Origin: Methanococcoides sp. AM1
GTDB lineage: Archaea > Halobacteriota > Methanosarcinia > Methanosarcinales > Methanosarcinaceae
Assembly: GCF_900774055.1 (NCBI RefSeq)
Contig: NZ_CAAGSW010000004.1
Location: 124,001 to 188,000 of the forward strand
Length of the DNA stretch: 64,000 bases
Direction: 5' to 3'
A model generated the notes under the pieces. It had not been told where the DNA came from. It did not search any database and saw nothing but the letters and a program-made list of their open reading frames with translations. This document shows, piece by piece, positions 1 to 64,000 of this stretch (the first letter of the stretch is position 1; each line of letters begins with the position of its first letter). A program made the position numbers and the translations under genes.

Positions 1-25
1 TAACAGATTTTCAGACTCCCACATG

Positions 26-466
26 TCATCGCACAACCAGCACCGATACCTTGGAATGTCTAACAACATTTTCTGCTACACTACCGATTAAGAACCTCTT
101 AATTCCCGTCAAACCAAGTGTGCCCATCACTATCAGGTCAATATCATTTTTCTCTGCATAATCGATGATCTCTTCAGCTGGTCTGCCTTTGAGCAATACA
201 GATCCCACCTGAACTTCAACTTTCTTTCCAGCTTCTTCTACATATGCAGTTGCACGTTCTCCCCTATCAACTAATTTTTCTTCAATTTCCTTCGCCCAAC
301 TTATGCCCCTTCGTGCAACTAGGCCATACTCGTCAGAAACAACATATACTGCATAAACTTCAGCCCCAGTCCCTTTTGCAATTTCAATACCATAAGAAAC
401 TGCGTTTTTTGCATTATCTGAACCGTCGGTTGCAATCATAATTTTCTTACAGACATTCCCTTTCAT
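26..466 (-). CDS. Universal stress protein, UspA family (146 aa)
   Basis: Single-domain UspA fold of usual length. The opening strand ends in IATDGSD (residues 11-17), whose Asp contacts nucleotide in the family. The C-terminal ATP-binding signature G-x2-G-x9-G-S is complete (G115, G118, G128, S129), so this is probably the ATP-binding MJ0577-like subgroup. No membrane segment or partner domain is present. The start is supported by a strong purine-rich ribosome site (GGGGGAGGGGGTAAG) directly upstream. It stands alone, with its promoter in the gap up to position 1046. Such proteins act as cytosolic stress factors by ATP binding or oligomerisation; the specific role here cannot be read from sequence. 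Confidence 0.93.
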   Translation of the reverse strand: MKGNVCKKIMIATDGSDNAKNAVSYGIEIAKGTGAEVYAVYVVSDEYGLVARRGISWAKEIEEKLVDRGERATAYVEEAGKKVEVQVGSVLLKGRPAEEIIDYAEKNDIDLIVMGTLGLTGIKRFLIGSVAENVVRHSKVSVLVVR

Positions 467-1046
467 CTTACCCCCTCCCCCTTTGTCCCATAATCTAATA
501 GAAGTCGTTTATAGACTCATTTTGTAGCATTTTAATTCATGAGTCTTGATAAATACAATTTACACAACTAAAACTTATCCCAAATATTACTTTGGACACA
601 TCCTATAAAAGCGAGTTGTCAATTGAGATATAATATATAACCGTAACAATATTAAAATTTCATTTAAAATTGAGTAGAGGAGGCTTTCTTTTGTGACTGG
701 ATATACATGGGGAGGGGATTTCACCTCATATAAATATATCGTATGATTCGTTTATATGATTTTAAATTGAAATTAGCGAACTACTGTAATTGTTTTGAGT
801 TTATTGTGCAGTTTCACTCCTCTACAATTCGATGATGGTTGTTTGTTGTGGTGGCTCTTCTATCGTTTGAGTACATTTCTGCTCTGAGATGCTTGTGTGT
901 CAATCATATCTGGCTTGACATTAGGTGCGAGTGGGAGAGATTTATCTGGGTTTCAGATGCAACATAGAAAGAGTGATCTAGAGGCACATGTGTGAATCGA
1001 ATCCATGATAGGCTAACATTGAGTACATCAAGAGCAGACTCTGGTT
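467..1046. other. 580-bp intergenic region with no gene
   Basis: It separates the uspA start from the end of the glycosyltransferase gene. I see a TATA-like stretch for uspA near 549-565 on the minus strand and an imperfect inverted repeat (668-829, listed separately). The rest is AT-rich with no coding pattern on either strand. Confidence 0.6.
668..829. repeat. Imperfect terminal inverted repeats, possible MITE-like remnant
   Basis: AATTGAGTAGAGGAG at 668-682 matches the reverse complement of CTCCTCTACAATT at 817-829 apart from a two-base insertion. The two arms enclose about 134 bp of non-coding, AT-rich sequence. Inside, at 772-786, is ATTAGCGAACTACTG, which recurs with one change at 4412-4426. 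Size and arrangement fit a short non-autonomous element or a large hairpin; no target duplication is obvious. Confidence 0.3.
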
Positions 1047-2159
1047 TTAATTAAGCACCTGCCGGTATACCTCCCCAGTCTTCTTTGCTATATCTTGCCA
1101 GTCAAAGTATGTTATCGCCCTCTCACGGCCCATTTTTCCCATCAGGCACCTCTTTTCTGGATCATGATATAATCTATCAATCGCTTCTGCGATATTTGCA
1201 CCGCTTTCCGGCTCCACCAGAACCCCGGTCCGGTTGTGGTCAATGATGTCTGGTATCCCTCCAACCCGTGTCCCAATGCACGCGGTTTCACATGCCATGG
1301 CTTCCATGAGCACAATACCGAAAGGCTCGTAGATGCTTGGCAGCACGAACACGTCGGAGAGAGAGTATAATTTAATGAGTTCATGCTTCCCCACATGCGG
1401 AAGGCAGAGGATATGCTTGTCATGATATATATCCGGCTGGCCGACCATTACCAGCATTATCTCTGGGATGTCTTTCTGGAGCCTTCGCACGGCATCAACC
1501 AGATACATCACGCCCTTTTGTGGGTCATTCCTTCCAACAAACAGCACAACGAATCGGTTATCAAGTTTGTATTTTCTTTGGATGTCATCCGCATTTTGGT
1601 GTTTGAATGTCTCAGTATCCACACCGTTTGGAATAATCGTAATCTTATCATGTTCGATTCCAAATGTTTGCTCCAGTTCTTCTTGTATGGACTTTGATAC
1701 TGCAATGAACCTGTCCACCATGGCCATCACATTTTTCTCCATCATAACACTAAGCCCGTCTGGCTTCGTTCTGTTGATATCTATACTGTGAACTGTCATC
1801 ACCAGTGGCAGCCGGGTGCTCTGCTTTGATAATGCAGCAGCTAACTGGATCAACCCACCATGCGAGTGTAACAGATCCAGACTACCACCTGAAAACTGTT
1901 TCTTCACCATCGCAGCCACATTGATGTTGGTCAGTATCTTTTTATATACCGCACTGAAATTATTAGATGCCTGATAATGAAGTTCTGGTAGTCCGTGTAC
2001 CCATACGTTTCGGACCAACGGTTCGTTCGATTCCTGTACATTGGATGTAAACACATGTATCTGATCATTTCCGATTGCAAGACTTTTGGTTAACTCACCT
2101 ACATGGATGCCCACTCCACCAAAAAAATTTGGTGGATACTCATAAGAAAGGATTCCTAT
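1047..2159 (-). CDS. GT4-family glycosyltransferase, glycogen synthase-like; start codon unclear
   Basis: Two-Rossmann (GT-B) glycosyltransferase. The C-terminal half has VGRNDPQKG, the nucleotide-sugar loop region, and the family E-x7-E motif in EPFGIVLMEAM. The first ATG/GTG/TTG in frame is a GTG at 2112-2114, but this lies inside the conserved glycine loop GGVGIHVGE. Upstream the same frame encodes GILSYEYPPNFFGGVG, the expected first strand of GT4 enzymes. I therefore extend to an ATA at 2157-2159 that follows GGTG by five bases, giving about 370 residues. Either this is near-cognate initiation or the start codon has been lost. The divergent neighbour is a GH15 glucoamylase-like gene, so the pair may build and break an alpha-glucan reserve (inference). 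Confidence 0.8.
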   Translation of the reverse strand: MGILSYEYPPNFFGGVGIHVGELTKSLAIGNDQIHVFTSNVQESNEPLVRNVWVHGLPELHYQASNNFSAVYKKILTNINVAAMVKKQFSGGSLDLLHSHGGLIQLAAALSKQSTRLPLVMTVHSIDINRTKPDGLSVMMEKNVMAMVDRFIAVSKSIQEELEQTFGIEHDKITIIPNGVDTETFKHQNADDIQRKYKLDNRFVVLFVGRNDPQKGVMYLVDAVRRLQKDIPEIMLVMVGQPDIYHDKHILCLPHVGKHELIKLYSLSDVFVLPSIYEPFGIVLMEAMACETACIGTRVGGIPDIIDHNRTGVLVEPESGANIAEAIDRLYHDPEKRCLMGKMGRERAITYFDWQDIAKKTGEVYRQVLN

Positions 2160-2377
2160 GTTCGCACCAGTGTCGGTCCTTTTTAGACTGAAATCCGTAA
2201 TTATACCCCCACACTTTATCCCGTTATAGTATCACAGCCAATTAGGTATGTTGACCCTTTAAATTAGAACCCCCGATAATTTAATGGCGTCATTTCTCGT
2301 ATCCCATAAAACAGGAAACTACTTTAGCTCATGATGTACATTTATACGTGAGAATCTACGTTAAAGGTGACGCTCAA

Positions 2378-4315
2378 ATGCCTAAACCACTCGTTGTTGG
2401 AAACGGTTCACTGCTAGTGAATCTTGATATGAATGCAAGCATCCGGGACATGTACTTCCCCCATATTGGAAATGAGAACCATGTGAATGGACGACATTGT
2501 AGGATAGGGGTGAAAGTGGAAGGAAAAAACCTTGGTATGGTCTCTCTGATCGGCGATGATTGGAGCCACAAACTTGGTTACCAGAAAGATCGGTTGGTAA
2601 CTGATAGCTACTATCGCAACGATCGTCTTGAAATTGAGTTGAAGCTTAACGAATGTGTACATCCTCATGAGAATGTATTCATTCGAAAGATAGCAATAAC
2701 CAATACCGATACCATAGATGTGGACCTGAAGCTACTTTTCAGCCATGATATTGCCCTTTACGAGAACCCGAACGGTGATACGGCTATCTTTGACCCTGCA
2801 TTGCAATCCATAATACATTATCAGGACTCGCGCTACTTCCTTATTAGTGGCTCACCATACTTTGACCAGTATGAAGTAGGTCCAAAAGGGACAGATGAAT
2901 CTGGTACTATTAAGTCTGGAGAGCTTAACATGAACTCCATTCAGGTTGGGGCAGTGAAAAGTATAATAAGTTTCTCCCAGCATCTGGCAGCGGGAGAAAC
3001 AAAAATAATATATTGCTGGATCGCAGTAGGGAAAACTTTCTTTGAAGTCAAGCGGCTCAATGAGCTTGTCCATAATACAACACCTGAAAAGATCATGAGT
3101 TATGTAGGACAGCACTCTTATTCATGGGTGAACAAGGAAAAGTACGATTTTTTTGATCTTCCGCCAAAAGTGGGAGACTTATTCAAACACAGTCTACTTA
3201 TTATAAGATCGCAGATCGATAACGATGGCGCGATCATAGCTGCCAATGATAGTGATATTCTTGGAAGGTTCAACATGGATTCATACAGTTATATGTGGCC
3301 GCGAGACAGTGCATTTGTTGCCATGGCACTGGACATAACTCGTTACTCAGGGACTGCGCAAAAATTCTTTAAATACTGTCAAGTACTTCTCCATGATCAC
3401 GGATATTTCCTGCAAAAATACAATCCTACAGGTACCCTTGCAAGTGGTTGGATGCCTTGGATAACAGCTGAGGGAAATATCCAACTTCCGATACAGGAAG
3501 ATAGTACAGCACTTATTATCGTGGCTTTGTGGAATCATTATAAAATTACAAGATCTATCGAGAACATCGATTCGGCCTATCACTCAATGATAATACCAGC
3601 TGCCGAGTTCATGACCAAGTACAGGGATCCTTCTACTGGACTCCCAAAACCCAGTTATAATCTGTGGGAGGAAAAAAGAGCGGTTCACAGCTATACATGT
3701 TCGACAGTTTATGCGGGACTCATATGTGCTGCCAAGTTTGCAACAATGTATGGAGACACTAACCTTGCAGAAAGCTACAACAAGGCTGCCATGGAAATAA
3801 AATGGGGGATCGAGAATCACCTGTATGATAAGGAACTGGGACGGTTCTTGCGAAGCATCAACCCTAGGGATGAGACCGTAGATGCCAGTCTTTACGCCGT
3901 ATCCCAGTTCGGGGTGCTCCCCCCCGACGATGCCAGAGTGGTTAGCACTATGAAAAGTATAGAAAACATACTGTCAGTGAAGACTGAGGTAGGAGGCATC
4001 GCTCGCTTCTATAAGGATAAATATCAAGAAGTTGCGCAATACGATCCGGAGATAATTCCAGGTAATCCTTGGTTCATATGTACCTTATGGGTAGCACAAT
4101 GGTATATACAGATGGCAAAGAGTATCAGCGACCTGCAAAAAGCAAGGGAGATAATACTGTGGGTCACAGATAGAGCCACAGAGACCGGTATGCTGGCAGA
4201 GCAGCTGAATCCGTTTGATGGGAGTCCTTTAAGTGTGAGTCCTCTCACCTGGGCACATGCCACTTTTGTACTAACTGTCATGGCCTTTGTCGAGAAAGCA
4301 AAATCACTGGAGTAA
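2378..4315 (+). CDS. GH15 glucoamylase-like glycoside hydrolase (645 aa)
   Basis: An N-terminal beta-sandwich domain (about 1-260) is followed by an (alpha/alpha)6 barrel. GH15 signatures appear in order: YMWPRDSAFVAMAL, QEDSTALIIVALW, NLWEE (carrying the general acid), NPWFICTLWVAQWY, then EQLNP (general base) and SPLTWAHATFV. The length is typical of archaeal and bacterial GH15 proteins. A GTG at 2348 is in frame, but AAAGGTGA at 2363-2370 sits eight bases before the ATG at 2378 and the protein then begins MPKPLVVGNGS, so I prefer that start. No signal peptide is seen, so a cytosolic enzyme is likely, releasing glucose or hydrolysing trehalose-like substrates. It diverges from a GT4 glycosyltransferase, fitting glucan metabolism. 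Confidence 0.88.
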   Translation: MPKPLVVGNGSLLVNLDMNASIRDMYFPHIGNENHVNGRHCRIGVKVEGKNLGMVSLIGDDWSHKLGYQKDRLVTDSYYRNDRLEIELKLNECVHPHENVFIRKIAITNTDTIDVDLKLLFSHDIALYENPNGDTAIFDPALQSIIHYQDSRYFLISGSPYFDQYEVGPKGTDESGTIKSGELNMNSIQVGAVKSIISFSQHLAAGETKIIYCWIAVGKTFFEVKRLNELVHNTTPEKIMSYVGQHSYSWVNKEKYDFFDLPPKVGDLFKHSLLIIRSQIDNDGAIIAANDSDILGRFNMDSYSYMWPRDSAFVAMALDITRYSGTAQKFFKYCQVLLHDHGYFLQKYNPTGTLASGWMPWITAEGNIQLPIQEDSTALIIVALWNHYKITRSIENIDSAYHSMIIPAAEFMTKYRDPSTGLPKPSYNLWEEKRAVHSYTCSTVYAGLICAAKFATMYGDTNLAESYNKAAMEIKWGIENHLYDKELGRFLRSINPRDETVDASLYAVSQFGVLPPDDARVVSTMKSIENILSVKTEVGGIARFYKDKYQEVAQYDPEIIPGNPWFICTLWVAQWYIQMAKSISDLQKAREIILWVTDRATETGMLAEQLNPFDGSPLSVSPLTWAHATFVLTVMAFVEKAKSLE

Positions 4316-4411
4316 CGATAGAGTTAAGCATCGATTTCCGAGATTTAATGTAAATAAACTGGATATTGGAATATTATAATTGCTTTTAGGATTATTATTA
4401 AAGGATTGAAT

Positions 4412-4426
4412 ATTAGCGAACTGCTG
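4412..4426. repeat. Second copy of the ATTAGCGAACT[A/G]CTG motif
   Basis: ATTAGCGAACTGCTG at 4412-4426 repeats 772-786 with one substitution. Similarity continues loosely on both sides: TTGAA lies upstream and GTTTATT downstream in each copy. It sits just before the provirus-like segment. Possible mobile-element end or shared regulatory motif; the function is unknown. Confidence 0.3.
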
Positions 4427-4469
4427 ACATTCTTGTTTATTTTTCAATTATTTGCATCTTACTATTTTC

Positions 4470-4506
4470 CAACTTTCCTTTTTATAAGCCGAATCTAGTC
4501 ACTGAT
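4470..4506 (+). promoter_or_regulatory. Promoter of the broken capsid gene, copy 1 of a 37-bp cassette
   Basis: CAACTTTCC is followed by TTTTTATA (TATA box) and ends with TCTAGTCACTGAT. It matches 6368-6404 at 31 of 37 positions without gaps. In both copies an ATG begins two bases after ACTGAT, about 26 bases from the TATA box, the spacing expected for a leaderless transcript. Here that ATG (4509) opens only a seven-codon frame, ending in TGA beside AGAGGTGAT. Confidence 0.6.
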
Positions 4507-4524
4507 TTATGTACATATTAAGAG

Positions 4525-5492
4525 GTGATTGAAATTACTCAGGTTTCAGGTCAAAACCAGAAGTTTCTGAGAAAAGAGTTCGTAGTCGGTGAAGTATTCA
4601 AGATAATGGAGCCTCTGCATCCATTCCTTGAGATGCTTCCAAAGGTCAAGGCAGATGCACGTGCGGTATCCTACAAGCAGGAGACCGTGAGTGCATCCAG
4701 TGACACCAAGAAGAAGCCACGTACCAGGACACCAAGTGCAGCCTGGACTTATCTTGACATCACGCCAATGGAGATGAAATCTGGACTTCTGAACAAGAAA
4801 GGATTTGCCATCCGCATTGATGAAGATGCCATTGACTTCACAGATGGTGTGGACGAGATCAGGCGTGCTTACAACAAAGTAGCATTCTGACTTTCACATG
4901 ATCACAATGATGATATTGCAACTGCTATCAAAGCTGCTGCTACAACGCCTGCCTGGACACCTGCAGCTGTCTGGAGCGATCCCTCTGCAATACCCGTAGA
5001 CTATCTCATCCGGCTCGAGGAACAGATGGAACGTGAGGGATATCCATACAGGATGACTGACATCTTTTTACCAACAAGACCAAATGGTATGAGCTGAAGG
5101 GCTACCTCACCTCTGCGGACATTGATAAAACCAAACAGAAAGAGATCTACGGTACACCGACCATTACAGGCGATTCCATCAATATCCCAGTGATTGGGTC
5201 CGGCGTGCACAAGTTGATGTCCGGAATCGATGAAGGCTATGTTCTGGCACTTGACAAGAACAATCCTGCCGATACCATCTACTACAACAACAGTCCACGG
5301 TACTCAACTCAGAAGATCAGCTATCCGACTATTGTTGATGGTAGGAAGACCACCCGCACCGTGCCTAACTTCGGGTTCAACTTCAACCAGTACACGGACA
5401 ACGAGACACATGACGTTATCATACAGTTCTGGTTTGACCAGGTCACTGTGGTCAAGGAACCGTATGCAGCACTGTATGACAACGGAATTTAA
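4525..5492 (+). pseudogene. HK97-type viral major capsid protein, broken by a stop and a frameshift
   Basis: Three pieces together read as one protein of about 322 residues. Piece 1 (4525-4887) carries an N-terminal region with KPRTRTPSAAW. A TGA at 4888-4890 interrupts it, but the same frame continues with LSHDHNDDIATAIKAAA and onward to MTDIF. Near 5063-5069 the frame shifts at a T run; adding one T gives DIFFTNKTKWYELKGYL and joins the third piece, which runs to 5492. The layout (E-rich N terminus, central 'tDiFf-nkt-w-elkgyl', C-terminal beta strands) resembles major capsid proteins of archaeal tailed viruses and proviruses. The true start is unclear: GTG 4525 overlaps the ribosome site, and an ATG at 4509 is out of frame. 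A strong terminator follows. This is a decayed provirus remnant. Confidence 0.72.
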
Positions 5493-5520
5493 GAGGGAAT
5501 TTGTTTTCCCTCTCTTTTTC
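5493..5520 (+). terminator. Intrinsic-type terminator after the capsid pseudogene
   Basis: GAGGGAA (5493-5499) pairs with TTCCCTC (5506-5512) across a six-base loop, followed by TCTTTTTC. It begins at the stop codon of the capsid frame, so the element keeps both its promoter and its terminator although the coding sequence is broken. Confidence 0.75.
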
Positions 5521-5626
5521 TTATATTTTCAAGAATTTCGGTGGAATCACCAGTTTGTACTCTACATAATCTCAAGATGATATCACAATCGCATACTTTT
5601 TAATCAATATGCACTTGTATTAACAA

Positions 5627-6265
5627 ATGGATGGTGTCGGGTATTTCATTTATTCTTTTATCAAATTATTTGTTATCGTAAGCCCTATTACCGGAGTAAT
5701 TACTTTTATAACGCTGACCGATGGCCTGAGCCGAAGTGAAAAGAACTTAATTGCAAAGAAATCTGTTACATTGGCATTTGTTATTGCCTTATTCTTCCTT
5801 TTTACGGGAACCATTATTCTTGATATTCTTGGTATCAGTCTTGATTCACTGAAAGTTGCCGGTGGCATATTACTTTTAATGGTAGCTTTTGATATGACAC
5901 ATGCCAAGATCTCAAAACAAAACATTACTGATAAAGAGATAGATGCAGCCTATAAACGTGAAGATATCTGGATATTCCCAATTGCAATGCCTATCTTAAC
6001 AGGTCCTGGTACCATAACAACAGCTATAGTTCTTACAGAAACTGCTGAAGTGGTTCAGCAAAAGTTTCTGATAATACTCGCATTGATACTAACTTATTCA
6101 ATAGCCATGGTAACATTTCTCTTTTCGAGGAGAATACACAAAAAAATGGGATATAATGGAATGCTGGTACTTACAAGGCTATTCGGTCTGTTCCTGGGTG
6201 CGATCTCAGTAAGTATGGTCGCCAGTGGTATCTGGGGAATTTATTTGAGTCTGAATTCATTATAA
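5627..6265 (+). CDS. MarC-family integral membrane protein (212 aa)
   Basis: About six membrane helices in the MarC/UPF0056 pattern: FVIVSPITGVITFITLT near the start (the conserved P-I-x-x-x-x-F-x-x-L-T region) and a central PIAMPILTGPGTITT motif, which is diagnostic of the family. The length is typical. The biochemical function of MarC proteins is unknown; an early link to multiple antibiotic resistance in E. coli was later withdrawn. It lies alone between the two provirus-like fragments and looks intact, so it is probably a resident gene flanking or trapped by the viral debris. ATG start at 5627, with no strong ribosome site seen. Confidence 0.88.
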   Translation: MDGVGYFIYSFIKLFVIVSPITGVITFITLTDGLSRSEKNLIAKKSVTLAFVIALFFLFTGTIILDILGISLDSLKVAGGILLLMVAFDMTHAKISKQNITDKEIDAAYKREDIWIFPIAMPILTGPGTITTAIVLTETAEVVQQKFLIILALILTYSIAMVTFLFSRRIHKKMGYNGMLVLTRLFGLFLGAISVSMVASGIWGIYLSLNSL

Positions 6266-6367
6266 ATATGACTACAAATATCTTTTAGAATATTTAATGT
6301 TGACCTTTTAATAATGGTGACATTATCCATGATTTATTTTCTTTCACCAACAGTAATAATCATATTT

Positions 6368-6404
6368 CAACTTTCCATTTTATACTCCACTTCTAGTCAC
6401 TGAT
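6368..6404 (+). promoter_or_regulatory. Promoter of the second provirus-like gene, copy 2 of the 37-bp cassette
   Basis: Same layout as 4470-4506: CAACTTTCC, a TTTTATA box and TCTAGTCACTGAT, 31 of 37 bases identical. The gene's ATG (6407) starts two bases downstream, leaving no room for a ribosome site, which points to a leaderless mRNA. Confidence 0.6.
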
Positions 6405-6406
6405 AC

Positions 6407-6844
6407 ATGGCATATACAGCTATTACTCCAGGAGATTTCAGGAAAAGAGGTGGCACACTTGCTGAGAAGATATCAGCTGAGTTTGAATTCGTGGACGAAG
6501 AAATCGATGATCACAAATCCAAATTCGTGGTTCTGACAGCAGGCGTAGGCACACCAACCGCACTCGCAACTGCCGGCATTGATCTTGCAAGTGGATCAGA
6601 CATCCAGATTTACGGTGCATTCGTAGCACCTGTAGACATCACACTTGTCAAAATGCATGACTACCTCACAGAAGCGTATGTCAAGGAGACGACCGATGCG
6701 AAGATCGAAGTGTACGATGGTGCTGGCACACCGACAAAATTAAGCGGTAATCGCATTAAAAATAAGGAGCACGATGTGGGAGCAGAAGCAAGGGGGTATC
6801 ACAGCCAGTTGGCAAAAGTCCCTTCCGCTCCCAGTCCCATATAA
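6407..6844 (+). pseudogene. Truncated viral structural (head/decoration-like) protein
   Basis: Residues 1 to about 114 are compositionally ordered and phage-like: TPGDFRKRGGTLAEKISAEF, then GVGTPTALATAGIDLASGSD and beta-rich segments (IQIYGAFVAPVD, KIEVYDGAGTPTKLSG). After TKLSG the remaining 31 residues (basic, then Ser/Pro-rich, ending PSAPSPI) look like read-through into unrelated DNA, so the C-terminal part of the original protein appears replaced. The identification as a virion head or decoration protein is an inference from the sequence style, the shared promoter with the capsid pseudogene and its nearness to it. The start is the leaderless ATG fixed by the promoter cassette. Confidence 0.5.
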
Positions 6845-6921
6845 TGTATTGTTTCCTGACTTAATGCTGTTTAAGGTCGCGATTGACAGTAAGTTGAGTA
6901 TAAAAAAAGATTAAATACAAA

Positions 6922-7344
6922 TCATCCGACCATATCAAGGGCCATTTGCTTGAAGGCAGGACTCTTGGCCTTATGGAAGGCAGATTCTATAATATACTCT
7001 AATTCCTCATCCATAAAAGGCTTTTGAAGATAACCAACAGGATTTGCAATGGATGCTCTTGATCTTGTCTCCCTGGATGGATCTCCGGTAAGAAAGATAA
7101 CTGGAACAATGTGTGACTTCAGAATTTCAGTTGCAGCATCAATGCCATCCATCTTTCCTTTCAGGTAAATATCTATGATAATAAGATCTGGCTTTTCCTC
7201 TTCAACCATTCTTATTGCATCTTCCCCGGATGTGGCATGTCCTGCAAACTTATATCCCATATCCAGAAGTTTAAGTTTGATCATCATGGCAACGATCATC
7301 TCGTCTTCCACTATGAGGATATTCTTTTCATTCATAGCTCCCAC
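6922..7344 (-). CDS. Stand-alone response regulator receiver (140 aa)
   Basis: A single REC domain with the acidic pair ED at about residues 13-14, phosphoacceptor D58 in LIIIDIYLKG, a Thr in FLTGD and Lys in LQKPF. No output domain follows; about 20 residues of tail remain. It probably starts at the inner ATG giving MNEKNIL, three codons in. The HisKA_2 histidine kinase encoded at 13583 already has a close REC partner, so this one is an orphan that may receive phosphate from that or another kinase. It lies just downstream of the superoxide reductase gene, with 92 bases between, and could be co-transcribed. Confidence 0.88.
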   Translation of the reverse strand: MGAMNEKNILIVEDEMIVAMMIKLKLLDMGYKFAGHATSGEDAIRMVEEEKPDLIIIDIYLKGKMDGIDAATEILKSHIVPVIFLTGDPSRETRSRASIANPVGYLQKPFMDEELEYIIESAFHKAKSPAFKQMALDMVG

Positions 7345-7436
7345 TCCCTAGAAAACAATATAAATCTAAAAAAATATGAAAATGCCAGAGATATTTCCGG
7401 CATTTCTGTAGATGTACCCCCATACATCATATTCAT

Positions 7437-7913
7437 TTATTTTGCATGCCAGGCGCAGGATTTTCCTTCCTTAACCTTTTTTGACATGATCTCAACTTGC
7501 CTGACAGATTGCCAAAGGCCATGGACATTGCAGCTTGCTAATGCTTTAAGCTTCATTATCACAGCTTTTGTCCCACAGTCCCCACAAACGTTCACACCAC
7601 GAATATGGCAGATCTCGAAGGCACGTATTCCAACGATCTCTTCTGTAGGTTCTACAGTGAATGTTGCTTCTGCTTTCTCATCGGAAGGTGAAAGCTCAAC
7701 TCTTCCGACCTTCGTATCCCCCAGATACAGTTCAATCCACTCGATATAGTGGTCATCCTGCATTACGTGTGGGACTTCTCCGAGTCTCACAGTAACTTTA
7801 AATGAACCCTCTGCTGTCATCACATCTTCAGATTCGATAACAGGGAGATGCTTCATCTCGGTTTCCGTGATATTCTCCGGATCTTTCAGGTGGTTAATTA
7901 CTTGTTCGGTCAT
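7437..7913 (-). CDS. Superoxide reductase with extra cysteines, methanoferrodoxin-like (158 aa)
   Basis: The neelaredoxin-type centre is complete: H22 (KHLPVI), H49 and H55 (PHVMQDDHYIEWI), and the SCNVHG motif giving C128 and H131, the usual Fe(His)4Cys ligands. Four further cysteines (C102, C110, C113 in the ICHIRGVNVCGDC stretch, and C153 near the C terminus) could hold an iron-sulfur cluster. This matches methanoferrodoxin, a superoxide reductase class described from Methanosarcina that carries an additional Fe-S cluster. It reduces superoxide to peroxide in the cytosol. It lies beside the methylamine genes but past the permease operon's terminator, so it is probably a separate transcript. 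Confidence 0.85.
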   Translation of the reverse strand: MTEQVINHLKDPENITETEMKHLPVIESEDVMTAEGSFKVTVRLGEVPHVMQDDHYIEWIELYLGDTKVGRVELSPSDEKAEATFTVEPTEEIVGIRAFEICHIRGVNVCGDCGTKAVIMKLKALASCNVHGLWQSVRQVEIMSKKVKEGKSCAWHAK

Positions 7914-7960
7914 AGAATCTCACCCCTTAATTCATTATATTATATAGTCTTTGAAAATAT

Positions 7961-7989
7961 ATAGTTGCCAGCAATTTGCTGACAACTAT
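7961..7989 (-). terminator. Terminator of permease operon 1
   Basis: ATAGTTG (7961-7967) pairs with CAACTAT (7983-7989), continued inward by CAGCA with TGCTG after one C/A mismatch, around the loop ATT: twelve base pairs in all. On the minus strand it is followed by an A/T-rich run with TTTT. It lies 10 bases after the stop of the 81-aa gene. Confidence 0.7.
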
Positions 7990-7998
7990 TTCTCATGT

Positions 7999-8244
7999 TC
8001 AGAACCTGTAATTCTTCACCGAGTGATACAGGATCACACCAAAGAACACAATTATTACAGCCAGGAGGCCGAAATATGAGACTGGATCCCATACGAACTG
8101 CATACCGCCTGTTCCTTCCCAACCTACAAGGACCGTTCCCTGAAGGATTACAGGAGTTACAACGCAGATACCTGCTAATATGAAGATGAACAGGATGTCC
8201 GCGATCTGCATGAACATGCTTCTTTCTTTTACTTCTTCAGCCAT
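7999..8244 (-). CDS. Small two-helix membrane protein of the MMA permease operon (81 aa)
   Basis: No named family is recognised. There is a short charged N terminus, a helix starting MQIADILFIFILAGICVV, a polar loop with the WDPVSYFG stretch, a second helix (LLAVIIVFFGVILY) and the tail HSVKNYRF. It is the last gene of the operon microprotein-MtmP-87aa-81aa; the start has a GAGGAGG ribosome site and lies 12 bases after the previous stop. The counterpart at 17601-17828 keeps MQIADILFIF, AGICV, YFGLLAVI and VKNY/LKNY, so the gene is under selection in both copies. An accessory permease subunit is a plausible role, inferred only from conserved linkage. Confidence 0.85.
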   Translation of the reverse strand: MAEEVKERSMFMQIADILFIFILAGICVVTPVILQGTVLVGWEGTGGMQFVWDPVSYFGLLAVIIVFFGVILYHSVKNYRF

Positions 8245-8256
8245 GTCTTTTCCTCC

Positions 8257-8520
8257 TCAGTCGTAATACTTAAAGTCGAACATGTGTTCCTTGATGGAAT
8301 TGTAGACCCTCAGACATCCGATAGTCTCTATACCTATCAACAATAGGTAGAATACTATGTAGATCGGCCAGATCGTACCCAGTTCAGGAACTTCGCCCCA
8401 AAGAGTTGACAGGATATTGTAGACAATATACGTCTCCGAGAAGTATAGCAGTCCCAATACAACCAGGATCACTCCTGCGTCCTGCTTCAATTTGTTATGA
8501 TATAATGCTTCATCTACCAT
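8257..8520 (-). CDS. Small two-helix membrane protein of the MMA permease operon (87 aa)
   Basis: Not a family I recognise. Visible are an N-terminal YHNKLKQDAG stretch, a first helix (VILVVLGLLYFSETYIVY), a loop with LWGEVPEL, a second helix (IWPIYIVFYLLLIGIETIGC) and a conserved C-terminal tail EHMFDFKYYD. The second operon has an equal-length partner (17841-18104) with the same SETxVxYxIxSTLW core and the same C-terminal FDFKYYD. It lies 15 bases after MtmP and 12 before the 81-aa gene, so all are on one mRNA. The strict conservation of the charged tail suggests a protein-protein contact, perhaps with the permease (inference). Confidence 0.86.
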   Translation of the reverse strand: MVDEALYHNKLKQDAGVILVVLGLLYFSETYIVYNILSTLWGEVPELGTIWPIYIVFYLLLIGIETIGCLRVYNSIKEHMFDFKYYD

Positions 8521-8535
8521 TTTATCGCCTCCCGT

Positions 8536-9909
8536 TCATCTCCTGTGTGCAGGTTCAGGCCATCCAAGGTCTTCTCCCCAGTCGTGTTTTGCATCTATGC
8601 TTCTGTATCTCCACGAGAAGTAGAAGTATGCAACCACATAGAACACCAGTCCGAAGACGAGGTTGTAGCTGTAACCCCAGTTCAGTGTTGACATGATCAC
8701 GATCGCAAGGAAGATCGTGAAGTATGCAAGATAAGGCTGTAGTGGTCCAACAAATGGACGTACTTTCTGCGTGTGTTCCGGGAACATCTTCCTGAAGCGT
8801 ATCAGGGAGAATGGGATCATCACATAACATACCAATCCTGATGTGATCGAGAACGTAATGACCTGATCAAGGAAACCACTGAATGCAAATGCGATCGCAA
8901 TTGGCATTGTAAAGATAACTGCTCTGTATGGAGTGTTGTATTTTGGGTGTACTGCTGAGAACCATGGTGTAAGGAAGTGGTCTCTTGAAAGAGCGAACCA
9001 TGATCTTGATGAGTCACAGACAGTACCATTCGCACTTGCCAGACAGGTAAATAGTGTACCTATTGCAAGGAAAGCAACCAGGAACTTAACTCCACTTTGT
9101 GTTGCTGCTTCGTATAGTGGGTATGCAGAAACACCAAGCATCTCTGTTGGGATGAATCCTGCACAGACATAGAGTGTCATACCTGCTGCAAGCAACAGTG
9201 TGATCATACCAGCCTGCTGACCAAGAGGAACTGCTCTTGTTGGGTGCTTACATTCCTCAGCACACATTGCTGCTCCTTCAATACCCAGATAGAACCATGG
9301 ACCGAACTGGAGTGCTGCAAAGATACCTATGAAACCATTTGGCATAGCACCGGAAATAAGATACTCAGGATGCCATGTTCCACCTACTCCGCTGATAGTC
9401 ATAAAGAAAAATACTATAATAGCGATCAAAGCAGTGAAGGTTAAAGCAAAATTAAGGTTTAATGCCGCTACAACTCCACGATAATTCATAAATGTGAGTG
9501 CTGCGATAACGAGCAATGTGACCGGAAACGTTTGTATATCCGGGAATATCGATTCCGCTATCCATGCTACGACAATAGCATCGGCAGCTTCCAGAGCAAT
9601 ATATTCCATATAAACAGCAAGACCCACAATGGCCGCCGCACCCGGCCCTACGAATAATCTCGCCCAATCATAAGGTCCTCCTGCAAGTTTTGTGGATGAA
9701 CCCAGTTCACTAGCGCATAATGCAACCATAATATACATGGTACCTGCAACCAGAAGTGCAAAGAGTGAACCGAGTATACCACCTTTTGCAACTGTGAAGT
9801 TCCAACCCATATATTCACCGACCAACACGATACCGACACCAAGTGCCCATACATGATATGGACGTAGCGTCTTTACCAGTTCGATCGGTTCATTCGAATT
9901 TTCAGACAT
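8536..9909 (-). CDS. mtmP: Monomethylamine permease, APC superfamily (457 aa)
   Basis: About twelve membrane helices of the amino acid-polyamine-organocation type. Recognisable stretches are LRPYHVWALGVGIVLVGEYM at the start, KLAGGPYDWARLFVGPG, GPWFYLGIEGAAMCAEECKH and the C-terminal DWGEDLGWPEP. It resembles the MtmP permeases found with mtmB/mtmC in Methanosarcina, so methylamine uptake is the likely role. The start has a GGAGG site nine bases upstream. It is second in its operon, 23 bases after a 32-residue microprotein. A close paralogue lies at 18118. Terminators on both sides separate it from mtmCB. Confidence 0.85.
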   Translation of the reverse strand: MSENSNEPIELVKTLRPYHVWALGVGIVLVGEYMGWNFTVAKGGILGSLFALLVAGTMYIMVALCASELGSSTKLAGGPYDWARLFVGPGAAAIVGLAVYMEYIALEAADAIVVAWIAESIFPDIQTFPVTLLVIAALTFMNYRGVVAALNLNFALTFTALIAIIVFFFMTISGVGGTWHPEYLISGAMPNGFIGIFAALQFGPWFYLGIEGAAMCAEECKHPTRAVPLGQQAGMITLLLAAGMTLYVCAGFIPTEMLGVSAYPLYEAATQSGVKFLVAFLAIGTLFTCLASANGTVCDSSRSWFALSRDHFLTPWFSAVHPKYNTPYRAVIFTMPIAIAFAFSGFLDQVITFSITSGLVCYVMIPFSLIRFRKMFPEHTQKVRPFVGPLQPYLAYFTIFLAIVIMSTLNWGYSYNLVFGLVFYVVAYFYFSWRYRSIDAKHDWGEDLGWPEPAHRR

Positions 9910-9932
9910 TGATCCTCCTCCATCTTATCAAT

Positions 9933-10031
9933 TTATTCATTGGATACTTTACTAGCGTTTAGCAACATCCAACCTATTAAGGCAAAGGCTATGAGGTAGA
10001 TAACCCCGTTTATTAAAGTCCACATATCCAT
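9933..10031 (-). CDS. Single-helix membrane microprotein, first gene of permease operon 1 (32 aa)
   Basis: A very short frame: MDMWTLINGVIYLIAFALIG, then WMLLNASKVSNE. It holds one predicted membrane helix (about residues 6-25) and a short polar tail. Three facts make it real. A GGGGG ribosome site lies nine bases before the ATG. It sits 23 bases upstream of mtmP on the same strand. The second permease operon has a 31-residue homologue at the same place (19518-19613) sharing MDxWTxINGxIYL, LIGWMLL and ASKVS, with mostly conservative changes elsewhere. Function unknown; a regulator or stabiliser of the permease is the simplest guess. It is small enough to be missed by standard gene callers. 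Confidence 0.85.
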   Translation of the reverse strand: MDMWTLINGVIYLIAFALIGWMLLNASKVSNE

Positions 10032-10085
10032 ATTGTATGCCCCCTTTAGCATTGTTTTATGTTGATTTGACAATGAATTATCTTA

Positions 10086-10105
10086 TTAAATAGTGACAAA
10101 TGATG
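10086..10105 (-). promoter_or_regulatory. Conserved element, putative promoter of permease operon 1
   Basis: On the plus strand this reads TTAAATAGTGA, three variable bases, ATGATG. It recurs at 19924-19943 upstream of the second permease operon, with 17 of 20 bases identical although the surrounding intergenic DNA is not alignable by eye. On the minus strand CTATTTAATAAG could serve as a TATA box about 60 bases before the microprotein start. Confidence 0.45.
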
Positions 10106-10107
10106 AA

Positions 10108-10135
10108 TAAAAAAAAGCCAGCGAGAGTCGCTGGC
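10108..10135 (-). terminator. Terminator of mtmCB operon 1
   Basis: GCCAGCGA (10117-10124) pairs with TCGCTGGC (10128-10135) around the loop GAG, followed on the minus strand by an eight-T run. It lies about 27 bases after the mtmB1 stop. A hairpin in the equivalent place follows mtmB2. Confidence 0.85.
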
Positions 10136-10161
10136 AAAACTATCGATACACTATTTTAGTC

Positions 10162-11538
10162 TTAGAATGTAAGACCAAACTCTTCGAGTTTCTTCCTTGC
10201 ACCATCGTATACCTTGACATACTCGTCAGTTGGTGTGACGGTTGCAACGTCGTAGCATTCCTGGAATGTCTTGCCTGCAGGTGCCTTTGCGTAGTCGCCC
10301 TCATATGATCCAACTAGCTTGTCGAGTACAGCGTTTACGGAATCAATGTCCATACCTGCTGTTGCACGTGCGACTTCTCCCATCATCCTTGCTTCCATAC
10401 CGGTTGTCTTGTCAGTGATGACACCCTTTGCTGATGCGACACCTGAGAGGATCTCACGACCAGATGCTGTATCAGTTACGGACTGTGCTGCTGCTTCAAG
10501 GAGGCACATCTCTGTGCATGGACCTGCACATGGGTAGTACTGGTTACCAGACATGAGATCTGTGAACTCACTGATAGTTGCACATGCCCATCCTGCGATG
10601 GTCAATGTTTCCCTGGTGTTGGTTGATCCCCATCTGATGTGGACAGGACCATCAAGATGCCAGCTTGCACTGCTCATTACCATGGAGTTGAGGTGAGTTG
10701 CAACATCCACGATTGTTGTTTCCTCAATGCCACCAGCGTATCCGCCGAAGATTGGCATCTGTTCGTCCATGATTATGTCGCTGTTACCCTTGTAGTGTGC
10801 GATAACTGCAATTGCGTCGAGATCGATCTTAAGCTCGTTGAGCTGTGATACTTCGTGGCTGTCATTGCAACCCTGGCCACCGACACAGTCGGAAGCAATG
10901 TTACCCTGAGCGGACAGGGAGGTCTCTGGTCCCTAAACAGCCATACCTGGCCTACCAGCCATTGCTGCTGCGTTCTTGATGAGCCTTGTCTCTGTCTTTG
11001 CTGCAAGAACTTCGTATGGGCTACCTGGGATGGTTGGTTTACCGCGAACTGTTGTCATTACACCATTAACGATCGTGTCGACTTCCTTCTCAAGTGCATA
11101 GCTCATGTGAACTGGCATGAATACATTTTCAGAGATAGGGGAACCTGTTGGACCGCCCTGTACGATTGGCTTTCTCTTGTCACCAACGGACCTCTTCTTC
11201 ATCTGTACTGCATCTCTGCCGGTACCAAGCTGGAATTCCAGATGTGGATTGTTGATTGCATCCCATATCTCGTCTTCTGTGTATTTGACGATCCTTTTTG
11301 TGTCGGTACACCAGATACCACAATCAAGAAGCATGTCGAAACCTGCCTTGAAGAGTCTCTCCATCTGGTCCTTGTCGGTTGGAACGAACTCGTTGCCAAA
11401 GTCAAGGTTGTATTTCTGTTTGAGTTCCATTGCCTTCATTGGGATGGTCATCAAGTCCCAGTCATCCTGGGTACATTTCTCACCGTTCTGTGCACGGTCA
11501 TAGAAGTCAAAGCAAGTTACTGATTTTGTGAATGTCAT
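10162..11538 (-). CDS. mtmB: Monomethylamine:corrinoid methyltransferase with pyrrolysine (458 aa), copy 1
   Basis: MtmB moves the methyl group of monomethylamine to the corrinoid of MtmC, the first step of methanogenesis from this substrate. The reading frame contains an amber codon at 10933-10935 (residue 202): 201 residues ending GRPGMAV precede it and the same frame continues with GPETSLSAQGN to a TAA at 10162. This is the known pyrrolysine position of MtmB, and the 458-residue total matches the family. Conserved stretches include VGDKRKPIVQGGPTGSPIS and GGYAGGIEETTIVDVAT. It follows mtmC by 16 bases and is followed by a terminator. Standard callers would split it into two frames; it is not a pseudogene. 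Confidence 0.97.
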
Positions 11539-11554
11539 TTTAATTACCCCTAAT

Positions 11555-12211
11555 TTATGCGCTCATAAGCTCAAGTGCTACTCTGGCTGCCTCTGCTGCG
11601 TTTTCGGCTGTGCCGTCTGCACCACACTCCTCGATCCATGCATCTGTGACAGGTGCGCCACCGAACATGATCTTGACTTCGCCTCTGAGGTTCTCTTCTT
11701 CAAGTAACCTTACTACGTCTTTCTGGCCGAGCATTGAGGTTGTCATCAGTGCGGAACCGACAAGGATCATTTTCTTGCCCTTGTTCTTTGCAACTGCTTC
11801 GACTACATCCTCATTTGGAATATCTGTTCCAAGGTCCATGATCTCAAAGCCGTTTGCACCAAGCATTGTTGTAACAAGACGGTGACCGATATCGTGAATA
11901 TCTCCTTCCTGAACAAACGTTACAGCCATTCCGACACCTTCGTCGTCTCCCTGCTCTTCTGCAAGGATTGGCTCGAGGATCTCCATTGCACCGTTCATTG
12001 CCTTTGCAGACATCATGATCTGTGGAAGGTAGATTGTCGCTGCTTCGAAGTTGTCACCGACGATCTTCATGCCTGGTGCTAATCCGTTGTTGATAATGTC
12101 GAATGCACTTATTCCTGCGTCGAGTGCTTCCTGTGTTGCTGCTGGACATCCATTAATGTCCTGGTTTACGATTGCATTTTTAAGTTTGTCAAAAAGTTCC
12201 TGATTTCCCAT
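11555..12211 (-). CDS. mtmC: Monomethylamine corrinoid protein MtmC (218 aa), copy 1
   Basis: The corrinoid carrier between MtmB and the methyl-coenzyme M transferase MtbA. An N-terminal helical cap (about 1-85) precedes a Rossmann-like cobalamin domain with DIHDIG at 104-109, where H106 is the lower cobalt ligand; further family segments are VGSALMTTS and FGGAPVT. Length is normal. The start ATG is preceded by AAAAAGGTG. It is the first gene of the mtmC-mtmB operon, with a TATA box at 12298-12308 and a leader of roughly 60-65 bases. The paralogue at 21742 differs at only about twenty positions. MtbA and the reductive activator RamA are not in this window. Confidence 0.95.
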   Translation of the reverse strand: MGNQELFDKLKNAIVNQDINGCPAATQEALDAGISAFDIINNGLAPGMKIVGDNFEAATIYLPQIMMSAKAMNGAMEILEPILAEEQGDDEGVGMAVTFVQEGDIHDIGHRLVTTMLGANGFEIMDLGTDIPNEDVVEAVAKNKGKKMILVGSALMTTSMLGQKDVVRLLEEENLRGEVKIMFGGAPVTDAWIEECGADGTAENAAEAARVALELMSA

Positions 12212-12297
12212 TTTATTTCACCTTTTTGTATTACTCAGTTTAGGTAAGTCAATGCCAAATCATCACAGGCATTACTAAATACAACAGTGTCCTGAAA

Positions 12298-12308
12298 GTT
12301 ATATAACC
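12298..12308 (-). promoter_or_regulatory. TATA box of mtmCB operon 1
   Basis: GGTTATATAAC on the minus strand, about 90 bases before the mtmC1 ATG, implying a leader of about 60-65 bases. Its flanks do not match the mtmC2 promoter by eye, so the two copies may be regulated differently. Confidence 0.55.
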
Positions 12309-12654
12309 TAGCCGATTGCGTTTTTGGAAACTGCATTAAAATATTACACGACCTATTGAACAGACGATGTCAGCACAATAAGGCGAAACCCGGGTGATTT
12401 GACCTTATCATTCAAATGTATTTTTTAAGCTGAATTGACAATTAGATCAAAAAGGACAAAGGCATTAAAATCGACAAAACTATTATCACGAAAATGAACT
12501 GAAAATGGAATATTGGAAGGTGTTGTAGTAGTATGATCTGTGTTCAGGATAAATTACGTGGACCTCATTCTCTATGACCTTACATCCTTTTGAAAACACA
12601 ACGACTTTTAACCATGGTCTCTATTCACATTTACCAGATAAAAGAGGATAGAAA
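12309..12654. other. Divergent intergenic region, mtmC1 / DUF4405 gene
   Basis: Beyond the mtmC1 TATA box I see only AT-rich sequence on both strands, presumably holding upstream control sites for mtmCB1 and the promoter of the rightward gene at 12655. No coding pattern or clear palindrome stands out. Confidence 0.5.
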
Positions 12655-12978
12655 TTGAACAGAACCAGAACAAATTATATTGTGGATACCATACTTTTGT
12701 TACTTTTCATAATCGTGGCTTTTACAGGATTTTTCATGTATCTTGTAATCCCGGAGGGAATTCCACAGGGGAGGTACCAGGTCTATATGGGACTTACCAA
12801 AACCACATGGACAATGATACACAACAGATCATCCATACTACTGACAGTTTTTATTGCTATCCATTTCATACTTCACTGGAAATGGATCTCATGCATTAAA
12901 GCAAACCTGTTCAGGAAAAGTAAAAGAGGAGATGAATGTCTCTGTGAACAAAAGTCCTCTGATCAAACGAAGTCCTGA
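12655..12978 (+). CDS. DUF4405-like small membrane protein, cytochrome b561-type (107 aa)
   Basis: A TTG start is supported by AGAGGAT seven bases upstream. Two membrane helices lie around NYIVDTILLLLFIIVAFTGF and LLTVFIAIHFILHW, each carrying or flanked by His (WTMIHNR and FILHW), as in DUF4405 proteins related to cytochrome b561-type haem proteins. The C terminus is charged and has two Cys (CLCEQK). It may bind haem in the membrane, but no redox partner is adjacent. It is the only rightward gene among the methylamine genes and diverges from mtmC1. Confidence 0.68.
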   Translation: MNRTRTNYIVDTILLLLFIIVAFTGFFMYLVIPEGIPQGRYQVYMGLTKTTWTMIHNRSSILLTVFIAIHFILHWKWISCIKANLFRKSKRGDECLCEQKSSDQTKS

Positions 12979-13162
12979 TCAAAATAAACATGAGTTGTTG
13001 ATGCTTCCATGGATTCATCAGAAGTAGAAGTCATCTTTTTGTTATGTTTGCAATTAAACCCTTGCAAAAGAAGACAGCTATATTTTTAGCAACCTATTCC
13101 TGCGATTGCTCATTTTGTGAGAGGGACCTGGAAAGGATGACAGCAAAGGTTGGAAAAAGGTG

Positions 13163-13573
13163 TTATTCCTCTCCAGCAGAATTATCTTTTTGCTTTTCCT
13201 TCAGATGTTTGTGTATCGCGATTTCAATATTGCTGCTTAGATCCCTTTCTGTAAATGGCTTGAGTATGTATCCATAGGGTTCTGTTTGTTTTGCTCTTTC
13301 CAGGGTATTCTCGTCGGAATGAGCTGTAAGGTATACTACAGGTATTGAGAAGCGCTTTCGTATCTCTTCAGCTGCTTCGATCCCATCCATATCCCCTTTT
13401 AACAGTATATCCATAAGAACAAGGTCAGGGAATGTTCCTTCCACTTTGGTAATTGCATCCTTTCCTGTAGCAGCAACACCCGAGACACTATAACCAAGGT
13501 TCATGAGCCTCTTTTTGATCACCATTGCTACGATCGCTTCATCCTCTACTACGAGTATTCTGGTAGCTTTCAT
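13163..13573 (-). CDS. Response regulator receiver, partner of the adjacent kinase (136 aa)
   Basis: A REC-only protein with the acidic pair ED at residues 10-11, phosphoacceptor D55 (LVLMDILLKGDMDG), a Thr in YLTAHSD and Lys in ILKPF. It lies nine bases after the histidine kinase gene on the same strand, so the two form an operon and almost certainly a phosphorelay pair. There is no DNA-binding output. It resembles the orphan receiver at 6922, with the same IVEDE/VVEDE-IVAM opening. Output must go through protein contacts or a further relay, a common arrangement for HisKA_2-type kinases. Confidence 0.9.
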   Translation of the reverse strand: MKATRILVVEDEAIVAMVIKKRLMNLGYSVSGVAATGKDAITKVEGTFPDLVLMDILLKGDMDGIEAAEEIRKRFSIPVVYLTAHSDENTLERAKQTEPYGYILKPFTERDLSSNIEIAIHKHLKEKQKDNSAGEE

Positions 13574-13582
13574 ATTAACACC

Positions 13583-15763
13583 TTATCTGTTCTCACGGAA
13601 AGTTATCTTGAATTTTGTTCCATTGCTCTTATCCAGTTCTATCTCACCGTCTATCTGGGTTGTCAGGTTCGTTACAAGCTGAAGTCCAAGCGATTCTGTA
13701 TTCTTGAAGTCTATAGATTCCGGGAATGGTTCCCCCGTATTACTAATTGTTAGTGTGAAGACATCGTCATCTTTTTGGAAATCAATTTCTATTTCTCCTT
13801 TTTCACCATTTCCAAAAGCATGTTGCAGTGCGTTTGATGTCAGTTCATTGATAATGATTCCAAGAGGGACAGACGTATCCATTCCCAGGAAAACATCCTC
13901 AACGTTCAATATCAGTTTAACATTTTCCTGATCTACATTATATGAGTGGAATAAGTGATCTGTCAGGTTCTTGATGTAATCAGCAAAATCAAGGCTAACA
14001 AGATCCTTTGACTGGTAGAGCTTTTCGTGTATCAGCGCAATGGAACGGACACGATTCTCACTGTCCCTGAAGGAATCTACAACTTCCTGAAACTTGAACT
14101 TCAGGGATTCCAGATAAAGCATTCCTGAAACTACCTGCAGGTTATTCTTAATGCGATGATGGATCTCCTTGGTACGTACTTCTTCCATTGCTTTGAGACT
14201 ATCTTCAGCTTCAATGCGTTCGGTAATATCAAGAATTGTTCCCTGGAAATATGTGATATTTCCTTCTTCATCTCTCTGGATGTAGGTATCTTCATGTATC
14301 CACCGTATATCTCCATTCTTTGTGACGATCCTGTAATCTTTGTGGAAATTTTCCTTTCCTTTATCTGCACAATCCTGCAGTTCATCCCATACATTTTTTC
14401 GATCATCAGGATGTATTATGTTACCATAGAGTACTTTGCCCGATGTGAATTCTTCAAGCGAATAGCCGAATTGGGTAATGTTATTTGAAACAAATTCGAC
14501 AGGATAGTCCTCTTCATTTTTCCACCAGAACACAACGACCCTGCTGCTGTTAACGGCTGCCTCCATCTTAGTTATGAGTTCATAGGAATTCTGTAGCTCT
14601 TTAGAATAGCTGGTAAGAGAATCAAGGATCTCATTCAACCCTTTTGGTATTAAATTGAGATCGAGCTCAACATCAGTATTTGCCCTTGCATCAAAATCTC
14701 CCCTTATAGCTGCTCCTGATATCTTCTTAAAGTCTGCTACGATCTCATCGATCCTGTTTGTAAATGAAGATGCTATGAAAAAGGCCATTAGTCCCATGAA
14801 CAAGATGGAGAATAGGTAAATGGAGATTAAATCGGATCTTATGGAATTAACACCTGCGAACATCTCTTCGGGAGGTACAACAAGTATAATTGCATAATTT
14901 CCGGTTTCAATTGGTTCATAGAACATGACAACCTCTTTTGAGGTTACCGGATCGATGGTGTCAATATGGCCACCAATTCCATTCTTTATATCTTCAGCAG
15001 CAATGGCTATTTTTGGGACGTCAAAATCATGGAGGGAGTTTGTTCCGATCCATTCCTTGTTCACCGGATGTGAAACAAGTATTCCATCGTTGCTAACCAT
15101 AAAAAGATAACCTGTATCGAAGGCTGTTACACTACTTACCGCTTCATCCACATAGTTTAATGATACATCAACACCACCGATGCCAACAAATTCCCCATTC
15201 CTGATGATAGGAGAATCATAGCTTACCATCAGTGCCCCCTGGTAAAGGTAAGGTTCTGTGACCACGTTTTGTTTGAGGCTCTTTGGGCCCTGATAATATT
15301 CGGACATCTCATAATCTACAAGAGGCTCAACACTGATCGGACCGTTTATCGTGTTCCAGTATGGCACAAACCTTCCGGTCTCATCATGGCCTTCTGTTCC
15401 TATGAATTCAGCATCTCTTCCATCAAAGGCATTCGGTTCGAAACCAACATATGATCCAATTAGGTGAGGATTCTCTACCAGTAGCTGTTTAAGCATCTCG
15501 TTTGTTTCGTTACGGTCAGCGGAGTCATATTTTACCATAAGCGCTGCCAATGAATTAGCTATTGCCATGTTTGCCTTCATGTCGGCATTGTACTGATGGG
15601 CAAAGCTTTTTGCATTCTGGATAGAGTCATGGTATGCAAGCTGTTCTTCCTGTTCTGTGACTGTAGAAATTATAGTGATTGATGAAGCTGATAAAATGAA
15701 GGAAATGCCTACGACTATATAAAGTACCAATTTAAATTTCAGTGACAGATCTTTCCATTGCAT
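13583..15763 (-). CDS. Cache-domain sensor histidine kinase, HisKA_2 type (726 aa)
   Basis: Membrane sensor. TM1 at about 10-32, then an extracytoplasmic double Cache domain (about 35-300) with GRFVPYW, an EYYQGPK stretch and GEFVGIGGVDVSL, then TM2 at about 305-330 and a HAMP-like linker. A PAS domain follows (about 390-510), then HisKA_2 with EIHHRIKNNLQVVSGM (the first His of HH is the probable phosphoacceptor) and a HATPase_c domain (NELTSNALQHAF; SLGLQLV). It is encoded 32 bases after two FilR1/Msr-type regulators and before a REC protein. Double Cache domains bind small external ligands such as amino acids and amines; lying between two methylamine operons, a methylamine ligand is an attractive but unproven guess. 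Confidence 0.88.
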   Translation of the reverse strand: MQWKDLSLKFKLVLYIVVGISFILSASSITIISTVTEQEEQLAYHDSIQNAKSFAHQYNADMKANMAIANSLAALMVKYDSADRNETNEMLKQLLVENPHLIGSYVGFEPNAFDGRDAEFIGTEGHDETGRFVPYWNTINGPISVEPLVDYEMSEYYQGPKSLKQNVVTEPYLYQGALMVSYDSPIIRNGEFVGIGGVDVSLNYVDEAVSSVTAFDTGYLFMVSNDGILVSHPVNKEWIGTNSLHDFDVPKIAIAAEDIKNGIGGHIDTIDPVTSKEVVMFYEPIETGNYAIILVVPPEEMFAGVNSIRSDLISIYLFSILFMGLMAFFIASSFTNRIDEIVADFKKISGAAIRGDFDARANTDVELDLNLIPKGLNEILDSLTSYSKELQNSYELITKMEAAVNSSRVVVFWWKNEEDYPVEFVSNNITQFGYSLEEFTSGKVLYGNIIHPDDRKNVWDELQDCADKGKENFHKDYRIVTKNGDIRWIHEDTYIQRDEEGNITYFQGTILDITERIEAEDSLKAMEEVRTKEIHHRIKNNLQVVSGMLYLESLKFKFQEVVDSFRDSENRVRSIALIHEKLYQSKDLVSLDFADYIKNLTDHLFHSYNVDQENVKLILNVEDVFLGMDTSVPLGIIINELTSNALQHAFGNGEKGEIEIDFQKDDDVFTLTISNTGEPFPESIDFKNTESLGLQLVTNLTTQIDGEIELDKSNGTKFKITFRENR

Positions 15764-15795
15764 ACTCGGCCCACATTCATTTTTAATGATAGATT

Positions 15796-16581
15796 TTATT
15801 CGTTGGCAGGTCGTGAAAGTTCACGATAGTATGAGAAGAGCTCTTTGCACCAATCAATTGCACTGTCCTCAAATGTGATGATGTCACGGTGGTCGTATCT
15901 TCCCTGACTATTAAAGAAGCTGATATAGGCACATTTTTCAGTAACATTAAAAGTAGGCGCTTTGGACTCATCCCTGCAAATTAGAAAAGTCGCATTTCCA
16001 GATTCTAATATGGAGCCTATTTCCTCTTCATAGTCATTTTGCATTCTTTCAAATACAGAATCTGTAACGATCAGATCAAGAGCTACTCCCCTGTTAGTTA
16101 TATCTTTGTAGAATCGGGGAAAATCCGGATGGAAAAATGATACCATTGCACTCATTTCTTGTGAGCCATTGGTGTTGCTTATTAATTTTTCCGGGATTTC
16201 ATACATGTGATCCAGATCAGGCACAACAAGTTCGATCTCTCCCAGATCACCTATATTGTTAAGAAGTTCCTCCGGTATTGTGCTCAGTTCGCGATCATCC
16301 CAGTAAAGATCAGATTTATCAAAAACCTTCAGCATACTGGAAAGCGGCTTCATGTTCTCTACTATAAGCCTCCCTATAGTTGTCAGTTCATAGGACCCAG
16401 TATCATCTTTATGGACAAGCCCTGATTCCCGGAGTTTTTTTATCTGTGGGAGTATGGAAGAGGAACTAACATCAAGTGTTGAGTTGATCTTCTTTATGTC
16501 TGCAGGACCGTTGATAAGTAAAAGAAGTAAATTTTCTCTTTTCTCTGAAAGGAAGAGGGTTTCTATCAGGTCTAATACCAT
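15796..16581 (-). CDS. FilR1/Msr-type transcription regulator (261 aa)
   Basis: An N-terminal winged helix (about 5-75: NLLLLLINGPADIKKI, recognition helix around SSSSILPQIKKLRESGL) is followed by the methanogen FilR1 middle domain (formerly DUF1724), which includes the stretch YDHRDIITFEDSAIDWCKEL. Members of this family (the Msr proteins of Methanosarcina) control methyltransferase operons for methanol and methyl sulfides. Its start overlaps the stop of the upstream paralogue by one base (TAATG), so the two are co-translated and may form a heterodimer. It lies between two mtm loci; control of one of them is a reasonable inference. Confidence 0.88.
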   Translation of the reverse strand: MVLDLIETLFLSEKRENLLLLLINGPADIKKINSTLDVSSSSILPQIKKLRESGLVHKDDTGSYELTTIGRLIVENMKPLSSMLKVFDKSDLYWDDRELSTIPEELLNNIGDLGEIELVVPDLDHMYEIPEKLISNTNGSQEMSAMVSFFHPDFPRFYKDITNRGVALDLIVTDSVFERMQNDYEEEIGSILESGNATFLICRDESKAPTFNVTEKCAYISFFNSQGRYDHRDIITFEDSAIDWCKELFSYYRELSRPANE

Positions 16582-17384
16582 TATATATCCCCACCCGGTT
16601 CAACATCTGTTATTTCTACAGATCGATCACAATAATGATCGAACAACTCAGTACACCATTTCAAAGCACTTTCATCAAAGCTCATTATATCATTGTGGTC
16701 ATAGCTTCCATTCTCCCTCAAAAAGCTGATGTACATGAACCACTCGGATACATCAATAGCCGGAGGTCTTCCTTCACCCTGATATAGTAAAACCCGTGTA
16801 TTTTTTGCGGATAAAAGGAAATCAAGTTCTTTCATATTGTTAGTCTTCATTCTCTTAAATGCCGATTCTGAAAGAATCAGTGTCAGATTATTTGCCATTT
16901 CTGCAAGTTCAGAATAGAACTTTGGGTATTCAGGCCTGTAAAAAGAGATGATAGACATGATCTCCTTTGATTTCAGGAGATTTTCGGTAAATTCTTTCGG
17001 GATCTCAAAGGTATAGTGAAGATCAGGTTCAAGCAACAGATAATTTCCGAGTTCATGAAGTCGTTTGAAAAGGTGAGGGGGCAGGATGTTAATGTCATGT
17101 TGCTCCCAGTAATCCTTGTTCTCGGTGATCATACTTAATGTGTTGATCAGGGGTAGCATGTTCCTGACAACAAGCTCTCCGATGTTCGATAATTTGTAGT
17201 GCTCATCCTCTTCGATAATAAGGTGCTTATCCTTGAGTTTCTTTATCTGTGGCATCATTCCGCGCGATGTCACATTAAGAGACATCTTTATCTGTTCGAT
17301 GTCACGAGGACCTTCCATTAGCAACAATAGCAGGTTCGTTCTTTTTTCAGAAAGCCAAACATGGTCTGTCAGTGACGATGTCAT
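16581..17384 (-). CDS. FilR1/Msr-type transcription regulator, paralogue (267 aa)
   Basis: Same architecture as the gene that follows it: a winged helix at about 5-78 (NLLLLLMEGPRDIEQI, then MPQIKKLKDKHL) and a FilR1 middle domain with the stretch YDHNDIMSFDESALKWCTEL. The two proteins are clearly paralogous but diverged, more so than the mtm copies around them. It is the first gene of the run regulator-regulator-kinase-receiver, with an upstream gap of about 150 bases before permease operon 2's terminator. In Methanosarcina such regulators often act in pairs on one methyltransferase operon, which the one-base overlap here would suit. Confidence 0.88.
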   Translation of the reverse strand: MTSSLTDHVWLSEKRTNLLLLLMEGPRDIEQIKMSLNVTSRGMMPQIKKLKDKHLIIEEDEHYKLSNIGELVVRNMLPLINTLSMITENKDYWEQHDINILPPHLFKRLHELGNYLLLEPDLHYTFEIPKEFTENLLKSKEIMSIISFYRPEYPKFYSELAEMANNLTLILSESAFKRMKTNNMKELDFLLSAKNTRVLLYQGEGRPPAIDVSEWFMYISFLRENGSYDHNDIMSFDESALKWCTELFDHYCDRSVEITDVEPGGDI

Positions 17385-17543
17385 TATACCCCTTTATCCC
17401 GAAATACTGCTGATGATACATTTCAGCCTTTCTTTATAACAGCATAATGATTGTTTGTTAGATAAGAAGGTTTCTATTTATTGTTGCGAATGTAACTGAA
17501 ATTCATTTAGAAACATCTTATGAAAATTAAGCTTCAATGACAG

Positions 17544-17586
17544 TAAAAAATATAAAAAGGAGAAGTTGTGGCAGTTAAACCACAAC
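17544..17586 (-). terminator. Terminator of permease operon 2
   Basis: GTTGTGG (17565-17571) pairs with CCACAAC (17580-17586), followed on the minus strand by T-rich sequence down to 17544. It lies 14 bases after the stop of the 75-aa gene, the same position as the hairpin at 7961-7989 in operon 1, though the stems differ. Confidence 0.7.
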
Positions 17587-17600
17587 CATTTGGAATCTAT

Positions 17601-17828
17601 TTAATAAATATAGTTCTTAAGAGAGTGGTGCAGGATCACAGCAAAGAATACAAGGATCACTGCCAGCAGACCGAAGTATTCTAAAGGATTCCATTCGAAT
17701 ACCATGGGTCCAGTATCAGCTCCAAGTACAAGTACAGGAGCTATTACACAAATACCTGCGACAACGAAGATGAACAGGATATCTGCGATCTGCATGATCA
17801 TACTACTTTTTACTTCAGATTTTGCCAT
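17601..17828 (-). CDS. Small two-helix membrane protein, permease operon 2 (75 aa)
   Basis: Paralogue of 7999-8244. Two helices (MQIADILFIFVVAGICVI and YFGLLAVILVFFAVILHH) flank a shortened loop; the operon 1 copy has a longer, Gly-rich loop. The C terminus is LKNYIY against VKNYRF. The helices are much better conserved than the loop, so the membrane part carries the function. It is the last gene of the operon, 12 bases after the 87-aa gene, exactly the spacing in operon 1. No named family. Confidence 0.85.
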   Translation of the reverse strand: MAKSEVKSSMIMQIADILFIFVVAGICVIAPVLVLGADTGPMVFEWNPLEYFGLLAVILVFFAVILHHSLKNYIY

Positions 17829-17840
17829 ATTTCCATCTCC

Positions 17841-18104
17841 TTAATCGTAATATTTAAAGTCGTACATGTGTTCCTTGATGGATTTGTACACAGTGATGCA
17901 ACCGAGGGTCTCGATCCCGAGCAGGAGTAACAGGAATAAGAGGTAGACCGGGAACATGGTACGAACTTCAGGCACTGCATCCCACAGAGTTGATATTATT
18001 CTGTAGAAGACAAATGTCTCTGAGAAGAACAAGAGTCCTAATACAAGAACAATAATGCCTGCATCTTTTTTGAGGTCGTTGTGATATTTTGTCTTATTTA
18101 CCAT
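17841..18104 (-). CDS. Small two-helix membrane protein, permease operon 2 (87 aa)
   Basis: Equal-length paralogue of 8257-8520. It shares YHNxLKxDAG, the first helix with FSETxVxYxIxSTLW, the VPE loop, GIETxGCxxVYxSIKEHM and the terminal FDFKYYD. A GGAGG site precedes the start, and it lies 13 bases after MtmP2. Conservation of the N- and C-terminal soluble tails as well as the helices suggests contacts on one side of the membrane. Function unknown; see the operon 1 copy. Confidence 0.86.
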   Translation of the reverse strand: MVNKTKYHNDLKKDAGIIVLVLGLLFFSETFVFYRIISTLWDAVPEVRTMFPVYLLFLLLLLGIETLGCITVYKSIKEHMYDFKYYD

Positions 18105-18117
18105 TATTCTTCCTCCA

Positions 18118-19494
18118 TTATCTCCTATGTGCGGGTTCAGGCCATCCGAGATCTTCTCCCCAATCGTGACTTATCTCAATGCTCTTGTATCTCCACGAGA
18201 AGTAGAAGTATGCTATCACGTAGAACAAGAGTCCAAAGATAAGGTTGTAATTGTATCCCCAGTTAAGGGTAGACATGATCACAATGGCAAGGAAAATCGT
18301 AATGTATGCAATTGTTGGCTGCAAAGGGCCCACAAACGGGCGGACCTTGTTGCTGTGCTCTGGGAATAACTTCCTAAAGCGGATCAGGGAAAATGGGATC
18401 ATTACATAGCAGATTAGACCTGATATGATTGAAAAGGTGATGACCTGATCGAGGAAACCACTAAATGCAAATGCGATTGCGATAGGCATTGTGAAAATGA
18501 CTGCCCTGTATGGGGTGCTGTAACGTGGATGCACGTCAGCGAACCAATTTGTCAGAAATTTATCCCTTGAAAGGGCAAACCATGACCGTGATGCGTCACA
18601 AACTGTACCGTTTGCGCTTGCAAGACAGGTGAAAAGTGTACCGATACCGAGAGCTGCAATAAGGAATTTTGAACCTGTTGCTGTTGCTGCTTCAAAGAGT
18701 GGGTATACTGAAGTACCGAGTTCTGCGGCTGGGATCAGACCTGAACATAAGTAAAGTGTCATACCTGAACCGAGAAGAAGGGTTATCATACCTGCTTGCT
18801 GTCCAAGAGGAACTGCTCTTGTTGGATGTTTACATTCTTCTGCACACATTGCTGCTCCTTCGATACCAAGGTAGAACCAGGGACCAAATTGCAGAGCCGC
18901 AAAAATACCGATAAAACCGTTAGGCATAGCTCCTGATATGAGATATTCCGGATGCCATGTGCCGGCAAATCCGGTAATGTTGGCGAAGAAGAAAACAATA
19001 ATAGCTATCAATGCAGTGAATGTGAGTGCAAAGTTAAGATTAAGAGCAGCCACGACTCCACGATAGTTCATAAATGTTAAGAATGCGATGATTAGCAATG
19101 TAACCGGGAATGTTTGTATTTCCGGGAAGATCGAATTTGTGATGGATGCAACGACAATAGCATCAGCAGCTTCCAGGGCAATGAATTCCATATATACTGC
19201 AAGACCCACAAGTGCAGCTGCACCGGGTCCTACGAATAATCTTGCCCAATCATAAGGTCCGCCTGCAAGTTTAGTTGATGATCCTAGTTCACTAGCGCAT
19301 AAAGAAACCATTACAAACATGGTACCTGCAACCAACAATGCAAAGAGTGAACCAAGTATTCCACCTTTTGCAACTGTAAAGTTCCAACCCATGTATTCGC
19401 CTACCAGAACAATGCCAACTCCAAGTGCCCATACGTGATAGGGGCGGAGTGTCTTTACGACACCGGCATGTCCTGAATTTGTATTTCCAGACAT
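18118..19494 (-). CDS. mtmP: Monomethylamine permease paralogue, APC superfamily (458 aa), copy 2
   Basis: A close paralogue of 8536-9909 with the same helix order and the same signature stretches (KLAGGPYDWARLFVGPG; GIEGAAMCAEECKHPTRAVP). Differences cluster in the extreme N terminus, the segment after SGTMTLY and a few helix positions, so substrate range may be the same or slightly shifted (dimethylamine or trimethylamine cannot be excluded). It is second in an operon identical in order to operon 1, 23 bases after the 31-residue microprotein. The start is near-ideal by alignment with copy 1. Confidence 0.83.
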   Translation of the reverse strand: MSGNTNSGHAGVVKTLRPYHVWALGVGIVLVGEYMGWNFTVAKGGILGSLFALLVAGTMFVMVSLCASELGSSTKLAGGPYDWARLFVGPGAAALVGLAVYMEFIALEAADAIVVASITNSIFPEIQTFPVTLLIIAFLTFMNYRGVVAALNLNFALTFTALIAIIVFFFANITGFAGTWHPEYLISGAMPNGFIGIFAALQFGPWFYLGIEGAAMCAEECKHPTRAVPLGQQAGMITLLLGSGMTLYLCSGLIPAAELGTSVYPLFEAATATGSKFLIAALGIGTLFTCLASANGTVCDASRSWFALSRDKFLTNWFADVHPRYSTPYRAVIFTMPIAIAFAFSGFLDQVITFSIISGLICYVMIPFSLIRFRKLFPEHSNKVRPFVGPLQPTIAYITIFLAIVIMSTLNWGYNYNLIFGLLFYVIAYFYFSWRYKSIEISHDWGEDLGWPEPAHRR

Positions 19495-19517
19495 TTAATA
19501 CTCCTTAAAAACCACAA

Positions 19518-19613
19518 TTATTTTGAGACTTTACTGGCATCTAATAACATCCAACCTATCAAAACAAAACAGGTCAAATAGATGATCCCATTGATAATAG
19601 TCCATGTATCCAT
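19518..19613 (-). CDS. Single-helix membrane microprotein, first gene of permease operon 2 (31 aa)
   Basis: MDTWTIINGIIYLTCFVLIG, then WMLLDASKVSK. Homologous over its length to the 32-residue frame at 9933-10031. An AAAGGTG ribosome site is properly spaced, and the stop lies 23 bases before mtmP2, the same gap as in copy 1. Substitutions between the copies are mostly hydrophobic-for-hydrophobic in the helix, while TW, INGxIYL, LIGWMLL and ASKVS are kept, the pattern of a translated gene rather than a conserved leader. Function unknown. Confidence 0.85.
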   Translation of the reverse strand: MDTWTIINGIIYLTCFVLIGWMLLDASKVSK

Positions 19614-19703
19614 TTTTCTACACCTTTACTCTCATAGCAAGATCATTTTCAATGTAATCAATGCTGACAATCCTTTTAGGATAAGATTACTTTTAATTTG
19701 CTA

Positions 19704-19740
19704 AATTTGTGCCACAAATTACATTATAGTATTTATATTT
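19704..19740 (-). promoter_or_regulatory. TATA box and operator-like palindrome of permease operon 2
   Basis: A TATA-like AAATATAAAT (19731-19740 on the minus strand) is followed 10 bases on by the perfect inverted repeat AATTTGTGCCACAAATT (19704-19720; eight-base arms, one centre base). The palindrome therefore covers the expected transcription start, the place where archaeal repressors usually bind. The leader to the microprotein would be about 90 bases. I do not see the same palindrome before operon 1. Confidence 0.55.
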
Positions 19741-20290
19741 TTTTGCTAACATCTAACCGGAATTTGCCTGCCTAATTGTGAAATATATATATTTTTGCAT
19801 TACGATTGTTAAAAAATAGTTAACATAGAAATAGAACGATAAGACATTATAAAAAAAACAATGTGCTTTGGCATGTAACTTAATTTAGTATATATATTTT
19901 GTGCATGATAAAGTTAAGCTTTTTTAAATAGTGAGGGATGATGCCGCACACAATATTATTGGCAATCTGACCATTGACCCCAATCCATCAAGCCTATAAA
20001 ATTTTGATCTAGAAATTCTCATCATATAGTATTGAAGAATTTTTCAAATAGAATTTTATTCGATCTGAAATGTTCATGACACTAATATATGAATTAAACA
20101 GAAAGTCCCGATTAATTTCATTTTAGAGTATTATGTTAAATATGCCCGTATCAACATTAGTGGTGATGAATTAGGATCATGTTATTGAAAGCTACTACAA
20201 TAGATATCCAATATAACAATTCGTTTATTGATCCGTGATCGTAGCAAATAATGCAATATTTGCAGTATCCAATATAGAAGTAATACAAAA
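19741..20290. other. Long AT-rich intergenic region between mtmB2 and permease operon 2
   Basis: Very AT-rich with several TATA-like runs (for example near 19782-19796 and 19897-19906). The 20-bp element at 19924-19943 (TTAAATAGTGA, three bases, ATGATG) matches 10086-10105 in the shorter operon 1 spacer. No protein of convincing composition is encoded. The spacer is about six times longer than its operon 1 counterpart, with extra DNA on both sides of the shared element. Confidence 0.5.
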
Positions 20291-20321
20291 GAAAAAAAGA
20301 ATGCCAGCAGATCCTGCTGGC
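20291..20321 (-). terminator. Terminator of mtmCB operon 2
   Basis: GCCAGCAG (20303-20310) pairs with CTGCTGGC (20314-20321) around ATC, followed on the minus strand by T-rich sequence with a seven-T run. It lies about 27 bases after the mtmB2 stop, as in copy 1. The stem differs from copy 1 but keeps GCCAGC/GCTGGC. Confidence 0.85.
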
Positions 20322-20348
20322 AAAAAGGATCTTGTAAAGATCTCAGTC

Positions 20349-21725
20349 TTAGAATGTGAGACCGAAGTCTTCGAGTTTCTTCCTTGCACCCTCGTAGACC
20401 TTGACATACTCGTCTGTTGGTGTGACAGTTGCAACGTCATAGCAATCCTGGAATCTCTTACCTTCAGGAGCGTTTGCGTAGTTGCCCTCGTAGGAGCTGA
20501 CGATATTGTTGATGACAGCGTTGACTGAGTCGATGTCCATGCCTGCTGTTGCACGTGCGACTTCTCCCATCATCCTTGCTTCCATACCGGTTGTCTTGTC
20601 AGTGATGACACCCTTTGCAGCTGCGACACCTGAGAGGATCTCACGGCCGGATGCTGTGTCAGTTACGGACTGTGCTGCTGCTTCGAGGAGGCACATCTCG
20701 GTACATGGACCTGCACATGGATAGTACTGGTTACCGGTCATAAGGTCTGTGAACTCACTGATTGTTGCACATGCCCATCCTGCGATCTGGAGGGTTTCCC
20801 TGGTGTTGGTGGATCCCCATCTGATGTGGACAGGACCATCAAGGTGCCAGCTTGCACTGCTCATAATCATGGAGTTAATGCTAGTTGCAACATCTACGAT
20901 TGTTGTTTCTTCAATACCACCAGCGTATCCGCCGAAGATAGGCATCTGTTCGTCCATGATGATGTCACTGTTGCCCTTGTAGTGAGCCATAACTGCAATT
21001 GCATCGAGGTCGATCTTAAGCTCGTTGAGCTGTGATACTTCGTGGCTGTCACTTGTTACCTGACCACCGACACAGTCGGAAGCGATATTTCCCTGAGCGG
21101 ACAGGGAAGTCTCAGGTCCCTAAACAGCCATACCAGGTCTGCCAGCCATTGCTGCTGCGTTCTTGATGATCCTTGTTTCTGACTTTGCTGCGAGGATCTC
21201 GTATGGGCTGCCTGGTATAGGTGGCTTACCACGGACCGTCATCATAACACCATTTACAATTGTGTCAACTTCTTTCTCGAGTGCATAGCTCATGTGAATT
21301 GCAGAGAACATATCTTCTGAGATTGGGGAACCTGTTGGACCACCCTGTACTATTGGCTTTCTCTTGTCGCCTACTGTCCTCTTCTTCATCTGTACTGCAT
21401 CTCTGCCTGTACCGAGCTGGAATGCTGGCATTGGGTTGTTGATTGCGTCCCAGAGTTCGTCTTCTGTGTATTTGACGATCCTCTTTGTGTCGGTACAGTA
21501 GATACCACACTCAAGGAGCATGTCGAAACCTGCCTTAAAGAGTCTCTCCATCTGGTCCTTGTCGGTTGGAACGGTCTCGGTACCAAAGTCAAGGTTGTAT
21601 TTCTGCTTGAGTTCCATTGCCTTCATTGGAATGGTCATCAAATCCCAGTCATCCTGGGTAGCTTTCTCACCGGTCTGTGCTCGGTCATAAAAATCAAAAC
21701 AATTTACTGATTTTGTGAATGTCAT
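20349..21725 (-). CDS. mtmB: Monomethylamine:corrinoid methyltransferase with pyrrolysine (458 aa), copy 2
   Basis: Second mtmB, the same 1377 bases as copy 1 and closely similar throughout. The amber codon is at 21120-21122, again residue 202 after GRPGMAV, and the frame continues GPETSLSAQGN to a TAA at 20349. Clear differences fall in residues 45-150 (for example NPMPAFQLGTGRD for NPHLEFQLGTGRD, EDMFSAIHMSYAL for ENVFMPVHMSYAL) and near the C terminus (NNIVSSYEGNYANAPEGK). Both copies look functional. The mtmC-mtmB spacer (21726-21741) is identical to that of copy 1. Two mtmB genes also occur in Methanosarcina, where they are differently expressed. Confidence 0.97.
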
Positions 21726-21741
21726 TTTAATTACCCCTAAT

Positions 21742-22398
21742 TTATGCGCTCATAAGCTCAAGTGCTACTCTTGCTGCCTCTGCTGCATTTTCGGCTGTGC
21801 CGTCTGCACCACACTCAGCGATCCATTCATCTGTGACTGGTGCGCCACCGAACATGATCTTGACTTCGCCCCTGAGGTTCTCTTCTTCAAGTAACCTTAC
21901 TACGTCTTTCTGGCCGAGCATTGAGGTTGTCATAAGTGCGGAACCTACAAGGATCATCTTCTTGCCCTTGTTCTTTGCAATTGCTTCAACAACATCTTCG
22001 TTTGGAATATCTGTTCCAAGGTCGAGGATGTCAAATCCATTTGCACCGAGCATTGTTGTAACAAGACGGTGACCGATATCGTGAATATCTCCTTCCTGTA
22101 CGAATGTTACAGCCATTCCAACACCCTCTTCGTCGCCTTTCTCTTCTGCGAGAATTGGCTCAAGGATCTCCATTGCAGCTTTCATTGCCTTTGCAGACAT
22201 CATGATCTGTGGAAGGTAGATAGTTGCTGCTTCGAAGTTGTCACCGACGATCTTCATTCCTGGTGCAAGTGCTTCGTTGATAATGTCGAATGCAGTCATT
22301 CCTGCATCGAGAGCTTCCTGTGTCAGTGCTGGACATCCGTTAATGTCCTGGTTTACTATTGCATCTTTAAGTTTGTCAAAAAGTTCCTGATTTCCCAT
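21742..22398 (-). CDS. mtmC: Monomethylamine corrinoid protein MtmC (218 aa), copy 2
   Basis: Corrinoid carrier nearly identical to copy 1, with DIHDIG at the same position and VGSALMTTS and FGGAPVT conserved. Upstream in-frame GTG and ATG codons (22407, 22404) lie inside the ribosome site AAAAAGGTGATG, so the start giving MGNQELF at 22398 is preferred; it matches copy 1 in sequence and length. The promoter region is shared with a divergent HTH gene, unlike copy 1, so the two mtmCB operons have different upstream regions. Confidence 0.94.
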   Translation of the reverse strand: MGNQELFDKLKDAIVNQDINGCPALTQEALDAGMTAFDIINEALAPGMKIVGDNFEAATIYLPQIMMSAKAMKAAMEILEPILAEEKGDEEGVGMAVTFVQEGDIHDIGHRLVTTMLGANGFDILDLGTDIPNEDVVEAIAKNKGKKMILVGSALMTTSMLGQKDVVRLLEEENLRGEVKIMFGGAPVTDEWIAECGADGTAENAAEAARVALELMSA

Positions 22399-22535
22399 TT
22401 TCATCACCTTTTTAATAGCAGTCTTACAGCCCGATCGGAAAGTCTTGTTTTCCCGAAAGGTCGTTTGTCCTGTTCAACTGCAGGTAATCCTTGCGAATAC
22501 TCGTATTTAAGCTTTTCCAACACGAAACCAATGTA

Positions 22536-22550
22536 TTTATACTTATAAAA
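22536..22550. promoter_or_regulatory. Shared TATA region, mtmC2 and divergent HTH gene
   Basis: TTTATACTTATAAAA offers a TATA box on both strands (TTATAAAA rightward, TTTTATAA and TATAAAT leftward). Rightward, the ATG at 22565 follows within about 15-25 bases, so that mRNA would be nearly leaderless. Leftward, mtmC2 lies about 140 bases away, giving a leader of about 110 bases. Confidence 0.5.
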
Positions 22551-22564
22551 CCATATCAACAGAC

Positions 22565-22975
22565 ATGGTAAAAACAGAAATGATTCCAATTCAAAAAAAA
22601 TTGACTCATCAGGAACTCAACAAAAGAATACGATATATTGAGACGTTGATCAAAGTACTGAATCGTTTATACTTTATCCGACATAGATATATGGGAGACT
22701 CCGTGGAGGAAGCTGCAAGCAAGGTCGGCGTTACCAAAAAGGTTGCATATGTATGGCAAAAACGATGGAATAAGGATGGCTATGCAGGATTATTACCTCG
22801 ACATGGCGGTGGCAGACCTTCCAAACTAAGCGAAGACCAGAAGAATGATCTGAAGATATACCTAAGGGTGCAAAAGAGCTGGACAACTGCCCAGGTTGCC
22901 AGCCTGATCAAAGAGAAATTTGGAGTGGAATATTCATTAAAACAAGTTAGGATTATTCTTAAGTCCCTTGATTAA
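22565..22975 (+). CDS. Orphan IS630-type N-terminal HTH protein (136 aa)
   Basis: A two-part helix-turn-helix protein of the kind that forms the N-terminal DNA-binding half of IS630-family transposases: a first HTH around SVEEAASKVGVTKKVAYVWQ, the linker GYAGLLPRHGGGRPSKLSE, and a winged-helix segment TTAQVASLIKEKFGVEYSL ending KSLD. No DDE catalytic half follows in any frame to 23313, so it is either an IS fragment or an independent DNA-binding protein. It is intact, has its own TATA box, and diverges from mtmC2, so domestication as a regulator is possible. Evidence for that is positional only. Confidence 0.72.
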   Translation: MVKTEMIPIQKKLTHQELNKRIRYIETLIKVLNRLYFIRHRYMGDSVEEAASKVGVTKKVAYVWQKRWNKDGYAGLLPRHGGGRPSKLSEDQKNDLKIYLRVQKSWTTAQVASLIKEKFGVEYSLKQVRIILKSLD

Positions 22976-23169
22976 AAGATTACTTTATTTTGTTCTTTTA
23001 CCCATATTTTCTTTTTTTCTGCACTTATGTAGGTATATAAACAAGAGACAACAATAGATTTATATAATATACACCTAAATCGGAAATAAATATTCTTATT
23101 GAATAAGATATTTCCCTTATGCGGATATTTTTACTGCGAATTTACGTTATTTCATTAAGTTTCATTTTT
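22976..23169. other. AT-rich intergenic stretch before the GC-rich island
   Basis: A T-rich run directly after the HTH gene (CTTTTTTTCTGC near 23012) could end its transcript. The rest up to 23169 is AT-rich and non-coding. Confidence 0.4.
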
Positions 23170-23220
23170 GCCGGAAGGTGCCTTCCGCTTCACCCCGTGC
23201 CGTGTCAGGGCACATAGGCG
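23170..23220 (+). ncRNA. GC-rich double-hairpin island, candidate structured RNA or element end
   Basis: In otherwise AT-rich spacer, 51 bases are strongly GC-rich. CGGAAG and CTTCCG form a six-pair stem with loop GTGC, and GTGCC with GGCAC forms a second stem; flanking GCC (23170) and GGC (23217) could close a three-way junction. GC-rich islands in AT-rich archaeal spacers often mark structured RNAs. It lies about 95 bases before the DUF89 gene, so a 5' leader, a separate small RNA or a mobile-element end are all open. The strand is uncertain. Confidence 0.35.
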
Positions 23221-23313
23221 TACTTTGAGTTAAACTTATGTGTATGACGTCTATTTGATACATCCATCTGAATATAGATATTACTACTTATTACAACTAA
23301 AAGGGCCAAAATA

Positions 23314-24189
23314 ATGAAAATGGATGCTAGATGTACGTATTGCCTTCTTTCCAGAGTTCACTATGAAGCAAAGCTTTCAACCAATGACGCTGAGCTGATA
23401 CACAAGACCATGCTGGCAGGGATCGATGTGCTCAAAGAGACATATAAGCCCGGAGTGCCTGCAGGCGTAGTATCAACCGCCATCCACAGAAAAGCATACG
23501 AGGTACTCAATGATGAGGACCCATATTTTGAGCTCAGGCAATTAAGCAACCAGATAGCAGAAAAAGTCTATCCATATGCCCATTCATTAGTTTATTCTGG
23601 CGATCCGACAGATGAGGAGATGTTCAAAAGAGCCGTGTTAGCATCTGTTATTGGGAATTTTTTCGATTTCGGCATCATGGGATTTGACGTAGGTGAAGAT
23701 GTTTTTGATGAGACCTTTGCGGAAATATTCCGAAAAGGACTTGATGTGGATGATACCTCCGAGATGTTCAGAATGCTTGATGATGTTGTATATGTGGTTG
23801 ACAATTGCGGCGAGATCATCCTTGATACACTTGTTTTTGACATCATCAGGAAGGTTGGTGGCAAGATCACACTTGTAGTACGCGGTGCCCCCATGCTTAC
23901 TGATGTTACCATGGAAAATGTACGGGAGCTTGAGCTTGACAAGAAGGTGGACCGGGTACTGACCACAGGCTCAAATGCTGTAGGAGTCTGTTTTGAAGAA
24001 GCACCTGCGGAATTCATTGATGCCCTTGAGAATGCAAGCCTAATAATAAGTAAAGGAATGGCCAACTATGAGACCATGTCCGAAAGGAATTTTGGACCAA
24101 TTGCATACCTGCTTCGTACAAAATGCGAAGCTGTAGCAGAAGACATGGGCCTTGAAATGGGATATTCAGTGGCAAAGCTCGTGAGATAA
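23314..24189 (+). CDS. DUF89 family protein, ARMT1-type phosphatase fold (291 aa)
   Basis: Archaeal DUF89 protein with an N-terminal CTYC pair (MKMDARCTYCLLSR) and the family core VVDNCGEIILDTL, whose Asp/Asn/Glu residues bind metal in solved relatives, then TLVVRGAPMLTDVT and the late segment ISKGMANYETMSE. The length is normal. DUF89 proteins are metal-dependent phosphatases thought to remove damaged sugar phosphates or nucleotides; the substrate in methanogens is unknown. A purine-rich AAAAGGG precedes the ATG. It stands before cooT on the same strand but with more than 100 bases between, so they may not be co-transcribed. Confidence 0.88.
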   Translation: MKMDARCTYCLLSRVHYEAKLSTNDAELIHKTMLAGIDVLKETYKPGVPAGVVSTAIHRKAYEVLNDEDPYFELRQLSNQIAEKVYPYAHSLVYSGDPTDEEMFKRAVLASVIGNFFDFGIMGFDVGEDVFDETFAEIFRKGLDVDDTSEMFRMLDDVVYVVDNCGEIILDTLVFDIIRKVGGKITLVVRGAPMLTDVTMENVRELELDKKVDRVLTTGSNAVGVCFEEAPAEFIDALENASLIISKGMANYETMSERNFGPIAYLLRTKCEAVAEDMGLEMGYSVAKLVR

Positions 24190-24327
24190 GATCTGGAAGA
24201 TTGTGTGAAAGTAGTTATCTATTATTAGAACATATTAATGCGTAATCTAAAGCATATGAATAAGTTCAAAATAATTTCACCGATGGCCTGACGTACCATC
24301 ACAATGATACCAATAACAGGTGTAAAT

Positions 24328-24516
24328 ATGTGCGAACTAAATGCAATAGTTATCAACGGCAATGAAAGAGAATTAGTTATGGAATCAGTCACTAAAATGG
24401 TGGTTGATGGGGATTCCATAGAACTTACAGGAATATTCGGGGAAAAAACGATCATCTTCGGTGCAATAAAAGAGGTCGATTTTTCAAAAGGGGAAACTAT
24501 AATTATTGGAAATTGA
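24328..24516 (+). CDS. cooT: CooT-type nickel-binding protein (62 aa)
   Basis: Begins MCELNAIVING. In CooT proteins the second residue is a Cys that binds nickel at the dimer interface, which decides the start: the ATG at 24328 follows AGGTG by five bases, and the further upstream in-frame ATG would bury this Cys. The rest (VTKMVVDGDSIELTGIFGE, KEVDFSKGETIIIG) follows the family's small all-beta fold. CooT helps nickel insertion into carbon monoxide dehydrogenase in Rhodospirillum. No CODH, hydrogenase or other cooCTJ gene is in this window, so it is an orphan here. Confidence 0.8.
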   Translation: MCELNAIVINGNERELVMESVTKMVVDGDSIELTGIFGEKTIIFGAIKEVDFSKGETIIIGN

Positions 24517-24645
24517 ATTAACAGGAGACATATCAATGCCTACAGGCATTTTTACTGTGGTAACATATGCTCCGGTGCCAGACTGGCGTTCATACTAATA
24601 TACTTATACTGAAATGTGTCAAATTCGTAATGGAAGGTACATTAA

Positions 24646-25653
24646 ATGACTAAAGCTAAAGTTGCAATAAACGGATACGGAACCATTGGTAAGAGAGTGG
24701 CAGATGCTGTAATGCTTCAGGATGACATGGAGATCATCGGCATTGCAAAGACTCGCCCTAACTTCGAGACTGTAATGGCACAGGAGAAGGGATATAACGT
24801 CTATACTCTTGCTGACAGGGTAGAAGCAATGGAACAGGAAGGCATTGAAGTTGCAGGTACAGTTGACGACATGATCGAAGCAGCCGATCTTGTGGTTGAC
24901 TGCACCCCTGGTAAAGTTGGTGCTACTAACAAGGAACTTTACGAGAAGGCAGGCACCAAGGCTATCTGGCAGGGTGGCGAGGCACATGAAATTGCAGGTT
25001 GTTCCTTCAACGCTGAGACCAACTATGAAGAGGCTCTTGGTAAGGACTTCGTCAGGGTCGTTTCCTGTAACACAACAGGACTTTGCCGTGTTCTTTCACC
25101 ACTCGATAAGGAGTTTGGAGTAAAGAAGGCACGCATAACCCTTATGAGAAGATCAGCTGACCCAAACGACATCAAACACGGCCCTATCAATGCGATCGTC
25201 CCAAATCCTATCAAATTACCATCACACCACGGTCCTGATGTAAAGACCGTCATACCTGGCATTGATGTTGCAACAACTGCCGTCAAGCTTCCTACAACAC
25301 TGATGCACTTGCACACTATCAACCTTGAGCTTGAGAAGGAATGTACTGCAGAGGATGTTGAGAATATCCTTGCAGAGCAGAGTCGTGTCAGGTTCGTTGG
25401 AAAGGGAATCACGTCCACCGCCGAGATCATGGAGCTTGCAAAGGACCTTGGCAGGCCAAGAGGCGACATGTGGGAGAACTGCATATGGAACGAATCCATC
25501 ACAATGTATGAAGGAGAGCTCTACTTCTTCCAGGCCATACACCAGGAATCAGATGTTATCCCTGAGAATGTGGATGCCATCCGCGCAATGATGGAACTTG
25601 AAAGCGATGGGAACAAGTCCATTGCTGAAACGAACAGTAAAATGGGCATCTGA
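24646..25653 (+). CDS. gap: Glyceraldehyde-3-phosphate dehydrogenase, archaeal type II (335 aa)
   Basis: Nucleotide-binding NGYGTIGKRVADAV at residues 10-23, catalytic C141 in SCNTTGL, the following SPLDKEFGVKKARITLMRRSADP region, and length typical of archaeal GAPDH. In methanogens it works mainly in gluconeogenesis, reducing 1,3-bisphosphoglycerate with NADPH. Its stop codon lies inside a hairpin terminator. The next gene encodes the archaeal FBPase/IMPase, then NAD kinase, so three functions needed for gluconeogenesis and NADP supply are side by side. Confidence 0.96.
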   Translation: MTKAKVAINGYGTIGKRVADAVMLQDDMEIIGIAKTRPNFETVMAQEKGYNVYTLADRVEAMEQEGIEVAGTVDDMIEAADLVVDCTPGKVGATNKELYEKAGTKAIWQGGEAHEIAGCSFNAETNYEEALGKDFVRVVSCNTTGLCRVLSPLDKEFGVKKARITLMRRSADPNDIKHGPINAIVPNPIKLPSHHGPDVKTVIPGIDVATTAVKLPTTLMHLHTINLELEKECTAEDVENILAEQSRVRFVGKGITSTAEIMELAKDLGRPRGDMWENCIWNESITMYEGELYFFQAIHQESDVIPENVDAIRAMMELESDGNKSIAETNSKMGI

Positions 25654-25670
25654 TCTGCCCATTATTTTTT
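25642..25670 (+). terminator. Terminator overlapping the gap stop codon
   Basis: ATGGGCA (25642-25648) and TGCCCAT (25656-25662) form a seven-pair stem, followed by TATTTTTT. It overlaps the last codons of gap and ends only eight bases before the next gene's ATG, so most gap transcripts should stop before that gene. Confidence 0.75.
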
Positions 25671-25678
25671 CACTAAAT

Positions 25679-26482
25679 ATGATAACTTTTCCACAGGCAC
25701 TGGAATTATGTGACTTGCTTTCAGATGCTGCCGGAAATGCAATTTCCGACCTTATCGATACATCTGAAGCATTCGAAACGGTCTATGTGGGTGCTGATGG
25801 CACCGATACCAAGCTAATTGATGACATCTCAGAGAGAGCGATACTTGAGGTTCTCCGGGAAAATGGTCGCTCAATGAGGATCTTAAGTGAGGAATTCGGA
25901 GAGATAAAGCTGGGCGAAGATCCAGAATTTTCTATCATTATGGACCCCCTTGATGGTACCTACAATGTTGCCAATGGTATTCCCGCCTACAGCATTTCAA
26001 TTGCAATTGGCAATCCGGACCATACTTCTGTTTATTTTGGATATGTGAAGAACCTTGCAAATGGTGATGTATTCCATGCCGGGTTGGGAAAGGGAGCGTA
26101 TTTTAATGGTCAAAAGATCACCCCTTCCGGAAATCCCGTTCTGAATGATTTCTGCATAAGTCTCTATGGATATCGAAAAAATGTAGAAAGGACAGTAGAT
26201 CTTTGTAAAACCGTTCGCAGGATAAGGATACTCGGAAGCGTGGCGTTGGAGCTATGCTATGTAGCATCCGGACGTCTTGATGCATTCGTTGATGTTCGTG
26301 GCTCCCTGCGTCTTGTGGATGTTGCTGCCGGAAAATTGATAATAGAGGAAGCAGGAGGCAAGGTTACCGATGGTAAAGGCTCCCCGCTTAAGCTCAAAGG
26401 AAGTGTGATAAACCCATATTATATGGTAGCTTCGAACGGACATGCACACTCTGACATATTAAACCTTATAGAGAGGCACTAA
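25679..26482 (+). CDS. Bifunctional fructose-1,6-bisphosphatase / inositol monophosphatase (267 aa)
   Basis: IMPase superfamily with metal-binding E72/E73 (LSEEFGE), D89-P-L-D92-G-T, and the second motif RLVDVAAGKLIIEEAGG. Archaeal members hydrolyse both fructose-1,6-bisphosphate and inositol phosphate. An upstream in-frame start exists inside gap, but the protein aligns from MITFPQALEL, at the ATG at 25679. No ribosome site lies between the terminator's T tract and this ATG, so it may be translated leaderless or from read-through mRNA. It is followed after one base by nadK, so those two are coupled. Confidence 0.92.
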   Translation: MITFPQALELCDLLSDAAGNAISDLIDTSEAFETVYVGADGTDTKLIDDISERAILEVLRENGRSMRILSEEFGEIKLGEDPEFSIIMDPLDGTYNVANGIPAYSISIAIGNPDHTSVYFGYVKNLANGDVFHAGLGKGAYFNGQKITPSGNPVLNDFCISLYGYRKNVERTVDLCKTVRRIRILGSVALELCYVASGRLDAFVDVRGSLRLVDVAAGKLIIEEAGGKVTDGKGSPLKLKGSVINPYYMVASNGHAHSDILNLIERH

Positions 26483-26483
26483 A

Positions 26484-27320
26484 ATGACCATCAAAAAGAT
26501 AGGGATAGTATCGCGGTGTGACCATGAAGATGCACTTGAGATGGTCAGAAATATCGTGGAGCACTTCAATTCAAAAGTTGATATATCCATAACTCCTAAA
26601 ACTGCCGAGCCCCTGCATCTGCATGATGTAAAAATTACACCTGTAGAGGACATGAGGGAAAAAGGTGTCGAACTTCTGATATCAGTAGGAGGAGATGGCA
26701 CCGTACTTCGCAATATTGCCCGCATGGAGGACCCCCTTCCAATATTAGGCATAAATATGGGAACACTTGGATTTCTTGTAGACGTAAATCCTTCAGAGGC
26801 AATTGAGACCATTGAAAAGGTGCTAAAGGGCTTCAAGTACAGTGAACGTTCCCGCCTTTCCGTCAGTCTCAACGGAGAAAAGATACCACCTGCAACCAAT
26901 GAAGTTGTGCTCACAACTGCAAGACCTGCAAAGATACTTACCTTCAGGATCACTATCGATGACCGGAAAGTGGAAGATATACGTGCCGATGGCGTTGTTA
27001 TCGCCACCCCTACCGGATCTACTGCATATGCAATGAGTGCTGGCGGACCGATCATTGATCCGAACGTCAATGCAACGCTAATTGTGCCCCTTGCACCTTT
27101 CAAGTTATCTTCAAGACCATGGGTGGTCCCTGCAGAGAGCCTTATCAAGGTCGAGATGATCATTCCGGAAAAGGAAGCGGCCCTTGTAGTTGACGGCCAG
27201 TACACCCATACCATACAAGAGAATGATGTTGTTACCCTTACAATGTCCAATTTCCCCGCAAGATTTGTAGAAACATCTGCAAGCGGTTTTTACGAGAGAG
27301 TGGAGAGCAAGCTCAGGTAA
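26484..27320 (+). CDS. nadK: NAD kinase (278 aa)
   Basis: Phosphorylates NAD to NADP. GGDGT motif at 69-73, NMGTLGFL, the NEVVL segment, the nucleotide-binding ADGVVIATPTGSTAYAMSAG and the C-terminal VDGQ. Length is usual. The ATG lies one base after the upstream phosphatase stop, and archaeal nadK genes are often next to or fused with IMPase-type phosphatases. NADP(H) would feed the GAPDH encoded two genes upstream. Confidence 0.95.
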   Translation: MTIKKIGIVSRCDHEDALEMVRNIVEHFNSKVDISITPKTAEPLHLHDVKITPVEDMREKGVELLISVGGDGTVLRNIARMEDPLPILGINMGTLGFLVDVNPSEAIETIEKVLKGFKYSERSRLSVSLNGEKIPPATNEVVLTTARPAKILTFRITIDDRKVEDIRADGVVIATPTGSTAYAMSAGGPIIDPNVNATLIVPLAPFKLSSRPWVVPAESLIKVEMIIPEKEAALVVDGQYTHTIQENDVVTLTMSNFPARFVETSASGFYERVESKLR

Positions 27321-27389
27321 TTAAAAAGTAGGGCCAAAACCTACATATTTATATATTGCTTTCTCAAACAACGAGTGGGAATCAATACT

Positions 27390-28568
27390 ATGTCAAACAC
27401 TGATTATTATTCCAAAAATGAACTTATGAACTTCATCGATATGAAGCCCCTTGACATCGAGATATGTGATGTGACATTGAGGGACGGTGAACAGACCCCA
27501 GGCGTAGCTTTCACAAAGGAAGAAAAGATCGATCTTGCAACGGAGCTTGACGCCATAGGCGTCGAGGTTATCGAAGCTGGATTTCCTGTGGTATCCAGTT
27601 CTGAGAAAGAGACCGTCAAAGAGATCAGCAATATGGGTCTGGACTCAAATATTTGCTGCCTTGCACGCTCTGTGATAAGTGATGTTGACGCAGCGATCGA
27701 TTGCGATGTTGATATTGTCAGTATATTCATTGCAATGTCAGATCTTCATTTAAAGTTCAAGTACCACAAAAGCTGCGCAGATGTGTTCAGCTGTGCAATG
27801 AGCAGTATTGAGCATGCAAAGGACCATGGACTTAAGGTCAGGTTCGCAGCCGAGGATGGAACCAGGACCGATGTGGAAACTCTTAAAAAAGCATTCATTG
27901 CAGCTGAAGAATACAAGGTAGATTATGTCAGTATCGCAGATACTATTGGCATTTTAAGCCCTGCAACTACCCATTATCTTGTTTCTGAGATCAAAAAAGT
28001 GGTCAATACACCTATCTGTATCCACTGCCATGATGACCTCGGAATGGCAACTGCAAATACTCTTGTAGCTGCAGAGGCCGGTGCAAAGCAACTGCATACC
28101 ACGGTCAATGGCATTGGTGAAAGAGCAGGTAATGCTTCCCTTGAAGAGTTGCTTGTTGCATTAAGGGTACAGCATGGTATTGAAAGATATGATACTACAA
28201 AGCTTACCGGGATCTCGAACAAGCTTCAGGAATATTCCGGATTACCAATTGCTGTCAATAAATCCGTAGTTGGCAAACATGCATTTACCCATGAGTCAGG
28301 GATCCATGTAATGGCTATTCTGGAAGAACCGCGGACCTACGAACTATTCAGTCCAGAAATGGTAGGCGGAAAACGCAATCTCATAGTAGGCAAACACACC
28401 GGGAGAAAGGCGCTTAAAGGAATAGTTGAGGATCTTGGCTATAACTTAGGCCATGATGAACTCTGTGATCTCATTCTTAAGGTAAAGAACTGCACCGAGG
28501 TTAAAAAAGGATTATCTCGTGAAAGGCTGGAAACTCTTATCCAAAATGTCCGATCCCATCAGGAGTAA
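27390..28568 (+). CDS. aksA: Homocitrate synthase family protein, AksA-like (392 aa)
   Basis: DRE-TIM aldol condensing enzyme: DVTLRDGEQTPGV near the N terminus, the metal site HCHDDLGMATANTL, NGIGERAGNASLEE and HESGIHVMAI. At about 390 residues it has no C-terminal leucine-regulatory domain, which separates it from most 2-isopropylmalate synthases and citramalate synthases and fits NifV/AksA. In methanogens AksA makes homocitrate, the first step toward the 7-carbon chain of coenzyme B. I take the ATG at 27390 rather than the upstream GTG at 27375 because GAGTGGGA then serves as the ribosome site. LeuA or NifV activity cannot be excluded from sequence alone. Confidence 0.85.
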   Translation: MSNTDYYSKNELMNFIDMKPLDIEICDVTLRDGEQTPGVAFTKEEKIDLATELDAIGVEVIEAGFPVVSSSEKETVKEISNMGLDSNICCLARSVISDVDAAIDCDVDIVSIFIAMSDLHLKFKYHKSCADVFSCAMSSIEHAKDHGLKVRFAAEDGTRTDVETLKKAFIAAEEYKVDYVSIADTIGILSPATTHYLVSEIKKVVNTPICIHCHDDLGMATANTLVAAEAGAKQLHTTVNGIGERAGNASLEELLVALRVQHGIERYDTTKLTGISNKLQEYSGLPIAVNKSVVGKHAFTHESGIHVMAILEEPRTYELFSPEMVGGKRNLIVGKHTGRKALKGIVEDLGYNLGHDELCDLILKVKNCTEVKKGLSRERLETLIQNVRSHQE

Positions 28569-28679
28569 ATTGAAATTATACTTTCAGAATATCGATCGAA
28601 GTTAAAAAAATCGTTTTAGAAACTGCATGTGAAACCATTTGCATGCAGAATATCTATTGATATAGACTCGTATGAAACA

Positions 28680-29222
28680 TTAAATTGATACGAATCTTTT
28701 TTTCTTTATATTTTCAGCCTCTTCCTCATCGTGATAGTTCATCTGGTTGTTATCAAGTATTACAACATAATCAGAGGAGTTACGTAGAGCTGTTGAGAAT
28801 CCGGGTTCAACGCCAAAGATAATGGTTTCCTTTCCATGTTCGTTGGCCTTGCTTAGAAGTGGTTTGAAATCAGCATCCCTTGTTACCAGTGCAATAGTGT
28901 CAATTGTCGGGTTATATACAAGCTCCATCCCCTCCACTGCAAGACGTACATCAACATCACTTGAACAGATGATAGGTTCAAAGCCATTGTTCTCTATTGC
29001 CTCTACAAGTTTGTCCGATGCATACTGGTTTAAGAACACCCTGCCGATCTTTACATTACCATATTCTTTTAATACATCACGTATCTCTTCAAGGTTTACA
29101 TTAAATTCCTTGCGTAGCACATTAGGGCCGTCAACAAGGAGTCCTATGCGCCTCCTATCGGTTTCCTTTTTTGTACTAAGATATTTTACAATGGAATTAA
29201 ATCCAGTTTTAACGTTCTGCAT
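28680..29222 (-). CDS. NYN-domain (LabA/DUF88-like) protein (180 aa)
   Basis: PIN-like nuclease fold of the NYN type: GLLVDGPNVLRKEF (first Asp/Asn), a central CSSDVDVRLAVEGMELV (Asp pair), and ALVTRDADFKPLLSKANEHG (T/S-x-D-xD). The tail is acidic then basic (HDEEEAENIKKKR). These residues could bind metal for RNA cleavage, but activity is unproven for this archaeal subgroup. It stands alone, convergent with aksA. Confidence 0.85.
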   Translation of the reverse strand: MQNVKTGFNSIVKYLSTKKETDRRRIGLLVDGPNVLRKEFNVNLEEIRDVLKEYGNVKIGRVFLNQYASDKLVEAIENNGFEPIICSSDVDVRLAVEGMELVYNPTIDTIALVTRDADFKPLLSKANEHGKETIIFGVEPGFSTALRNSSDYVVILDNNQMNYHDEEEAENIKKKRFVSI

Positions 29223-29603
29223 GCTTCCCTCAATTTTATTACTAATATAATAAATTCCCTAATAGATTATAATGATTATGTTAGTTGGGCATTGCATTAT
29301 CTATGAAATTGGATCACACCTGAATTACAAGTGATCGAAATAAATTGCAACATGTCCCTCCATCCCTTCCTTTTAGGAAATGAGCAACTATTATTTAGTA
29401 TCTCCGCTTGATATTATTACCTATACCAAATGGAAATTGAGAATATTTATTTAATAAAGGACATCAGCCGGGAAAATAAGAATCATGGTAACATATTTAT
29501 TAAAAGAGACCATATTTAATTCAATATATTTAAAGCATTTTTCGCCAGGAAATTCTAATATAGAGCTTGGTGCCCACTACAACTAATTCAAGGTGATCAT
29601 GAC
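29223..29603. other. Divergent intergenic region, NYN gene / signalling island
   Basis: AT-rich spacer of 381 bases. It should hold the leftward NYN promoter and the rightward promoter of the REC-PAS-PAS-DUF835 gene (TATA-like TATTTATTTAATAAAGG near 29443-29459). I see no small gene, repeat or clear palindrome. Confidence 0.5.
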
Positions 29604-31250
29604 TTGACAAACAATTTGCCAAAAATATTGGTCGTAGATGATGAGATAACAAATCTTGAAGTTATGGAAGCCTATCTTTCAAATGACTATGAGATTGCTA
29701 TGGCTACTAGTGGTAAAGAAGCATTAGAGAAGGTCAAGCAATTCGAACCTGACATTATACTACTTGATATTCTTATGCCAATGATGGATGGTTTCCAAAC
29801 CTGCAAGATGCTCAAAACCGATGAAGAAACAAAGTTCATCCCAATAATCCTTGTTACAGCACTATCTGAAAAAGAAGATAGAATAAAAGGCATTGAAGCA
29901 GGTGCGGATGAATTTCTTACCAAACCCATTAACATACTGGAACTTAAAAGCAGAATAAGGTCCTTGCTCAAACTAAAACACCAGCACGACCTGTTACTTG
30001 AAGAAAGAGACACAGCACAGAAGTATCTCAATATAGCAGGTGTTCTAATACTTGTACTTGATAATGATCAAAACATCATTGAAATTAACAACAAGGGTTC
30101 CAATATACTTGAATGCTCCAAAGAAGAAATAATTGGTCTTAACTGGTACGACAATTTTGTTCCAGAAAAGTACCGAAATGAATTTAGGGAACGTTTCAAC
30201 ACCCTTATGGCAAATTTGAACAGAGATGCATGTGATGTTCGTGAAAAAATTATAATGACAAAAAACGGGAACGAAAAAATACTTTCCTGGAATGCCATAA
30301 AGTTAAAAGATAAAAATGGAACTACTTATGGAATCCTTTGTTCAGGCGAAGATATAACGTTACGGAAAAATGTAGAAAATAATCTTAAAACAGCGAATGA
30401 GCATTTAGACCTGCTTATTAAGATGTCACCAATTGCTACAATTGTCATTAATGAAGAAAACAAGATCCTGAAAGCTAATAAAAGTGCAGCTGAACTTTTG
30501 GGTTTTGAAGTTACTGATATGCTTGGCATATCAATATCAAAACTTGTTTGTGACAACCAGAATATCGAGTTTACTGATAAAAAAGATTTTACATTAGGTA
30601 TTTTAAAGAAAAATGGAAATTCTATCGAGCTTAATGCATCTACTTCTCTTATAACGAAAAATGATGATGAAAAAGAATTGATCATCAGTCTCCAGAATAT
30701 ATCAGAATTACGTGGTCTTTTGATCGATCCTTCATTAGAAAAACCTTCACTTGAAGAAAGCGGTGATATAAGCGACCTACCCAAACTTGAATCCGGATAT
30801 ACATATATCCAGCATGAAGATGACAGCATGGGTGCATATGAGATATTTTCAAAGATGGTCAAACAGGGTAATCCAGGTCTTTGTATCACCAGAGAAAACC
30901 CTGCAAAGATCAGGGAGAAATATAATATCCAGACAACCCCGATCGTCTGGCTTACAAAAAATAAAAGCTCAGAATCCCCATCTATAGCACCCTCAGAAAT
31001 ATTTAAACTCCATCCAACGATCGAAAATTTCATGAAAAAAGCACATGATGGAATCATACTTGTTGATGGCCTGGAATATCTGGTCCTTGAAAACGATTTT
31101 AAATCTGTGGTCAAGTTCATCGAGCAAACCAATGACAGCATAATGGTATCAAGTTCCAGATTGATCTTCAATATTGATTCGAATATCTTCGAACCAAAAG
31201 AATACCATCTACTAAAGAGATGGATGAAACCGTTAGAAGAAGAAATTTAA
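29604..31250 (+). CDS. REC-PAS-PAS-DUF835 signalling protein (548 aa)
   Basis: An N-terminal receiver domain (1-120; D12/D13, phosphoacceptor D55 in ILLDILMPMMDGFQ, Lys in FLTKPIN), then two PAS domains (about 135-255 and 262-375) and a C-terminal DUF835 domain (about 420-540: GYTYIQHEDDSMGAYEIF and DGIILVDGLEYLVLENDF). There is no kinase or DNA-binding domain. TTG start with AGGTGATC upstream. The CheF-like gene follows after 19 bases and a KaiC-like ATPase after that. DUF835 resembles part of KaiC-type ATPase domains and is common in archaeal signalling proteins, so it may dock the ATPase (inference). Confidence 0.87.
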   Translation: MTNNLPKILVVDDEITNLEVMEAYLSNDYEIAMATSGKEALEKVKQFEPDIILLDILMPMMDGFQTCKMLKTDEETKFIPIILVTALSEKEDRIKGIEAGADEFLTKPINILELKSRIRSLLKLKHQHDLLLEERDTAQKYLNIAGVLILVLDNDQNIIEINNKGSNILECSKEEIIGLNWYDNFVPEKYRNEFRERFNTLMANLNRDACDVREKIIMTKNGNEKILSWNAIKLKDKNGTTYGILCSGEDITLRKNVENNLKTANEHLDLLIKMSPIATIVINEENKILKANKSAAELLGFEVTDMLGISISKLVCDNQNIEFTDKKDFTLGILKKNGNSIELNASTSLITKNDDEKELIISLQNISELRGLLIDPSLEKPSLEESGDISDLPKLESGYTYIQHEDDSMGAYEIFSKMVKQGNPGLCITRENPAKIREKYNIQTTPIVWLTKNKSSESPSIAPSEIFKLHPTIENFMKKAHDGIILVDGLEYLVLENDFKSVVKFIEQTNDSIMVSSSRLIFNIDSNIFEPKEYHLLKRWMKPLEEEI

Positions 31251-31269
31251 ATCGGTAAAAGGTTACAAA

Positions 31270-32415
31270 ATGGAAGCTGAAATTTCATATGCTATCGATT
31301 TACCCCAAGTAATAAACAGCATGAATACCCAGGTTTTTTCATGGGAACATGGTGTTGTTAACTTTACAGATAATGAAATTTGGTTCCCTACGGAAACCAG
31401 CTGGAAAGTGATACCATTCCAATCAATAGAAGCCGTGGGAAGTGATATTTCCCCGGCAGTTATCAATGATATCCGTAAAGAAAGTGGATATTTTGATGAG
31501 CTGATGGTGAACTATAAGAAAAGCTCGTTGTTTGGTTCTTCGCACATAAGGCACTCAATGATCCTCGCAGGTAATCCACAAGATCTTGCACAAATAAAAG
31601 ACCATTTAATTGAAAAAATAGGTTTACGAATTAATACTAACTTTGAAGGGCTAAAAGAAGAAGAAATAAAGCTTTTGAGCTTGCTCGCAACCGGAACAAA
31701 AGATATCAATAGTTACTTACCACTGATATCTGAGGACAAGAATGTACTTCAACGTGCTTTTGATACGCTTAAAAGAAGAGATATGGTAAATGAGTCTGCA
31801 AGAATAACACAGCAAGGTCAATACTATCTTGAGAAGACAAAAGGAATATCTAGCACCAACATTGAAAACCCTATTCATTTTGAACTTGAACCGGAAATAG
31901 AAGCAGAAACTCAGATAGTATCCAATAGCTTAGACCCAAAGGACACTATGGTCCAATTCACAAAGAAATACGAATATTCCTTTACATCAGGCTCTGTTTT
32001 CCTGGAAGATCTCTGGCGTTACATAATGGTACCGGAAATAAAAGACATCGGTTTGAAAGTGTCAAATATCAACAAACCTTATATTCACATACAAACCCGA
32101 TCCGGCACATTAATTGATATCGAGTGCGAAAACTCACAGGTCATACTTGCATTAGAAAAAATATTTAATGCAAAGGAAAACATTCAGATCAGATTATTGA
32201 CATCCCTCTATTTAGGGATCAGGGAAGATTACAATATAGCAAATACATTGTATTTTGAACCGGACTACCTTAATTCACAATTAAACGAGTTAATTGATAA
32301 CCGACTTATTGAAAGTGATAAGACCTTATCAAATAATGGTTTTGAAACTATCAGACATACACTGAACTTTGAAAGAAGCGTTAGTCCGGAACATTTCAAA
32401 AGGACTTTACAATAA
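31270..32415 (+). CDS. CheF-like (DUF439) protein (381 aa)
   Basis: The N-terminal region reads VVNFTDNEIWFPTETSWKVI, then IEAVGSDISP, resembling the DUF439 domain of archaeal CheF, the adaptor between CheY/CheC/CheD and the archaellum motor in Halobacterium. The centre (about 110-190) contains winged-helix-like stretches (EEEIKLLSLLATGTKDI, ALDTLKRRDMV-type). The C-terminal third is different again. No che or arl genes are in the window, so here it may couple the REC protein upstream to another output, perhaps the KaiC-like ATPase downstream. The family call is from pattern recognition and is moderate. Confidence 0.6.
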   Translation: MEAEISYAIDLPQVINSMNTQVFSWEHGVVNFTDNEIWFPTETSWKVIPFQSIEAVGSDISPAVINDIRKESGYFDELMVNYKKSSLFGSSHIRHSMILAGNPQDLAQIKDHLIEKIGLRINTNFEGLKEEEIKLLSLLATGTKDINSYLPLISEDKNVLQRAFDTLKRRDMVNESARITQQGQYYLEKTKGISSTNIENPIHFELEPEIEAETQIVSNSLDPKDTMVQFTKKYEYSFTSGSVFLEDLWRYIMVPEIKDIGLKVSNINKPYIHIQTRSGTLIDIECENSQVILALEKIFNAKENIQIRLLTSLYLGIREDYNIANTLYFEPDYLNSQLNELIDNRLIESDKTLSNNGFETIRHTLNFERSVSPEHFKRTLQ

Positions 32416-32483
32416 CAACGAATACAACTACATAAGTCTGAGAATATTATCAACAAAATCCAGTACAAACAATGGTGGTATTA

Positions 32484-33176
32484 GTGAGATTTATAGATAC
32501 AATTGAAGGCCTTGATGACATATTTGAAAACGATATACCAAAAGGAAGTGTAGTCCTAATAACTGGTCCGCCAGGAAGTCTCAAATCAGGACTGACCTTC
32601 TCTATCCTTTCCAAATATCTTGATAAAAGTAATGAATTTGGCATATACATAACTCTTGAGCAAAATAAACAAAGTCATCTTAAGAATATGGAAAGTATGG
32701 GAATAGAAATTTCAGAGAATCTAACCATATCAGATTTTACAGACTACAGGCTTCAGTATGATGAATTTTCAGGTGATCTGCTAAACCTTATCGAGACAAA
32801 TATCATCCAGTATAAACATAAATTGGGAGATAAGTTTACATGTTTAACATTGGATTCACTGGGTGCACTTTATTCCCTGATGGATGTTGAACCACGTCTT
32901 ATGAGGAAACGGCTTTATCACTTGTTAGAACCACTAAGGAGAGAAAACCTTACAACGTTCCTGATCCTGGAAGTAGCTGATCCAAATGGACCTAATCATG
33001 ACTTTGAGGGTTATCTTGCAGATGGTATAATTGAACTGGGCGTTCACACGAAAGATGACAGTACAAACCGCTTCATAAGAGTTAAAAAAATGCGTGCATC
33101 AGCTCATAACATGGACCCTTATATCCTCACAGTCTCAGACGATGGACTGCAGATATACAGAGGAACTATATTCTGA
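32484..33176 (+). CDS. Single-domain KaiC/RAD55-like ATPase (230 aa), copy 1
   Basis: RecA-fold ATPase of the archaeal KaiC/RAD55 group. Walker A is GPPGSLKS (28-35), the glutamate region is ITLEQ (56-60; KaiC domains usually have EE here, so one Glu is replaced by Gln) and Walker B is LTLDSLGAL (121-129). An ATG at 32472 is in frame, but the GTG at 32484 has GGTGGT upstream and matches the start and length of the paralogue at 35762, so I prefer it. It is third in the run after the DUF835 and CheF-like genes. Such ATPases have been proposed as signal-transduction hubs in archaea. Confidence 0.85.
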   Translation: MRFIDTIEGLDDIFENDIPKGSVVLITGPPGSLKSGLTFSILSKYLDKSNEFGIYITLEQNKQSHLKNMESMGIEISENLTISDFTDYRLQYDEFSGDLLNLIETNIIQYKHKLGDKFTCLTLDSLGALYSLMDVEPRLMRKRLYHLLEPLRRENLTTFLILEVADPNGPNHDFEGYLADGIIELGVHTKDDSTNRFIRVKKMRASAHNMDPYILTVSDDGLQIYRGTIF

Positions 33177-33214
33177 TCCATTCTCAGGAGATCATCAACT
33201 CAATTTAAAATTGA

Positions 33215-35371
33215 TCAAGAGGATGCGTTTTCAGGATAAAGCGGAATATTAAACCCGAAAGTGCTTCCTGTTCCAGGTTCACTTTCAACCCAAACCTCAC
33301 CACCATGCATTTCGACAAAGTTCTTGACAATAGCAAGTCCAAGACCGGTGCCTGCATATTCGCGTGAGTTCGATGAACCTAGCTGGCTAAAGGGATTGAA
33401 TAGTTTCTCCAGATCACCCGATGAAATACCAGGCCCACTGTCTTTTACAAAAGCAGAGATCATTTTATCGGTCGTATCAATACCCATTGTAACAGATCCT
33501 CCATAACCAGTGAATTTAATTGCGTTGCTTAACAGATTGTAAAGTATCTGTTTGAATTTTACAGGATCTACTTCGATAACAGGATCATTAATATTAATAA
33601 TATAGTTTATTTCGATCTCTTTCTTTATTGCAAAAGGAAGCATTGTGCATTTTATTCCTTCGATTAGATCAGCAAGAACAAACTTCTCAGGAGCAAAATC
33701 CATCTTACCAGCATCGATCTTCGAGAGATCCAAAAGATCATTTATCAACTCTAAAAGATGTTTTCCATTTAGGGAAATGTTTGAAATGTACTTCTTCTGA
33801 GTATCATTTAGTGTATCAAATGTTCCATAATTAAGCAGATCTGAAAAACCAATGATCGAATTAAGAGGAGTCCTTAGTTCGTGACTGATATTTGCAATGA
33901 AATCGCTTTTTGCCTGATTGGCAGCTTCAGCAACACGTTTTGCATTTTGCGCATCTTCTTCTGCTTGTTTGGTTTTGGTGATATCAGTAAAGATCGTAGC
34001 AAAATATCCTTTTTGGGGAGAATATGCAGAAATATCAAAAAATTTGTCTAGTATTTCCGAATATTGTTGAAATCGTAGATTTTTTCCGGTTAGTGCAACA
34101 TCCCCATACTTTTTAATGAAAGGTGTTTCTTCAATGCCCGGTAACACTTCTGTAACACATTTTCCGATTATATCATCGCGCTTTAAGCCTGTCAAAATCT
34201 CAAAGGCATTATTAGCATCAATAAATGTATAGTCCAGAACTTCACCATCATCATCGGTAATAATTTTGTGAAGGGCAAAACCACTTATGGCATGTTCAAA
34301 AAGTTCACGATATTTTTTTTCGCTTTCCTTCAGCTCATTTTCCATACTTGTTCGCATTGTTTCTGCCTGCTTACGTTCAAGTGCAGATCCTATAATGTGG
34401 GATGCCATATGGAGAATAGCTACATCTTCTTCATCAACCTCGACAATATCCAGAACATTATCCAGTCCAATAAAACCAGCAAGTTCATTGCTCACGTACA
34501 GAGGCACAACTATCAACGATTTTATACCTTGCATCTCGAGTATCTTTTTTTCTGCCGATGCCTCACAGGGCAAGGTGGAGATATCTTTAATGCGGATCGA
34601 ATCACCATTATGAAGCTTGTCCATCCACCAGGGGAACATATCAGTTGGAAGTCCCTGAAGGTTTTCTTTTTGTGATTTTACTTTTTCAAAACAATATTCA
34701 TGTGTGTTGTCCATCGAAGTTCCATTATCAGAAAATAGAAATACATAACTTCTACTACTTCCAAATAAATGACACATTTTCTCTAGAGCAAAATTAATAT
34801 TATGATCTATATTTTTGTTAGAGGAGAACATCAAAGAAATAGATGCTACAGTTCTTTCAATCTCAAGTTTTCTTTCGATGAGCAGATTTACTTTTTTTAT
34901 TTCTGAAATATCGTCTATAATCAACAAGACCTTTGGATTGTCTTTTTGGTGCACATAAGTTGTTGATATCGTTAAATTGTGTGTTAAAACACCATCATTG
35001 GTCTCCAGGTTCATTTCAGCTTCTTTTTTGTAAATGCTTTCCCCGGTTTCAAACGTGTGAATTAGAGAATTTCGCAGAGTACAATCTGAGCACGCTTCAT
35101 TTTTTCCACATCCATCCCCTATTAATGAATTGACACACCCTAACAGCTCCCCACCAAGAAGTCCAAATGATTTATCTCCTTCTTTTCCCAGAGCATCGGT
35201 CGTAGCACGATTAATAAATTCAACCCTTTCATCGTTATTCACAATGATTGCAATGAAAGGAACATTTTTAAAAATAGATATTATGGAGTCCGAATTCAGA
35301 TCCATTTTTGATTGCGTCATATAGAATCCTTTGACAGATATATCTGTAACGTTTTTTTCTGTAAAAACCAT
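33215..35371 (-). CDS. PAS-GAF-PAS histidine kinase with four-Cys PAS (718 aa)
   Basis: Cytoplasmic sensor kinase: PAS 1 (about 25-160), GAF (about 175-335), PAS 2 (about 350-470), HisKA with [16 protein letters not shown] and HATPase_c (N box [26 protein letters not shown]). The first PAS carries C79, C88, C94 and C97 ([10 protein letters not shown]), a spacing that could bind a metal or Fe-S centre or form a redox switch. There is no membrane segment and no receiver. The start may be the later Met giving MTQSKMDL. It converges on the KaiC-like gene and is flanked by two KaiC-like copies; the REC protein at 29604 is a candidate partner. Confidence 0.87.
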
Positions 35372-35761
35372 ATTTAATTATCCTATATATGATAGCAAAG
35401 ATGTTGGTAATAATTGTTTAAACCACATATAAGTACCATTGGTAGTATAATATTATATCATTAAATCAATTTTCCGATAAAGAAACATGGAATTAAAGAA
35501 TTTGATCGAACGGCAGACAGTCTTATGAAAATAAACAGAGAAGTAATAGTATATATTTAATAATATATTAACTTGGATGACAAAATATTTATAGATAGAT
35601 ACCAAACTCAGTGTGGTGGTTTCGATACGTATTTTAAGTGGAACTAAGAGCATCACTATCTCTTCAGATGCATCCATTCCATAAATGGTATTGAACGGCT
35701 TTTATACAAAGATTGATACTAAATTGATCTCGGCTAAAGATAATACAAAGGAATGATGTAA
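35372..35761. other. Divergent intergenic region, kinase / KaiC-like copy 2
   Basis: AT-rich spacer of 390 bases. A TATA-like TTTTATAC at 35699-35706 would serve the rightward ATPase gene. A 74-codon leftward frame inside lacks a ribosome site and has no protein-like composition, so I do not call it. Nothing else is recognised. Confidence 0.5.
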
Positions 35762-36454
35762 GTGAGATTTGTAGATACTATTGAAGGTCTTAATGAAATA
35801 TTTGAAACTGATATACCAAAAGGAAGCGTAGTTCTGATCACTGGCGCACCGGGAAGCCTTAAATCAGGACTTGCATTCTCAATATTATCACGATATCTAA
35901 ACGAATGTGATGAATTTGGTGCTTACATTACTCTTGAGCAAAGCAAGAAGAACCATCTTAATAATATGAAAAGTATGGGAATTGAACCTTCAGATAGCTT
36001 GCTCATATCGGATTTTACCGATTGCAGACTCCAGTCGAATATGTACTCAGGCGATTTGCTAAACCTTATCGAGACAAACATCATTCAACACAAACACAGA
36101 CTGGGAGATAAGTTCACATGTTTGGTATTGGATTCACTGGGTGCACTTTATTCACTTCTTGACACCGACCCTCAGCTCATGAGGAAGCGACTTTACCACC
36201 TTTTAGAGCCATTAAGAAGAGAAAACCTTACTACTTTCCTGATCCTGGAAACAGCAGACTCGACTGGATTTAACCATGAATTCGAAGGTTATCTCGCAGA
36301 CGGCATAATCGAACTGGGATTCCACACAAAAGATAATACTGCAAATCGCTATTTGAAAGTGAGAAAAATGCGCGCATCATCGCATAGTATGGACTCTCAC
36401 ATCCTAACCGTTTCAAACGATGGACTGCAGATATACAAAAGTACTATTTTCTGA
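35762..36454 (+). CDS. Single-domain KaiC/RAD55-like ATPase (230 aa), copy 2
   Basis: A close paralogue of 32484-33176, identical in length and alignable throughout. Walker A is GAPGSLKS, then ITLEQSKKN and Walker B LVLDSLGAL. It keeps the shared RPLL/MRKRLYHLLEPLRRE-type segment and the C-terminal DGLQIYKSTIF. GTG start preceded by AAAGGAATGATG. It has its own promoter across the kinase gene, so it is not in the copy 1 operon. Two near-identical ATPases flanking one kinase suggest a local duplication, and the two proteins may mix in one hexamer. Confidence 0.85.
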   Translation: MRFVDTIEGLNEIFETDIPKGSVVLITGAPGSLKSGLAFSILSRYLNECDEFGAYITLEQSKKNHLNNMKSMGIEPSDSLLISDFTDCRLQSNMYSGDLLNLIETNIIQHKHRLGDKFTCLVLDSLGALYSLLDTDPQLMRKRLYHLLEPLRRENLTTFLILETADSTGFNHEFEGYLADGIIELGFHTKDNTANRYLKVRKMRASSHSMDSHILTVSNDGLQIYKSTIF

Positions 36455-36496
36455 TCGGATAGGTTCGATCAAAATTATTTTTTCTAAAAATAAGGA

Positions 36497-37186
36497 TTAT
36501 TCTTTATCAACCAATTCCGCATTCTCAATTACAACGTTTGCAGTGTATTCATCGCGTTCGACAAGCCTGAACTGATTGATCTTTATCTTTTTTGTGAACA
36601 TCGGGGCATCGGTGACAAAACTCTCAAACTCACCGCCTTCGCCTGCAATGTTCAGACCGATCTTCTCGTTAAGCTTCACAAGTCTATCCACATCATTACT
36701 TACTATTGTCTTGCCGACCCAGCTGCTGTTCAGACCATAAGCTGCAATGCTGCTGAAGATGAATTCAAACCCCTTATCCAGCAGCTCCCTCATCTCCTGC
36801 TCCTGATCAATGTGCCACAACGGAGAGAACGACTCCAGTCCAAGCTCATTGCAGATCATCTCTATCCGGTCCTTCTGGTAATTGGAATATAATGCACCGG
36901 TAACAATTCCGTCAATACTGAATTCTTCCTGCGCCTGCACAATGGCGTTCTTGAGATCTTCAAGCTCAAGTTCCTTCTCACCCTGAGTGAAGGTTTCCAG
37001 CAGAGGCAGTCCCATAGCCTCTGCCTGCAGTCTTGCCAGGTCGATATTTGGAGTGTGGAACATGTAAGAATCAGGATTTTTGCTCTTGATGGTGATCAGG
37101 CATTCTATAGAATGACCTCTCTCCTGCATAATATGCAATGCATAGTTCGAATCCTTGCCTGAACTGAAAAGAACACCCATTTTCAC
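36497..37186 (-). CDS. Diphthine-ammonia ligase-like PP-loop ATPase, Dph6 family (229 aa)
   Basis: N-type ATP pyrophosphatase with the PP-loop SSGKDSNYAL near the N terminus and the family stretches DGIVTGALYSNYQKDRIE and GEGGEFESFVTDAP, as in Dph6/DUF71 proteins. Dph6 amidates diphthine on elongation factor 2. A TTG at 37204 is in frame, but GAAGGAG lies eight bases before the GTG at 37186, giving MKMGVLFSSGKDS, the usual start. That GTG lies four bases after the stop of the asparagine synthetase-like gene, with the ribosome site inside that gene's end, so the two are translationally linked. Confidence 0.85.
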   Translation of the reverse strand: MKMGVLFSSGKDSNYALHIMQERGHSIECLITIKSKNPDSYMFHTPNIDLARLQAEAMGLPLLETFTQGEKELELEDLKNAIVQAQEEFSIDGIVTGALYSNYQKDRIEMICNELGLESFSPLWHIDQEQEMRELLDKGFEFIFSSIAAYGLNSSWVGKTIVSNDVDRLVKLNEKIGLNIAGEGGEFESFVTDAPMFTKKIKINQFRLVERDEYTANVVIENAELVDKE

Positions 37187-37190
37187 TCTA

Positions 37191-38693
37191 TCATTCTCCT
37201 TCAAAACTACTGATATAATCGGTCTTGCTGTTAAACCCAGAACTTTTTGCCAGTTTTTTCAATGCCTGGTCGAAACGGCTTCCATATTGAGCAGCTTTTT
37301 TGCTGCGTTTTGTAATGATCTCTGGCAACCCAAGTTCCTCACCAACTCTGCGCAGGATCACTTTGTTCATGTCATCACACATCTTGAACTTATCCGGAAT
37401 CGCCAGTGAGTACTCTACAAACCTCTCATCAAGATATGGAAGACGCAGTGTGATTCCTGTAAACGATGCAACAGTATCATCCCTGTACGTGTTCACCTCG
37501 TGCATTTCAAGGATATCCTTCAAACAGTCCTGATTTATGTTTCCGGATTGCTTGTAACGGTTATATCCTGCAAAAAGCTCGTCTGCACCGGCTCCTGCAA
37601 AAAGGACATTGATCCCATCCTCCTTCGCTGCAACACTTGCAGCATACATTGTCATTGCAACACCGGTCTTCGGGACACTGGCATCCTCGATCAGAGGTAC
37701 TACCACCTTAAGGTATTCTTCAACGGTACCAAGGTCAATCTCATGGACCTTCAGTTCAAATCCAAGCTCTGAAGCTATCTTTTTTGCGCAGATTATATCC
37801 GGTGAGGAAGTATTACCGGAAAGTCCGACAGTATAGCAGGTAACAGAAACACCTTTTTCTTCGGCTACATCCTTACAAATGGATGCGAGGATCGTTGAAT
37901 CGATGCCGGCGGAGAACATGACTCCAAAATCCTCATCAGGAACACGTACGGAAACGGCATCTTTCAGCAACTTCAGCAATTCGTCGCGTACAGAATCTTC
38001 TGAACCTTTAACCTCAGGAAGTTCGGAAAGGAAATCACGGTCATGAAACGTAATTGTTCTGTCACAGAGGTCATAGCATAAGATCTGCCGGGGAGAAAGT
38101 TCTTTTACTTCGGTATAACCTGCTTTTTCAAGGAATTTCTTCTCAGAAGCAAAAGCAAACCCTCCGGAAAGATCATACCAGAGAGATTTTACACCTATGA
38201 GATCCCTGACAAGATACACTTTGTCATCTGTCTTACAGGCAAATGCATAAACACCACGTAACTGACGAAGTGATGTGTCAAGAAAGGATAGAGTTTCCAA
38301 TCGATCTAATTTACCTGCAACTGCTTTTTTAAAAATACCATTCAGGTAGAAAACAAAGAGTTCAGCATCATTCCAGATGGCATCAGCAATATTATCCCCA
38401 TAACTTGCAGACAAATTTTCCCGGTTATAGAGATCAACATCACAAACAGCCATGATATCGTCTGTGGTTCGTAGAGGAAGCTTTATTGCAGGAACCATTG
38501 CAGGATCAAAGAAGGTGATCATGGAATCATCGGAAAACAGGCCAGAAATTTTCGATCCTGATGAGTGACTAAGAACTTCACCCTTTGTATAGATTAGAGC
38601 ATCATAGTTCCCACGCCCTTTCATCTCCCTGAAAATAGCACAGGGAACTAAGCTCGCATCCCCCGTGCCATAATAACCTGCAATTCTGCCCAT
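37191..38693 (-). CDS. Asparagine synthetase-like protein lacking the glutaminase Cys (500 aa)
   Basis: An N-terminal Ntn-type domain then an ATP-dependent synthetase domain with the PP-loop SAGIDSTILA (S-x-G-x-D-S) and GAGADELFAGYNRY. In glutamine-using AsnB the protein begins M-C-G-I, and the Cys is the nucleophile. Here it begins MGRIAGYYG, so that Cys is missing and glutaminase activity is unlikely; ammonia or another amine would be the nitrogen donor. Upstream in-frame codons exist, but the family start fits 38693. Substrate unknown; its coupling to a Dph6-like ligase may hint at a shared modification role. Confidence 0.83.
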   Translation of the reverse strand: MGRIAGYYGTGDASLVPCAIFREMKGRGNYDALIYTKGEVLSHSSGSKISGLFSDDSMITFFDPAMVPAIKLPLRTTDDIMAVCDVDLYNRENLSASYGDNIADAIWNDAELFVFYLNGIFKKAVAGKLDRLETLSFLDTSLRQLRGVYAFACKTDDKVYLVRDLIGVKSLWYDLSGGFAFASEKKFLEKAGYTEVKELSPRQILCYDLCDRTITFHDRDFLSELPEVKGSEDSVRDELLKLLKDAVSVRVPDEDFGVMFSAGIDSTILASICKDVAEEKGVSVTCYTVGLSGNTSSPDIICAKKIASELGFELKVHEIDLGTVEEYLKVVVPLIEDASVPKTGVAMTMYAASVAAKEDGINVLFAGAGADELFAGYNRYKQSGNINQDCLKDILEMHEVNTYRDDTVASFTGITLRLPYLDERFVEYSLAIPDKFKMCDDMNKVILRRVGEELGLPEIITKRSKKAAQYGSRFDQALKKLAKSSGFNSKTDYISSFEGE

Positions 38694-38911
38694 GTATTTG
38701 AAAGAACCTGTCAACCATATATCTATGTATCGGAAATATAAGAAGACATTCGAAAAGCAAACGATGAGGAGATTTCGCGGAAAATGAAAATGCATATGCA
38801 CAAAAATATATAGCGTATCAACTCTTTTTAAACCAGCAGATAAATGTTCATGGACTCGTTCCGGTCTTACTACCGTCAAAAAAATATGATGAGGACTAAG
38901 GAGAGATATTT

Positions 38912-41239
38912 CTGAAAAAACTATTCGAAAAACTGGGCTTTTTTATTGAGAATAATGCCCTGCCGATCATTCTTGTAGCTTTTCTTTTCATAATCCTGTC
39001 TTTTAGCGGGGCCAGCCAGATCAGCATGGAATCAGGAACTGACACCTTTGTTGAAAAGACATCGCAACTTTACCAGGACTATGACCATCTTTTCCTTAAC
39101 ATATTCTACACGCAATCCATGGTAGTACTTGTAGAGAACGGTGATGTAACTGATCCGGAACTGTTAAAGGCCGTGGACCGTCTCGAGTACCTTTCAAACT
39201 CTATCGAAGGCGTAGTGGAAACCTCCAGTATAGCTTCCGTGATAAAGGAAACTAATTTCCAGACATCAGGAAGGTACGCCATACCGGATGAGCAGACACA
39301 GATAGATGATCTGCTCTTGATCGCAGGTCCCCAGTCATTGATGCCTGATAAACAACATACGGTTATCTTTGTAAAAGCAGCAGGAGACACAAATGAGAAT
39401 ACCCTCAGGGAAATTCTCAGAGAAGTTGAATTCGCAGCAGAATTTGCAGACTTCCCTCCTGAATATAGAGTAATAGTAACAGGTGATCCTGCATTCAATG
39501 TCGCAATGGAAGACGAGATGAATGCCAGTATGGGACCTCTGCTGCTACTCTCAGCCATTCTGATGATAATAGTGCTCTATCTGGTGTTCAGACATGTCAG
39601 GTGGCGACTTCTCCCCCTTGCAATCGTCTTTTTGGGTATAATTTACACATTCGGCGTAATGGGATATGTCAGGATACCCATGAGCATGGTCTCAATGTCT
39701 GCTTTCCCCATACTTGTTGGTCTTGGAATAGACTATGCTATCCAGTTCCATAATCGTATTGAAGAAGAGCTGGATAAAGGAGAGTCCGAATCCAAAGCTG
39801 TGACAGAGACTATCAAACATACAGGACCGGCAGTATTCATTGCACTTATCATAACTTCCCTTGGATTTGTTTCCCTTTTCACATCCTCGGTCCCGATGAT
39901 ACAGGATTTTGGCAAACTCCTGCTTATTGGAATATTCATGTGTTTCCTTGCATCCCTTTTTGTAGGGGTCACGCTGATCTACGGCCTGGATGTTCTTGGA
40001 AAGAAAAATCGCATTTACAGGAAATTAGCTTCCCTGAAACCTTCTATCAGCATAAGGAAAAGGAAAGAAGCGAACAGTAAGAATGAGGTGGATTCTCTTG
40101 AAAAACTTATAGAGAAGACCACTATGACAACGATAAAACATCCGGGAATAGTGCTTTTCCTTGCAGTGTCCCTGTGTATGGCAGGGTTCTACACAGATTC
40201 TCTCGTTCCTATACAGACAGATATGAAGACATTCGTCCCAACCGATATGCCTGCGCTTGTGGATTGGAACCACATGGCAGACGTCCTTGGAGGAGGGGTC
40301 TACCTAAATCTGATAATTAAAGTCGATGATACAGCAGATCCCGATGTTCTGCACTGGATGGATAGGTTCAGTGAACATGAGACAGAAGCCAGGAGTGACA
40401 TCTATGGAGCTGACAGCATCGTTCCGATCGTTAAGGAAATGAACGGTGGCACGATCCCCGACAACAGGAATGATATACAGGCTATTTATGATCAGCTTCC
40501 TGAAGACGTCCGTAATAGATACATCTATAGCAATAGCATGCTCCTGCTGAACCTTGATATCGGGAACGCATGGGAAGGCCTTGGGATCAAGGGAATGGAA
40601 GAACTTGTGAACATTGTCAGGACGGATGTGATGTGGATGCCACCGCCACCGGATGTCAGTGTCACCATCACCGGAGATACAGTGACCTTCACAGAAGTAA
40701 TTTCAGCATTGACAACAGGACGTGTTGCAATGACAATGCTTGGACTTTTTATGGTCTTTGGCGGGCTGATCGTTATCTATCGAGATTGGCTCAAAGCATT
40801 CACACCAGTAATTACCATGCTGATGGTCATCGGCTGGGCAGGAGGTATCATGTATATCATGGGTATCGAATATACACCGATGACCGCGACCCTCGGCGCG
40901 TTGATACTCGGAGTGGGGTCCGAATATGCGGTCCTGATGATGGAACGCTATTTCGAGGAAAAGGAGAAAGGGCACACGCCTATAGAAGCTATGCGCGAGG
41001 CAAGTAAGAAGATCGGAAAAGCGATCATCACCTCAGGTCTTACGACACTCTTTGGTTTCTCAGCATTGATAGCATCCCCATTCTCAATGAACAGCAACTT
41101 TGGTATGGTTACTGTGATCGATGTTGCACTGGCACTCCTTGCCACTTTCATCGTATTCCCGCCAGTACTCGTCTACCTTGACACCTGGAGGGACAGAAGA
41201 TTGGGAAGAATAATTCCCGAAACCAATGAAGTATATTGA
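38912..41239 (+). CDS. RND-superfamily exporter, HAE3/MMPL-like (775 aa); CTG start likely
   Basis: Twelve-helix RND transporter with two large extracytoplasmic loops (about 60-220 and 420-560) and paired helix bundles, including FPILVGLGIDYAIQFHNRIEEE and LGALILGVGSEYAVLMMERYFEE, the conserved helix 4 and 10 regions. The first ATG (39026) would cut off helix 1. The frame upstream encodes a short basic/amphipathic start and then ALPIILVAFLFIILSFSG, and the only suitable initiator is a CTG at 38912, eight bases after a perfect AAGGAG. Archaeal HAE3 proteins are thought to export lipids or hydrophobic compounds. It is a single-gene unit. Confidence 0.88.
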   Translation: MKKLFEKLGFFIENNALPIILVAFLFIILSFSGASQISMESGTDTFVEKTSQLYQDYDHLFLNIFYTQSMVVLVENGDVTDPELLKAVDRLEYLSNSIEGVVETSSIASVIKETNFQTSGRYAIPDEQTQIDDLLLIAGPQSLMPDKQHTVIFVKAAGDTNENTLREILREVEFAAEFADFPPEYRVIVTGDPAFNVAMEDEMNASMGPLLLLSAILMIIVLYLVFRHVRWRLLPLAIVFLGIIYTFGVMGYVRIPMSMVSMSAFPILVGLGIDYAIQFHNRIEEELDKGESESKAVTETIKHTGPAVFIALIITSLGFVSLFTSSVPMIQDFGKLLLIGIFMCFLASLFVGVTLIYGLDVLGKKNRIYRKLASLKPSISIRKRKEANSKNEVDSLEKLIEKTTMTTIKHPGIVLFLAVSLCMAGFYTDSLVPIQTDMKTFVPTDMPALVDWNHMADVLGGGVYLNLIIKVDDTADPDVLHWMDRFSEHETEARSDIYGADSIVPIVKEMNGGTIPDNRNDIQAIYDQLPEDVRNRYIYSNSMLLLNLDIGNAWEGLGIKGMEELVNIVRTDVMWMPPPPDVSVTITGDTVTFTEVISALTTGRVAMTMLGLFMVFGGLIVIYRDWLKAFTPVITMLMVIGWAGGIMYIMGIEYTPMTATLGALILGVGSEYAVLMMERYFEEKEKGHTPIEAMREASKKIGKAIITSGLTTLFGFSALIASPFSMNSNFGMVTVIDVALALLATFIVFPPVLVYLDTWRDRRLGRIIPETNEVY

Positions 41240-41364
41240 CCACTGAATATATATTCTAAGCCTGCTCTATTAATTTGAAAGATATTTGTACGTTAAAGCA
41301 TCCCAATTAATTTTTGGCATGCCAAAAAGCAAGTAGTTTTTCATATTTTTGTTCATAAATAAGA

Positions 41365-41994
41365 ATGGAGTCATCTTTAATGGAAGGGAAAGAAAGAACA
41401 ATAGAAGAACTGTTCAATCTTGGATTCCATGCCGAATATCCGGAAGAAAAGGTCGAATACTATTCTGCAGTACTTGAATCCGATTCCAGAGATCCTCTTT
41501 TGTGGAATGAGGAAGCATTAGCACTGGTGTGGACTAACACCGGGATCGCTTATTGTGATCTCAGTGAATATAAGAGAGCCGTTTACTGTTTTGAAAGGGC
41601 ATTAGAACTTGACCCCCTTAATCCCGATATATGGTACAACAAAGGAATTGCACATTCATACCTCGGTTATCATAAAGAATCGATCGAATCATATTCAAAA
41701 GTCCTCGAGATCGAACCTAAATATGATAATGCATGGATAAACAAAGGAATGATCCATGACCTAATTGGAGAGTATGAGGAAGCCATCAAAAGTTATGAGC
41801 ATGTCAATATCACAATGGAGCTCAATCCAAAATATGCCCTTACATGGAATAAGAAAGGCGTTGCATATTCCCACCTTGGCAAGTATGAGGAAGCTATTAC
41901 CTGCTTTACAAAAGTTCTCAGCATGGACCCGGACTATGAAGATGCAAAAAACAATATGGCAAATGCAATGAAAAAGCTCAAAAACATTGCTTAA
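41365..41994 (+). CDS. Tetratricopeptide repeat protein (209 aa)
   Basis: Four to five TPR units, the clearest being WTNTGIAYCDLSEYKRAVYC (about 52-71), WYNKGIAHSYLGYHKESIE, WINKGMIHDLIGEYEEAIK and WNKKGVAYSHLGKYEEAIT, each followed by an L-x-x-(D/E)P segment. The first 45 residues are acidic. There is no signal peptide or catalytic domain. TPR proteins serve as scaffolds; the partner is unknown. It stands alone between the RND gene and a lipid-synthesis gene. Confidence 0.88.
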   Translation: MESSLMEGKERTIEELFNLGFHAEYPEEKVEYYSAVLESDSRDPLLWNEEALALVWTNTGIAYCDLSEYKRAVYCFERALELDPLNPDIWYNKGIAHSYLGYHKESIESYSKVLEIEPKYDNAWINKGMIHDLIGEYEEAIKSYEHVNITMELNPKYALTWNKKGVAYSHLGKYEEAITCFTKVLSMDPDYEDAKNNMANAMKKLKNIA

Positions 41995-42074
41995 CATGGC
42001 TTACAAATAACTTTAATAAGTACTTTCATCAATAATATCGCCCTATAGACAGAACTTGATAGCAAGAGGGATCA

Positions 42075-42662
42075 ATTATTTTCAATGAACTAAAAGATAC
42101 TATCAGAATCTCAGTTTTGCCGCTTGCAAAGAACATTCCGATCTCACCAAATATACTAACCATCATAGGACTTCTTATCAGTGGCATTGCAGCCCTTGAA
42201 TTTGCCATAGGCGAGCTTATCATGGGCGCGGTCTTCATAATGCTAAGCGGCATCTTCGATGTTCTTGACGGTGCAGTCGCAAGGGCTTCAGGGAATATCA
42301 CACCATTTGGAGGTGTGCTGGACTCGGTCTGCGACAGATATGCAGATGCTGTCATCTTTGCAGGCATCATTTATGGCTCGGTGAACGGAAGCATCCATCA
42401 GGCTACATTACTGCAGGCACCATTGTGGTTATGGTGTGTTCTCGCATTGATCGGCTCATACATGGTCAGCTATACACGTGCCAGAGCAGAAGCCGCAGGA
42501 TCTACTTCGATGAACGTAGGAGTTGCAGAGAGGTCTGAAAGGCTTATTATACTGGTAGTGGGTGCAATCACAGGATATATTTTAATTGCAGTAGCCGTTA
42601 TAGCAGTACTTGCACACTTTACCCTTGTGCAAAGAATATGGAATGCAAAACAAACATTATAA
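42075..42662 (+). CDS. CDP-alcohol phosphatidyltransferase; ATT start likely
   Basis: The full signature D-G-x2-A-R-x8-G-x3-D-x3-D is present (DGAVARASGNITPFGGVLDSVCD), with about six helices. Archaeal members transfer an alcohol phosphate such as inositol phosphate, glycerol phosphate or serine to CDP-archaeol; archaetidylinositol phosphate synthase is the closest guess. The first in-frame ATG/GTG/TTG is the TTG at 42117, but upstream codons read IFNELKDTIRISVLPLAKN without a break, and AGAGGG (42065-42070) is correctly placed for the ATT at 42075 or 42078, so I extend to 42075. Confidence 0.82.
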   Translation: MIFNELKDTIRISVLPLAKNIPISPNILTIIGLLISGIAALEFAIGELIMGAVFIMLSGIFDVLDGAVARASGNITPFGGVLDSVCDRYADAVIFAGIIYGSVNGSIHQATLLQAPLWLWCVLALIGSYMVSYTRARAEAAGSTSMNVGVAERSERLIILVVGAITGYILIAVAVIAVLAHFTLVQRIWNAKQTL

Positions 42663-42749
42663 GTTAAAGTTGGATGTTAAAGCGATATTTTTAATTGCTT
42701 GATAGCCATTATACCCCTAATCACATTATAGCAAAAACAGAGGATCAAA

Positions 42750-42998
42750 ATGCAATATCGTGCAGAAGTAACAATCGAGCTTAAGCCGGGAATGCTAGAC
42801 CCGGAAGGTACCACTATTAAAAGGGCATTAGAGCACCTTGGATACCACACAAACGAACTGAGGACATCAAAGAGATACATAATTGACCTTGAGGAAGAGT
42901 CCAGTGAACTGGCAGAAAAGAAGGTTGATGAGATGTGCCAGAAACTTATCGCAAACCCGATCATACACAATTACACCATCGACATGAGGGAAGCTTAA
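42750..42998 (+). CDS. purS: Phosphoribosylformylglycinamidine synthase subunit PurS (82 aa)
   Basis: Small FGAR amidotransferase subunit. It begins MQYRAEVTIELKPGMLDPEG and contains the DPEG-x-T-I-x-x-A-L pattern of PurS and the ANPxIHNYTI end. It bridges PurL and PurQ in purine synthesis. The ATG of purQ follows its stop immediately, so the pair is one unit; purL is not in the window. Confidence 0.94.
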   Translation: MQYRAEVTIELKPGMLDPEGTTIKRALEHLGYHTNELRTSKRYIIDLEEESSELAEKKVDEMCQKLIANPIIHNYTIDMREA

Positions 42999-43694
42999 AT
43001 GACAATAGCCATCATTCAGTTTGGTGGAAGCAATTGTGATCTTGATGTTTTGCACGTACTGAAAGACGTTGTCGGAGTGGACGCAGAGCTTGTATGGTAC
43101 AAGGAGCATGACCTTGACAGGTTCGAAGGCGCAGTGATACCCGGTGGTTTCTCCTATGGTGACTACCTGCGCGCAGGTGCTATCGCATCACGCACACCGA
43201 TCATGGATTCCATCAAGAAGATGGCAGATGAAGGTAAGCCGGTAATGGGTATTTGCAACGGTTTTCAGATACTCACTGAATCAGGACTACTTAATGGTGC
43301 TCTTGCAACCAACATGTACCCGAAGTTCAGATGTGAAGGTACTTACCTGAGAGTAGAGACCACAGACTCACCATTTACTTCCGCTTTCAAGGAAGGCGAG
43401 GTGATCCGAATACCTATAGCCCATATGGAAGGAAATTTCTATGCTGATGAGCAGACCCTTTCAAATATGGAGGATGAAAAGCTTGTAGCTTTCAGGTATG
43501 TGGATAAAGATGGCAATGTGACCGATGAAGTAAACCCCAATGGATCACAGGAGAACATTGCAGGCATACTGAGCGGAAAAAGGAATGTAATGGGACTTAT
43601 GCCCCATCCGGAAAGAGCATCTGAAGCCATTCTTGGCTCCGATGATGGTGTCAGGATGTTCCAGTCAATGGTAGAGTATATTAACAACAGGTAA
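42999..43694 (+). CDS. purQ: Phosphoribosylformylglycinamidine synthase subunit PurQ (231 aa)
   Basis: Class I glutamine amidotransferase that supplies ammonia to PurL. FGGSNCD opens the protein, PGGFSYGDYLRAG follows, C86 in GICNGFQIL is the nucleophile, and MPHPERASE carries the catalytic His and Glu. It is directly abutted to purS. The last codons form half of a perfect palindrome that starts a T-rich terminator. Confidence 0.96.
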   Translation: MTIAIIQFGGSNCDLDVLHVLKDVVGVDAELVWYKEHDLDRFEGAVIPGGFSYGDYLRAGAIASRTPIMDSIKKMADEGKPVMGICNGFQILTESGLLNGALATNMYPKFRCEGTYLRVETTDSPFTSAFKEGEVIRIPIAHMEGNFYADEQTLSNMEDEKLVAFRYVDKDGNVTDEVNPNGSQENIAGILSGKRNVMGLMPHPERASEAILGSDDGVRMFQSMVEYINNR

Positions 43695-43746
43695 TATTAC
43701 CTGAATATACTCAACTTCTTTTCTTTTCTTTTCTTTTCTATTCTTT
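43688..43746 (+). terminator. Terminator of purSQ overlapping the stop codon
   Basis: CAGGTAATATTACCTG at 43688-43703 is a perfect 16-base palindrome containing the purQ TAA. It is followed by four CTTTT-type units (43716-43746), the T-rich tract typical of archaeal termination. A second stem (GTCCGGCCCGAC with GTCGGACC, about 43810-43842) lies further on and may end the convergent rnhB transcript. Confidence 0.6.
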
Positions 43747-43875
43747 AATTTTGTCTTCTAGCTAGTACAACCTATGCTAGTATACCTTGCCCTAACACAA
43801 CCTATTATTGTCCGGCCCGACCAGATCTGTTCTTGTCGGACCTAGCCTGATCCATTCCTGATAATCAGATCATCC

Positions 43876-44520
43876 TTATTTTTCAACGATGTTCTGTGCA
43901 GTCTTCCAGGAATGCCTGACGATATCCGGCAGTGAGCCGTGCTCATCATACCAATCCTTCAGGAACTGCTTGGTCTTTGGGTCTGAAGGATATCCACTGC
44001 CAAAATCCACACCAATCTCTTTTTTGAGCTCTTCAATAAGTTCATCGCGCCTGACCTTCGCTACAATGGATGCTGCAGATACAACCGGGAAAAGATCGTC
44101 AGCGCCATGCTTTGAAACTATTTTAGGAGCTGTTGTGTCGGGATGATTTTTTAAATAATTCTCAAGAAGACGTCTACCAAAGCGTTCTTCCTTTACATCA
44201 GCCGCATCCACATAGATCTCGTCACCCGGAAGATTCTCGATCACACTTCCAAAGCCAAGGACCATGATCTCGTTCATGGTCATCAGTTTACGAAGTTCAT
44301 CTATCTGATCAGGGGATACTTCAAAAACAAAATAGTCATCTGCATACTTCTTGATCTGGGAAGCAAGATGCACTCTTTTTTTTGGTGAAAGTTTCTTGGA
44401 ATCGGCAACCCCAAGGTTCTTAAGAGCATTGCTTTTACTCTTATCAATCCTCACACCACCAATACACATCGGACCTATTACAGGACCTTTTCCAGCTTCA
44501 TCAATTCCCACGATCTTCAT
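43876..44520 (-). CDS. rnhB: Ribonuclease HII (214 aa)
   Basis: Removes single ribonucleotides and RNA primers from DNA. The N terminus MKIVGIDEAGKGPVIGP carries the first catalytic Asp-Glu pair, and DSKKLSPKKR, a middle YVDAADVK and VSAASIVAKVRRD complete the active site. The length is typical of archaeal RNase HII. It lies 48 bases after the pilus-type membrane gene and may be co-transcribed with it. Confidence 0.95.
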   Translation of the reverse strand: MKIVGIDEAGKGPVIGPMCIGGVRIDKSKSNALKNLGVADSKKLSPKKRVHLASQIKKYADDYFVFEVSPDQIDELRKLMTMNEIMVLGFGSVIENLPGDEIYVDAADVKEERFGRRLLENYLKNHPDTTAPKIVSKHGADDLFPVVSAASIVAKVRRDELIEELKKEIGVDFGSGYPSDPKTKQFLKDWYDEHGSLPDIVRHSWKTAQNIVEK

Positions 44521-44568
44521 TGTAATCTCCCATCATTGTAATTGTCCTGCTTAAAGCAGAACAACTAC

Positions 44569-46815
44569 TCATACGAACAGGGTGAATATAAGATAACCGA
44601 CAGTGATCATGATTATTGAATGCTTCAGTCCGGAAAGCACATTACCTTCACCCATTGCTCCTGCCATGAGCCCGGAGCTTAATCCCTGAAGAAGGGAAGC
44701 ATGCATGAACAAACGAGTGTATGCTTCAAGGTCAAAGTTCCCGAGGAAGCCACCGGCCTGGGTTCCTGATTCAGCCATCTTTTCACCGGCATTTGCCATC
44801 TCGGCCAGGAAGGTCGTAGAGATAACATAGATGACACCAACGAACACGAAGAATGCAATATAAATGATGACTATGTAGATCATCATGTTCATTGAACGCT
44901 CACGTTTCATGGACTGTTCGGATGCCGCATCCCGTGCTGCTACCAGAAGCACTTCACCCACATCACCACTTGATTCATTGGCTTTTGTAATAAGGGTCAT
45001 TGAACGTGCTATAACATGAGTTCGAAGCCTGTTTGCAAACCTGATGAGAGCATCATTAACATTCATCCCCCAGAAGATATCCTTCCATATCCTGTTGATC
45101 TCTTTGCCGAGGTTTCCTTTACCGGAAGTTGCCATAAGTGTTATGGAATCACGAAGTGTCATTCCGGTCTCGTTAGTGCTTGCAAGCTTTTTTAAGAAAT
45201 CCGGGAAATTTTTCTCAAGGCTTTTCTTCCTGTGAGATTTAACCTCATGGAAAAGAGCAAGGGGCACTATCACAAGGAAAAGGCCAAGCACAATATAATC
45301 ATCAATAAAAGCAACGATATCTGATGTTGCAGAAAGGTCTCCTTTGTTTAACCAGAAGGGAATAATAATAACCAGAAATGCAATTGGTAATGTAATAGCA
45401 AGTGTATAAAGAGGTTGATCTAGCAGCGGTTTGACCGGATTCTGCAAGAAACCCCTTAATGATAATGATTTTTTAGACTTTGCAAGATCCTCATACAATG
45501 CCCTCTCCCTAACCTTTTCTTCAGTCTCATCTATCAGTTCACCTGCTTCATTATATACAGGTTCAAGATATGATGGGACTTGAGGAATACCATGATCAAG
45601 GACTAATGTAGTAGGCAGGATATCGGGCTCTCCACTCTCACTTGGAGTGATAATGCTGATCATCACAACAAACATCAGTGAACCGATCGGTAGTACAGCA
45701 TAAATAATCGCATATACCATGACATCTGATCCGGAACCCATTACTGCCATCATAACACCAAGTATGATGATGAAGAGAGGACCGGCAACAAATGCCGTAA
45801 CATAGGATTCTGAGAGCAATGCCAGGGTCTCCAGGAATCCTTTCTGGTCCACAACCGATTTTTGCAGGTACTGTTCAGACTTATCCTGGAAATAATGTGG
45901 AATACTTCCACCACTGTCAATGATGGTCAGAAGATTCTGCATCAGATCCTGGAACCTTTCTGAAGGAGTTATATCGCTAATGTTCGAGATAGCAGTTCTC
46001 AGGTCGTGTCCGAAATAGTCCATCTCACGCAGGATAGCATCAATTTCTTTTGAAACCTCACCATAAGTATCCTCTGAACGAGCCAATAGCCTGAATACCT
46101 CGATGATATTCATACCACCCTTACAAAGAGCATACATGAAAGTTACAGCATAAGGCAAATGCCTGTCAATGTCACCCTTGCGTTCACCTGCCTTGAAGCC
46201 CGGGTAAAGCATAAACATTCCATAGGTGACACCTCCAAGAATTATAGCAAAAAGAACGGTTATCAAAAATCCGATAAACAATGATTTAAATTGTAGTATC
46301 CAGGAAGTAGATGTACTGAGCTCCAGATTTGTTATAGTAGCAGGAAGTCCGACCAAATTCACAACAACATGCGAGAGGAAAAGACCCAGAATGAGGCCAA
46401 TTACACAGCAAAGCACTGAATAGAAGATAGCATTTGAAACATACATCTCATATGAAAGCGGCACACGTGCCTGGAAAAGTTGCACCTGAAGATGTGCATA
46501 TTTTTCTTTCCTTGCCTTTATCCGATCACCTAGTAATGCAAAAGGGATCTTTTTAAAGATCGTGAAGTATTCAAAGAACCTGTCAAACGTTCCATTGTCC
46601 TTTTTTGGCCCTCCGGATAGCTTTCGTTTGATACCACTAAGGAATGGATCCTTTTTAGTTCCGGAAGAAAGTGAGGAGGAAATGCTACCCTCCGTTTCTA
46701 TCGAAGGTTCGATATCCTGAAGACTCCCCTGTTCTTCGACAAGGTCAGCAATATCAGGAACTTTTTCCTGCATTTCGCCTTCATGAGCTTTTTCCAGAGA
46801 CCTGTCTTCTGTCAC
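44569..46815 (-). CDS. Type IV pilus/Tad-like membrane platform protein with two F domains (748 aa)
   Basis: An acidic soluble N terminus (about 1-85), then a first T2SSF domain (membrane helices around 130-200 and 340-400, soluble part KGGMNIIEVFRLLARSEDT) ending in SIITPSE, a linker of about 60 residues, then a second T2SSF domain (helices at about 480-530 and the C terminus; soluble part NETGMTLRDSITLMATSGKG). It is thus a fused TadB+TadC, as in haloarchaeal PilC-type proteins. It anchors the ATPase encoded 19 bases upstream. No pilin gene is adjacent, so the exported substrate is unknown. Confidence 0.88.
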   Translation of the reverse strand: MTEDRSLEKAHEGEMQEKVPDIADLVEEQGSLQDIEPSIETEGSISSSLSSGTKKDPFLSGIKRKLSGGPKKDNGTFDRFFEYFTIFKKIPFALLGDRIKARKEKYAHLQVQLFQARVPLSYEMYVSNAIFYSVLCCVIGLILGLFLSHVVVNLVGLPATITNLELSTSTSWILQFKSLFIGFLITVLFAIILGGVTYGMFMLYPGFKAGERKGDIDRHLPYAVTFMYALCKGGMNIIEVFRLLARSEDTYGEVSKEIDAILREMDYFGHDLRTAISNISDITPSERFQDLMQNLLTIIDSGGSIPHYFQDKSEQYLQKSVVDQKGFLETLALLSESYVTAFVAGPLFIIILGVMMAVMGSGSDVMVYAIIYAVLPIGSLMFVVMISIITPSESGEPDILPTTLVLDHGIPQVPSYLEPVYNEAGELIDETEEKVRERALYEDLAKSKKSLSLRGFLQNPVKPLLDQPLYTLAITLPIAFLVIIIPFWLNKGDLSATSDIVAFIDDYIVLGLFLVIVPLALFHEVKSHRKKSLEKNFPDFLKKLASTNETGMTLRDSITLMATSGKGNLGKEINRIWKDIFWGMNVNDALIRFANRLRTHVIARSMTLITKANESSGDVGEVLLVAARDAASEQSMKRERSMNMMIYIVIIYIAFFVFVGVIYVISTTFLAEMANAGEKMAESGTQAGGFLGNFDLEAYTRLFMHASLLQGLSSGLMAGAMGEGNVLSGLKHSIIMITVGYLIFTLFV

Positions 46816-46834
46816 CTTATCACTCCAAAGAACA

Positions 46835-49090
46835 TTATAGCAGATCGAGTTCCTTCAAGATTTTTTCCGGTGTGGATTGATAGGCATTAATGATACCAGA
46901 GATCTGCTTAAAGTCCTTAATATCATTGTCAACCATATATTCCAGTATACGCTGCCTGTTTGTCAATTCCCTGTTGACATCCATTGTACCCCAGCCTCTT
47001 CTCATACGGATATCCATCAAAGCTTTTGAATCACCTGTTCTATGGAAGACATCGGTCGAAGAATCCCACACGAAAACATCATTGGTCCTGACGTTTCGTG
47101 TATTTGGATCAATGTCAATGATCTCCACCACTTTCAGGTTCCTTCTGACACGCTTGCCCATGGAATATGTCTGTGCCTGGATACACATAATATCCAGTGC
47201 CTGTATCATATTACGCGGTACACTGATGGGCGGGTTCTCAAGTCTGTGGATAGCTGAAGGAACTGAATCTGCATGCATTGTCGAGAAAGTTGTATGTCCT
47301 GTGGACATTGCCTGGAACAATGTCAGAGCTTCTTTACCACGGACTTCTCCTACAAGGAGATATTCCGGACGTTGACGTAATGCAGCTTTAAGAAGATCAT
47401 ACATATCTACAGAACCACGATCGTCTGCTGTGAAGGAATCTCTGGTCATACCCGGGATCCAATTAGGATGAGGCAATTTCAATTCCCTTGTATCTTCAAG
47501 ACTTATGATCTTAGCCTTTTCAGGGATAAATAGAGATACAGCATTCAGGGAAGAAGTCTTACCGGATGCGGTACCACCAGCATAGATCAGGCTCTTGTTA
47601 TTCTCAATACATAACCAAAGATATGCCATACATTCCGGAGAGAATGTTCCCCATTTCAGGAGGTCTACCGGGGTGATAGGCTCTTCACTGAACTTCCTTA
47701 TCGTAAATGTACTGCCATGGGTTGTAACACTGACACCCAGTGTCATCTGTATCCTTGATCCATCCGGCATAGTTGCATCGACCATCGGATCTGCCACTGA
47801 GATGTGCTTCCCACTCTTCTGTGCAAGCTGGATAATGAAAGAATCAAGTTCTTTTTCTTCAAAAATAATGTTAGTAGCAATGTTCTGATATGAACGATGA
47901 TAAAGAAAGATCGGCTTACTGTGTCCATTACCGGAAATATCCTCTATTGAGCTATCATTCATCAGTGGATCGATCTTGCCGAATCTGATGAAATCCCGCT
48001 TTATGTAATAAAATACCTTCTCAAGCATTGCAGGAGTTATTTCGATAGCATAGTCCTTGATGATGTCACGTATCTCTTTTTCAAGCACTTCTTCCTTGTC
48101 TTTATTTTCATCAATATCTTCTACCAGAAGCTCATTGTGAAGACGGTCCTTTATCTCTGTCAGGAAGACCTGCTCAAAGTCAGAAAGTGAAGGTTCGACT
48201 ATATAATAGATATGATCATTGCGATCCTCGTTATAAAGAATGACAATAAAAACATATGGTTCCGAGGTCCAGTAACGATCAATTTCTTCATAGTCCTCAA
48301 CTCCTGTGAATTCAGAAAGGATCCCATGGACTTCCGGGTCATAAGGCTCAATCTCCTCATTCTCCCCTCTAAAGAGATTCTTTATTTTATCGACAATACC
48401 TATCTTTTCAGCTGGAATTCCTTCATCGTCCTCAGAACCATGTTCTTCCTGAAGTAAGTCTTCCTGAAGGATATCTTCGGAAACACTATCTTTAAGAATA
48501 TTCCCTTCGACAGCATCTTCAAAGCCCTTGTTGGCTTTTTCCGGATCAGCGATCTTATTTCTACTTTCCAGTTCATCGACAATATGAATATCACTGACAT
48601 CTTTGTTATCAGTGCTATCCTCCCCTGTCAGCTCAATATGCGTCTTTGGGAACGTTTCTGTGATGGTACGCTCTTCGTGTAACGATTGATCAAACCCTTC
48701 CGGATCGATGGAAACAGGTTCAAAACCATTGGGATAACCATCTTTTGATCTCCGATCCTGTGTGGAGGATCCTGATTCGAATTCCGGACGGGAAAATTTA
48801 TCATATCTTGGCAGAAGGATATTAAGTTCTTCATCAGCTTCATTATCAAAACTTTTCCTTTCAGGGGAAGAACCAATACTTTTTCTTGGTCTGCTCCTTG
48901 GTGTTAGAATAACTGCTTCAAGATCATCTTCACTAATATCATTACTATCGTGAAATCCGGACAGGTTCTCGCTAAGATCCTCTCCTTCATTCGTCGTATC
49001 AGGGTCGTTTCCTACAACAGGCTTCTGATCAGCATGTTCAATGCCATCCAACCTGTCGTCATTCAGATTTTCTTCTGCCTCTTTTGCCAT
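46835..49090 (-). CDS. Type IV pilus/Tad-like secretion ATPase (751 aa)
   Basis: The VirB11/PilT-like ATPase domain (about 440-680) has Walker A GGTASGKTS, the Asp box SLEDTRELKLPHPNWIPG, a Walker B-type LLVGEVRGKEA and the His box TGHTTFSTMHAD. Ahead of it is a domain typical of archaeal PilB/TadA proteins (about 260-430) and, before that, a very long acidic, disordered stretch (about 1-250) full of Asp, Glu and Ser. Archaeal ATPases of this class are usually 500-650 residues, so the extension is unusual. It forms an operon with the double-F platform gene. Confidence 0.9.
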   Translation of the reverse strand: MAKEAEENLNDDRLDGIEHADQKPVVGNDPDTTNEGEDLSENLSGFHDSNDISEDDLEAVILTPRSRPRKSIGSSPERKSFDNEADEELNILLPRYDKFSRPEFESGSSTQDRRSKDGYPNGFEPVSIDPEGFDQSLHEERTITETFPKTHIELTGEDSTDNKDVSDIHIVDELESRNKIADPEKANKGFEDAVEGNILKDSVSEDILQEDLLQEEHGSEDDEGIPAEKIGIVDKIKNLFRGENEEIEPYDPEVHGILSEFTGVEDYEEIDRYWTSEPYVFIVILYNEDRNDHIYYIVEPSLSDFEQVFLTEIKDRLHNELLVEDIDENKDKEEVLEKEIRDIIKDYAIEITPAMLEKVFYYIKRDFIRFGKIDPLMNDSSIEDISGNGHSKPIFLYHRSYQNIATNIIFEEKELDSFIIQLAQKSGKHISVADPMVDATMPDGSRIQMTLGVSVTTHGSTFTIRKFSEEPITPVDLLKWGTFSPECMAYLWLCIENNKSLIYAGGTASGKTSSLNAVSLFIPEKAKIISLEDTRELKLPHPNWIPGMTRDSFTADDRGSVDMYDLLKAALRQRPEYLLVGEVRGKEALTLFQAMSTGHTTFSTMHADSVPSAIHRLENPPISVPRNMIQALDIMCIQAQTYSMGKRVRRNLKVVEIIDIDPNTRNVRTNDVFVWDSSTDVFHRTGDSKALMDIRMRRGWGTMDVNRELTNRQRILEYMVDNDIKDFKQISGIINAYQSTPEKILKELDLL

Positions 49091-49312
49091 TGTTACACCG
49101 CAAGGGTTCTGTGCATATGATAGTCACAGATGGTGTGATCTAATATTATTATTATTATAATTATGATTATACATTATTAAAGGTATTGCATTTAAAATCG
49201 TGCATTGCAAAGAAAATTGATGAAAAATATTAAATCAAAAGCTATACATGTTCGTTCTATTATCGGTTCAAATTGCTAATGGTCATATAATATGACCACG
49301 GAGATATCCCAC

Positions 49313-50935
49313 ATGCCAATAATTACCTTACAATATGAGGATCTGGAATCACTCACACGTTCAGACAAGGATACGATCATTGACCGTGTACCAATGATAG
49401 GTGCAGACATCGAACGTATTGAAAAAGAGTCCATAGACATTGAGTTCTTCCCTGACCGCCCTGACCTTTACAGTGTGGAAGGAGTAGCAAGGGCCATGCG
49501 CGGATTTATGAACATCGAAACCGGGCTTTGTCATTATGATGTAACACCGTCGGACATTACAATAGAACTTGATGAACATATAGGAAAAGTCCGCCCGGTA
49601 CTTGGTTGTGCGGTTGTAAGGGGAATAAACTTCACATCCAGCTCTATCAAATCCCTGATGGACCTTCAGGAATCCCTTCACTGGGGACTTGGAAGGAACA
49701 GGAAGAAAGTTTCCATCGGTGTCCACGATATGGCAAATATCACTCCGCCATTCAAGTATCAGGCAGTTGACCCTGATCATAAATTCGTACCTCTTGATTT
49801 TACAGAACCAATGACAATGGATGAGATCCTTGCAGAACATCCAAAGGGAGTACGCTTTGCCGATATCCTTGAAGGAATGGAAAAGTACCCGTTGATAACC
49901 GATTCAAAGGGAGATGTCCTTTCATTCCCACCAATTATCAATGGAACCCTTACGAGAGTAGAAGAAAGCACCACGGACCTTTTCATTGATGTGACCGGCC
50001 TGGGAGATGCAGTCTACACTGCACTTAACATCGTAGTGACGTCACTTGCAGAGAGAGGCGGCAAGGTCGGATCGGTTAAGATCGTCTATCCGGATGGAAC
50101 AGAAAAGGTCACTCCTGACATGACACCTCGCGCTCTCAAACTTCCAAGATCTGAGATCGATGAGCTTATAGGCGTGGAATTTACCAACGAAGAGATCATA
50201 AACGAGCTGGAAAGAATGGGATTCGGTGCAGGCCTTTCAGATGACGGAGAGAACTTTGACATAGATGTTCCGTCCTACAGGGCAGACATATTGCACAATT
50301 TCGATGTTATTGAGGATATTGCCATAGGATATGGCTTTGATAAGATCCAGAGTGAATTCCCAAAGAATGCCACCATCGGTAGCGCACACCCCATTTCCCT
50401 CACAAGGGGAGCAATGCGCGAGATAATGGTAAGCCTTGGATATTCCGAGGTCATGCCTTTTACGCTCACCAGCCAAAAAGTACACTTCGAATGGATGTGC
50501 CGTGAAGAGACAGATGATGTTACGTTCGTACTTCACCCTATAAGTGAAGACCAGACAATGGTCCGCACCACCATATTACCAAACCTCATGGAAATATTTT
50601 CCCTGAACCAGCACCATGAGCTTCCACAACGCATTTTTGAGGTAGGAGAAGTTGTTGTGAATGCAAAGAACAGGCTCCATCTTTCAGCTGCTTCAATTCA
50701 TGCACAGGCAAACTTCACAGAGATCAGGGAAGTCCTGGACGCTGTGATGAGAGAAAGGGATATTCCATACGAAGTAACCGAATCAACTGATCCTGCATTT
50801 ATCGAAGGCAGGCGTGCTGACATTATTGTCGATGGTAAGAAGGTCGGCGTAATGGGAGAACTCTACCCGGGAGTTATCGTCAACTTTGGTCTTGGACAGC
50901 CTGTTGTTGGTTTTGAGATCGATATGACAGAATGA
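49313..50935 (+). CDS. pheT: Phenylalanyl-tRNA synthetase beta subunit (540 aa)
   Basis: Archaeal-type Phe[21 protein letters not shown] near the start (B1/B3-like region), the B5 domain around [19 protein letters not shown], and the catalytic-like fold [20 protein letters not shown]. Length is usual. An ATG at 49292 is in frame, but GGAG at 49300-49303 sits nine bases before the ATG at 49313, where homologues begin [12 protein letters not shown]. The alpha subunit pheS is not in the window, so the two subunits are unlinked here. Confidence 0.94.
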
Positions 50936-51009
50936 AACACAAAATAGCCAATGTGGGAAAATTAAATACCCCGGCAAATATTCCCGGAGCTATCCGGGAA
51001 ACTTCTTTT

Positions 51010-51867
51010 TTAAATTATCTTATTCGCCTGTTCAAGCATAAGAGCGGACATTAACCCAAATATATAACCCGTATAATGGCCCAGGCTGTTCACAATGCCT
51101 GTTTCATTTACGATGTTTTCAGGGATCAGCAAGGGCAGACCTATCAGAAAATATACAAGAATGAGATAAATAAGTGCGATATAGATAAGAATGAAACTCG
51201 ATGAAACATGCTTTATACCGGATCCACAAAATGAATGGAGTTTCAGGGAAATACAATCAAAGAACGGACGATTAGCATAAGCAGTTACCAGCAGAAGTAT
51301 AGAAATTCCAAGGTACATAAAAATAGAAGCCTTTAAATTGAAAAGTACCAGGAACAAGTTCAAAAATATCAAAAAATAAACGAACTCGTGCCCTATTTTA
51401 GGACAATAATATTTTTTGCAATACCTGTAAAAAGCAAACATCAGGTAAGCTACCAGTGCACTTATAATTCCTGAATATCCCTGAACAGGAAATGGAAGGT
51501 CTATAAAATATACCATTGAAAATGAAACAATAAATGGAAGTACGAAAGAAAATAGCAAGAATGATATGATGAAAAAATTCCTATCGGTTTCAAAATTAAT
51601 TATCAGGAACATGAGGACCAGATAAAAGACCAGGTTCTTCATCAGATGAGAATATGAGGAATGGATATAATTGGACAAAAAAAGTGTTTCGATCTTTGGT
51701 TCCAGCGGAAATAGAATGAAATGGTCAAGCTTCATGTAGTCCGGCAGGAAAAATAACATCAACAAAAGAGATGGTATAAAAAGAAATAAAAGAAAGATGT
51801 CCAGGTCCTTCCAGTTTACATTCAAAAAATGGAATTTACTGATCTCTTCTTTTAGTCCAATACTCAT
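51010..51867 (-). CDS. Rhomboid-like intramembrane serine protease (285 aa)
   Basis: Seven or so membrane helices. The rhomboid landmarks are present: HSSYSHLMKN (about 69-78; the H-x-x-x-x-H-x-x-x-N pattern of helix 2), GYSG with S132 as the probable nucleophile, and GHYTGYIFG near the C terminus with the catalytic His. The sequence is otherwise divergent and rich in Phe and Leu. It probably cleaves membrane protein segments; substrate unknown. It is followed by nothing in operon, and a tRNA lies upstream on the same strand. Confidence 0.8.
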   Translation of the reverse strand: MSIGLKEEISKFHFLNVNWKDLDIFLLFLFIPSLLLMLFFLPDYMKLDHFILFPLEPKIETLFLSNYIHSSYSHLMKNLVFYLVLMFLIINFETDRNFFIISFLLFSFVLPFIVSFSMVYFIDLPFPVQGYSGIISALVAYLMFAFYRYCKKYYCPKIGHEFVYFLIFLNLFLVLFNLKASIFMYLGISILLLVTAYANRPFFDCISLKLHSFCGSGIKHVSSSFILIYIALIYLILVYFLIGLPLLIPENIVNETGIVNSLGHYTGYIFGLMSALMLEQANKII

Positions 51868-51951
51868 AAATGATAATGATCTTCAAAACATTATAAGTTT
51901 TTGTTAGTAGGCTATATTTAAGCAGAAATAAAGTTAAAGTTAATAAAAATA

Positions 51952-52046
51952 CGGGCCCGCCGCGATTCGAACGCGGGTCAATGGGTCTCTTCGCGGGATA
52001 ATCCACTTCGAAGCCCATGAGGATGTCCTGGCTACCCTACGGGCCC
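51952..52046 (-). tRNA. tRNA-Arg (anticodon TCG) with a 21-base intron
   Basis: On the minus strand the acceptor GGGCCCG pairs with CGGGCCC, discriminator G; the D arm contains AGCCAGGACA, and the T arm is CCGCG-TTCGAAT-CGCGG. The anticodon stem ATGGG/CCCAT encloses 28 bases instead of 7: CTTCGA, then 21 bases, then A. Splicing at the canonical place after base 37 leaves the loop CTTCGAA with anticodon TCG and a 74-base tRNA. No CCA is encoded. The 95-base span and intron position fit archaeal tRNA-splicing endonuclease substrates. Confidence 0.88.
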
Positions 52047-52191
52047 ATGCAACTTAGAATTGCGTTGTATCATTGTGATAGTTCGTATTAAACCTTTCTA
52101 TCATAGAAATGATATCGTTGAGCATAATTTCAGGTTCGCATCATCATGGAATTATATATTACTCTTATTTCCCGGCCATGTTTTATTATAA

Positions 52192-52995
52192 TTATTTCCC
52201 AATAAGAGAGTATTGTAGCATCACTGCTATCAGCAGGAGCACTATCCCAAGCATCTTGCTGAAATATTTTTCAAAAAATGAACGGAGCCTGTCATGCCGA
52301 AGATACATCAGACGGGAACCCAGCTGCCCTCCCACCAGTGCTGTAAATCCCATGGCAGCAAGAAGTGAAAGATCGATCTGTAAACTACCAATATGGGAGA
52401 GAAAACCGGAAAGAGAAGAGAAGAGAACAACTAATGCAGATGTTGCAGGTGCACTCTTTATTCCAAATCCCAGAAGCAGCAAGATAGGAACCAGAAATGT
52501 ACCGCCACCAATGCCAAGCATTCCTGCAACTGTTCCGATAAACAAGCCCAAAATGATACCGATGATGAAGCGTGCTTTTCGGCTGGCCTTAACTTCACTT
52601 TCCGTATTTCCGACCCTCTTTGAAAATATAACAGTGATACCTGCCAATGCAACTACCAGACTGAATGTGCTTAATATTGTAGTATCAGGAACAGATTGTG
52701 AGATAAAGGCCCCAAATGGTGCAGCTATTGCAGAGGATACTATAAATGGTGCAGCTGTATGAAAATCCACCATCCTTTTTTTAATATAAGTAAGAGATGC
52801 CGAAAATGTGGTCACCACGTTTAACAACAATGCAATAGCAATCGCTGTCAAAAGGTCCATTCCAAGCCAGTACAGCAAAGGAACATATATGATCGCGCCA
52901 CCCATTCCAAGGAACGAAAAAAGAATGGAAAGGCATAAAACAATTATGATATAAAAAAATGGTTCCATAAATACATATCCAGCGAAAGAGGTCAA
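52192..52995 (-). CDS. TauE/SafE-family anion exporter (267 aa)
   Basis: Two repeated halves of four helices, each opening with a glycine-rich motif: LGMGGAIIYVPLLYWLG and LGIGGGTFLVPILLLLG. This is the TauE/SafE pattern of sulfite or organosulfonate exporters; the substrate is not predictable. The TTG start at 52995 overlaps the stop of the upstream K+ regulator gene by four bases; an internal ATG (giving MEPFFYII) is the alternative. The overlap makes it the third gene of a run with the two K+ transport genes. Confidence 0.85.
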   Translation of the reverse strand: MTSFAGYVFMEPFFYIIIVLCLSILFSFLGMGGAIIYVPLLYWLGMDLLTAIAIALLLNVVTTFSASLTYIKKRMVDFHTAAPFIVSSAIAAPFGAFISQSVPDTTILSTFSLVVALAGITVIFSKRVGNTESEVKASRKARFIIGIILGLFIGTVAGMLGIGGGTFLVPILLLLGFGIKSAPATSALVVLFSSLSGFLSHIGSLQIDLSLLAAMGFTALVGGQLGSRLMYLRHDRLRSFFEKYFSKMLGIVLLLIAVMLQYSLIGK

Positions 52996-53678
52996 TCCTG
53001 TTTAATAAAAATATTCCTGAACTTCTCGACATGCTCCCTGTTTCCCACCACAGCGATCGTATCGCCCACATTCAGCACGAAGGAAGAAGGAAGAGAGACA
53101 GTCACTAAGCCTTTTCTTTCCACACCTATGATCTTGCAGTCAAATTTATTGACGAGATCAAGTTCCCCTATACTATTGTCAACCATACTGGAACCTTCCT
53201 TAAGCTGGAACTTTTCGATCTCTATACCTTCATAGAGTACGATCTCCTCATAAAGCTGATAACATTCCGAACGGGTGCATTTGGATGTGATCTTGGCAAG
53301 CAGCTGACCTGATACGATGGAAAGTGAAGCTACGTAATCTGCTCCGGCCTTGTATAGCTTATCAATGGAGTTCACAGAATTTGCACGGGAGAAAATGATG
53401 CAATCAGGCTTTAGGCCACGTGCCATAAGAGTTGCAAAGATAACTTCGGTATCAGTATTCAGCGTAATGATCACAGTAGATGCTTTCTCAATACCTGCCT
53501 GCTTGAGGACAGCTTCATCGGTCCCATCACCAATGATATGCTCAAACTCGACATTTGAAAATGCAACCTCATTTTTATCAACTACGATGAAATGAACATC
53601 GTTCTCAACAAATACTTCAACTATATTTTTGCCAACATCACCATAGCCAAGTACGATCAAATGTTCATTTGTCATCAT
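52992..53678 (-). CDS. TrkA-type K+ transport regulatory protein (228 aa)
   Basis: TrkA-N (RCK) Rossmann domain at about 6-120 (VLGYGDVGKNIVEVF; second-strand acid in VVDKNE) and TrkA-C at about 140-225 (GLVTVSLPSSFVLNVGDTIA). It has no channel pore of its own. It lies 13 bases after the gene for an RCK-gated K+ channel, so it probably acts as an extra gating ring subunit or regulates another transporter. It binds NAD(H) or ATP in related proteins. Confidence 0.9.
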   Translation of the reverse strand: MMTNEHLIVLGYGDVGKNIVEVFVENDVHFIVVDKNEVAFSNVEFEHIIGDGTDEAVLKQAGIEKASTVIITLNTDTEVIFATLMARGLKPDCIIFSRANSVNSIDKLYKAGADYVASLSIVSGQLLAKITSKCTRSECYQLYEEIVLYEGIEIEKFQLKEGSSMVDNSIGELDLVNKFDCKIIGVERKGLVTVSLPSSFVLNVGDTIAVVGNREHVEKFRNIFIKQD

Positions 53679-53691
53679 AATATTGTTCCCT

Positions 53692-54696
53692 TTAATCGGT
53701 CAATTTACCTAATTTCTGAAGCTGTCCCTTGCTACCTACTGCAAGAATGACAGTATTATCTTTTATAACATCCCCGGGATGAATATTAAAAGTAAGTTGT
53801 CCTCCTTTTCGTAAGCCTATGACAGTAGCTCCGGTCTTTTCATGAATTGTAGCCTGTGCCAGAGTTTTTCCAATCAATTCACTTTTTGAGTATACAGGAA
53901 ACTCGACGATGCTGCACCCATCAAAGAACTCGGTAGTACCAAAGAGCACGCCAAGGAAAGGATCAACAGCCTTCTTTGCAAAGAACCTGCCCAGTACCAG
54001 TTTAGGCGATATGACACGATCAGCACCAGCATATTTCAGGTATTTTATCTTGGAAGCATCTTCTGCAACAGCAATTATCCTGACATCACTGACTTTTCGT
54101 GCGGTAAGAACAATGTTCGCATTTTCATTATCGGACTGGTTAGCAATGAGAAAGCGAGCAGAGTTTATATTAGCATTTTCAAGTGTGTTCTCATCACTAG
54201 GGTCCCCATATATGCAGGAAATGTTATTCCTGGATAACATTCGCAGAGCATCCTCATCTTCTGATACAATTACAAAACTTGTATTTTGCTCCTTGAACTC
54301 TTCCACCAGGGTCTCCACAAGTGCATTATACCCACAGACAATGATGTGATCCGAATACTTTTTAGGAACCTTGACAGCAAGAGGAAGTTTCATAGTTTTC
54401 TCGAACCATGGAGTGATGACCAGTGTGATCAATATTCCAAAGAACAGAGGAATACCTGAGACCATGACTACAATTGAAAAGATCTTACCGATCATCGACT
54501 GGAAGACAATATCACCATAACCAACTGTAGTTACAGAAGCCATAACCCAGTAGATAGCATTTGCCAGATTGGCGTATTTATGCTGTCCCTCATATTCCAT
54601 CAGATGTATGAAAAGCACCATATAAAGCAGAACGACAACGATCGACATTGCAATGTAAGCTGCAATCGACGAACTCAAGAATTTTGGATATCTCAT
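53692..54696 (-). CDS. K+ channel with RCK domains, MthK-like (334 aa)
   Basis: Two membrane helices (about 10-32 and 72-95) flank a pore loop with the selectivity filter TTVGYGD (56-62). TrkA-N follows (about 113-230; IIVCGYNALVETLVEEF, VSEDED) and TrkA-C (about 250-330). Unlike MthK, no internal Met start for a separate RCK is needed because a second RCK protein is encoded next door. It regulates K+ flux at the cell membrane. First gene of its operon. Confidence 0.93.
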   Translation of the reverse strand: MRYPKFLSSSIAAYIAMSIVVVLLYMVLFIHLMEYEGQHKYANLANAIYWVMASVTTVGYGDIVFQSMIGKIFSIVVMVSGIPLFFGILITLVITPWFEKTMKLPLAVKVPKKYSDHIIVCGYNALVETLVEEFKEQNTSFVIVSEDEDALRMLSRNNISCIYGDPSDENTLENANINSARFLIANQSDNENANIVLTARKVSDVRIIAVAEDASKIKYLKYAGADRVISPKLVLGRFFAKKAVDPFLGVLFGTTEFFDGCSIVEFPVYSKSELIGKTLAQATIHEKTGATVIGLRKGGQLTFNIHPGDVIKDNTVILAVGSKGQLQKLGKLTD

Positions 54697-54801
54697 CTCG
54701 CTACCTCTTAAATTCTCACGTTATGTTTTATTCATAGTGCTTTTATTGATCCCATACCAATTCATATTGTATTCGTGGATTCTTTCAAACTCCTGTAGCT
54801 A

Positions 54802-56547
54802 TCAGAATCCATGTACAATATATGGCCCGAATATCATGAACAGGAATGATATAAGGATCACAAATGTAAAAGTTGCTGCTATAGCTGCCGATATATCTGT
54901 TGCCCTTCTCTCGTCCGATACAAGCCTGCCAACAAAGGACCTGAGATAATCCTTGAACACATGACCACCATCCAGTGGTACTGACGGAAGACAGTTGAAA
55001 AGGCCAACATAGAAGTTAAGCCAGCCGACCCATAGCAAAGTATTAGCGATCCAGAACACACCGATACCCAGAGGTTCACCCCATCCTACCGGATGATAGA
55101 ACTGGGCAAGTGTGCCACTAAATCCAGGGAAACCTTCACCTGTAAATCCAACGATAGGAAGGCCCAGAAGTATGATCCAGCCAACAAAACCGGTCATTAA
55201 TGAAGGTATTGAGCGCAGGGCTTCGAGATAGGCCTTTGCCGGGAACTCACCTACAGTGATCCAAAGAGGAGCTATTTTGAGTCCATTCGAACCATAATAA
55301 ACACCAAGGAAACCTTTTTCAGAAACTGTACGCGTATCTGAAGCCAGTTCTACTTCAAAGAAAGCAGAGGATACATTCTCTTCAGGACTATCTGCCATCA
55401 CCGTTTCCACGAGGATCACCTGACCACCTTTTGTCGAATTCATGAAGAGCAAAAAGTCATCCGATGAGTTTATTGGAATACCATCAATGTTGATGAGCAA
55501 CATGCCTTTTTCAATTCCTGCAGCTTCAGCAGGCGAATCCGGTACTATATCATTTACATAGATACCTTTGATATCTTCAGTATCGTCATCTCCAACCTGA
55601 ACATCATAGACCGAGACCACCCGGTCTTTGGCAGCATGCACTTCCACCACAGTTCCGGATTCAACGCTACTCATGTAAAGCAAAATATCATTCGCATTTT
55701 CAACAGGCGTGTCATCGATCTGTGTGATCACCATATTATTCTGAAGTCCTGCAATATCTGCCGGAGAATCAGGTGTGACATTAACTATCATGGCATCACC
55801 AAGAGGTGATATCGCCCCAAGCACAGGACCGAACAATAGTATAAATGCAATTGCTGCAACTACGAAATTAGACATGACACCAGCTGCCAGTATCCGTGCC
55901 CTTTGTTCCCTTGTAGCCACTTTGCTATTATCGGGCTTTTTATCCATACCCAGGATCTTCCTTTCTATAGGGCCATTAGTAGAACTTGCTACCAGATTAT
56001 CATCAGCTTCCTTTTTCACCCCGAAAAGCTCTTCTTCATCCGGTTCGGCAAAGCCTCCGATAGGAACTACAGCAAGCAGGATACCCATAGACTTGACCCT
56101 GATACCTTCGACCTTACAGAGGATCGCATGTGAGAACTCATGTACTACAAGAGTTACCAGCAGAGCAATAATACCCCAGGAAAGAGGTATGAACTCATTT
56201 ACACCCGGAATTAGGAAAATATTCCTTGCCTCATTGAACTTACCAGGTTCAGGGAGAGTATTGTCCCCAATGGATGACAACATGGCAACATCTGATACAA
56301 CTATAATAAAGAACATGGCGAACATGCCAATGAACATCAGGACTATGCCGACATTGGCGAATAATCTCCACATGCTTTTGGGTCTTGCAAGGAAGTCCAA
56401 CAGTTTCTGACCCCTGAGAGTCCTTATCATAAGAATAGGACCATAGGCAGAGATGTTATATCGTTCAAGTATGCCCTTTTTGTCAAGGATCGAAACTATG
56501 ACCCAGTACAAAAGGAACAGGGCGATCAAAATTCTGGTTTCTATCAA
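54802..56547 (-). CDS. Site-2 type membrane zinc protease with PDZ domains (581 aa)
   Basis: Intramembrane metalloprotease: HExxH as H136-E-F-S-H140 in VVHEFSHAIL, and the third zinc ligand region NCLPSVPLDGGHVF near residue 530. Between them are two PDZ-like domains, each with VxPDSPAxxAGxxxx (about 255-330 and 345-410). About six helices. It cleaves membrane-bound regulators or signal peptides in related systems; the target is unknown. It stands alone, leftward. Confidence 0.9.
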   Translation of the reverse strand: MIETRILIALFLLYWVIVSILDKKGILERYNISAYGPILMIRTLRGQKLLDFLARPKSMWRLFANVGIVLMFIGMFAMFFIIVVSDVAMLSSIGDNTLPEPGKFNEARNIFLIPGVNEFIPLSWGIIALLVTLVVHEFSHAILCKVEGIRVKSMGILLAVVPIGGFAEPDEEELFGVKKEADDNLVASSTNGPIERKILGMDKKPDNSKVATREQRARILAAGVMSNFVVAAIAFILLFGPVLGAISPLGDAMIVNVTPDSPADIAGLQNNMVITQIDDTPVENANDILLYMSSVESGTVVEVHAAKDRVVSVYDVQVGDDDTEDIKGIYVNDIVPDSPAEAAGIEKGMLLINIDGIPINSSDDFLLFMNSTKGGQVILVETVMADSPEENVSSAFFEVELASDTRTVSEKGFLGVYYGSNGLKIAPLWITVGEFPAKAYLEALRSIPSLMTGFVGWIILLGLPIVGFTGEGFPGFSGTLAQFYHPVGWGEPLGIGVFWIANTLLWVGWLNFYVGLFNCLPSVPLDGGHVFKDYLRSFVGRLVSDERRATDISAAIAATFTFVILISFLFMIFGPYIVHGF

Positions 56548-56656
56548 ATGAATTCTCCGGGGTTATATGTCTGGAATAAGAACATGTATTTCAACTAATC
56601 TGGTACTTGTTTGTATAAAAGATATGCCATTAACGCCTGAATATTATTCGATCTTG

Positions 56657-57115
56657 TTAAAGCATATCAGATGAAAATGCACCGAACTGCTGGGCAAAGT
56701 TCAATTGATCCACCTCTTCCCAGTCCTCAGCGATCAGTCCATCCTCTATACGTGTGATCGTGATCCCGGTAAAGGTCACCGGCTTGTGCGTGGGAGGAAC
56801 ACCCTGGAAATCAGCCAGATGTGTACCACTGGCAGTCCACCGGGTCACAACTTTATCACCTTCAGCAATAACATCATTAATAACAAAATGAAGGTCTGGA
56901 AGTGCCTTGTGAATGGATGCCATAAAATCCATAAGGGATTCAAGGTCCAGAGTCTCACCGCCAAAATGCATATGATAATCAGGGCTGCACTTATCCGTCA
57001 ATTGTTTTGGATGCCAACCACGATCTGAAATGCCAAGAACCATTTCTTTGTTCTTTTCTTCGATCCTGTGAGAATCAAAGGATGCATTATTTTCAGGTAT
57101 ATCTGTCGTCATCAT
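56657..57115 (-). CDS. SnoaL-like (ester cyclase-type) protein (152 aa)
   Basis: NTF2-like alpha+beta barrel of the SnoaL kind: SLMDFMASIHKALPDLHF, VTRWTASGTHLADFQGVPPT, TGITITRIEDGLIAEDWEEV. Such proteins bind small ligands and some cyclise polyketides; no function can be assigned. Upstream codons are in frame, but a TATA-like AAATATATTTATTT about 30 bases before the ATG at 57115 suggests a leaderless start there (MMTTDIPEN). Confidence 0.8.
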   Translation of the reverse strand: MMTTDIPENNASFDSHRIEEKNKEMVLGISDRGWHPKQLTDKCSPDYHMHFGGETLDLESLMDFMASIHKALPDLHFVINDVIAEGDKVVTRWTASGTHLADFQGVPPTHKPVTFTGITITRIEDGLIAEDWEEVDQLNFAQQFGAFSSDML

Positions 57116-57272
57116 TAGATTACAATTACTTACTCTTAAATAAATATATTTCAAAGAAAAGCATATTTATCGCAAATATGGCCTTTCCGTTCAAAATAAA
57201 AAAGCACATATGAATTAACGATAGATAAGTTTATAACAAATACTGCTATTTCTGGTAACGTATTTCTCAAAT

Positions 57273-57358
57273 GCGGGAGTAACCAAGTGGCCAACGGTGG
57301 CAGACTCAAGATCTGCTCGTGTAGACGTTCGGGGGTTCGAATCCCTTCTCCCGCACCA
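57273..57358 (+). tRNA. tRNA-Leu (anticodon CAA), CCA encoded
   Basis: Acceptor GCGGGAG pairs with CTCCCGC, discriminator A and an encoded CCA. Anticodon stem GCAGA/TCTGC encloses CTCAAGA, giving anticodon CAA. A long variable arm (about CTCGTGTAGACGTTCG) marks a class II tRNA, and the T arm has GGTTCGAATCCC. A TATA-like TTTATAAC lies about 40 bases upstream. No intron. Confidence 0.95.
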
Positions 57359-57374
57359 TTTAAGGTGATCTTTT

Positions 57375-58214
57375 TTGATTGGCAATATAACTTATGATGC
57401 TGTAGTTAAAGCCACTATTAACATAATAAAGGAAGCTGAGACGCTTCTTCCTGATGATGTGATAAAGGCTCTTGAAACAGCAAAAGAAAATGAATCCAGC
57501 GACGTTGCAAGATCGCAGATAGAAGCGATCCTTAAGAACATTGAGATTGCAGGGAACAATAGCATCCCCCTCTGCCAGGATACAGGCATACTTATATTTT
57601 ATGTCGATATCGGCAGGGACCTGAATATTGATTTTGACATTAAGGGAGCAATACTTGAAGCTACAAGGATAGCAACCCAGCAGGTACCATTGCGCCCAAA
57701 TGCTGTTGATCCGCTTAGCCGAAGCAACAGCAGTGACAATACCGGTGAAGGACTTCCCGATATCAAATATGACTTTGTTGAAGGAAAACAGCTGAAAATA
57801 ACAGTAGCCCCAAAAGGTGCAGGTTCCGAGAACATGAGCGTTCTGAAAATGATGAATCCCACCGAGCTTAAGAGCATTGATGACTTCATTGTTGAAACGG
57901 TGCTCAATGCAGGAGGCCGACCATGTCCACCTGTTATTGTAGGTGTGGGAATAGGAGGATCTTTCGACAAAGCTGCAAGGCTTGCGAAATCCTCACTTTT
58001 AAGAACTGTAAATGACATGAATGATGAAGAGAAGACCCTCCTTGCCAGAATAAATTCATTGGGAATCGGTCCAATGGGTCTTGGCGGCGATACCACTGCT
58101 CTTGCAGTACATCTTAACACATCTCACTGCCATACAGCATCCCTGCCTGTGGCTATTAACATCCAGTGCTGGGCAAACCGGCACGCTTCGGTTACACTTG
58201 GAGGTGAGAAATAA
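57375..58214 (+). CDS. Class I fumarate hydratase, alpha (N-terminal) subunit (279 aa)
   Basis: Two-subunit, Fe-S type fumarase or tartrate dehydratase. Cluster cysteines are seen in IPLCQDTGI (about C61), GGRPCPPVI and [27 protein letters not shown] is the family's substrate loop. TTG start. The beta gene starts on the last base of this stop codon, so the subunits are coupled. In methanogens it serves the partial TCA cycle. Confidence 0.93.
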
Positions 58215-58786
58215 TGGAGTACCATCTAAATACACCTCTTAAGAAAGAAGACATCGAACAACTCGATGCCGGCGATATTGTCTATCTTACAGGGACTGTA
58301 CTTACAGCTCGTGATGAAGCACATGCCCGCATACTTGAAATGCATGAGGAAGGCCTTGAGTTACCTTTTGAACTGGAAGGTGCAGCTATTTACCACTGCG
58401 GACCCCTGATGCAGCAGATAGAAGGAAAATGGGGAGTAGTTGCAGCCGGACCTACTACAAGCGACAGGATGTCAAAGATGACACCGAACCTTCTGGAGCA
58501 TTTCAACGTTCGCGCCCTTATCGGAAAAGGTGGTATGAACAACGTGGCTGAAAGCCTGAAAGGGAAATGTATCTACCTCGCATATACCGGCGGATGTGCA
58601 GCACTTGCAGCAGGTTCTATTAAGAATGTACCCCAGGTTCACTGGCCGGACCTTGGAATGCCTGAAGCCGTATGGGAACTTGAAGTCGTTGAGTTCGGCC
58701 CCCTCATTGTCGGTATTGACACAAAAGGAAATGACCTTTTCACATCTATAAAAGAAAAAGCGAGAGAGTCCTTTTCAAAGAAGTGA
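58214..58786 (+). CDS. Class I fumarate hydratase, beta (C-terminal) subunit (190 aa)
   Basis: The partner of the preceding gene. It opens with [20 protein letters not shown] and has the conserved [17 protein letters not shown], the [10 protein letters not shown] segment and [11 protein letters not shown], then [13 protein letters not shown]. Length is standard. The ATG overlaps the stop of the alpha gene by one base. A T-rich run after the stop probably ends the mRNA. Confidence 0.94.
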
Positions 58787-58857
58787 ACTCTCTTTATTTA
58801 TTATTTGATTACATTCTTACTTTTTTGTTCATTTGTTTAGCTACAAGCACCTTTTCA

Positions 58858-60240
58858 TCACAGTATCAGGAAGCATATCCAACCAATGAAGGTCAGTATG
58901 AATGAGTGCTTCAGACCTCCGGAAAGCCGGTTCTCTCCCAATTGTCCTGCAACCAGACCACTCATGAACCCCTGTAGAAGACATGCATGGAAAAGGGTAC
59001 GTATGAAAGCATCAGGATCAAAACCTCCAATAAAGGAACCTCCTGCAGAAGCACCTGCCACTGCCTGACTTGCTTCATACATAGTAGGAACAAAGCGAGT
59101 TGTCAGCATCAATATCACAAAGATGAACACGAAGAAAGCTATGTAGCTGATCACTACGTAAACAGCCATGTTACCACGACGTTCCCTCTCAAGTGTTTTT
59201 ATCTCGCTTGCATCCCTTGCAGCAGCTTCAAGTACAAATGACACACGACCACCTGCACGACTTGCCTGAGTGATCAGGGCTACTGCACGTGATATAAGAG
59301 GTGTGTTCATTCTTTTTGCGAAGTATTCGATGGTTTCTTCAAAGGAAATACCCCAAGAGACAGATGCATCCATTTTCTTGATCTCATCCGTCATTTCACC
59401 ATATTCACCCTTTGCAACAGTACCTAATGCTGCAGGGAGAGTAAGACCTGCCCTGCTCATTTCTGCAATATCACGCAGGAAATTTGGCATGTACTCTTCG
59501 ACCTTGTTAACAAATTTATGTTTTCTGTAATAGGTTATTGCTGGCGGGATAATAAATATCCATACCGAAAATAAGATAACGTGATCGATGGTTGGTGTTC
59601 CCCAGGTGAACGAGAATCCAATTATCATGAACAAAAGAGCAGCAGGCCCACTGAAGAACATAGCATAATAAGGATACCTATAAAATGCGTCTTTCGGATT
59701 CTTAAGGAATTCCTTTAAACGAATGTTCTTTCCTGACTCCCCAAGCTTCAGATCAATGACATATTGTTCGATCTTACCGAGTTCCCTCTCATCCATTTCC
59801 GGGATCTCAACCTCATTAATTACAATGGTTTCCCCGTTCGGACCCAACTCAATAGCTTCAGCAAGCTCACCAGATTCAGCAGACTCATCGGTTTCAGTAA
59901 ACTCATCGGCTTCAGCAAACTCACCGGTTTCAGTAAACTCATCGGCTTCAGCAAACTCATCGGCTTCAGCAAACTCATCGGCTTCAGCAAACTCATCGGC
60001 TTCAGCAAACTCACCGGTTTCAGTAAACTCATCGGTTTCAGTAAACTCATCGGCTTCAGCAAACTCATCGGCTTCAGCAAGCTTATCGGCTTCAGCAAAC
60101 TCACCGGTTTCAGTAAACTCATCGGCTTCAGCAAGCTTATCGGCTTCAGCAAACTCACCGGTTTCGGTAATATCATCAGATTCAGTAATCTCACTGGTCT
60201 CGATAATATCATCAGATCCAGTATTCTCTACATCCTTCAT
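58858..60240 (-). CDS. TadC-like platform protein with acidic repeat N terminus (460 aa)
   Basis: The first 150 residues are acidic, including 18 hexapeptide units (TETGEF/AEADEF type, about residues 25-132). Residues about 155-460 form a T2SSF domain with helices near 190-240 and at the C terminus, and the soluble part SRAGLTLPAALGTVAKGEYG. It corresponds to the second half of the fused protein at 44569-46815 (RERxxNMxVYVVIxYIAFFVF is shared). It begins four bases after the TadB stop, so the break falls in the old linker. Third gene of its operon with ATPase and TadB. Confidence 0.88.
   Translation of the reverse strand: MKDVENTGSDDIIETSEITESDDITETGEFAEADKLAEADEFTETGEFAEADKLAEADEFAEADEFTETDEFTETGEFAEADEFAEADEFAEADEFAEADEFTETGEFAEADEFTETDESAESGELAEAIELGPNGETIVINEVEIPEMDERELGKIEQYVIDLKLGESGKNIRLKEFLKNPKDAFYRYPYYAMFFSGPAALLFMIIGFSFTWGTPTIDHVILFSVWIFIIPPAITYYRKHKFVNKVEEYMPNFLRDIAEMSRAGLTLPAALGTVAKGEYGEMTDEIKKMDASVSWGISFEETIEYFAKRMNTPLISRAVALITQASRAGGRVSFVLEAAARDASEIKTLERERRGNMAVYVVISYIAFFVFIFVILMLTTRFVPTMYEASQAVAGASAGGSFIGGFDPDAFIRTLFHACLLQGFMSGLVAGQLGENRLSGGLKHSFILTFIGWICFLIL
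59845..60168. repeat. 18-bp tandem repeat (minisatellite) inside the tadC-like gene
   Basis: Exactly 324 bases, 18 units of 18 bases, coding on the minus strand for AEADEF, TETDEF, TETGEF and AEADKL variants. On the plus strand units read TCGGCTTCAGCAAACTCA with small changes. Outer units (AESGEL, AEAIEL) have drifted more than the inner ones, as expected of an array that grows and shrinks by slippage or recombination. Every change keeps the frame. Confidence 0.95.
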
Positions 60241-60244
60241 TATC

Positions 60245-61168
60245 TCAGTCCTCCGGCGTTATTGCACTGACAAGAACTATGAACATAAGAGTTCCAACTG
60301 GGATTATACCATATACCATCAGATAAAGGAACATAAAGTCAGCTCCACCCATCAATGCTACGATCGATATTACGACTATCAGGAAAAGAGGACCTGCGAC
60401 AAATGCAGTAACATATGTTTCACCCATAAGACCAAGCGTCTCAAGGAATTCCTTTTGTCTTTGCCTGTTGTCTATGAGATATTGATCGGCCTTGATCTTA
60501 AAGTAAGGCTCCAGATCACCACCTGATGTTACAACGGTAATAGAACCCTGCAGGAATTCCTGCATCATTGGAGAAGGGGTAGAAGCTGCAAGGTTCTTCA
60601 TTGCACTCACAAGGTTATACCCCAATACTTCAAGGTCACGCACAAGATATCTTGCTTCCACAGCAACTTCACCATAAATTTCATTGGATGCAAGGGAACG
60701 GAACAGATCTACCGGAAGAACTCCTGCTCCAGACATAGCGGACATATAATTAATACCATAGGGAAGCATCTGTTCTATCTTTCGTTTTCTGTCAGATGCC
60801 ACAATGGCCGGATAGAACATGGCGAAATAATAGATACTGCTGAAGCAGAGTCCTGCAAATGCAATACCTCCAAATACGCGGATCGCAAGGGTCTTATAGG
60901 CAACATATTTTGCAGTCCAGGCAGGGAAACCAAGTGCCATTCCGGAAATATCAGGAATTGGAATGATATAAAGGAGGGCATTGAATAGGATAAACAACAG
61001 CAATGTACTTAGAATTGCCATTAGGAGGACACCTGAAAGGTATCTGTCATAACCTATGTTGATCCTGCTTCTCAAAAGGTTTTTTCTAAGTGAGAAATAC
61101 TTTGAACGTTTGTTCACATAGTGTTTCCCAAATATTGCAAATGCAATACTAAAGTATGAATTATCCAT
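60245..61168 (-). CDS. TadB-like platform protein, first F domain only (307 aa)
   Basis: One T2SSF domain: helices near 50-75, 95-120 and two at the C terminus, soluble part SGAGVLPVDLFRSLASNEIYG (about 150-170). It ends ITPED, the same place where the first half of the fused protein (SIITPSE) meets its linker. It overlaps the ATPase gene by eight bases and precedes the TadC gene by four. It functions as half of the inner-membrane platform. Confidence 0.88.
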   Translation of the reverse strand: MDNSYFSIAFAIFGKHYVNKRSKYFSLRKNLLRSRINIGYDRYLSGVLLMAILSTLLLFILFNALLYIIPIPDISGMALGFPAWTAKYVAYKTLAIRVFGGIAFAGLCFSSIYYFAMFYPAIVASDRKRKIEQMLPYGINYMSAMSGAGVLPVDLFRSLASNEIYGEVAVEARYLVRDLEVLGYNLVSAMKNLAASTPSPMMQEFLQGSITVVTSGGDLEPYFKIKADQYLIDNRQRQKEFLETLGLMGETYVTAFVAGPLFLIVVISIVALMGGADFMFLYLMVYGIIPVGTLMFIVLVSAITPED

Positions 61169-63125
61169 TCAAATCCTGCCTTATTACTTTCAATAGTGTT
61201 TCTGGTTCACGTTTATACGCAACCACGATCTTAGAGAAGTCCCTGAAATGAGTTATCTTCTTCAAGCGTGCCCACTCCATGACATCCTGACGCTGCTGTA
61301 ACTCATCCCTCACCTTGGCCTCGGTCCAGCCTCTTGCATCCATAACACTCTCAAGAACATAGGAACGACCTGAGTACTGGAAAAGATCCTTTGCAGCATT
61401 CCATGAGAACACTTCATTTGTAAGCAACTCACCAGTCCTTGGATCAACACCAACGATCTCTGTAAGAGTCTTACACCGCCTGACCCTTTCACCATCAACT
61501 TTTACCTGAACCTGTAAAGACACAATATCAAGTGCCTGTATCATGATCCTCGGAATATTGATAGGAGGGTTCTCAAGCCTGTGTACGATCGACTGCACAG
61601 AGTCAGCGTGCATTGTCGAGAACGTTGTGTGTCCTGTTGACATTGCCTGGAACAGAACATATGCTTCAGCACCTCTTACTTCACCCACCAGGATATATTC
61701 CGGACGCTGCCTCAGTGATGCTCTCAGCAGTTCGTACATTTCAATGGAACCTTTTGATTCACCACCAAAGGCTTCACGTGTAACACCAGGGATCCAGTTG
61801 GGGTGAGCAAGGTTCAATTCCCTTGTATCCTCAATAGAAACGATCTTCATTTCCGGCTGGATAAATATTGAAATAGCATTCATTGCAGAGGTCTTTCCTG
61901 AAGCAGTACCTCCGGAGAAGATAACACTCTTGCTTGAATCCACAGCAAGCCACATGTATGCCAGCATTGCTGTAGAGAACGTATGATAACCAATAAGATC
62001 GGAAGGTGTTATTGGATCCTCATTGAATCGACGTATAGTAAAAGTACTACCTCGGGTAGTGATCTCCCTTCCAAGTGTTAATTGTATACGTGATCCATCA
62101 GGCAATGTTGCATCGAGCAACGGATTTGCGATGGAAATATGTTTTCCACATATTTGTGCAAGCCTGATAGCGAGTGGATCCAGATGATCATCCGAATCAA
62201 ACAGCACATTTGAAGGAATGGACTCATGCTTCTTATGGTATATGTAGATCGGCGTATTAGGACCATCACAGGATATATCTTCTATTAGCAGATCACGCAT
62301 CATGGCATCGATCTCACCATATCCGAGATAGTCACGGATGATGTAATACATGATCTTCTCCCGTGTAAGGGTAGTGAGCCGGATCCTATAATCAACAAGG
62401 AAGGTATTAACGTTAGTACGAAGGTATTCTTCTGCAACTTCCCTTGACATGCTTTTCAAGTGTGCATGAAGAACCTCAGCAATACGCTCCTTTATCATCC
62501 TGAACAATTTTTCTTCTTCATCAGAAAATTTTGGCTCAAGGACCTGATATTGATACTCATGAAGATCAGAATTATAAGAGATCCTAACATAAGAATAAGG
62601 TGGATTTATTTCAAAGAACTCGATCTCTTCAAACCCGGACTCTTCATCCAGAGCAATATCTACAAGAGGACCATGAATGGCCACATCATATTCCTCTACC
62701 TCGTATTCTTTTGTCTTAAAAGCATTGATCACTCGATGATAGAAGGGTTCTTTCTTGAAAATGAACATTGGAGTCTCTTCAAACTCCTCAACTTCTTCTT
62801 CCTCTTCTGCAATCTCTTTTATCGTCTTTTCCCATAAGGATTCAATTTCCTCTGGTAGTTTGTTTTGATCCTCACTTTCATATTCTTCATCATTGGAGAT
62901 GCTTTCCATGTCCTCGATATTATCACCGAGTTCTTCTGTGTAAAGCTCCCCTGAAAGAGAATCATCTTCAACTATATCTACTATATCAACGATGCCATCT
63001 TCCACAGACTCTATCTCGTCTTCCTTCTCGGCACTTTGAGGATTCAAATTTTCAACCATTATACCACGCCTTTGGTAATCGTCATTCCTGATCATAACAA
63101 CAATAAGAACTATTAAGGCCCCCAT
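61161..63125 (-). CDS. Type IV pilus/Tad-like secretion ATPase (654 aa)
   Basis: VirB11/PilT-like ATPase: Walker A GGTASGKTS, SIEDTRELNLAHPNWIPG, VGEVRGAEA and TGHTTFSTMHAD, closely matching the ATPase at 46835. The N terminus (about 1-120) is acidic but shorter than in that paralogue. The start is undecided: ATG 63125 has AAGGA six bases upstream but gives a hydrophobic MGALIVLIVV opening; ATG 63059 (MVENLNPQ) lacks this. A TATA box (ACTATATAAG, about 63167-63177) lies upstream. Heads the operon ATPase-TadB-TadC. Confidence 0.9.
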   Translation of the reverse strand: MGALIVLIVVMIRNDDYQRRGIMVENLNPQSAEKEDEIESVEDGIVDIVDIVEDDSLSGELYTEELGDNIEDMESISNDEEYESEDQNKLPEEIESLWEKTIKEIAEEEEEVEEFEETPMFIFKKEPFYHRVINAFKTKEYEVEEYDVAIHGPLVDIALDEESGFEEIEFFEINPPYSYVRISYNSDLHEYQYQVLEPKFSDEEEKLFRMIKERIAEVLHAHLKSMSREVAEEYLRTNVNTFLVDYRIRLTTLTREKIMYYIIRDYLGYGEIDAMMRDLLIEDISCDGPNTPIYIYHKKHESIPSNVLFDSDDHLDPLAIRLAQICGKHISIANPLLDATLPDGSRIQLTLGREITTRGSTFTIRRFNEDPITPSDLIGYHTFSTAMLAYMWLAVDSSKSVIFSGGTASGKTSAMNAISIFIQPEMKIVSIEDTRELNLAHPNWIPGVTREAFGGESKGSIEMYELLRASLRQRPEYILVGEVRGAEAYVLFQAMSTGHTTFSTMHADSVQSIVHRLENPPINIPRIMIQALDIVSLQVQVKVDGERVRRCKTLTEIVGVDPRTGELLTNEVFSWNAAKDLFQYSGRSYVLESVMDARGWTEAKVRDELQQRQDVMEWARLKKITHFRDFSKIVVAYKREPETLLKVIRQDLNG

Positions 63126-63348
63126 GCCAGTCCTTGATTGCTGCTAAAAAGAGTACGCATCTACGGCTTATATAGTTACCGCAAATTGTCCTCACAACTC
63201 ATCATTATCATTATAATGTTGTGTGCTATAAATCATTATTGGTTAATTCAAAAGAATGAAAGATCGAACAGACCCATAATGAGTGAGCCAATGTAAATCT
63301 ATTTATCCACAAAAACAAAAGTAGTACAGAGTTAATAAGGTGAAAAAT

Positions 63349-64000
63349 ATGCAACTAAAAGTACAACCTATTGATATCAAAGTTGGCAAATACAAAGTAA
63401 TCCTGAACACCATCGATGCAAAGGAGCTGGGTGTCAATGAAGGGGATCGCGTTCGAATAAAAGATCATGAGACGCTTACAGCCATTGTGGATTTTACCGA
63501 GGACATGATATCACCGGGAATGATCGGTCTTTACCATGAGGTCAAGGAAGCAATGCAAAAGGAATGGACCGAAAGCATAGAAGTATTCCCTGCAGAAAAA
63601 CCAAGGTCAACATACATCATCAAAAAGGTCATGGATGCTAAAAAGCTCAGCAAAGATGAGATCGAGACACTTGTTAAGGACATCGTGGAAGAAAACCTTA
63701 GTGAGATCGAACTTGCAGCATTCCTTACTTCAACATACATTAACGACATGACAGATGATGAAACGGAATGGCTAACAAGAGCAATGATCGAAACCGGAGA
63801 TCAGCTTGAGTTCGACACCCATCCCATCATGGATAAACATTCCATCGGCGGAGTGCCGGGAAACAAGATATCCCTTCTCATAGTGCCTATTGTTGCAGCC
63901 AATGGACTTGTTATACCAAAAACCAGTTCAAGGGCAATAACCGGAGCAGGCGGGACTGCTGATCTTATGGAGATCCTTGCACCGGTCGAATTCGACGCTG
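63349..64000 (+). CDS. deoA: Archaeal AMP phosphorylase, 3'-truncated by the window edge
   Basis: ATG at 63349 with AAGGTG upstream; the frame is open to the end of the window (217 residues of about 500). An N-terminal domain (about 1-85, MQLKVQPIDIKVGKYKVILN) precedes a thymidine phosphorylase-like domain with DKHSIGGVPGNKIS and SSRAITGAGGTAD, the phosphate- and nucleotide-binding loops. Archaeal enzymes of this kind convert AMP and phosphate to ribose-1,5-bisphosphate, feeding the type III RubisCO pathway. The extra N-terminal domain separates it from bacterial DeoA. Confidence 0.92.
   Translation, partial: MQLKVQPIDIKVGKYKVILNTIDAKELGVNEGDRVRIKDHETLTAIVDFTEDMISPGMIGLYHEVKEAMQKEWTESIEVFPAEKPRSTYIIKKVMDAKKLSKDEIETLVKDIVEENLSEIELAAFLTSTYINDMTDDETEWLTRAMIETGDQLEFDTHPIMDKHSIGGVPGNKISLLIVPIVAANGLVIPKTSSRAITGAGGTADLMEILAPVEFDA

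Follow-up and report, generated by a model that had tools for sequence, protein, structure and literature searches.

A microprotein, an APC permease and two small membrane proteins as a candidate four-part methylammonium transporter in methanogenic archaea and Pseudomonadota

Much of the methane produced in saline sediments derives from methylamines, whose uptake has so far been ascribed to lone permeases named by position. MetPS and similar transporters combine a main transporter with a very small membrane protein encoded alongside. GkApcT was crystallised with the 31-residue single helix MgtS packed on its TM5 (PMC5803215). In M. mazei, the small protein sORF_05 (MM_RS18880) is translated, membrane-associated and encoded in an operon with the TMA permease MM_1691 and the hypothetical protein MM_1692, and its authors proposed that it may be a permease subunit; the idea of microprotein partners for methanogen methylamine permeases is itself already known (PMC11456600).

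The window analysed here, a 64,000-nucleotide stretch of the genome of Methanococcoides sp. AM1, carries operons encoding a 31- or 32-residue microprotein (m), an APC-superfamily permease (MtmP, or P) and two small membrane proteins (A and B). All 24 MttP (EamA-type) loci encode MttP, an ~100-aa hypothetical protein and then a 46-56 aa single-helix microprotein (Table 1) that, matched by the description of its neighbourhood, is probably M. mazei sORF_05; profiles of m, A and B found nothing in these 24 loci. Since the MttP loci carry this different microprotein and m adjoins an APC permease, an initial equation of m with sORF_05 was dropped as probably wrong, and because the make-up of the MttP operon fits sORF_05, m appears to be undescribed so far. 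A search of the literature outside subscription papers returned no paper describing the m-MtmP-A-B module, and no translation evidence for m was found there.

Two module operons and their neighbours

The first-pass annotation had described two complete operons with the gene order m-MtmP-A-B, and the reading of the ORFs bore this out (Table 1). The near-identical spacings that it claimed were measured as gaps of 23, 15 and 12 bases in operon A and 23, 13 and 12 bases in operon B. Its statement that the module is present twice holds for the window and understates the total: a third, more diverged m-P-A-B copy lies about 240 kb away on the same contig (G000:C4, ~376 kb), inside a TMA/DMA cluster, and each of the three B genes of the host genome is part of one of the three modules. 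In the permease tree, the operon A and operon B copies each group with their own Methanococcoides orthologues; because two outgroup rows were in wrong antisense frames, neither the root of this tree nor a direction of transfer between the domains was used.

Both window operons sit behind a pair of genes that we take to be mtmC, for the corrinoid protein, and mtmB, for the monomethylamine methyltransferase, in which an in-frame TAG is decoded as pyrrolysine. A terminator-like hairpin followed by U8 separates the first mtmB from the m gene of operon A, which suggests that this module may partly be a transcription unit of its own. A desulfoferrodoxin-like gene is found after operon A, after the third copy (L004:10142-10612) and at many Methanococcoides, Methanohalophilus and Methanolobus loci; it is absent after operon B and at Methanosarcina loci, and was treated as a looser neighbour outside the module count. 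The region between the two operons (13163-17384) encodes a Cache-PAS-HisKA_2 kinase, a response regulator and two FilR1-domain regulators, all likely methylamine regulators. Beside the second mtmC is an ORF (22565-22975) similar to the N-terminal portion of a transposase.

MtmP belongs to the APC superfamily (AA_permease, SLC7-like; PF00324 at 136.6 bits), and a Foldseek search with the model of a close relative returned BasC, LAT1, GkApcT and AdiC at E values of about 1e-10 to 1e-12, in keeping with a LeuT-like fold. The best-scoring NCBIfam model is that of the ethanolamine permease (TIGR00908), but this assignment was rejected, as 219.9 bits is far under the cut-off of 381.75. Neither the locus of an ethanolamine permease above that cut-off, taken from a module-bearing bacterium, nor two other APC permease loci that we inspected contained m, A or B.

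No match above cut-off was obtained for m, A or B in Pfam and NCBIfam profile searches; PspB as an identity for m, and unrelated Pfam/NCBIfam families for A and B, were dismissed at scores far below the cut-offs. The charge distribution suggests that A and B are two-pass proteins with both ends inside and a loop outside, and the outside loop of B is longer in bacteria than in archaea. Archaeal A proteins have the conserved C-terminus SIKEHM(F/Y)xFxYYD.

Table 1. Features of the two module operons, their neighbours and the MttP-operon microprotein (window coordinates unless a locus is named)
Feature	Position	Strand	Basis
m, 32-aa single-helix microprotein, operon A (MDMWTLINGVIYLIAFALIGWMLLNASKVSNE)	9933..10031	-	ORF; dN/dS about 0.1; bacterial m homologous
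MtmP, 457-aa APC-superfamily permease, operon A	8536..9909	-	PF00324 1.4e-39; Foldseek APC fold (close relative); mtmBC adjoining
A, 87-aa two-helix membrane protein, operon A	8257..8520	-	conserved C-terminus in archaeal loci; hydropathy; without Pfam/NCBIfam family
B, 81-aa two-helix membrane protein, operon A	7999..8244	-	bacterial B homologous; about one-to-one with permease in relatives
m, 31-aa single-helix microprotein, operon B (MDTWTIINGIIYLTCFVLIGWMLLDASKVSK)	19518..19613	-	ORF; dN/dS
MtmP paralogue, 458 aa, operon B, 86% identical	18118..19494	-	sequence comparison
A, 87 aa, operon B	17841..18104	-	ORF; archaeal A comparison
B, 75 aa, operon B	17601..17828	-	ORF; B counts in relatives
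Presumed mtmB, upstream of operon A	10162..11538	-	ORFs 10162-10770 and 10933-11538, one frame, in-frame TAG
Presumed mtmC, operon A side	11555..12211	-	ORF
Presumed second mtmB, upstream of operon B	20349..21725	-	ORF
Presumed second mtmC	21742..22407	-	ORF
Terminator-like hairpin then U8, between mtmB and m of operon A	10109..10135	-	-14.4 kcal/mol, z -4.75
Desulfoferrodoxin-like 158-aa protein, after operon A	7437..7913	-	PF01880 8e-27
MttP-operon microprotein, typical end ALWQARTFVSQF	L004:4645-4797 (own genome C4, TMA cluster); also L157-L180		

Conservation of the microprotein and of the module

On comparative evidence, m is a real protein. The m genes of operons A and B differ by 16 synonymous changes over 18.3 synonymous sites and by 11 nonsynonymous changes over 71.7 sites. 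For the Methanococcoides orthologues, the pooled dN/dS of m is 0.107 for operon A, 0.097 for operon B and 0.063 for the two together; dN/dS, which the first-pass annotation had proposed to check between the copies, thus revealed strong protein-level constraint. The values for the permease are similar (0.07-0.09) and those for A and B higher (0.12-0.28), and all four module genes are under purifying selection. The three m copies and their orthologues retain most of MDxWTxINGxIYL...GWxLLDA.

It had also been asked whether the microprotein might be absent upstream of the permease elsewhere. We found it at all archaeal loci examined but one, L049, which is cut at a contig edge; the m of a rumen species, likewise missed by the profile, is present in diverged form (METIAYVNFGILILGLIIIAYLLFDAAKVMKGAE). 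That the microproteins have their own ribosome sites proved partly true: operon B has a 5-base Shine-Dalgarno match, and in operon A only 3 bases match (AAAGGGGGC). Shine-Dalgarno matches of at least 4 bases were counted at 64% of archaeal m starts versus 27% of random positions; ribosome sites are enriched and not universal, and that of operon A is weak.

In the search with MtmP, archaeal matches came from Methanosarcinaceae only, followed by Pseudomonadota at 44-47% identity, and the permease (E < 1e-60) is confined to one family among 295 Halobacteriota genomes. The numbers of B and permease genes correspond almost one-to-one in 40 relatives of the host. The clear exception is genome G005, presumably M. 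burtonii (L156:14532-14885), in which m and the permease of a second module are deleted and the remnant holds only the end of A plus a B bearing a stop codon; this stop codon fits the view that B is useless without the permease. In the Methanosarcina group, a paralogue of the entire module (L154, L064, L066 and L080) has no methyltransferase gene in the stretch read, and the copies L154 and L064 retain all four parts though they are away from any methyltransferase gene.

The gene order is m-P-A-B in archaea versus A-B-m-P in bacteria. All 32 bacterial loci have a 46-60 aa single-helix ORF directly before the permease, with B and A upstream of m, each being missing from one locus's ORF scan or cut off by a contig end. 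When 397 Pseudomonadota genomes were searched with B only, 14 were positive, with A-B-m-P adjacent and in order at 14 of 14 loci, and a permease search of the same genomes yielded the identical 14. Bacterial plasmid records label A, B and m 'hypothetical protein' wherever they list them. At all 35 bacterial loci tested (L081-L115), the permease is followed by two further proteins, one of ~230 aa and the other a TM2-like membrane protein of ~100 aa.

Profile comparison by hhalign aligned the archaeal with the bacterial m (prob 96.2, E 2.3e-9) and the archaeal with the bacterial B (prob 92.7, E 4.2e-7), in both cases better than any of the 60 column shuffles and reversed profiles. Moreover, in an HMM ranking against thousands of ORFs from the same loci, 46 of 46 archaeal m and 31 of 31 bacterial B outranked every other ORF. 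By these profile comparisons, m and B are homologous across archaea and bacteria; the permease is homologous between the domains as well. The A proteins scored low (prob 4, E 0.01) yet above all 60 shuffles, and the top match in the HMM ranking was a true A in both directions, with most true A inside the noise; homology of A across the domains is at most suggestive.

A candidate four-part importer and its alternatives

Genes of methylamine use are found next to the module in both domains. The flank holds mtmB in 37 of 53 archaeal stretches, many of the remaining ones being cut by contig ends, and GmaS/MgsABC lie within the stretch at 19 of 35 bacterial loci, so that MtmP has the linkage expected of a methylamine permease. 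In Methyloversatilis universalis EHg5 the order is gmaS-mgsA-mgsB-mgsC-...-A-B-m-P, and in Sinorhizobium meliloti glnT/glutamate synthase adjoin the module. During growth of M. universalis FAM5 on methylamine, NMG genes, co-clustered conserved proteins and amino-acid permeases were induced (PMC5023235). The presumed substrate of the module is methylammonium, and the third copy, within its TMA/DMA cluster, probably also takes di-/trimethylammonium. Several observations count against the four-part importer: A is only weakly similar across the domains, about half of the bacterial loci lack a methylamine gene in their vicinity, and a single Methanosarcina copy is away from methyltransferase genes.

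The earlier proposal that the four membrane proteins work as one functional unit is supported by their being kept together across Methanosarcinaceae, in differing contexts, and across domains with reordered genes. As to the multi-subunit transporter that it envisaged, the functional unit is much better supported than by the window alone, and linkage and co-occurrence would point to a physical complex; nothing was found in support of the sensor-transporter variant. The small proteins are genetically linked to the core permease and co-occur with it, both in the 40 relatives and in the 397 Pseudomonadota genomes. Since a permease and three tiny proteins are kept together, and are reordered in bacteria, the transporter is probably four-part and not a single protein. 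Helix precedents on APC proteins and the charge-based topologies also favour a heteromeric importer, and we consider it probable, judging from the sequences, that the module encodes one methylammonium importer in which three small subunits join an APC core. We hold with somewhat less assurance, while still favouring it, the wider proposition of a heteromeric APC methylammonium transporter whose three small subunits are obligatory, which includes an unnamed microprotein family and is conserved between methanogenic archaea and Pseudomonadota, methylotrophs as well as others.

As we infer the complex, its substrate, topology, energy coupling and the role of each small subunit, MtmP would be the APC-fold transport core, and m a single-pass helix with its N-terminus outside and its C-terminus inside, as the charge distribution suggests. 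The two-pass proteins A and B would be subunits packed around the core that stabilise or gate it. Uptake would be cation-coupled, and the imported methylammonium would supply the MtmB/MtmC methyltransferase of methanogens; in methylotrophic bacteria it would enter the N-methylglutamate pathway (GmaS/MgsABC). An AlphaFold model of an m-permease fusion (pLDDT 73, pTM 0.76) has a confident m helix, in an output without contact information; that of a permease-A-B fusion, with the window frame read through TGA, was poor and uninformative (pLDDT 57, pTM 0.54).

Alternatively, m, A and B could be assembly or stability factors that serve MtmP in insertion, folding or protection from proteolysis and stay outside the working transporter. 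Such factors would explain the same co-occurrence of B and permease in the 397 Pseudomonadota genomes, and MgtS stabilises MgtA according to work cited in PMC5803215; however, three distinct small proteins at operon level in both domains go beyond the usual need for folding helpers, and we regard this explanation as unlikely. It is less probable still that m is mainly a leader ORF by which the permease gene is controlled at translation or transcription, with a peptide sequence of little weight. That m immediately precedes the permease in both domains, in some cases overlapping it by 4 bases, would suit a leader, but the dN/dS of 0.06-0.11, the residues MDxW...GW.LxDA common to archaeal and bacterial m, the clear transmembrane helix seen by hydropathy and the length of the bacterial m (46-60 aa) all argue against it. 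We give equally little credence to a transceptor in which A and B inform a neighbouring two-component system or regulators of substrate status, as the Cache-PAS histidine kinase, response regulator and two FilR1-type regulators between the window operons might suggest, but such regulators were not seen in the conserved unit at other loci, and neither A nor B matches a sensor domain in Pfam or NCBIfam.

If a four-part importer of methylammonium does need all four proteins, earlier single-gene annotations, knock-outs and heterologous expression would have been incomplete. Three protein families that have no model (m, A and B) could be given names, and the module would offer a tractable prokaryotic model for small helices modulating APC transporters, the family of the human LAT/CAT carriers.

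Comparison with known systems

MetPS-type systems resemble the module in having small subunits, but they belong to other transporter families (NSS, SSS, P-type ATPase), and none of the small-subunit models in Pfam and NCBIfam matches m, A or B. GkApcT (5OQT, 6F34; SLC7/CAT-type) shares the APC fold and is the closest solved bacterial relative of MtmP (6F34_A, E 6.7e-14). Its partner MgtS came from the E. coli expression host and is not encoded beside the transporter, whereas the m gene adjoins that of MtmP; no sequence link was found, nor would one be expected, between m and MgtS. The N-terminus of MgtS in GkApcT is inside, opposite to the orientation expected of m, which we count against the proposed importer, and GkApcT has no two-helix partners. 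The GkApcT-MgtS crystal and the single-pass partner of animal LATs make an extra helix on an APC core structurally plausible.

The heteromeric amino acid transporters LAT1-4F2hc and b0,+AT-rBAT pair an APC core with an ancillary single-pass subunit, as MtmP and m may do, and the fold search with the permease model ranks LAT1 high. Their ancillary subunit is a large animal glycoprotein, in contrast to the three tiny prokaryotic subunits proposed for the module. To our knowledge, such a transporter would be the first equivalent in prokaryotes of these heteromeric animal systems.

Follow-up and report, generated by a model that had tools for sequence, protein, structure and literature searches.

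In the window (the whole stretch of 64,000 nucleotides from Methanococcoides sp. AM1 analysed here), a predicted pilus-assembly protein is made from two adjacent genes, and an array of short tandem repeats lies at their junction. This arrangement raises the question of what the array is, whether it is connected with the division of the gene, and what it might do for the protein.

The array-bearing gene and its neighbourhood

The array occupies the N-terminus of the second-half gene of a type IV pilus (T4P) platform protein (positions 58858–60240, minus strand; 460 aa), whose T2SSF domain was located at residues 254–380 (PF00482, E = 1.4e-20). The same three-gene unit contains the first-half gene (60245–61168, minus strand; 307 aa, likewise T2SSF) and a gene assigned by a profile match to a VirB11/FlaI-like secretion ATPase (61161–63125, minus strand). 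The stop of the first-half gene lies 4 nt before the next ATG (position 60240), and a Shine–Dalgarno-like GGAGG (60250–60254, minus strand) is situated at the end of the first-half gene, 9 nt before that ATG. GGAGG was present ahead of the second-half start in all 11 genomes printed, with variable spacing. The two genes, 4 nt apart, are probably translationally coupled.

The T2SSF domain was detected in both halves with 74 and 54 bits, compared with a curated cut-off of 25.2 bits, and on these matches we classify the protein as a T2SSF/TadC/ArlJ-like platform of a predicted type IV pilus, made by two genes. The equivalog cut-offs of three NCBIfam ArlJ/FlaJ models (400–570) were missed, with scores of at most 88.9 bits, a weak test given that each half covers only part of the model, and the ATPase scored 401.5 bits against the archaellum FlaI equivalog, below its cut-off of 550. 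An NCBIfam EntC match at residues 5–131 of the second half (34.9 bits, cut-off 770) was taken as low-complexity similarity.

A second ATPase/platform pair in the window, comprising an ATPase gene (46835–49090) and a fused platform paralogue (44569–46815, minus strand; 748 aa), served as a comparator for the site of the split. The first half aligned to residues 89–393 of the fused paralogue and the second half, from its residue 166, to residues 444–744; the array-bearing tail therefore faces the 50-residue linker 394–443. A preliminary description had placed the array where the gene is split, which this alignment bears out, and had regarded it as an expanded TadC linker, which it does not: the second half is a separate protein, and the array forms its free N-terminal tail. 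By eye, the N-terminal region of the ATPase in the fused pair is acidic and long (>200 residues).

Structure of the array and copying at the DNA level

Tandem Repeats Finder (TRF) reported a repeat at 59855–60165 with a period of 18, 17.3 copies, 87% matches, zero indels and a score of 454. Together with the in-frame reading, this gave 17 clean 18-bp units (59860–60165, minus strand) encoding the acidic hexapeptide E(A/T/S)(D/G)(E/K)(F/L/S)(A/T), with unit DNA of GAA GCC GAT GAG TTT GCT and few substitutions. The clean hexads occupy residues 26–127 of the 460-aa protein; three degenerate hexads that keep this register (GSDDII, ETSEIT and ESDDIT; 60166–60219, minus strand) precede them, and one (EAIELG; 59842–59859, minus strand) follows at the 3' edge of the array. 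The figure of eighteen units given previously is correct when the degenerate EAIELG is included.

We compared the array with codon-shuffled controls, and the maximum TRF scores were 88 for the array (n = 200) and 46 for the gene (n = 200), compared with 454 for the real sequence; a chance origin is excluded. The mean unit–unit nucleotide identity (0.877) exceeded the maximum obtained from 1000 synonymous re-codings of the same peptides (0.746), and the units were therefore copied as DNA. The array is in frame within a 460-aa ORF without stops, and 18 bp is a multiple of three. Thus, the in-frame 18-bp minisatellite coding for acidic hexapeptides, as originally proposed, was confirmed by the TRF score, the frame reading and the shuffles; it has the features of such elements, namely head-to-tail, DNA-copied units of 10–60 bp, an intact frame and a copy number that differs between species.

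Unit variants are interspersed along the array rather than representing one collapsed copy, and blocks like ETGEFA-EADKLA-EADEF come back within it, which suggests multi-unit duplications as well as single-unit ones. Every variant codon among the 17 units is non-silent, although about six changes do not suffice for a test. A 24-base unit pattern (≤3 mismatches) matched the window's genome 15 times, always within the array. In a sample consisting of the window and 20 stretches of 20 kb (464 kb of the 2.48-Mb genome), no other array with a period <50 bp exceeded a TRF score of 148, and four TRF rows at three places, with periods of 204–360 bp, outscored the array. The window also contains a short TTCTT microsatellite (43716–43746, 6.2 copies), and elsewhere in the genome (locus L069, 9372–10725) a large 360-bp tandem repeat with a TRF score of 2064 perhaps encodes a repeat-domain protein.

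Age of the split

A search of 237 genomes of the class gave a single match in each of 70 genomes at E ≤ 1e-61, and none at that threshold in the other 167. All 70 orthologues are separate open frames of 325–466 aa, and the split is therefore common to two families (f1, 56 genomes, which includes Methanococcoides; f3, 14 genomes). Among the weaker matches listed in a search of the order (185 genomes, E ≤ 1e-50), E-values ranged from 9.8e-60 to 1.2e-54 and frames from 546 to 957 aa, lengths consistent with fused paralogues. The exception, a match of fused-paralogue strength (G065:C2:1050021-1050917), has a frame of only 332 aa and could represent a second split or a frameshift.

We read the N-termini of 43 of the 70 orthologues (11/11 in the genus, 25/45 elsewhere in the family and 7/14 in f3); for the other 27, frame length was the sole criterion, and at 325–346 aa these frames leave no room for such an array. 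Arrays were found in nine orthologues and were absent from 61, of which 34 had been read and 27 assessed by frame length. A 409-aa frame in G012 was rejected as an array, the extra length being an open stretch that precedes the probable start. Because the split occurs in 70/70 orthologues and the array in 9/70, the split is the older of the two and did not depend on the array, and we abandoned the hypothesis that the array had brought about or facilitated it. Judged from these orthologues, the array is dispensable in general, since 61 do without one (27 by frame length only).

We also used TRF on six long fused ORFs of f4 (L093–L098) and detected no repeat between the halves. Repeats filling the inter-half linker of fused paralogues were accordingly rejected, as TRF repeats appeared in only two of the six, with a period of 201 bp and in the N-terminal tail of the first half. 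In these two (L093 in G149 and L098 in G148), that tail carries a 201-bp (67-aa) duplication with 1.9 copies.

Turnover of the array within Methanococcoides

Arrays were present in 6 of 11 Methanococcoides genomes and in none of the 25 genomes read from elsewhere in the family. In a 21-row tree without f3 rows, these six group on one branch with support of 100/98. The hexads differ among genomes: EADEFA in G000 (the window's genome, with 17 units), EADELA in G004, EVDELA/EADEIA in G006 and ETGEIA in M. vulcani (G010). In G003 and G005, the unit comprises 12 residues of the DIVESVDTADSD type, both halves of which partly fit the hexad register.

Tail length to a fixed anchor was 173 residues in G000, 149 in G004, 137 in G006, 160 in G003 and 175 in G005, and with one genome per species, copy numbers are compared between species only. 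G004 and G006 are 96.4% identical over 13.5 kb, yet their tails are two units apart; G003 and G005 (94.2% identity) differ by 15 residues, a non-whole number of hexads, with the frame kept. Repeat number is hence not fixed across species (149 versus 137 and 160 versus 175 residues), and the length differences seen between species keep the frame. The M. vulcani contigs C10 and C14 both stop inside the array (end of L048 and start of L016), with 5.3 copies (100% matches) and 6.1 copies (97% matches), respectively, up to the contig ends.

Unit identities between species ranged from 0.772 to 0.800 among G000, G004 and G006. Within-species identities were above this range in G000 (0.877) and G004 (0.827) and not in G006 (0.786), so that homogenization within species is clear only in some (G000 and G004). 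Silent unit variants are present in G004 and G006. The array is younger than the split, and its units and copy number are lineage-specific.

An unrelated array in a second family

The most interesting part of the survey, which the preliminary description had not foreseen, is an array in f3. G119, G120 and G121 (genus g18) carry 42-bp arrays of 8.3, 5.4 and 5.5 copies, respectively, as counted in assemblies broken into 120 to 220 contigs. The unit resembles IDEKEETPPEDTIA, and the arrays directly follow a TTG start, at the same position as the Methanococcoides array; they (loci L089–L091 and L099–L101) are unrelated in sequence to the 18-bp array. Another member of g18, G118, has about one 42-bp unit. 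Arrays were thus found in three of the seven f3 genomes read, and G117, G126 and G133 have short tails.

Unit identities (0.837, 0.848 and 0.805 in G119–G121) were above all 1000 synonymous re-codings in each case; therefore, the 42-bp units were also copied as DNA. The simplest reading is that the 18-bp and 42-bp arrays represent two independent gains. The f3 array tails are acidic, with a net charge of –0.27 to –0.35 per residue in G119–G121, although two origins are few as evidence for convergence on acidity.

Properties of the tail

The proteins of this type place their T2SSF-domain side in the cytoplasm. Two TM-like stretches (residues 193–211 and 217–238) lie between the tail and the T2SSF domain, so that the tail and the domain should share one side of the membrane. 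In G000, residues 1–133 carry a net charge of –0.39 per residue, and the charge–hydropathy line places them with disordered sequences. An AlphaFold model from a two-row alignment (mean pLDDT 38.1) was too poor to show disorder, and matches to solved structures were set aside: 9e5c (low-complexity, residues 10–129, E = 7.7e-17), YusO (E = 0.88) and PilC (E = 0.95).

Between G003 and G005, the acidic non-repeat part of the tail shows 0 amino-acid and 2 silent codon changes among 49 codons, and the protein body shows 2 amino-acid and 15 silent codon changes among 200 codons. These counts make a thin case that selection may keep the tail acidic rather than at one length; however, the changes are few, and homogenization alone could hold a unit acidic for a while.

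Origin and possible role of the array

We consider it probable that the array is a coding minisatellite and that the N-terminal tail which holds it, in the second half of a T4P platform made in two pieces, is a free, acidic end that lies in the cytoplasm and is probably disordered. Units would be gained and lost through slippage or unequal recombination, the frame would survive because the length changes are multiples of three bases, and the tail would tolerate them because it is a free end. Selection would hold the tail acidic and constrain its length loosely. The tail might then act as a charged, flexible element beside the motor ATPase and influence assembly mildly at most.

Several other explanations were weighed against this one. 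It is possible, though doubtful, that neutral slippage at a permissive end produced an array without a role, whose acidity was inherited from the founding unit. The 61 orthologues without an array fit this idea, as do the exclusively non-silent variant codons of G000, expected if the array is little screened; however, G004 and G006 depart from that pattern with their silent variants, the acid-rich non-repeat tail of G003 and G005 is identical in protein, and the unrelated array of the second family is acidic too. A contingency locus, in line with the preliminary description, would gain and lose units inside populations, so that the length of the tail would tune how pili assemble or adhere. This seems unlikely: turnover between close species and an array in the same slot of a second family would suit it, but the same 61 orthologues (27 by frame length only) argue against it, and an on/off switch is not indicated because the length changes seen keep the frame.

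That the tail stands in for the lost covalent linker, holding together the two halves or the ATPase, appears very improbable; its position at the split and the close, probably coupled partner genes would accord with such a role, whereas those 61 orthologues (27 by frame length only) are split and yet lack an array. The unit number in the window could itself be an assembly artefact, as mis-sizing is possible if short reads were used, the array spans 306–324 bp and the M. vulcani assembly breaks within its own array. We regard this as quite unlikely, given that the single-contig genomes G005 and G006 hold arrays and that the window's unit variants are interspersed, unlike a single collapsed copy. 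A bolder proposal, which we hold to be improbable, is that the split-platform junction is a recurrent slot in which independent hypervariable acidic tails would set platform–ATPase engagement, as an evolvable dial of length and charge.

The minisatellite tail that we favour offers a natural series: at a single site in a core pilus-assembly protein, the array ranges from absent to 17 units, with about one unit as an intermediate, across two separate groups. Because this series exists, tail length and charge become a testable variable in archaeal pilus assembly. In addition, such arrays can break or mis-size assemblies.

Comparison with known systems

A literature search, mostly at the level of listings and abstracts, found no description of this array, and we do not claim its absence from print. 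In the relevant passages on archaeal type IV pilus modules, an ATPase is paired with a TadC-like membrane protein, as here; archaeal loci with ATPase/tadC but without pilins are known, and some crenarchaeal systems have a TadC-like component from two genes (PMC4858521). Those passages make no mention of a split in Methanosarcinaceae or of junction repeats, both of which are present here. Compared with the PilB3/PilC3-type pili of Haloferax, the ATPase matched the PilB3_N Pfam model weakly (20 bits, below the 27-bit cut-off), and the platform is here split.

Satellites lying inside genes are known from archaea; overall, satellites are most numerous in Methanosarcina, and short multiple-of-three units, predominant in Halobacteria, are taken as coding repeats (PMC6749651). 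The in-frame coding minisatellites and low-complexity regions of prokaryotes, as outlined in two reports (PMC6749651, PMC6821194), likewise consist of tandem units within a gene that yield amino-acid repeats. In contrast to known coding minisatellites, the present array lies in a core pilus platform protein, is confined to one tail and has an unrelated second array at the same site. What is new is thus a coding minisatellite of a known type in an unusual place, the tail of a pilus platform.
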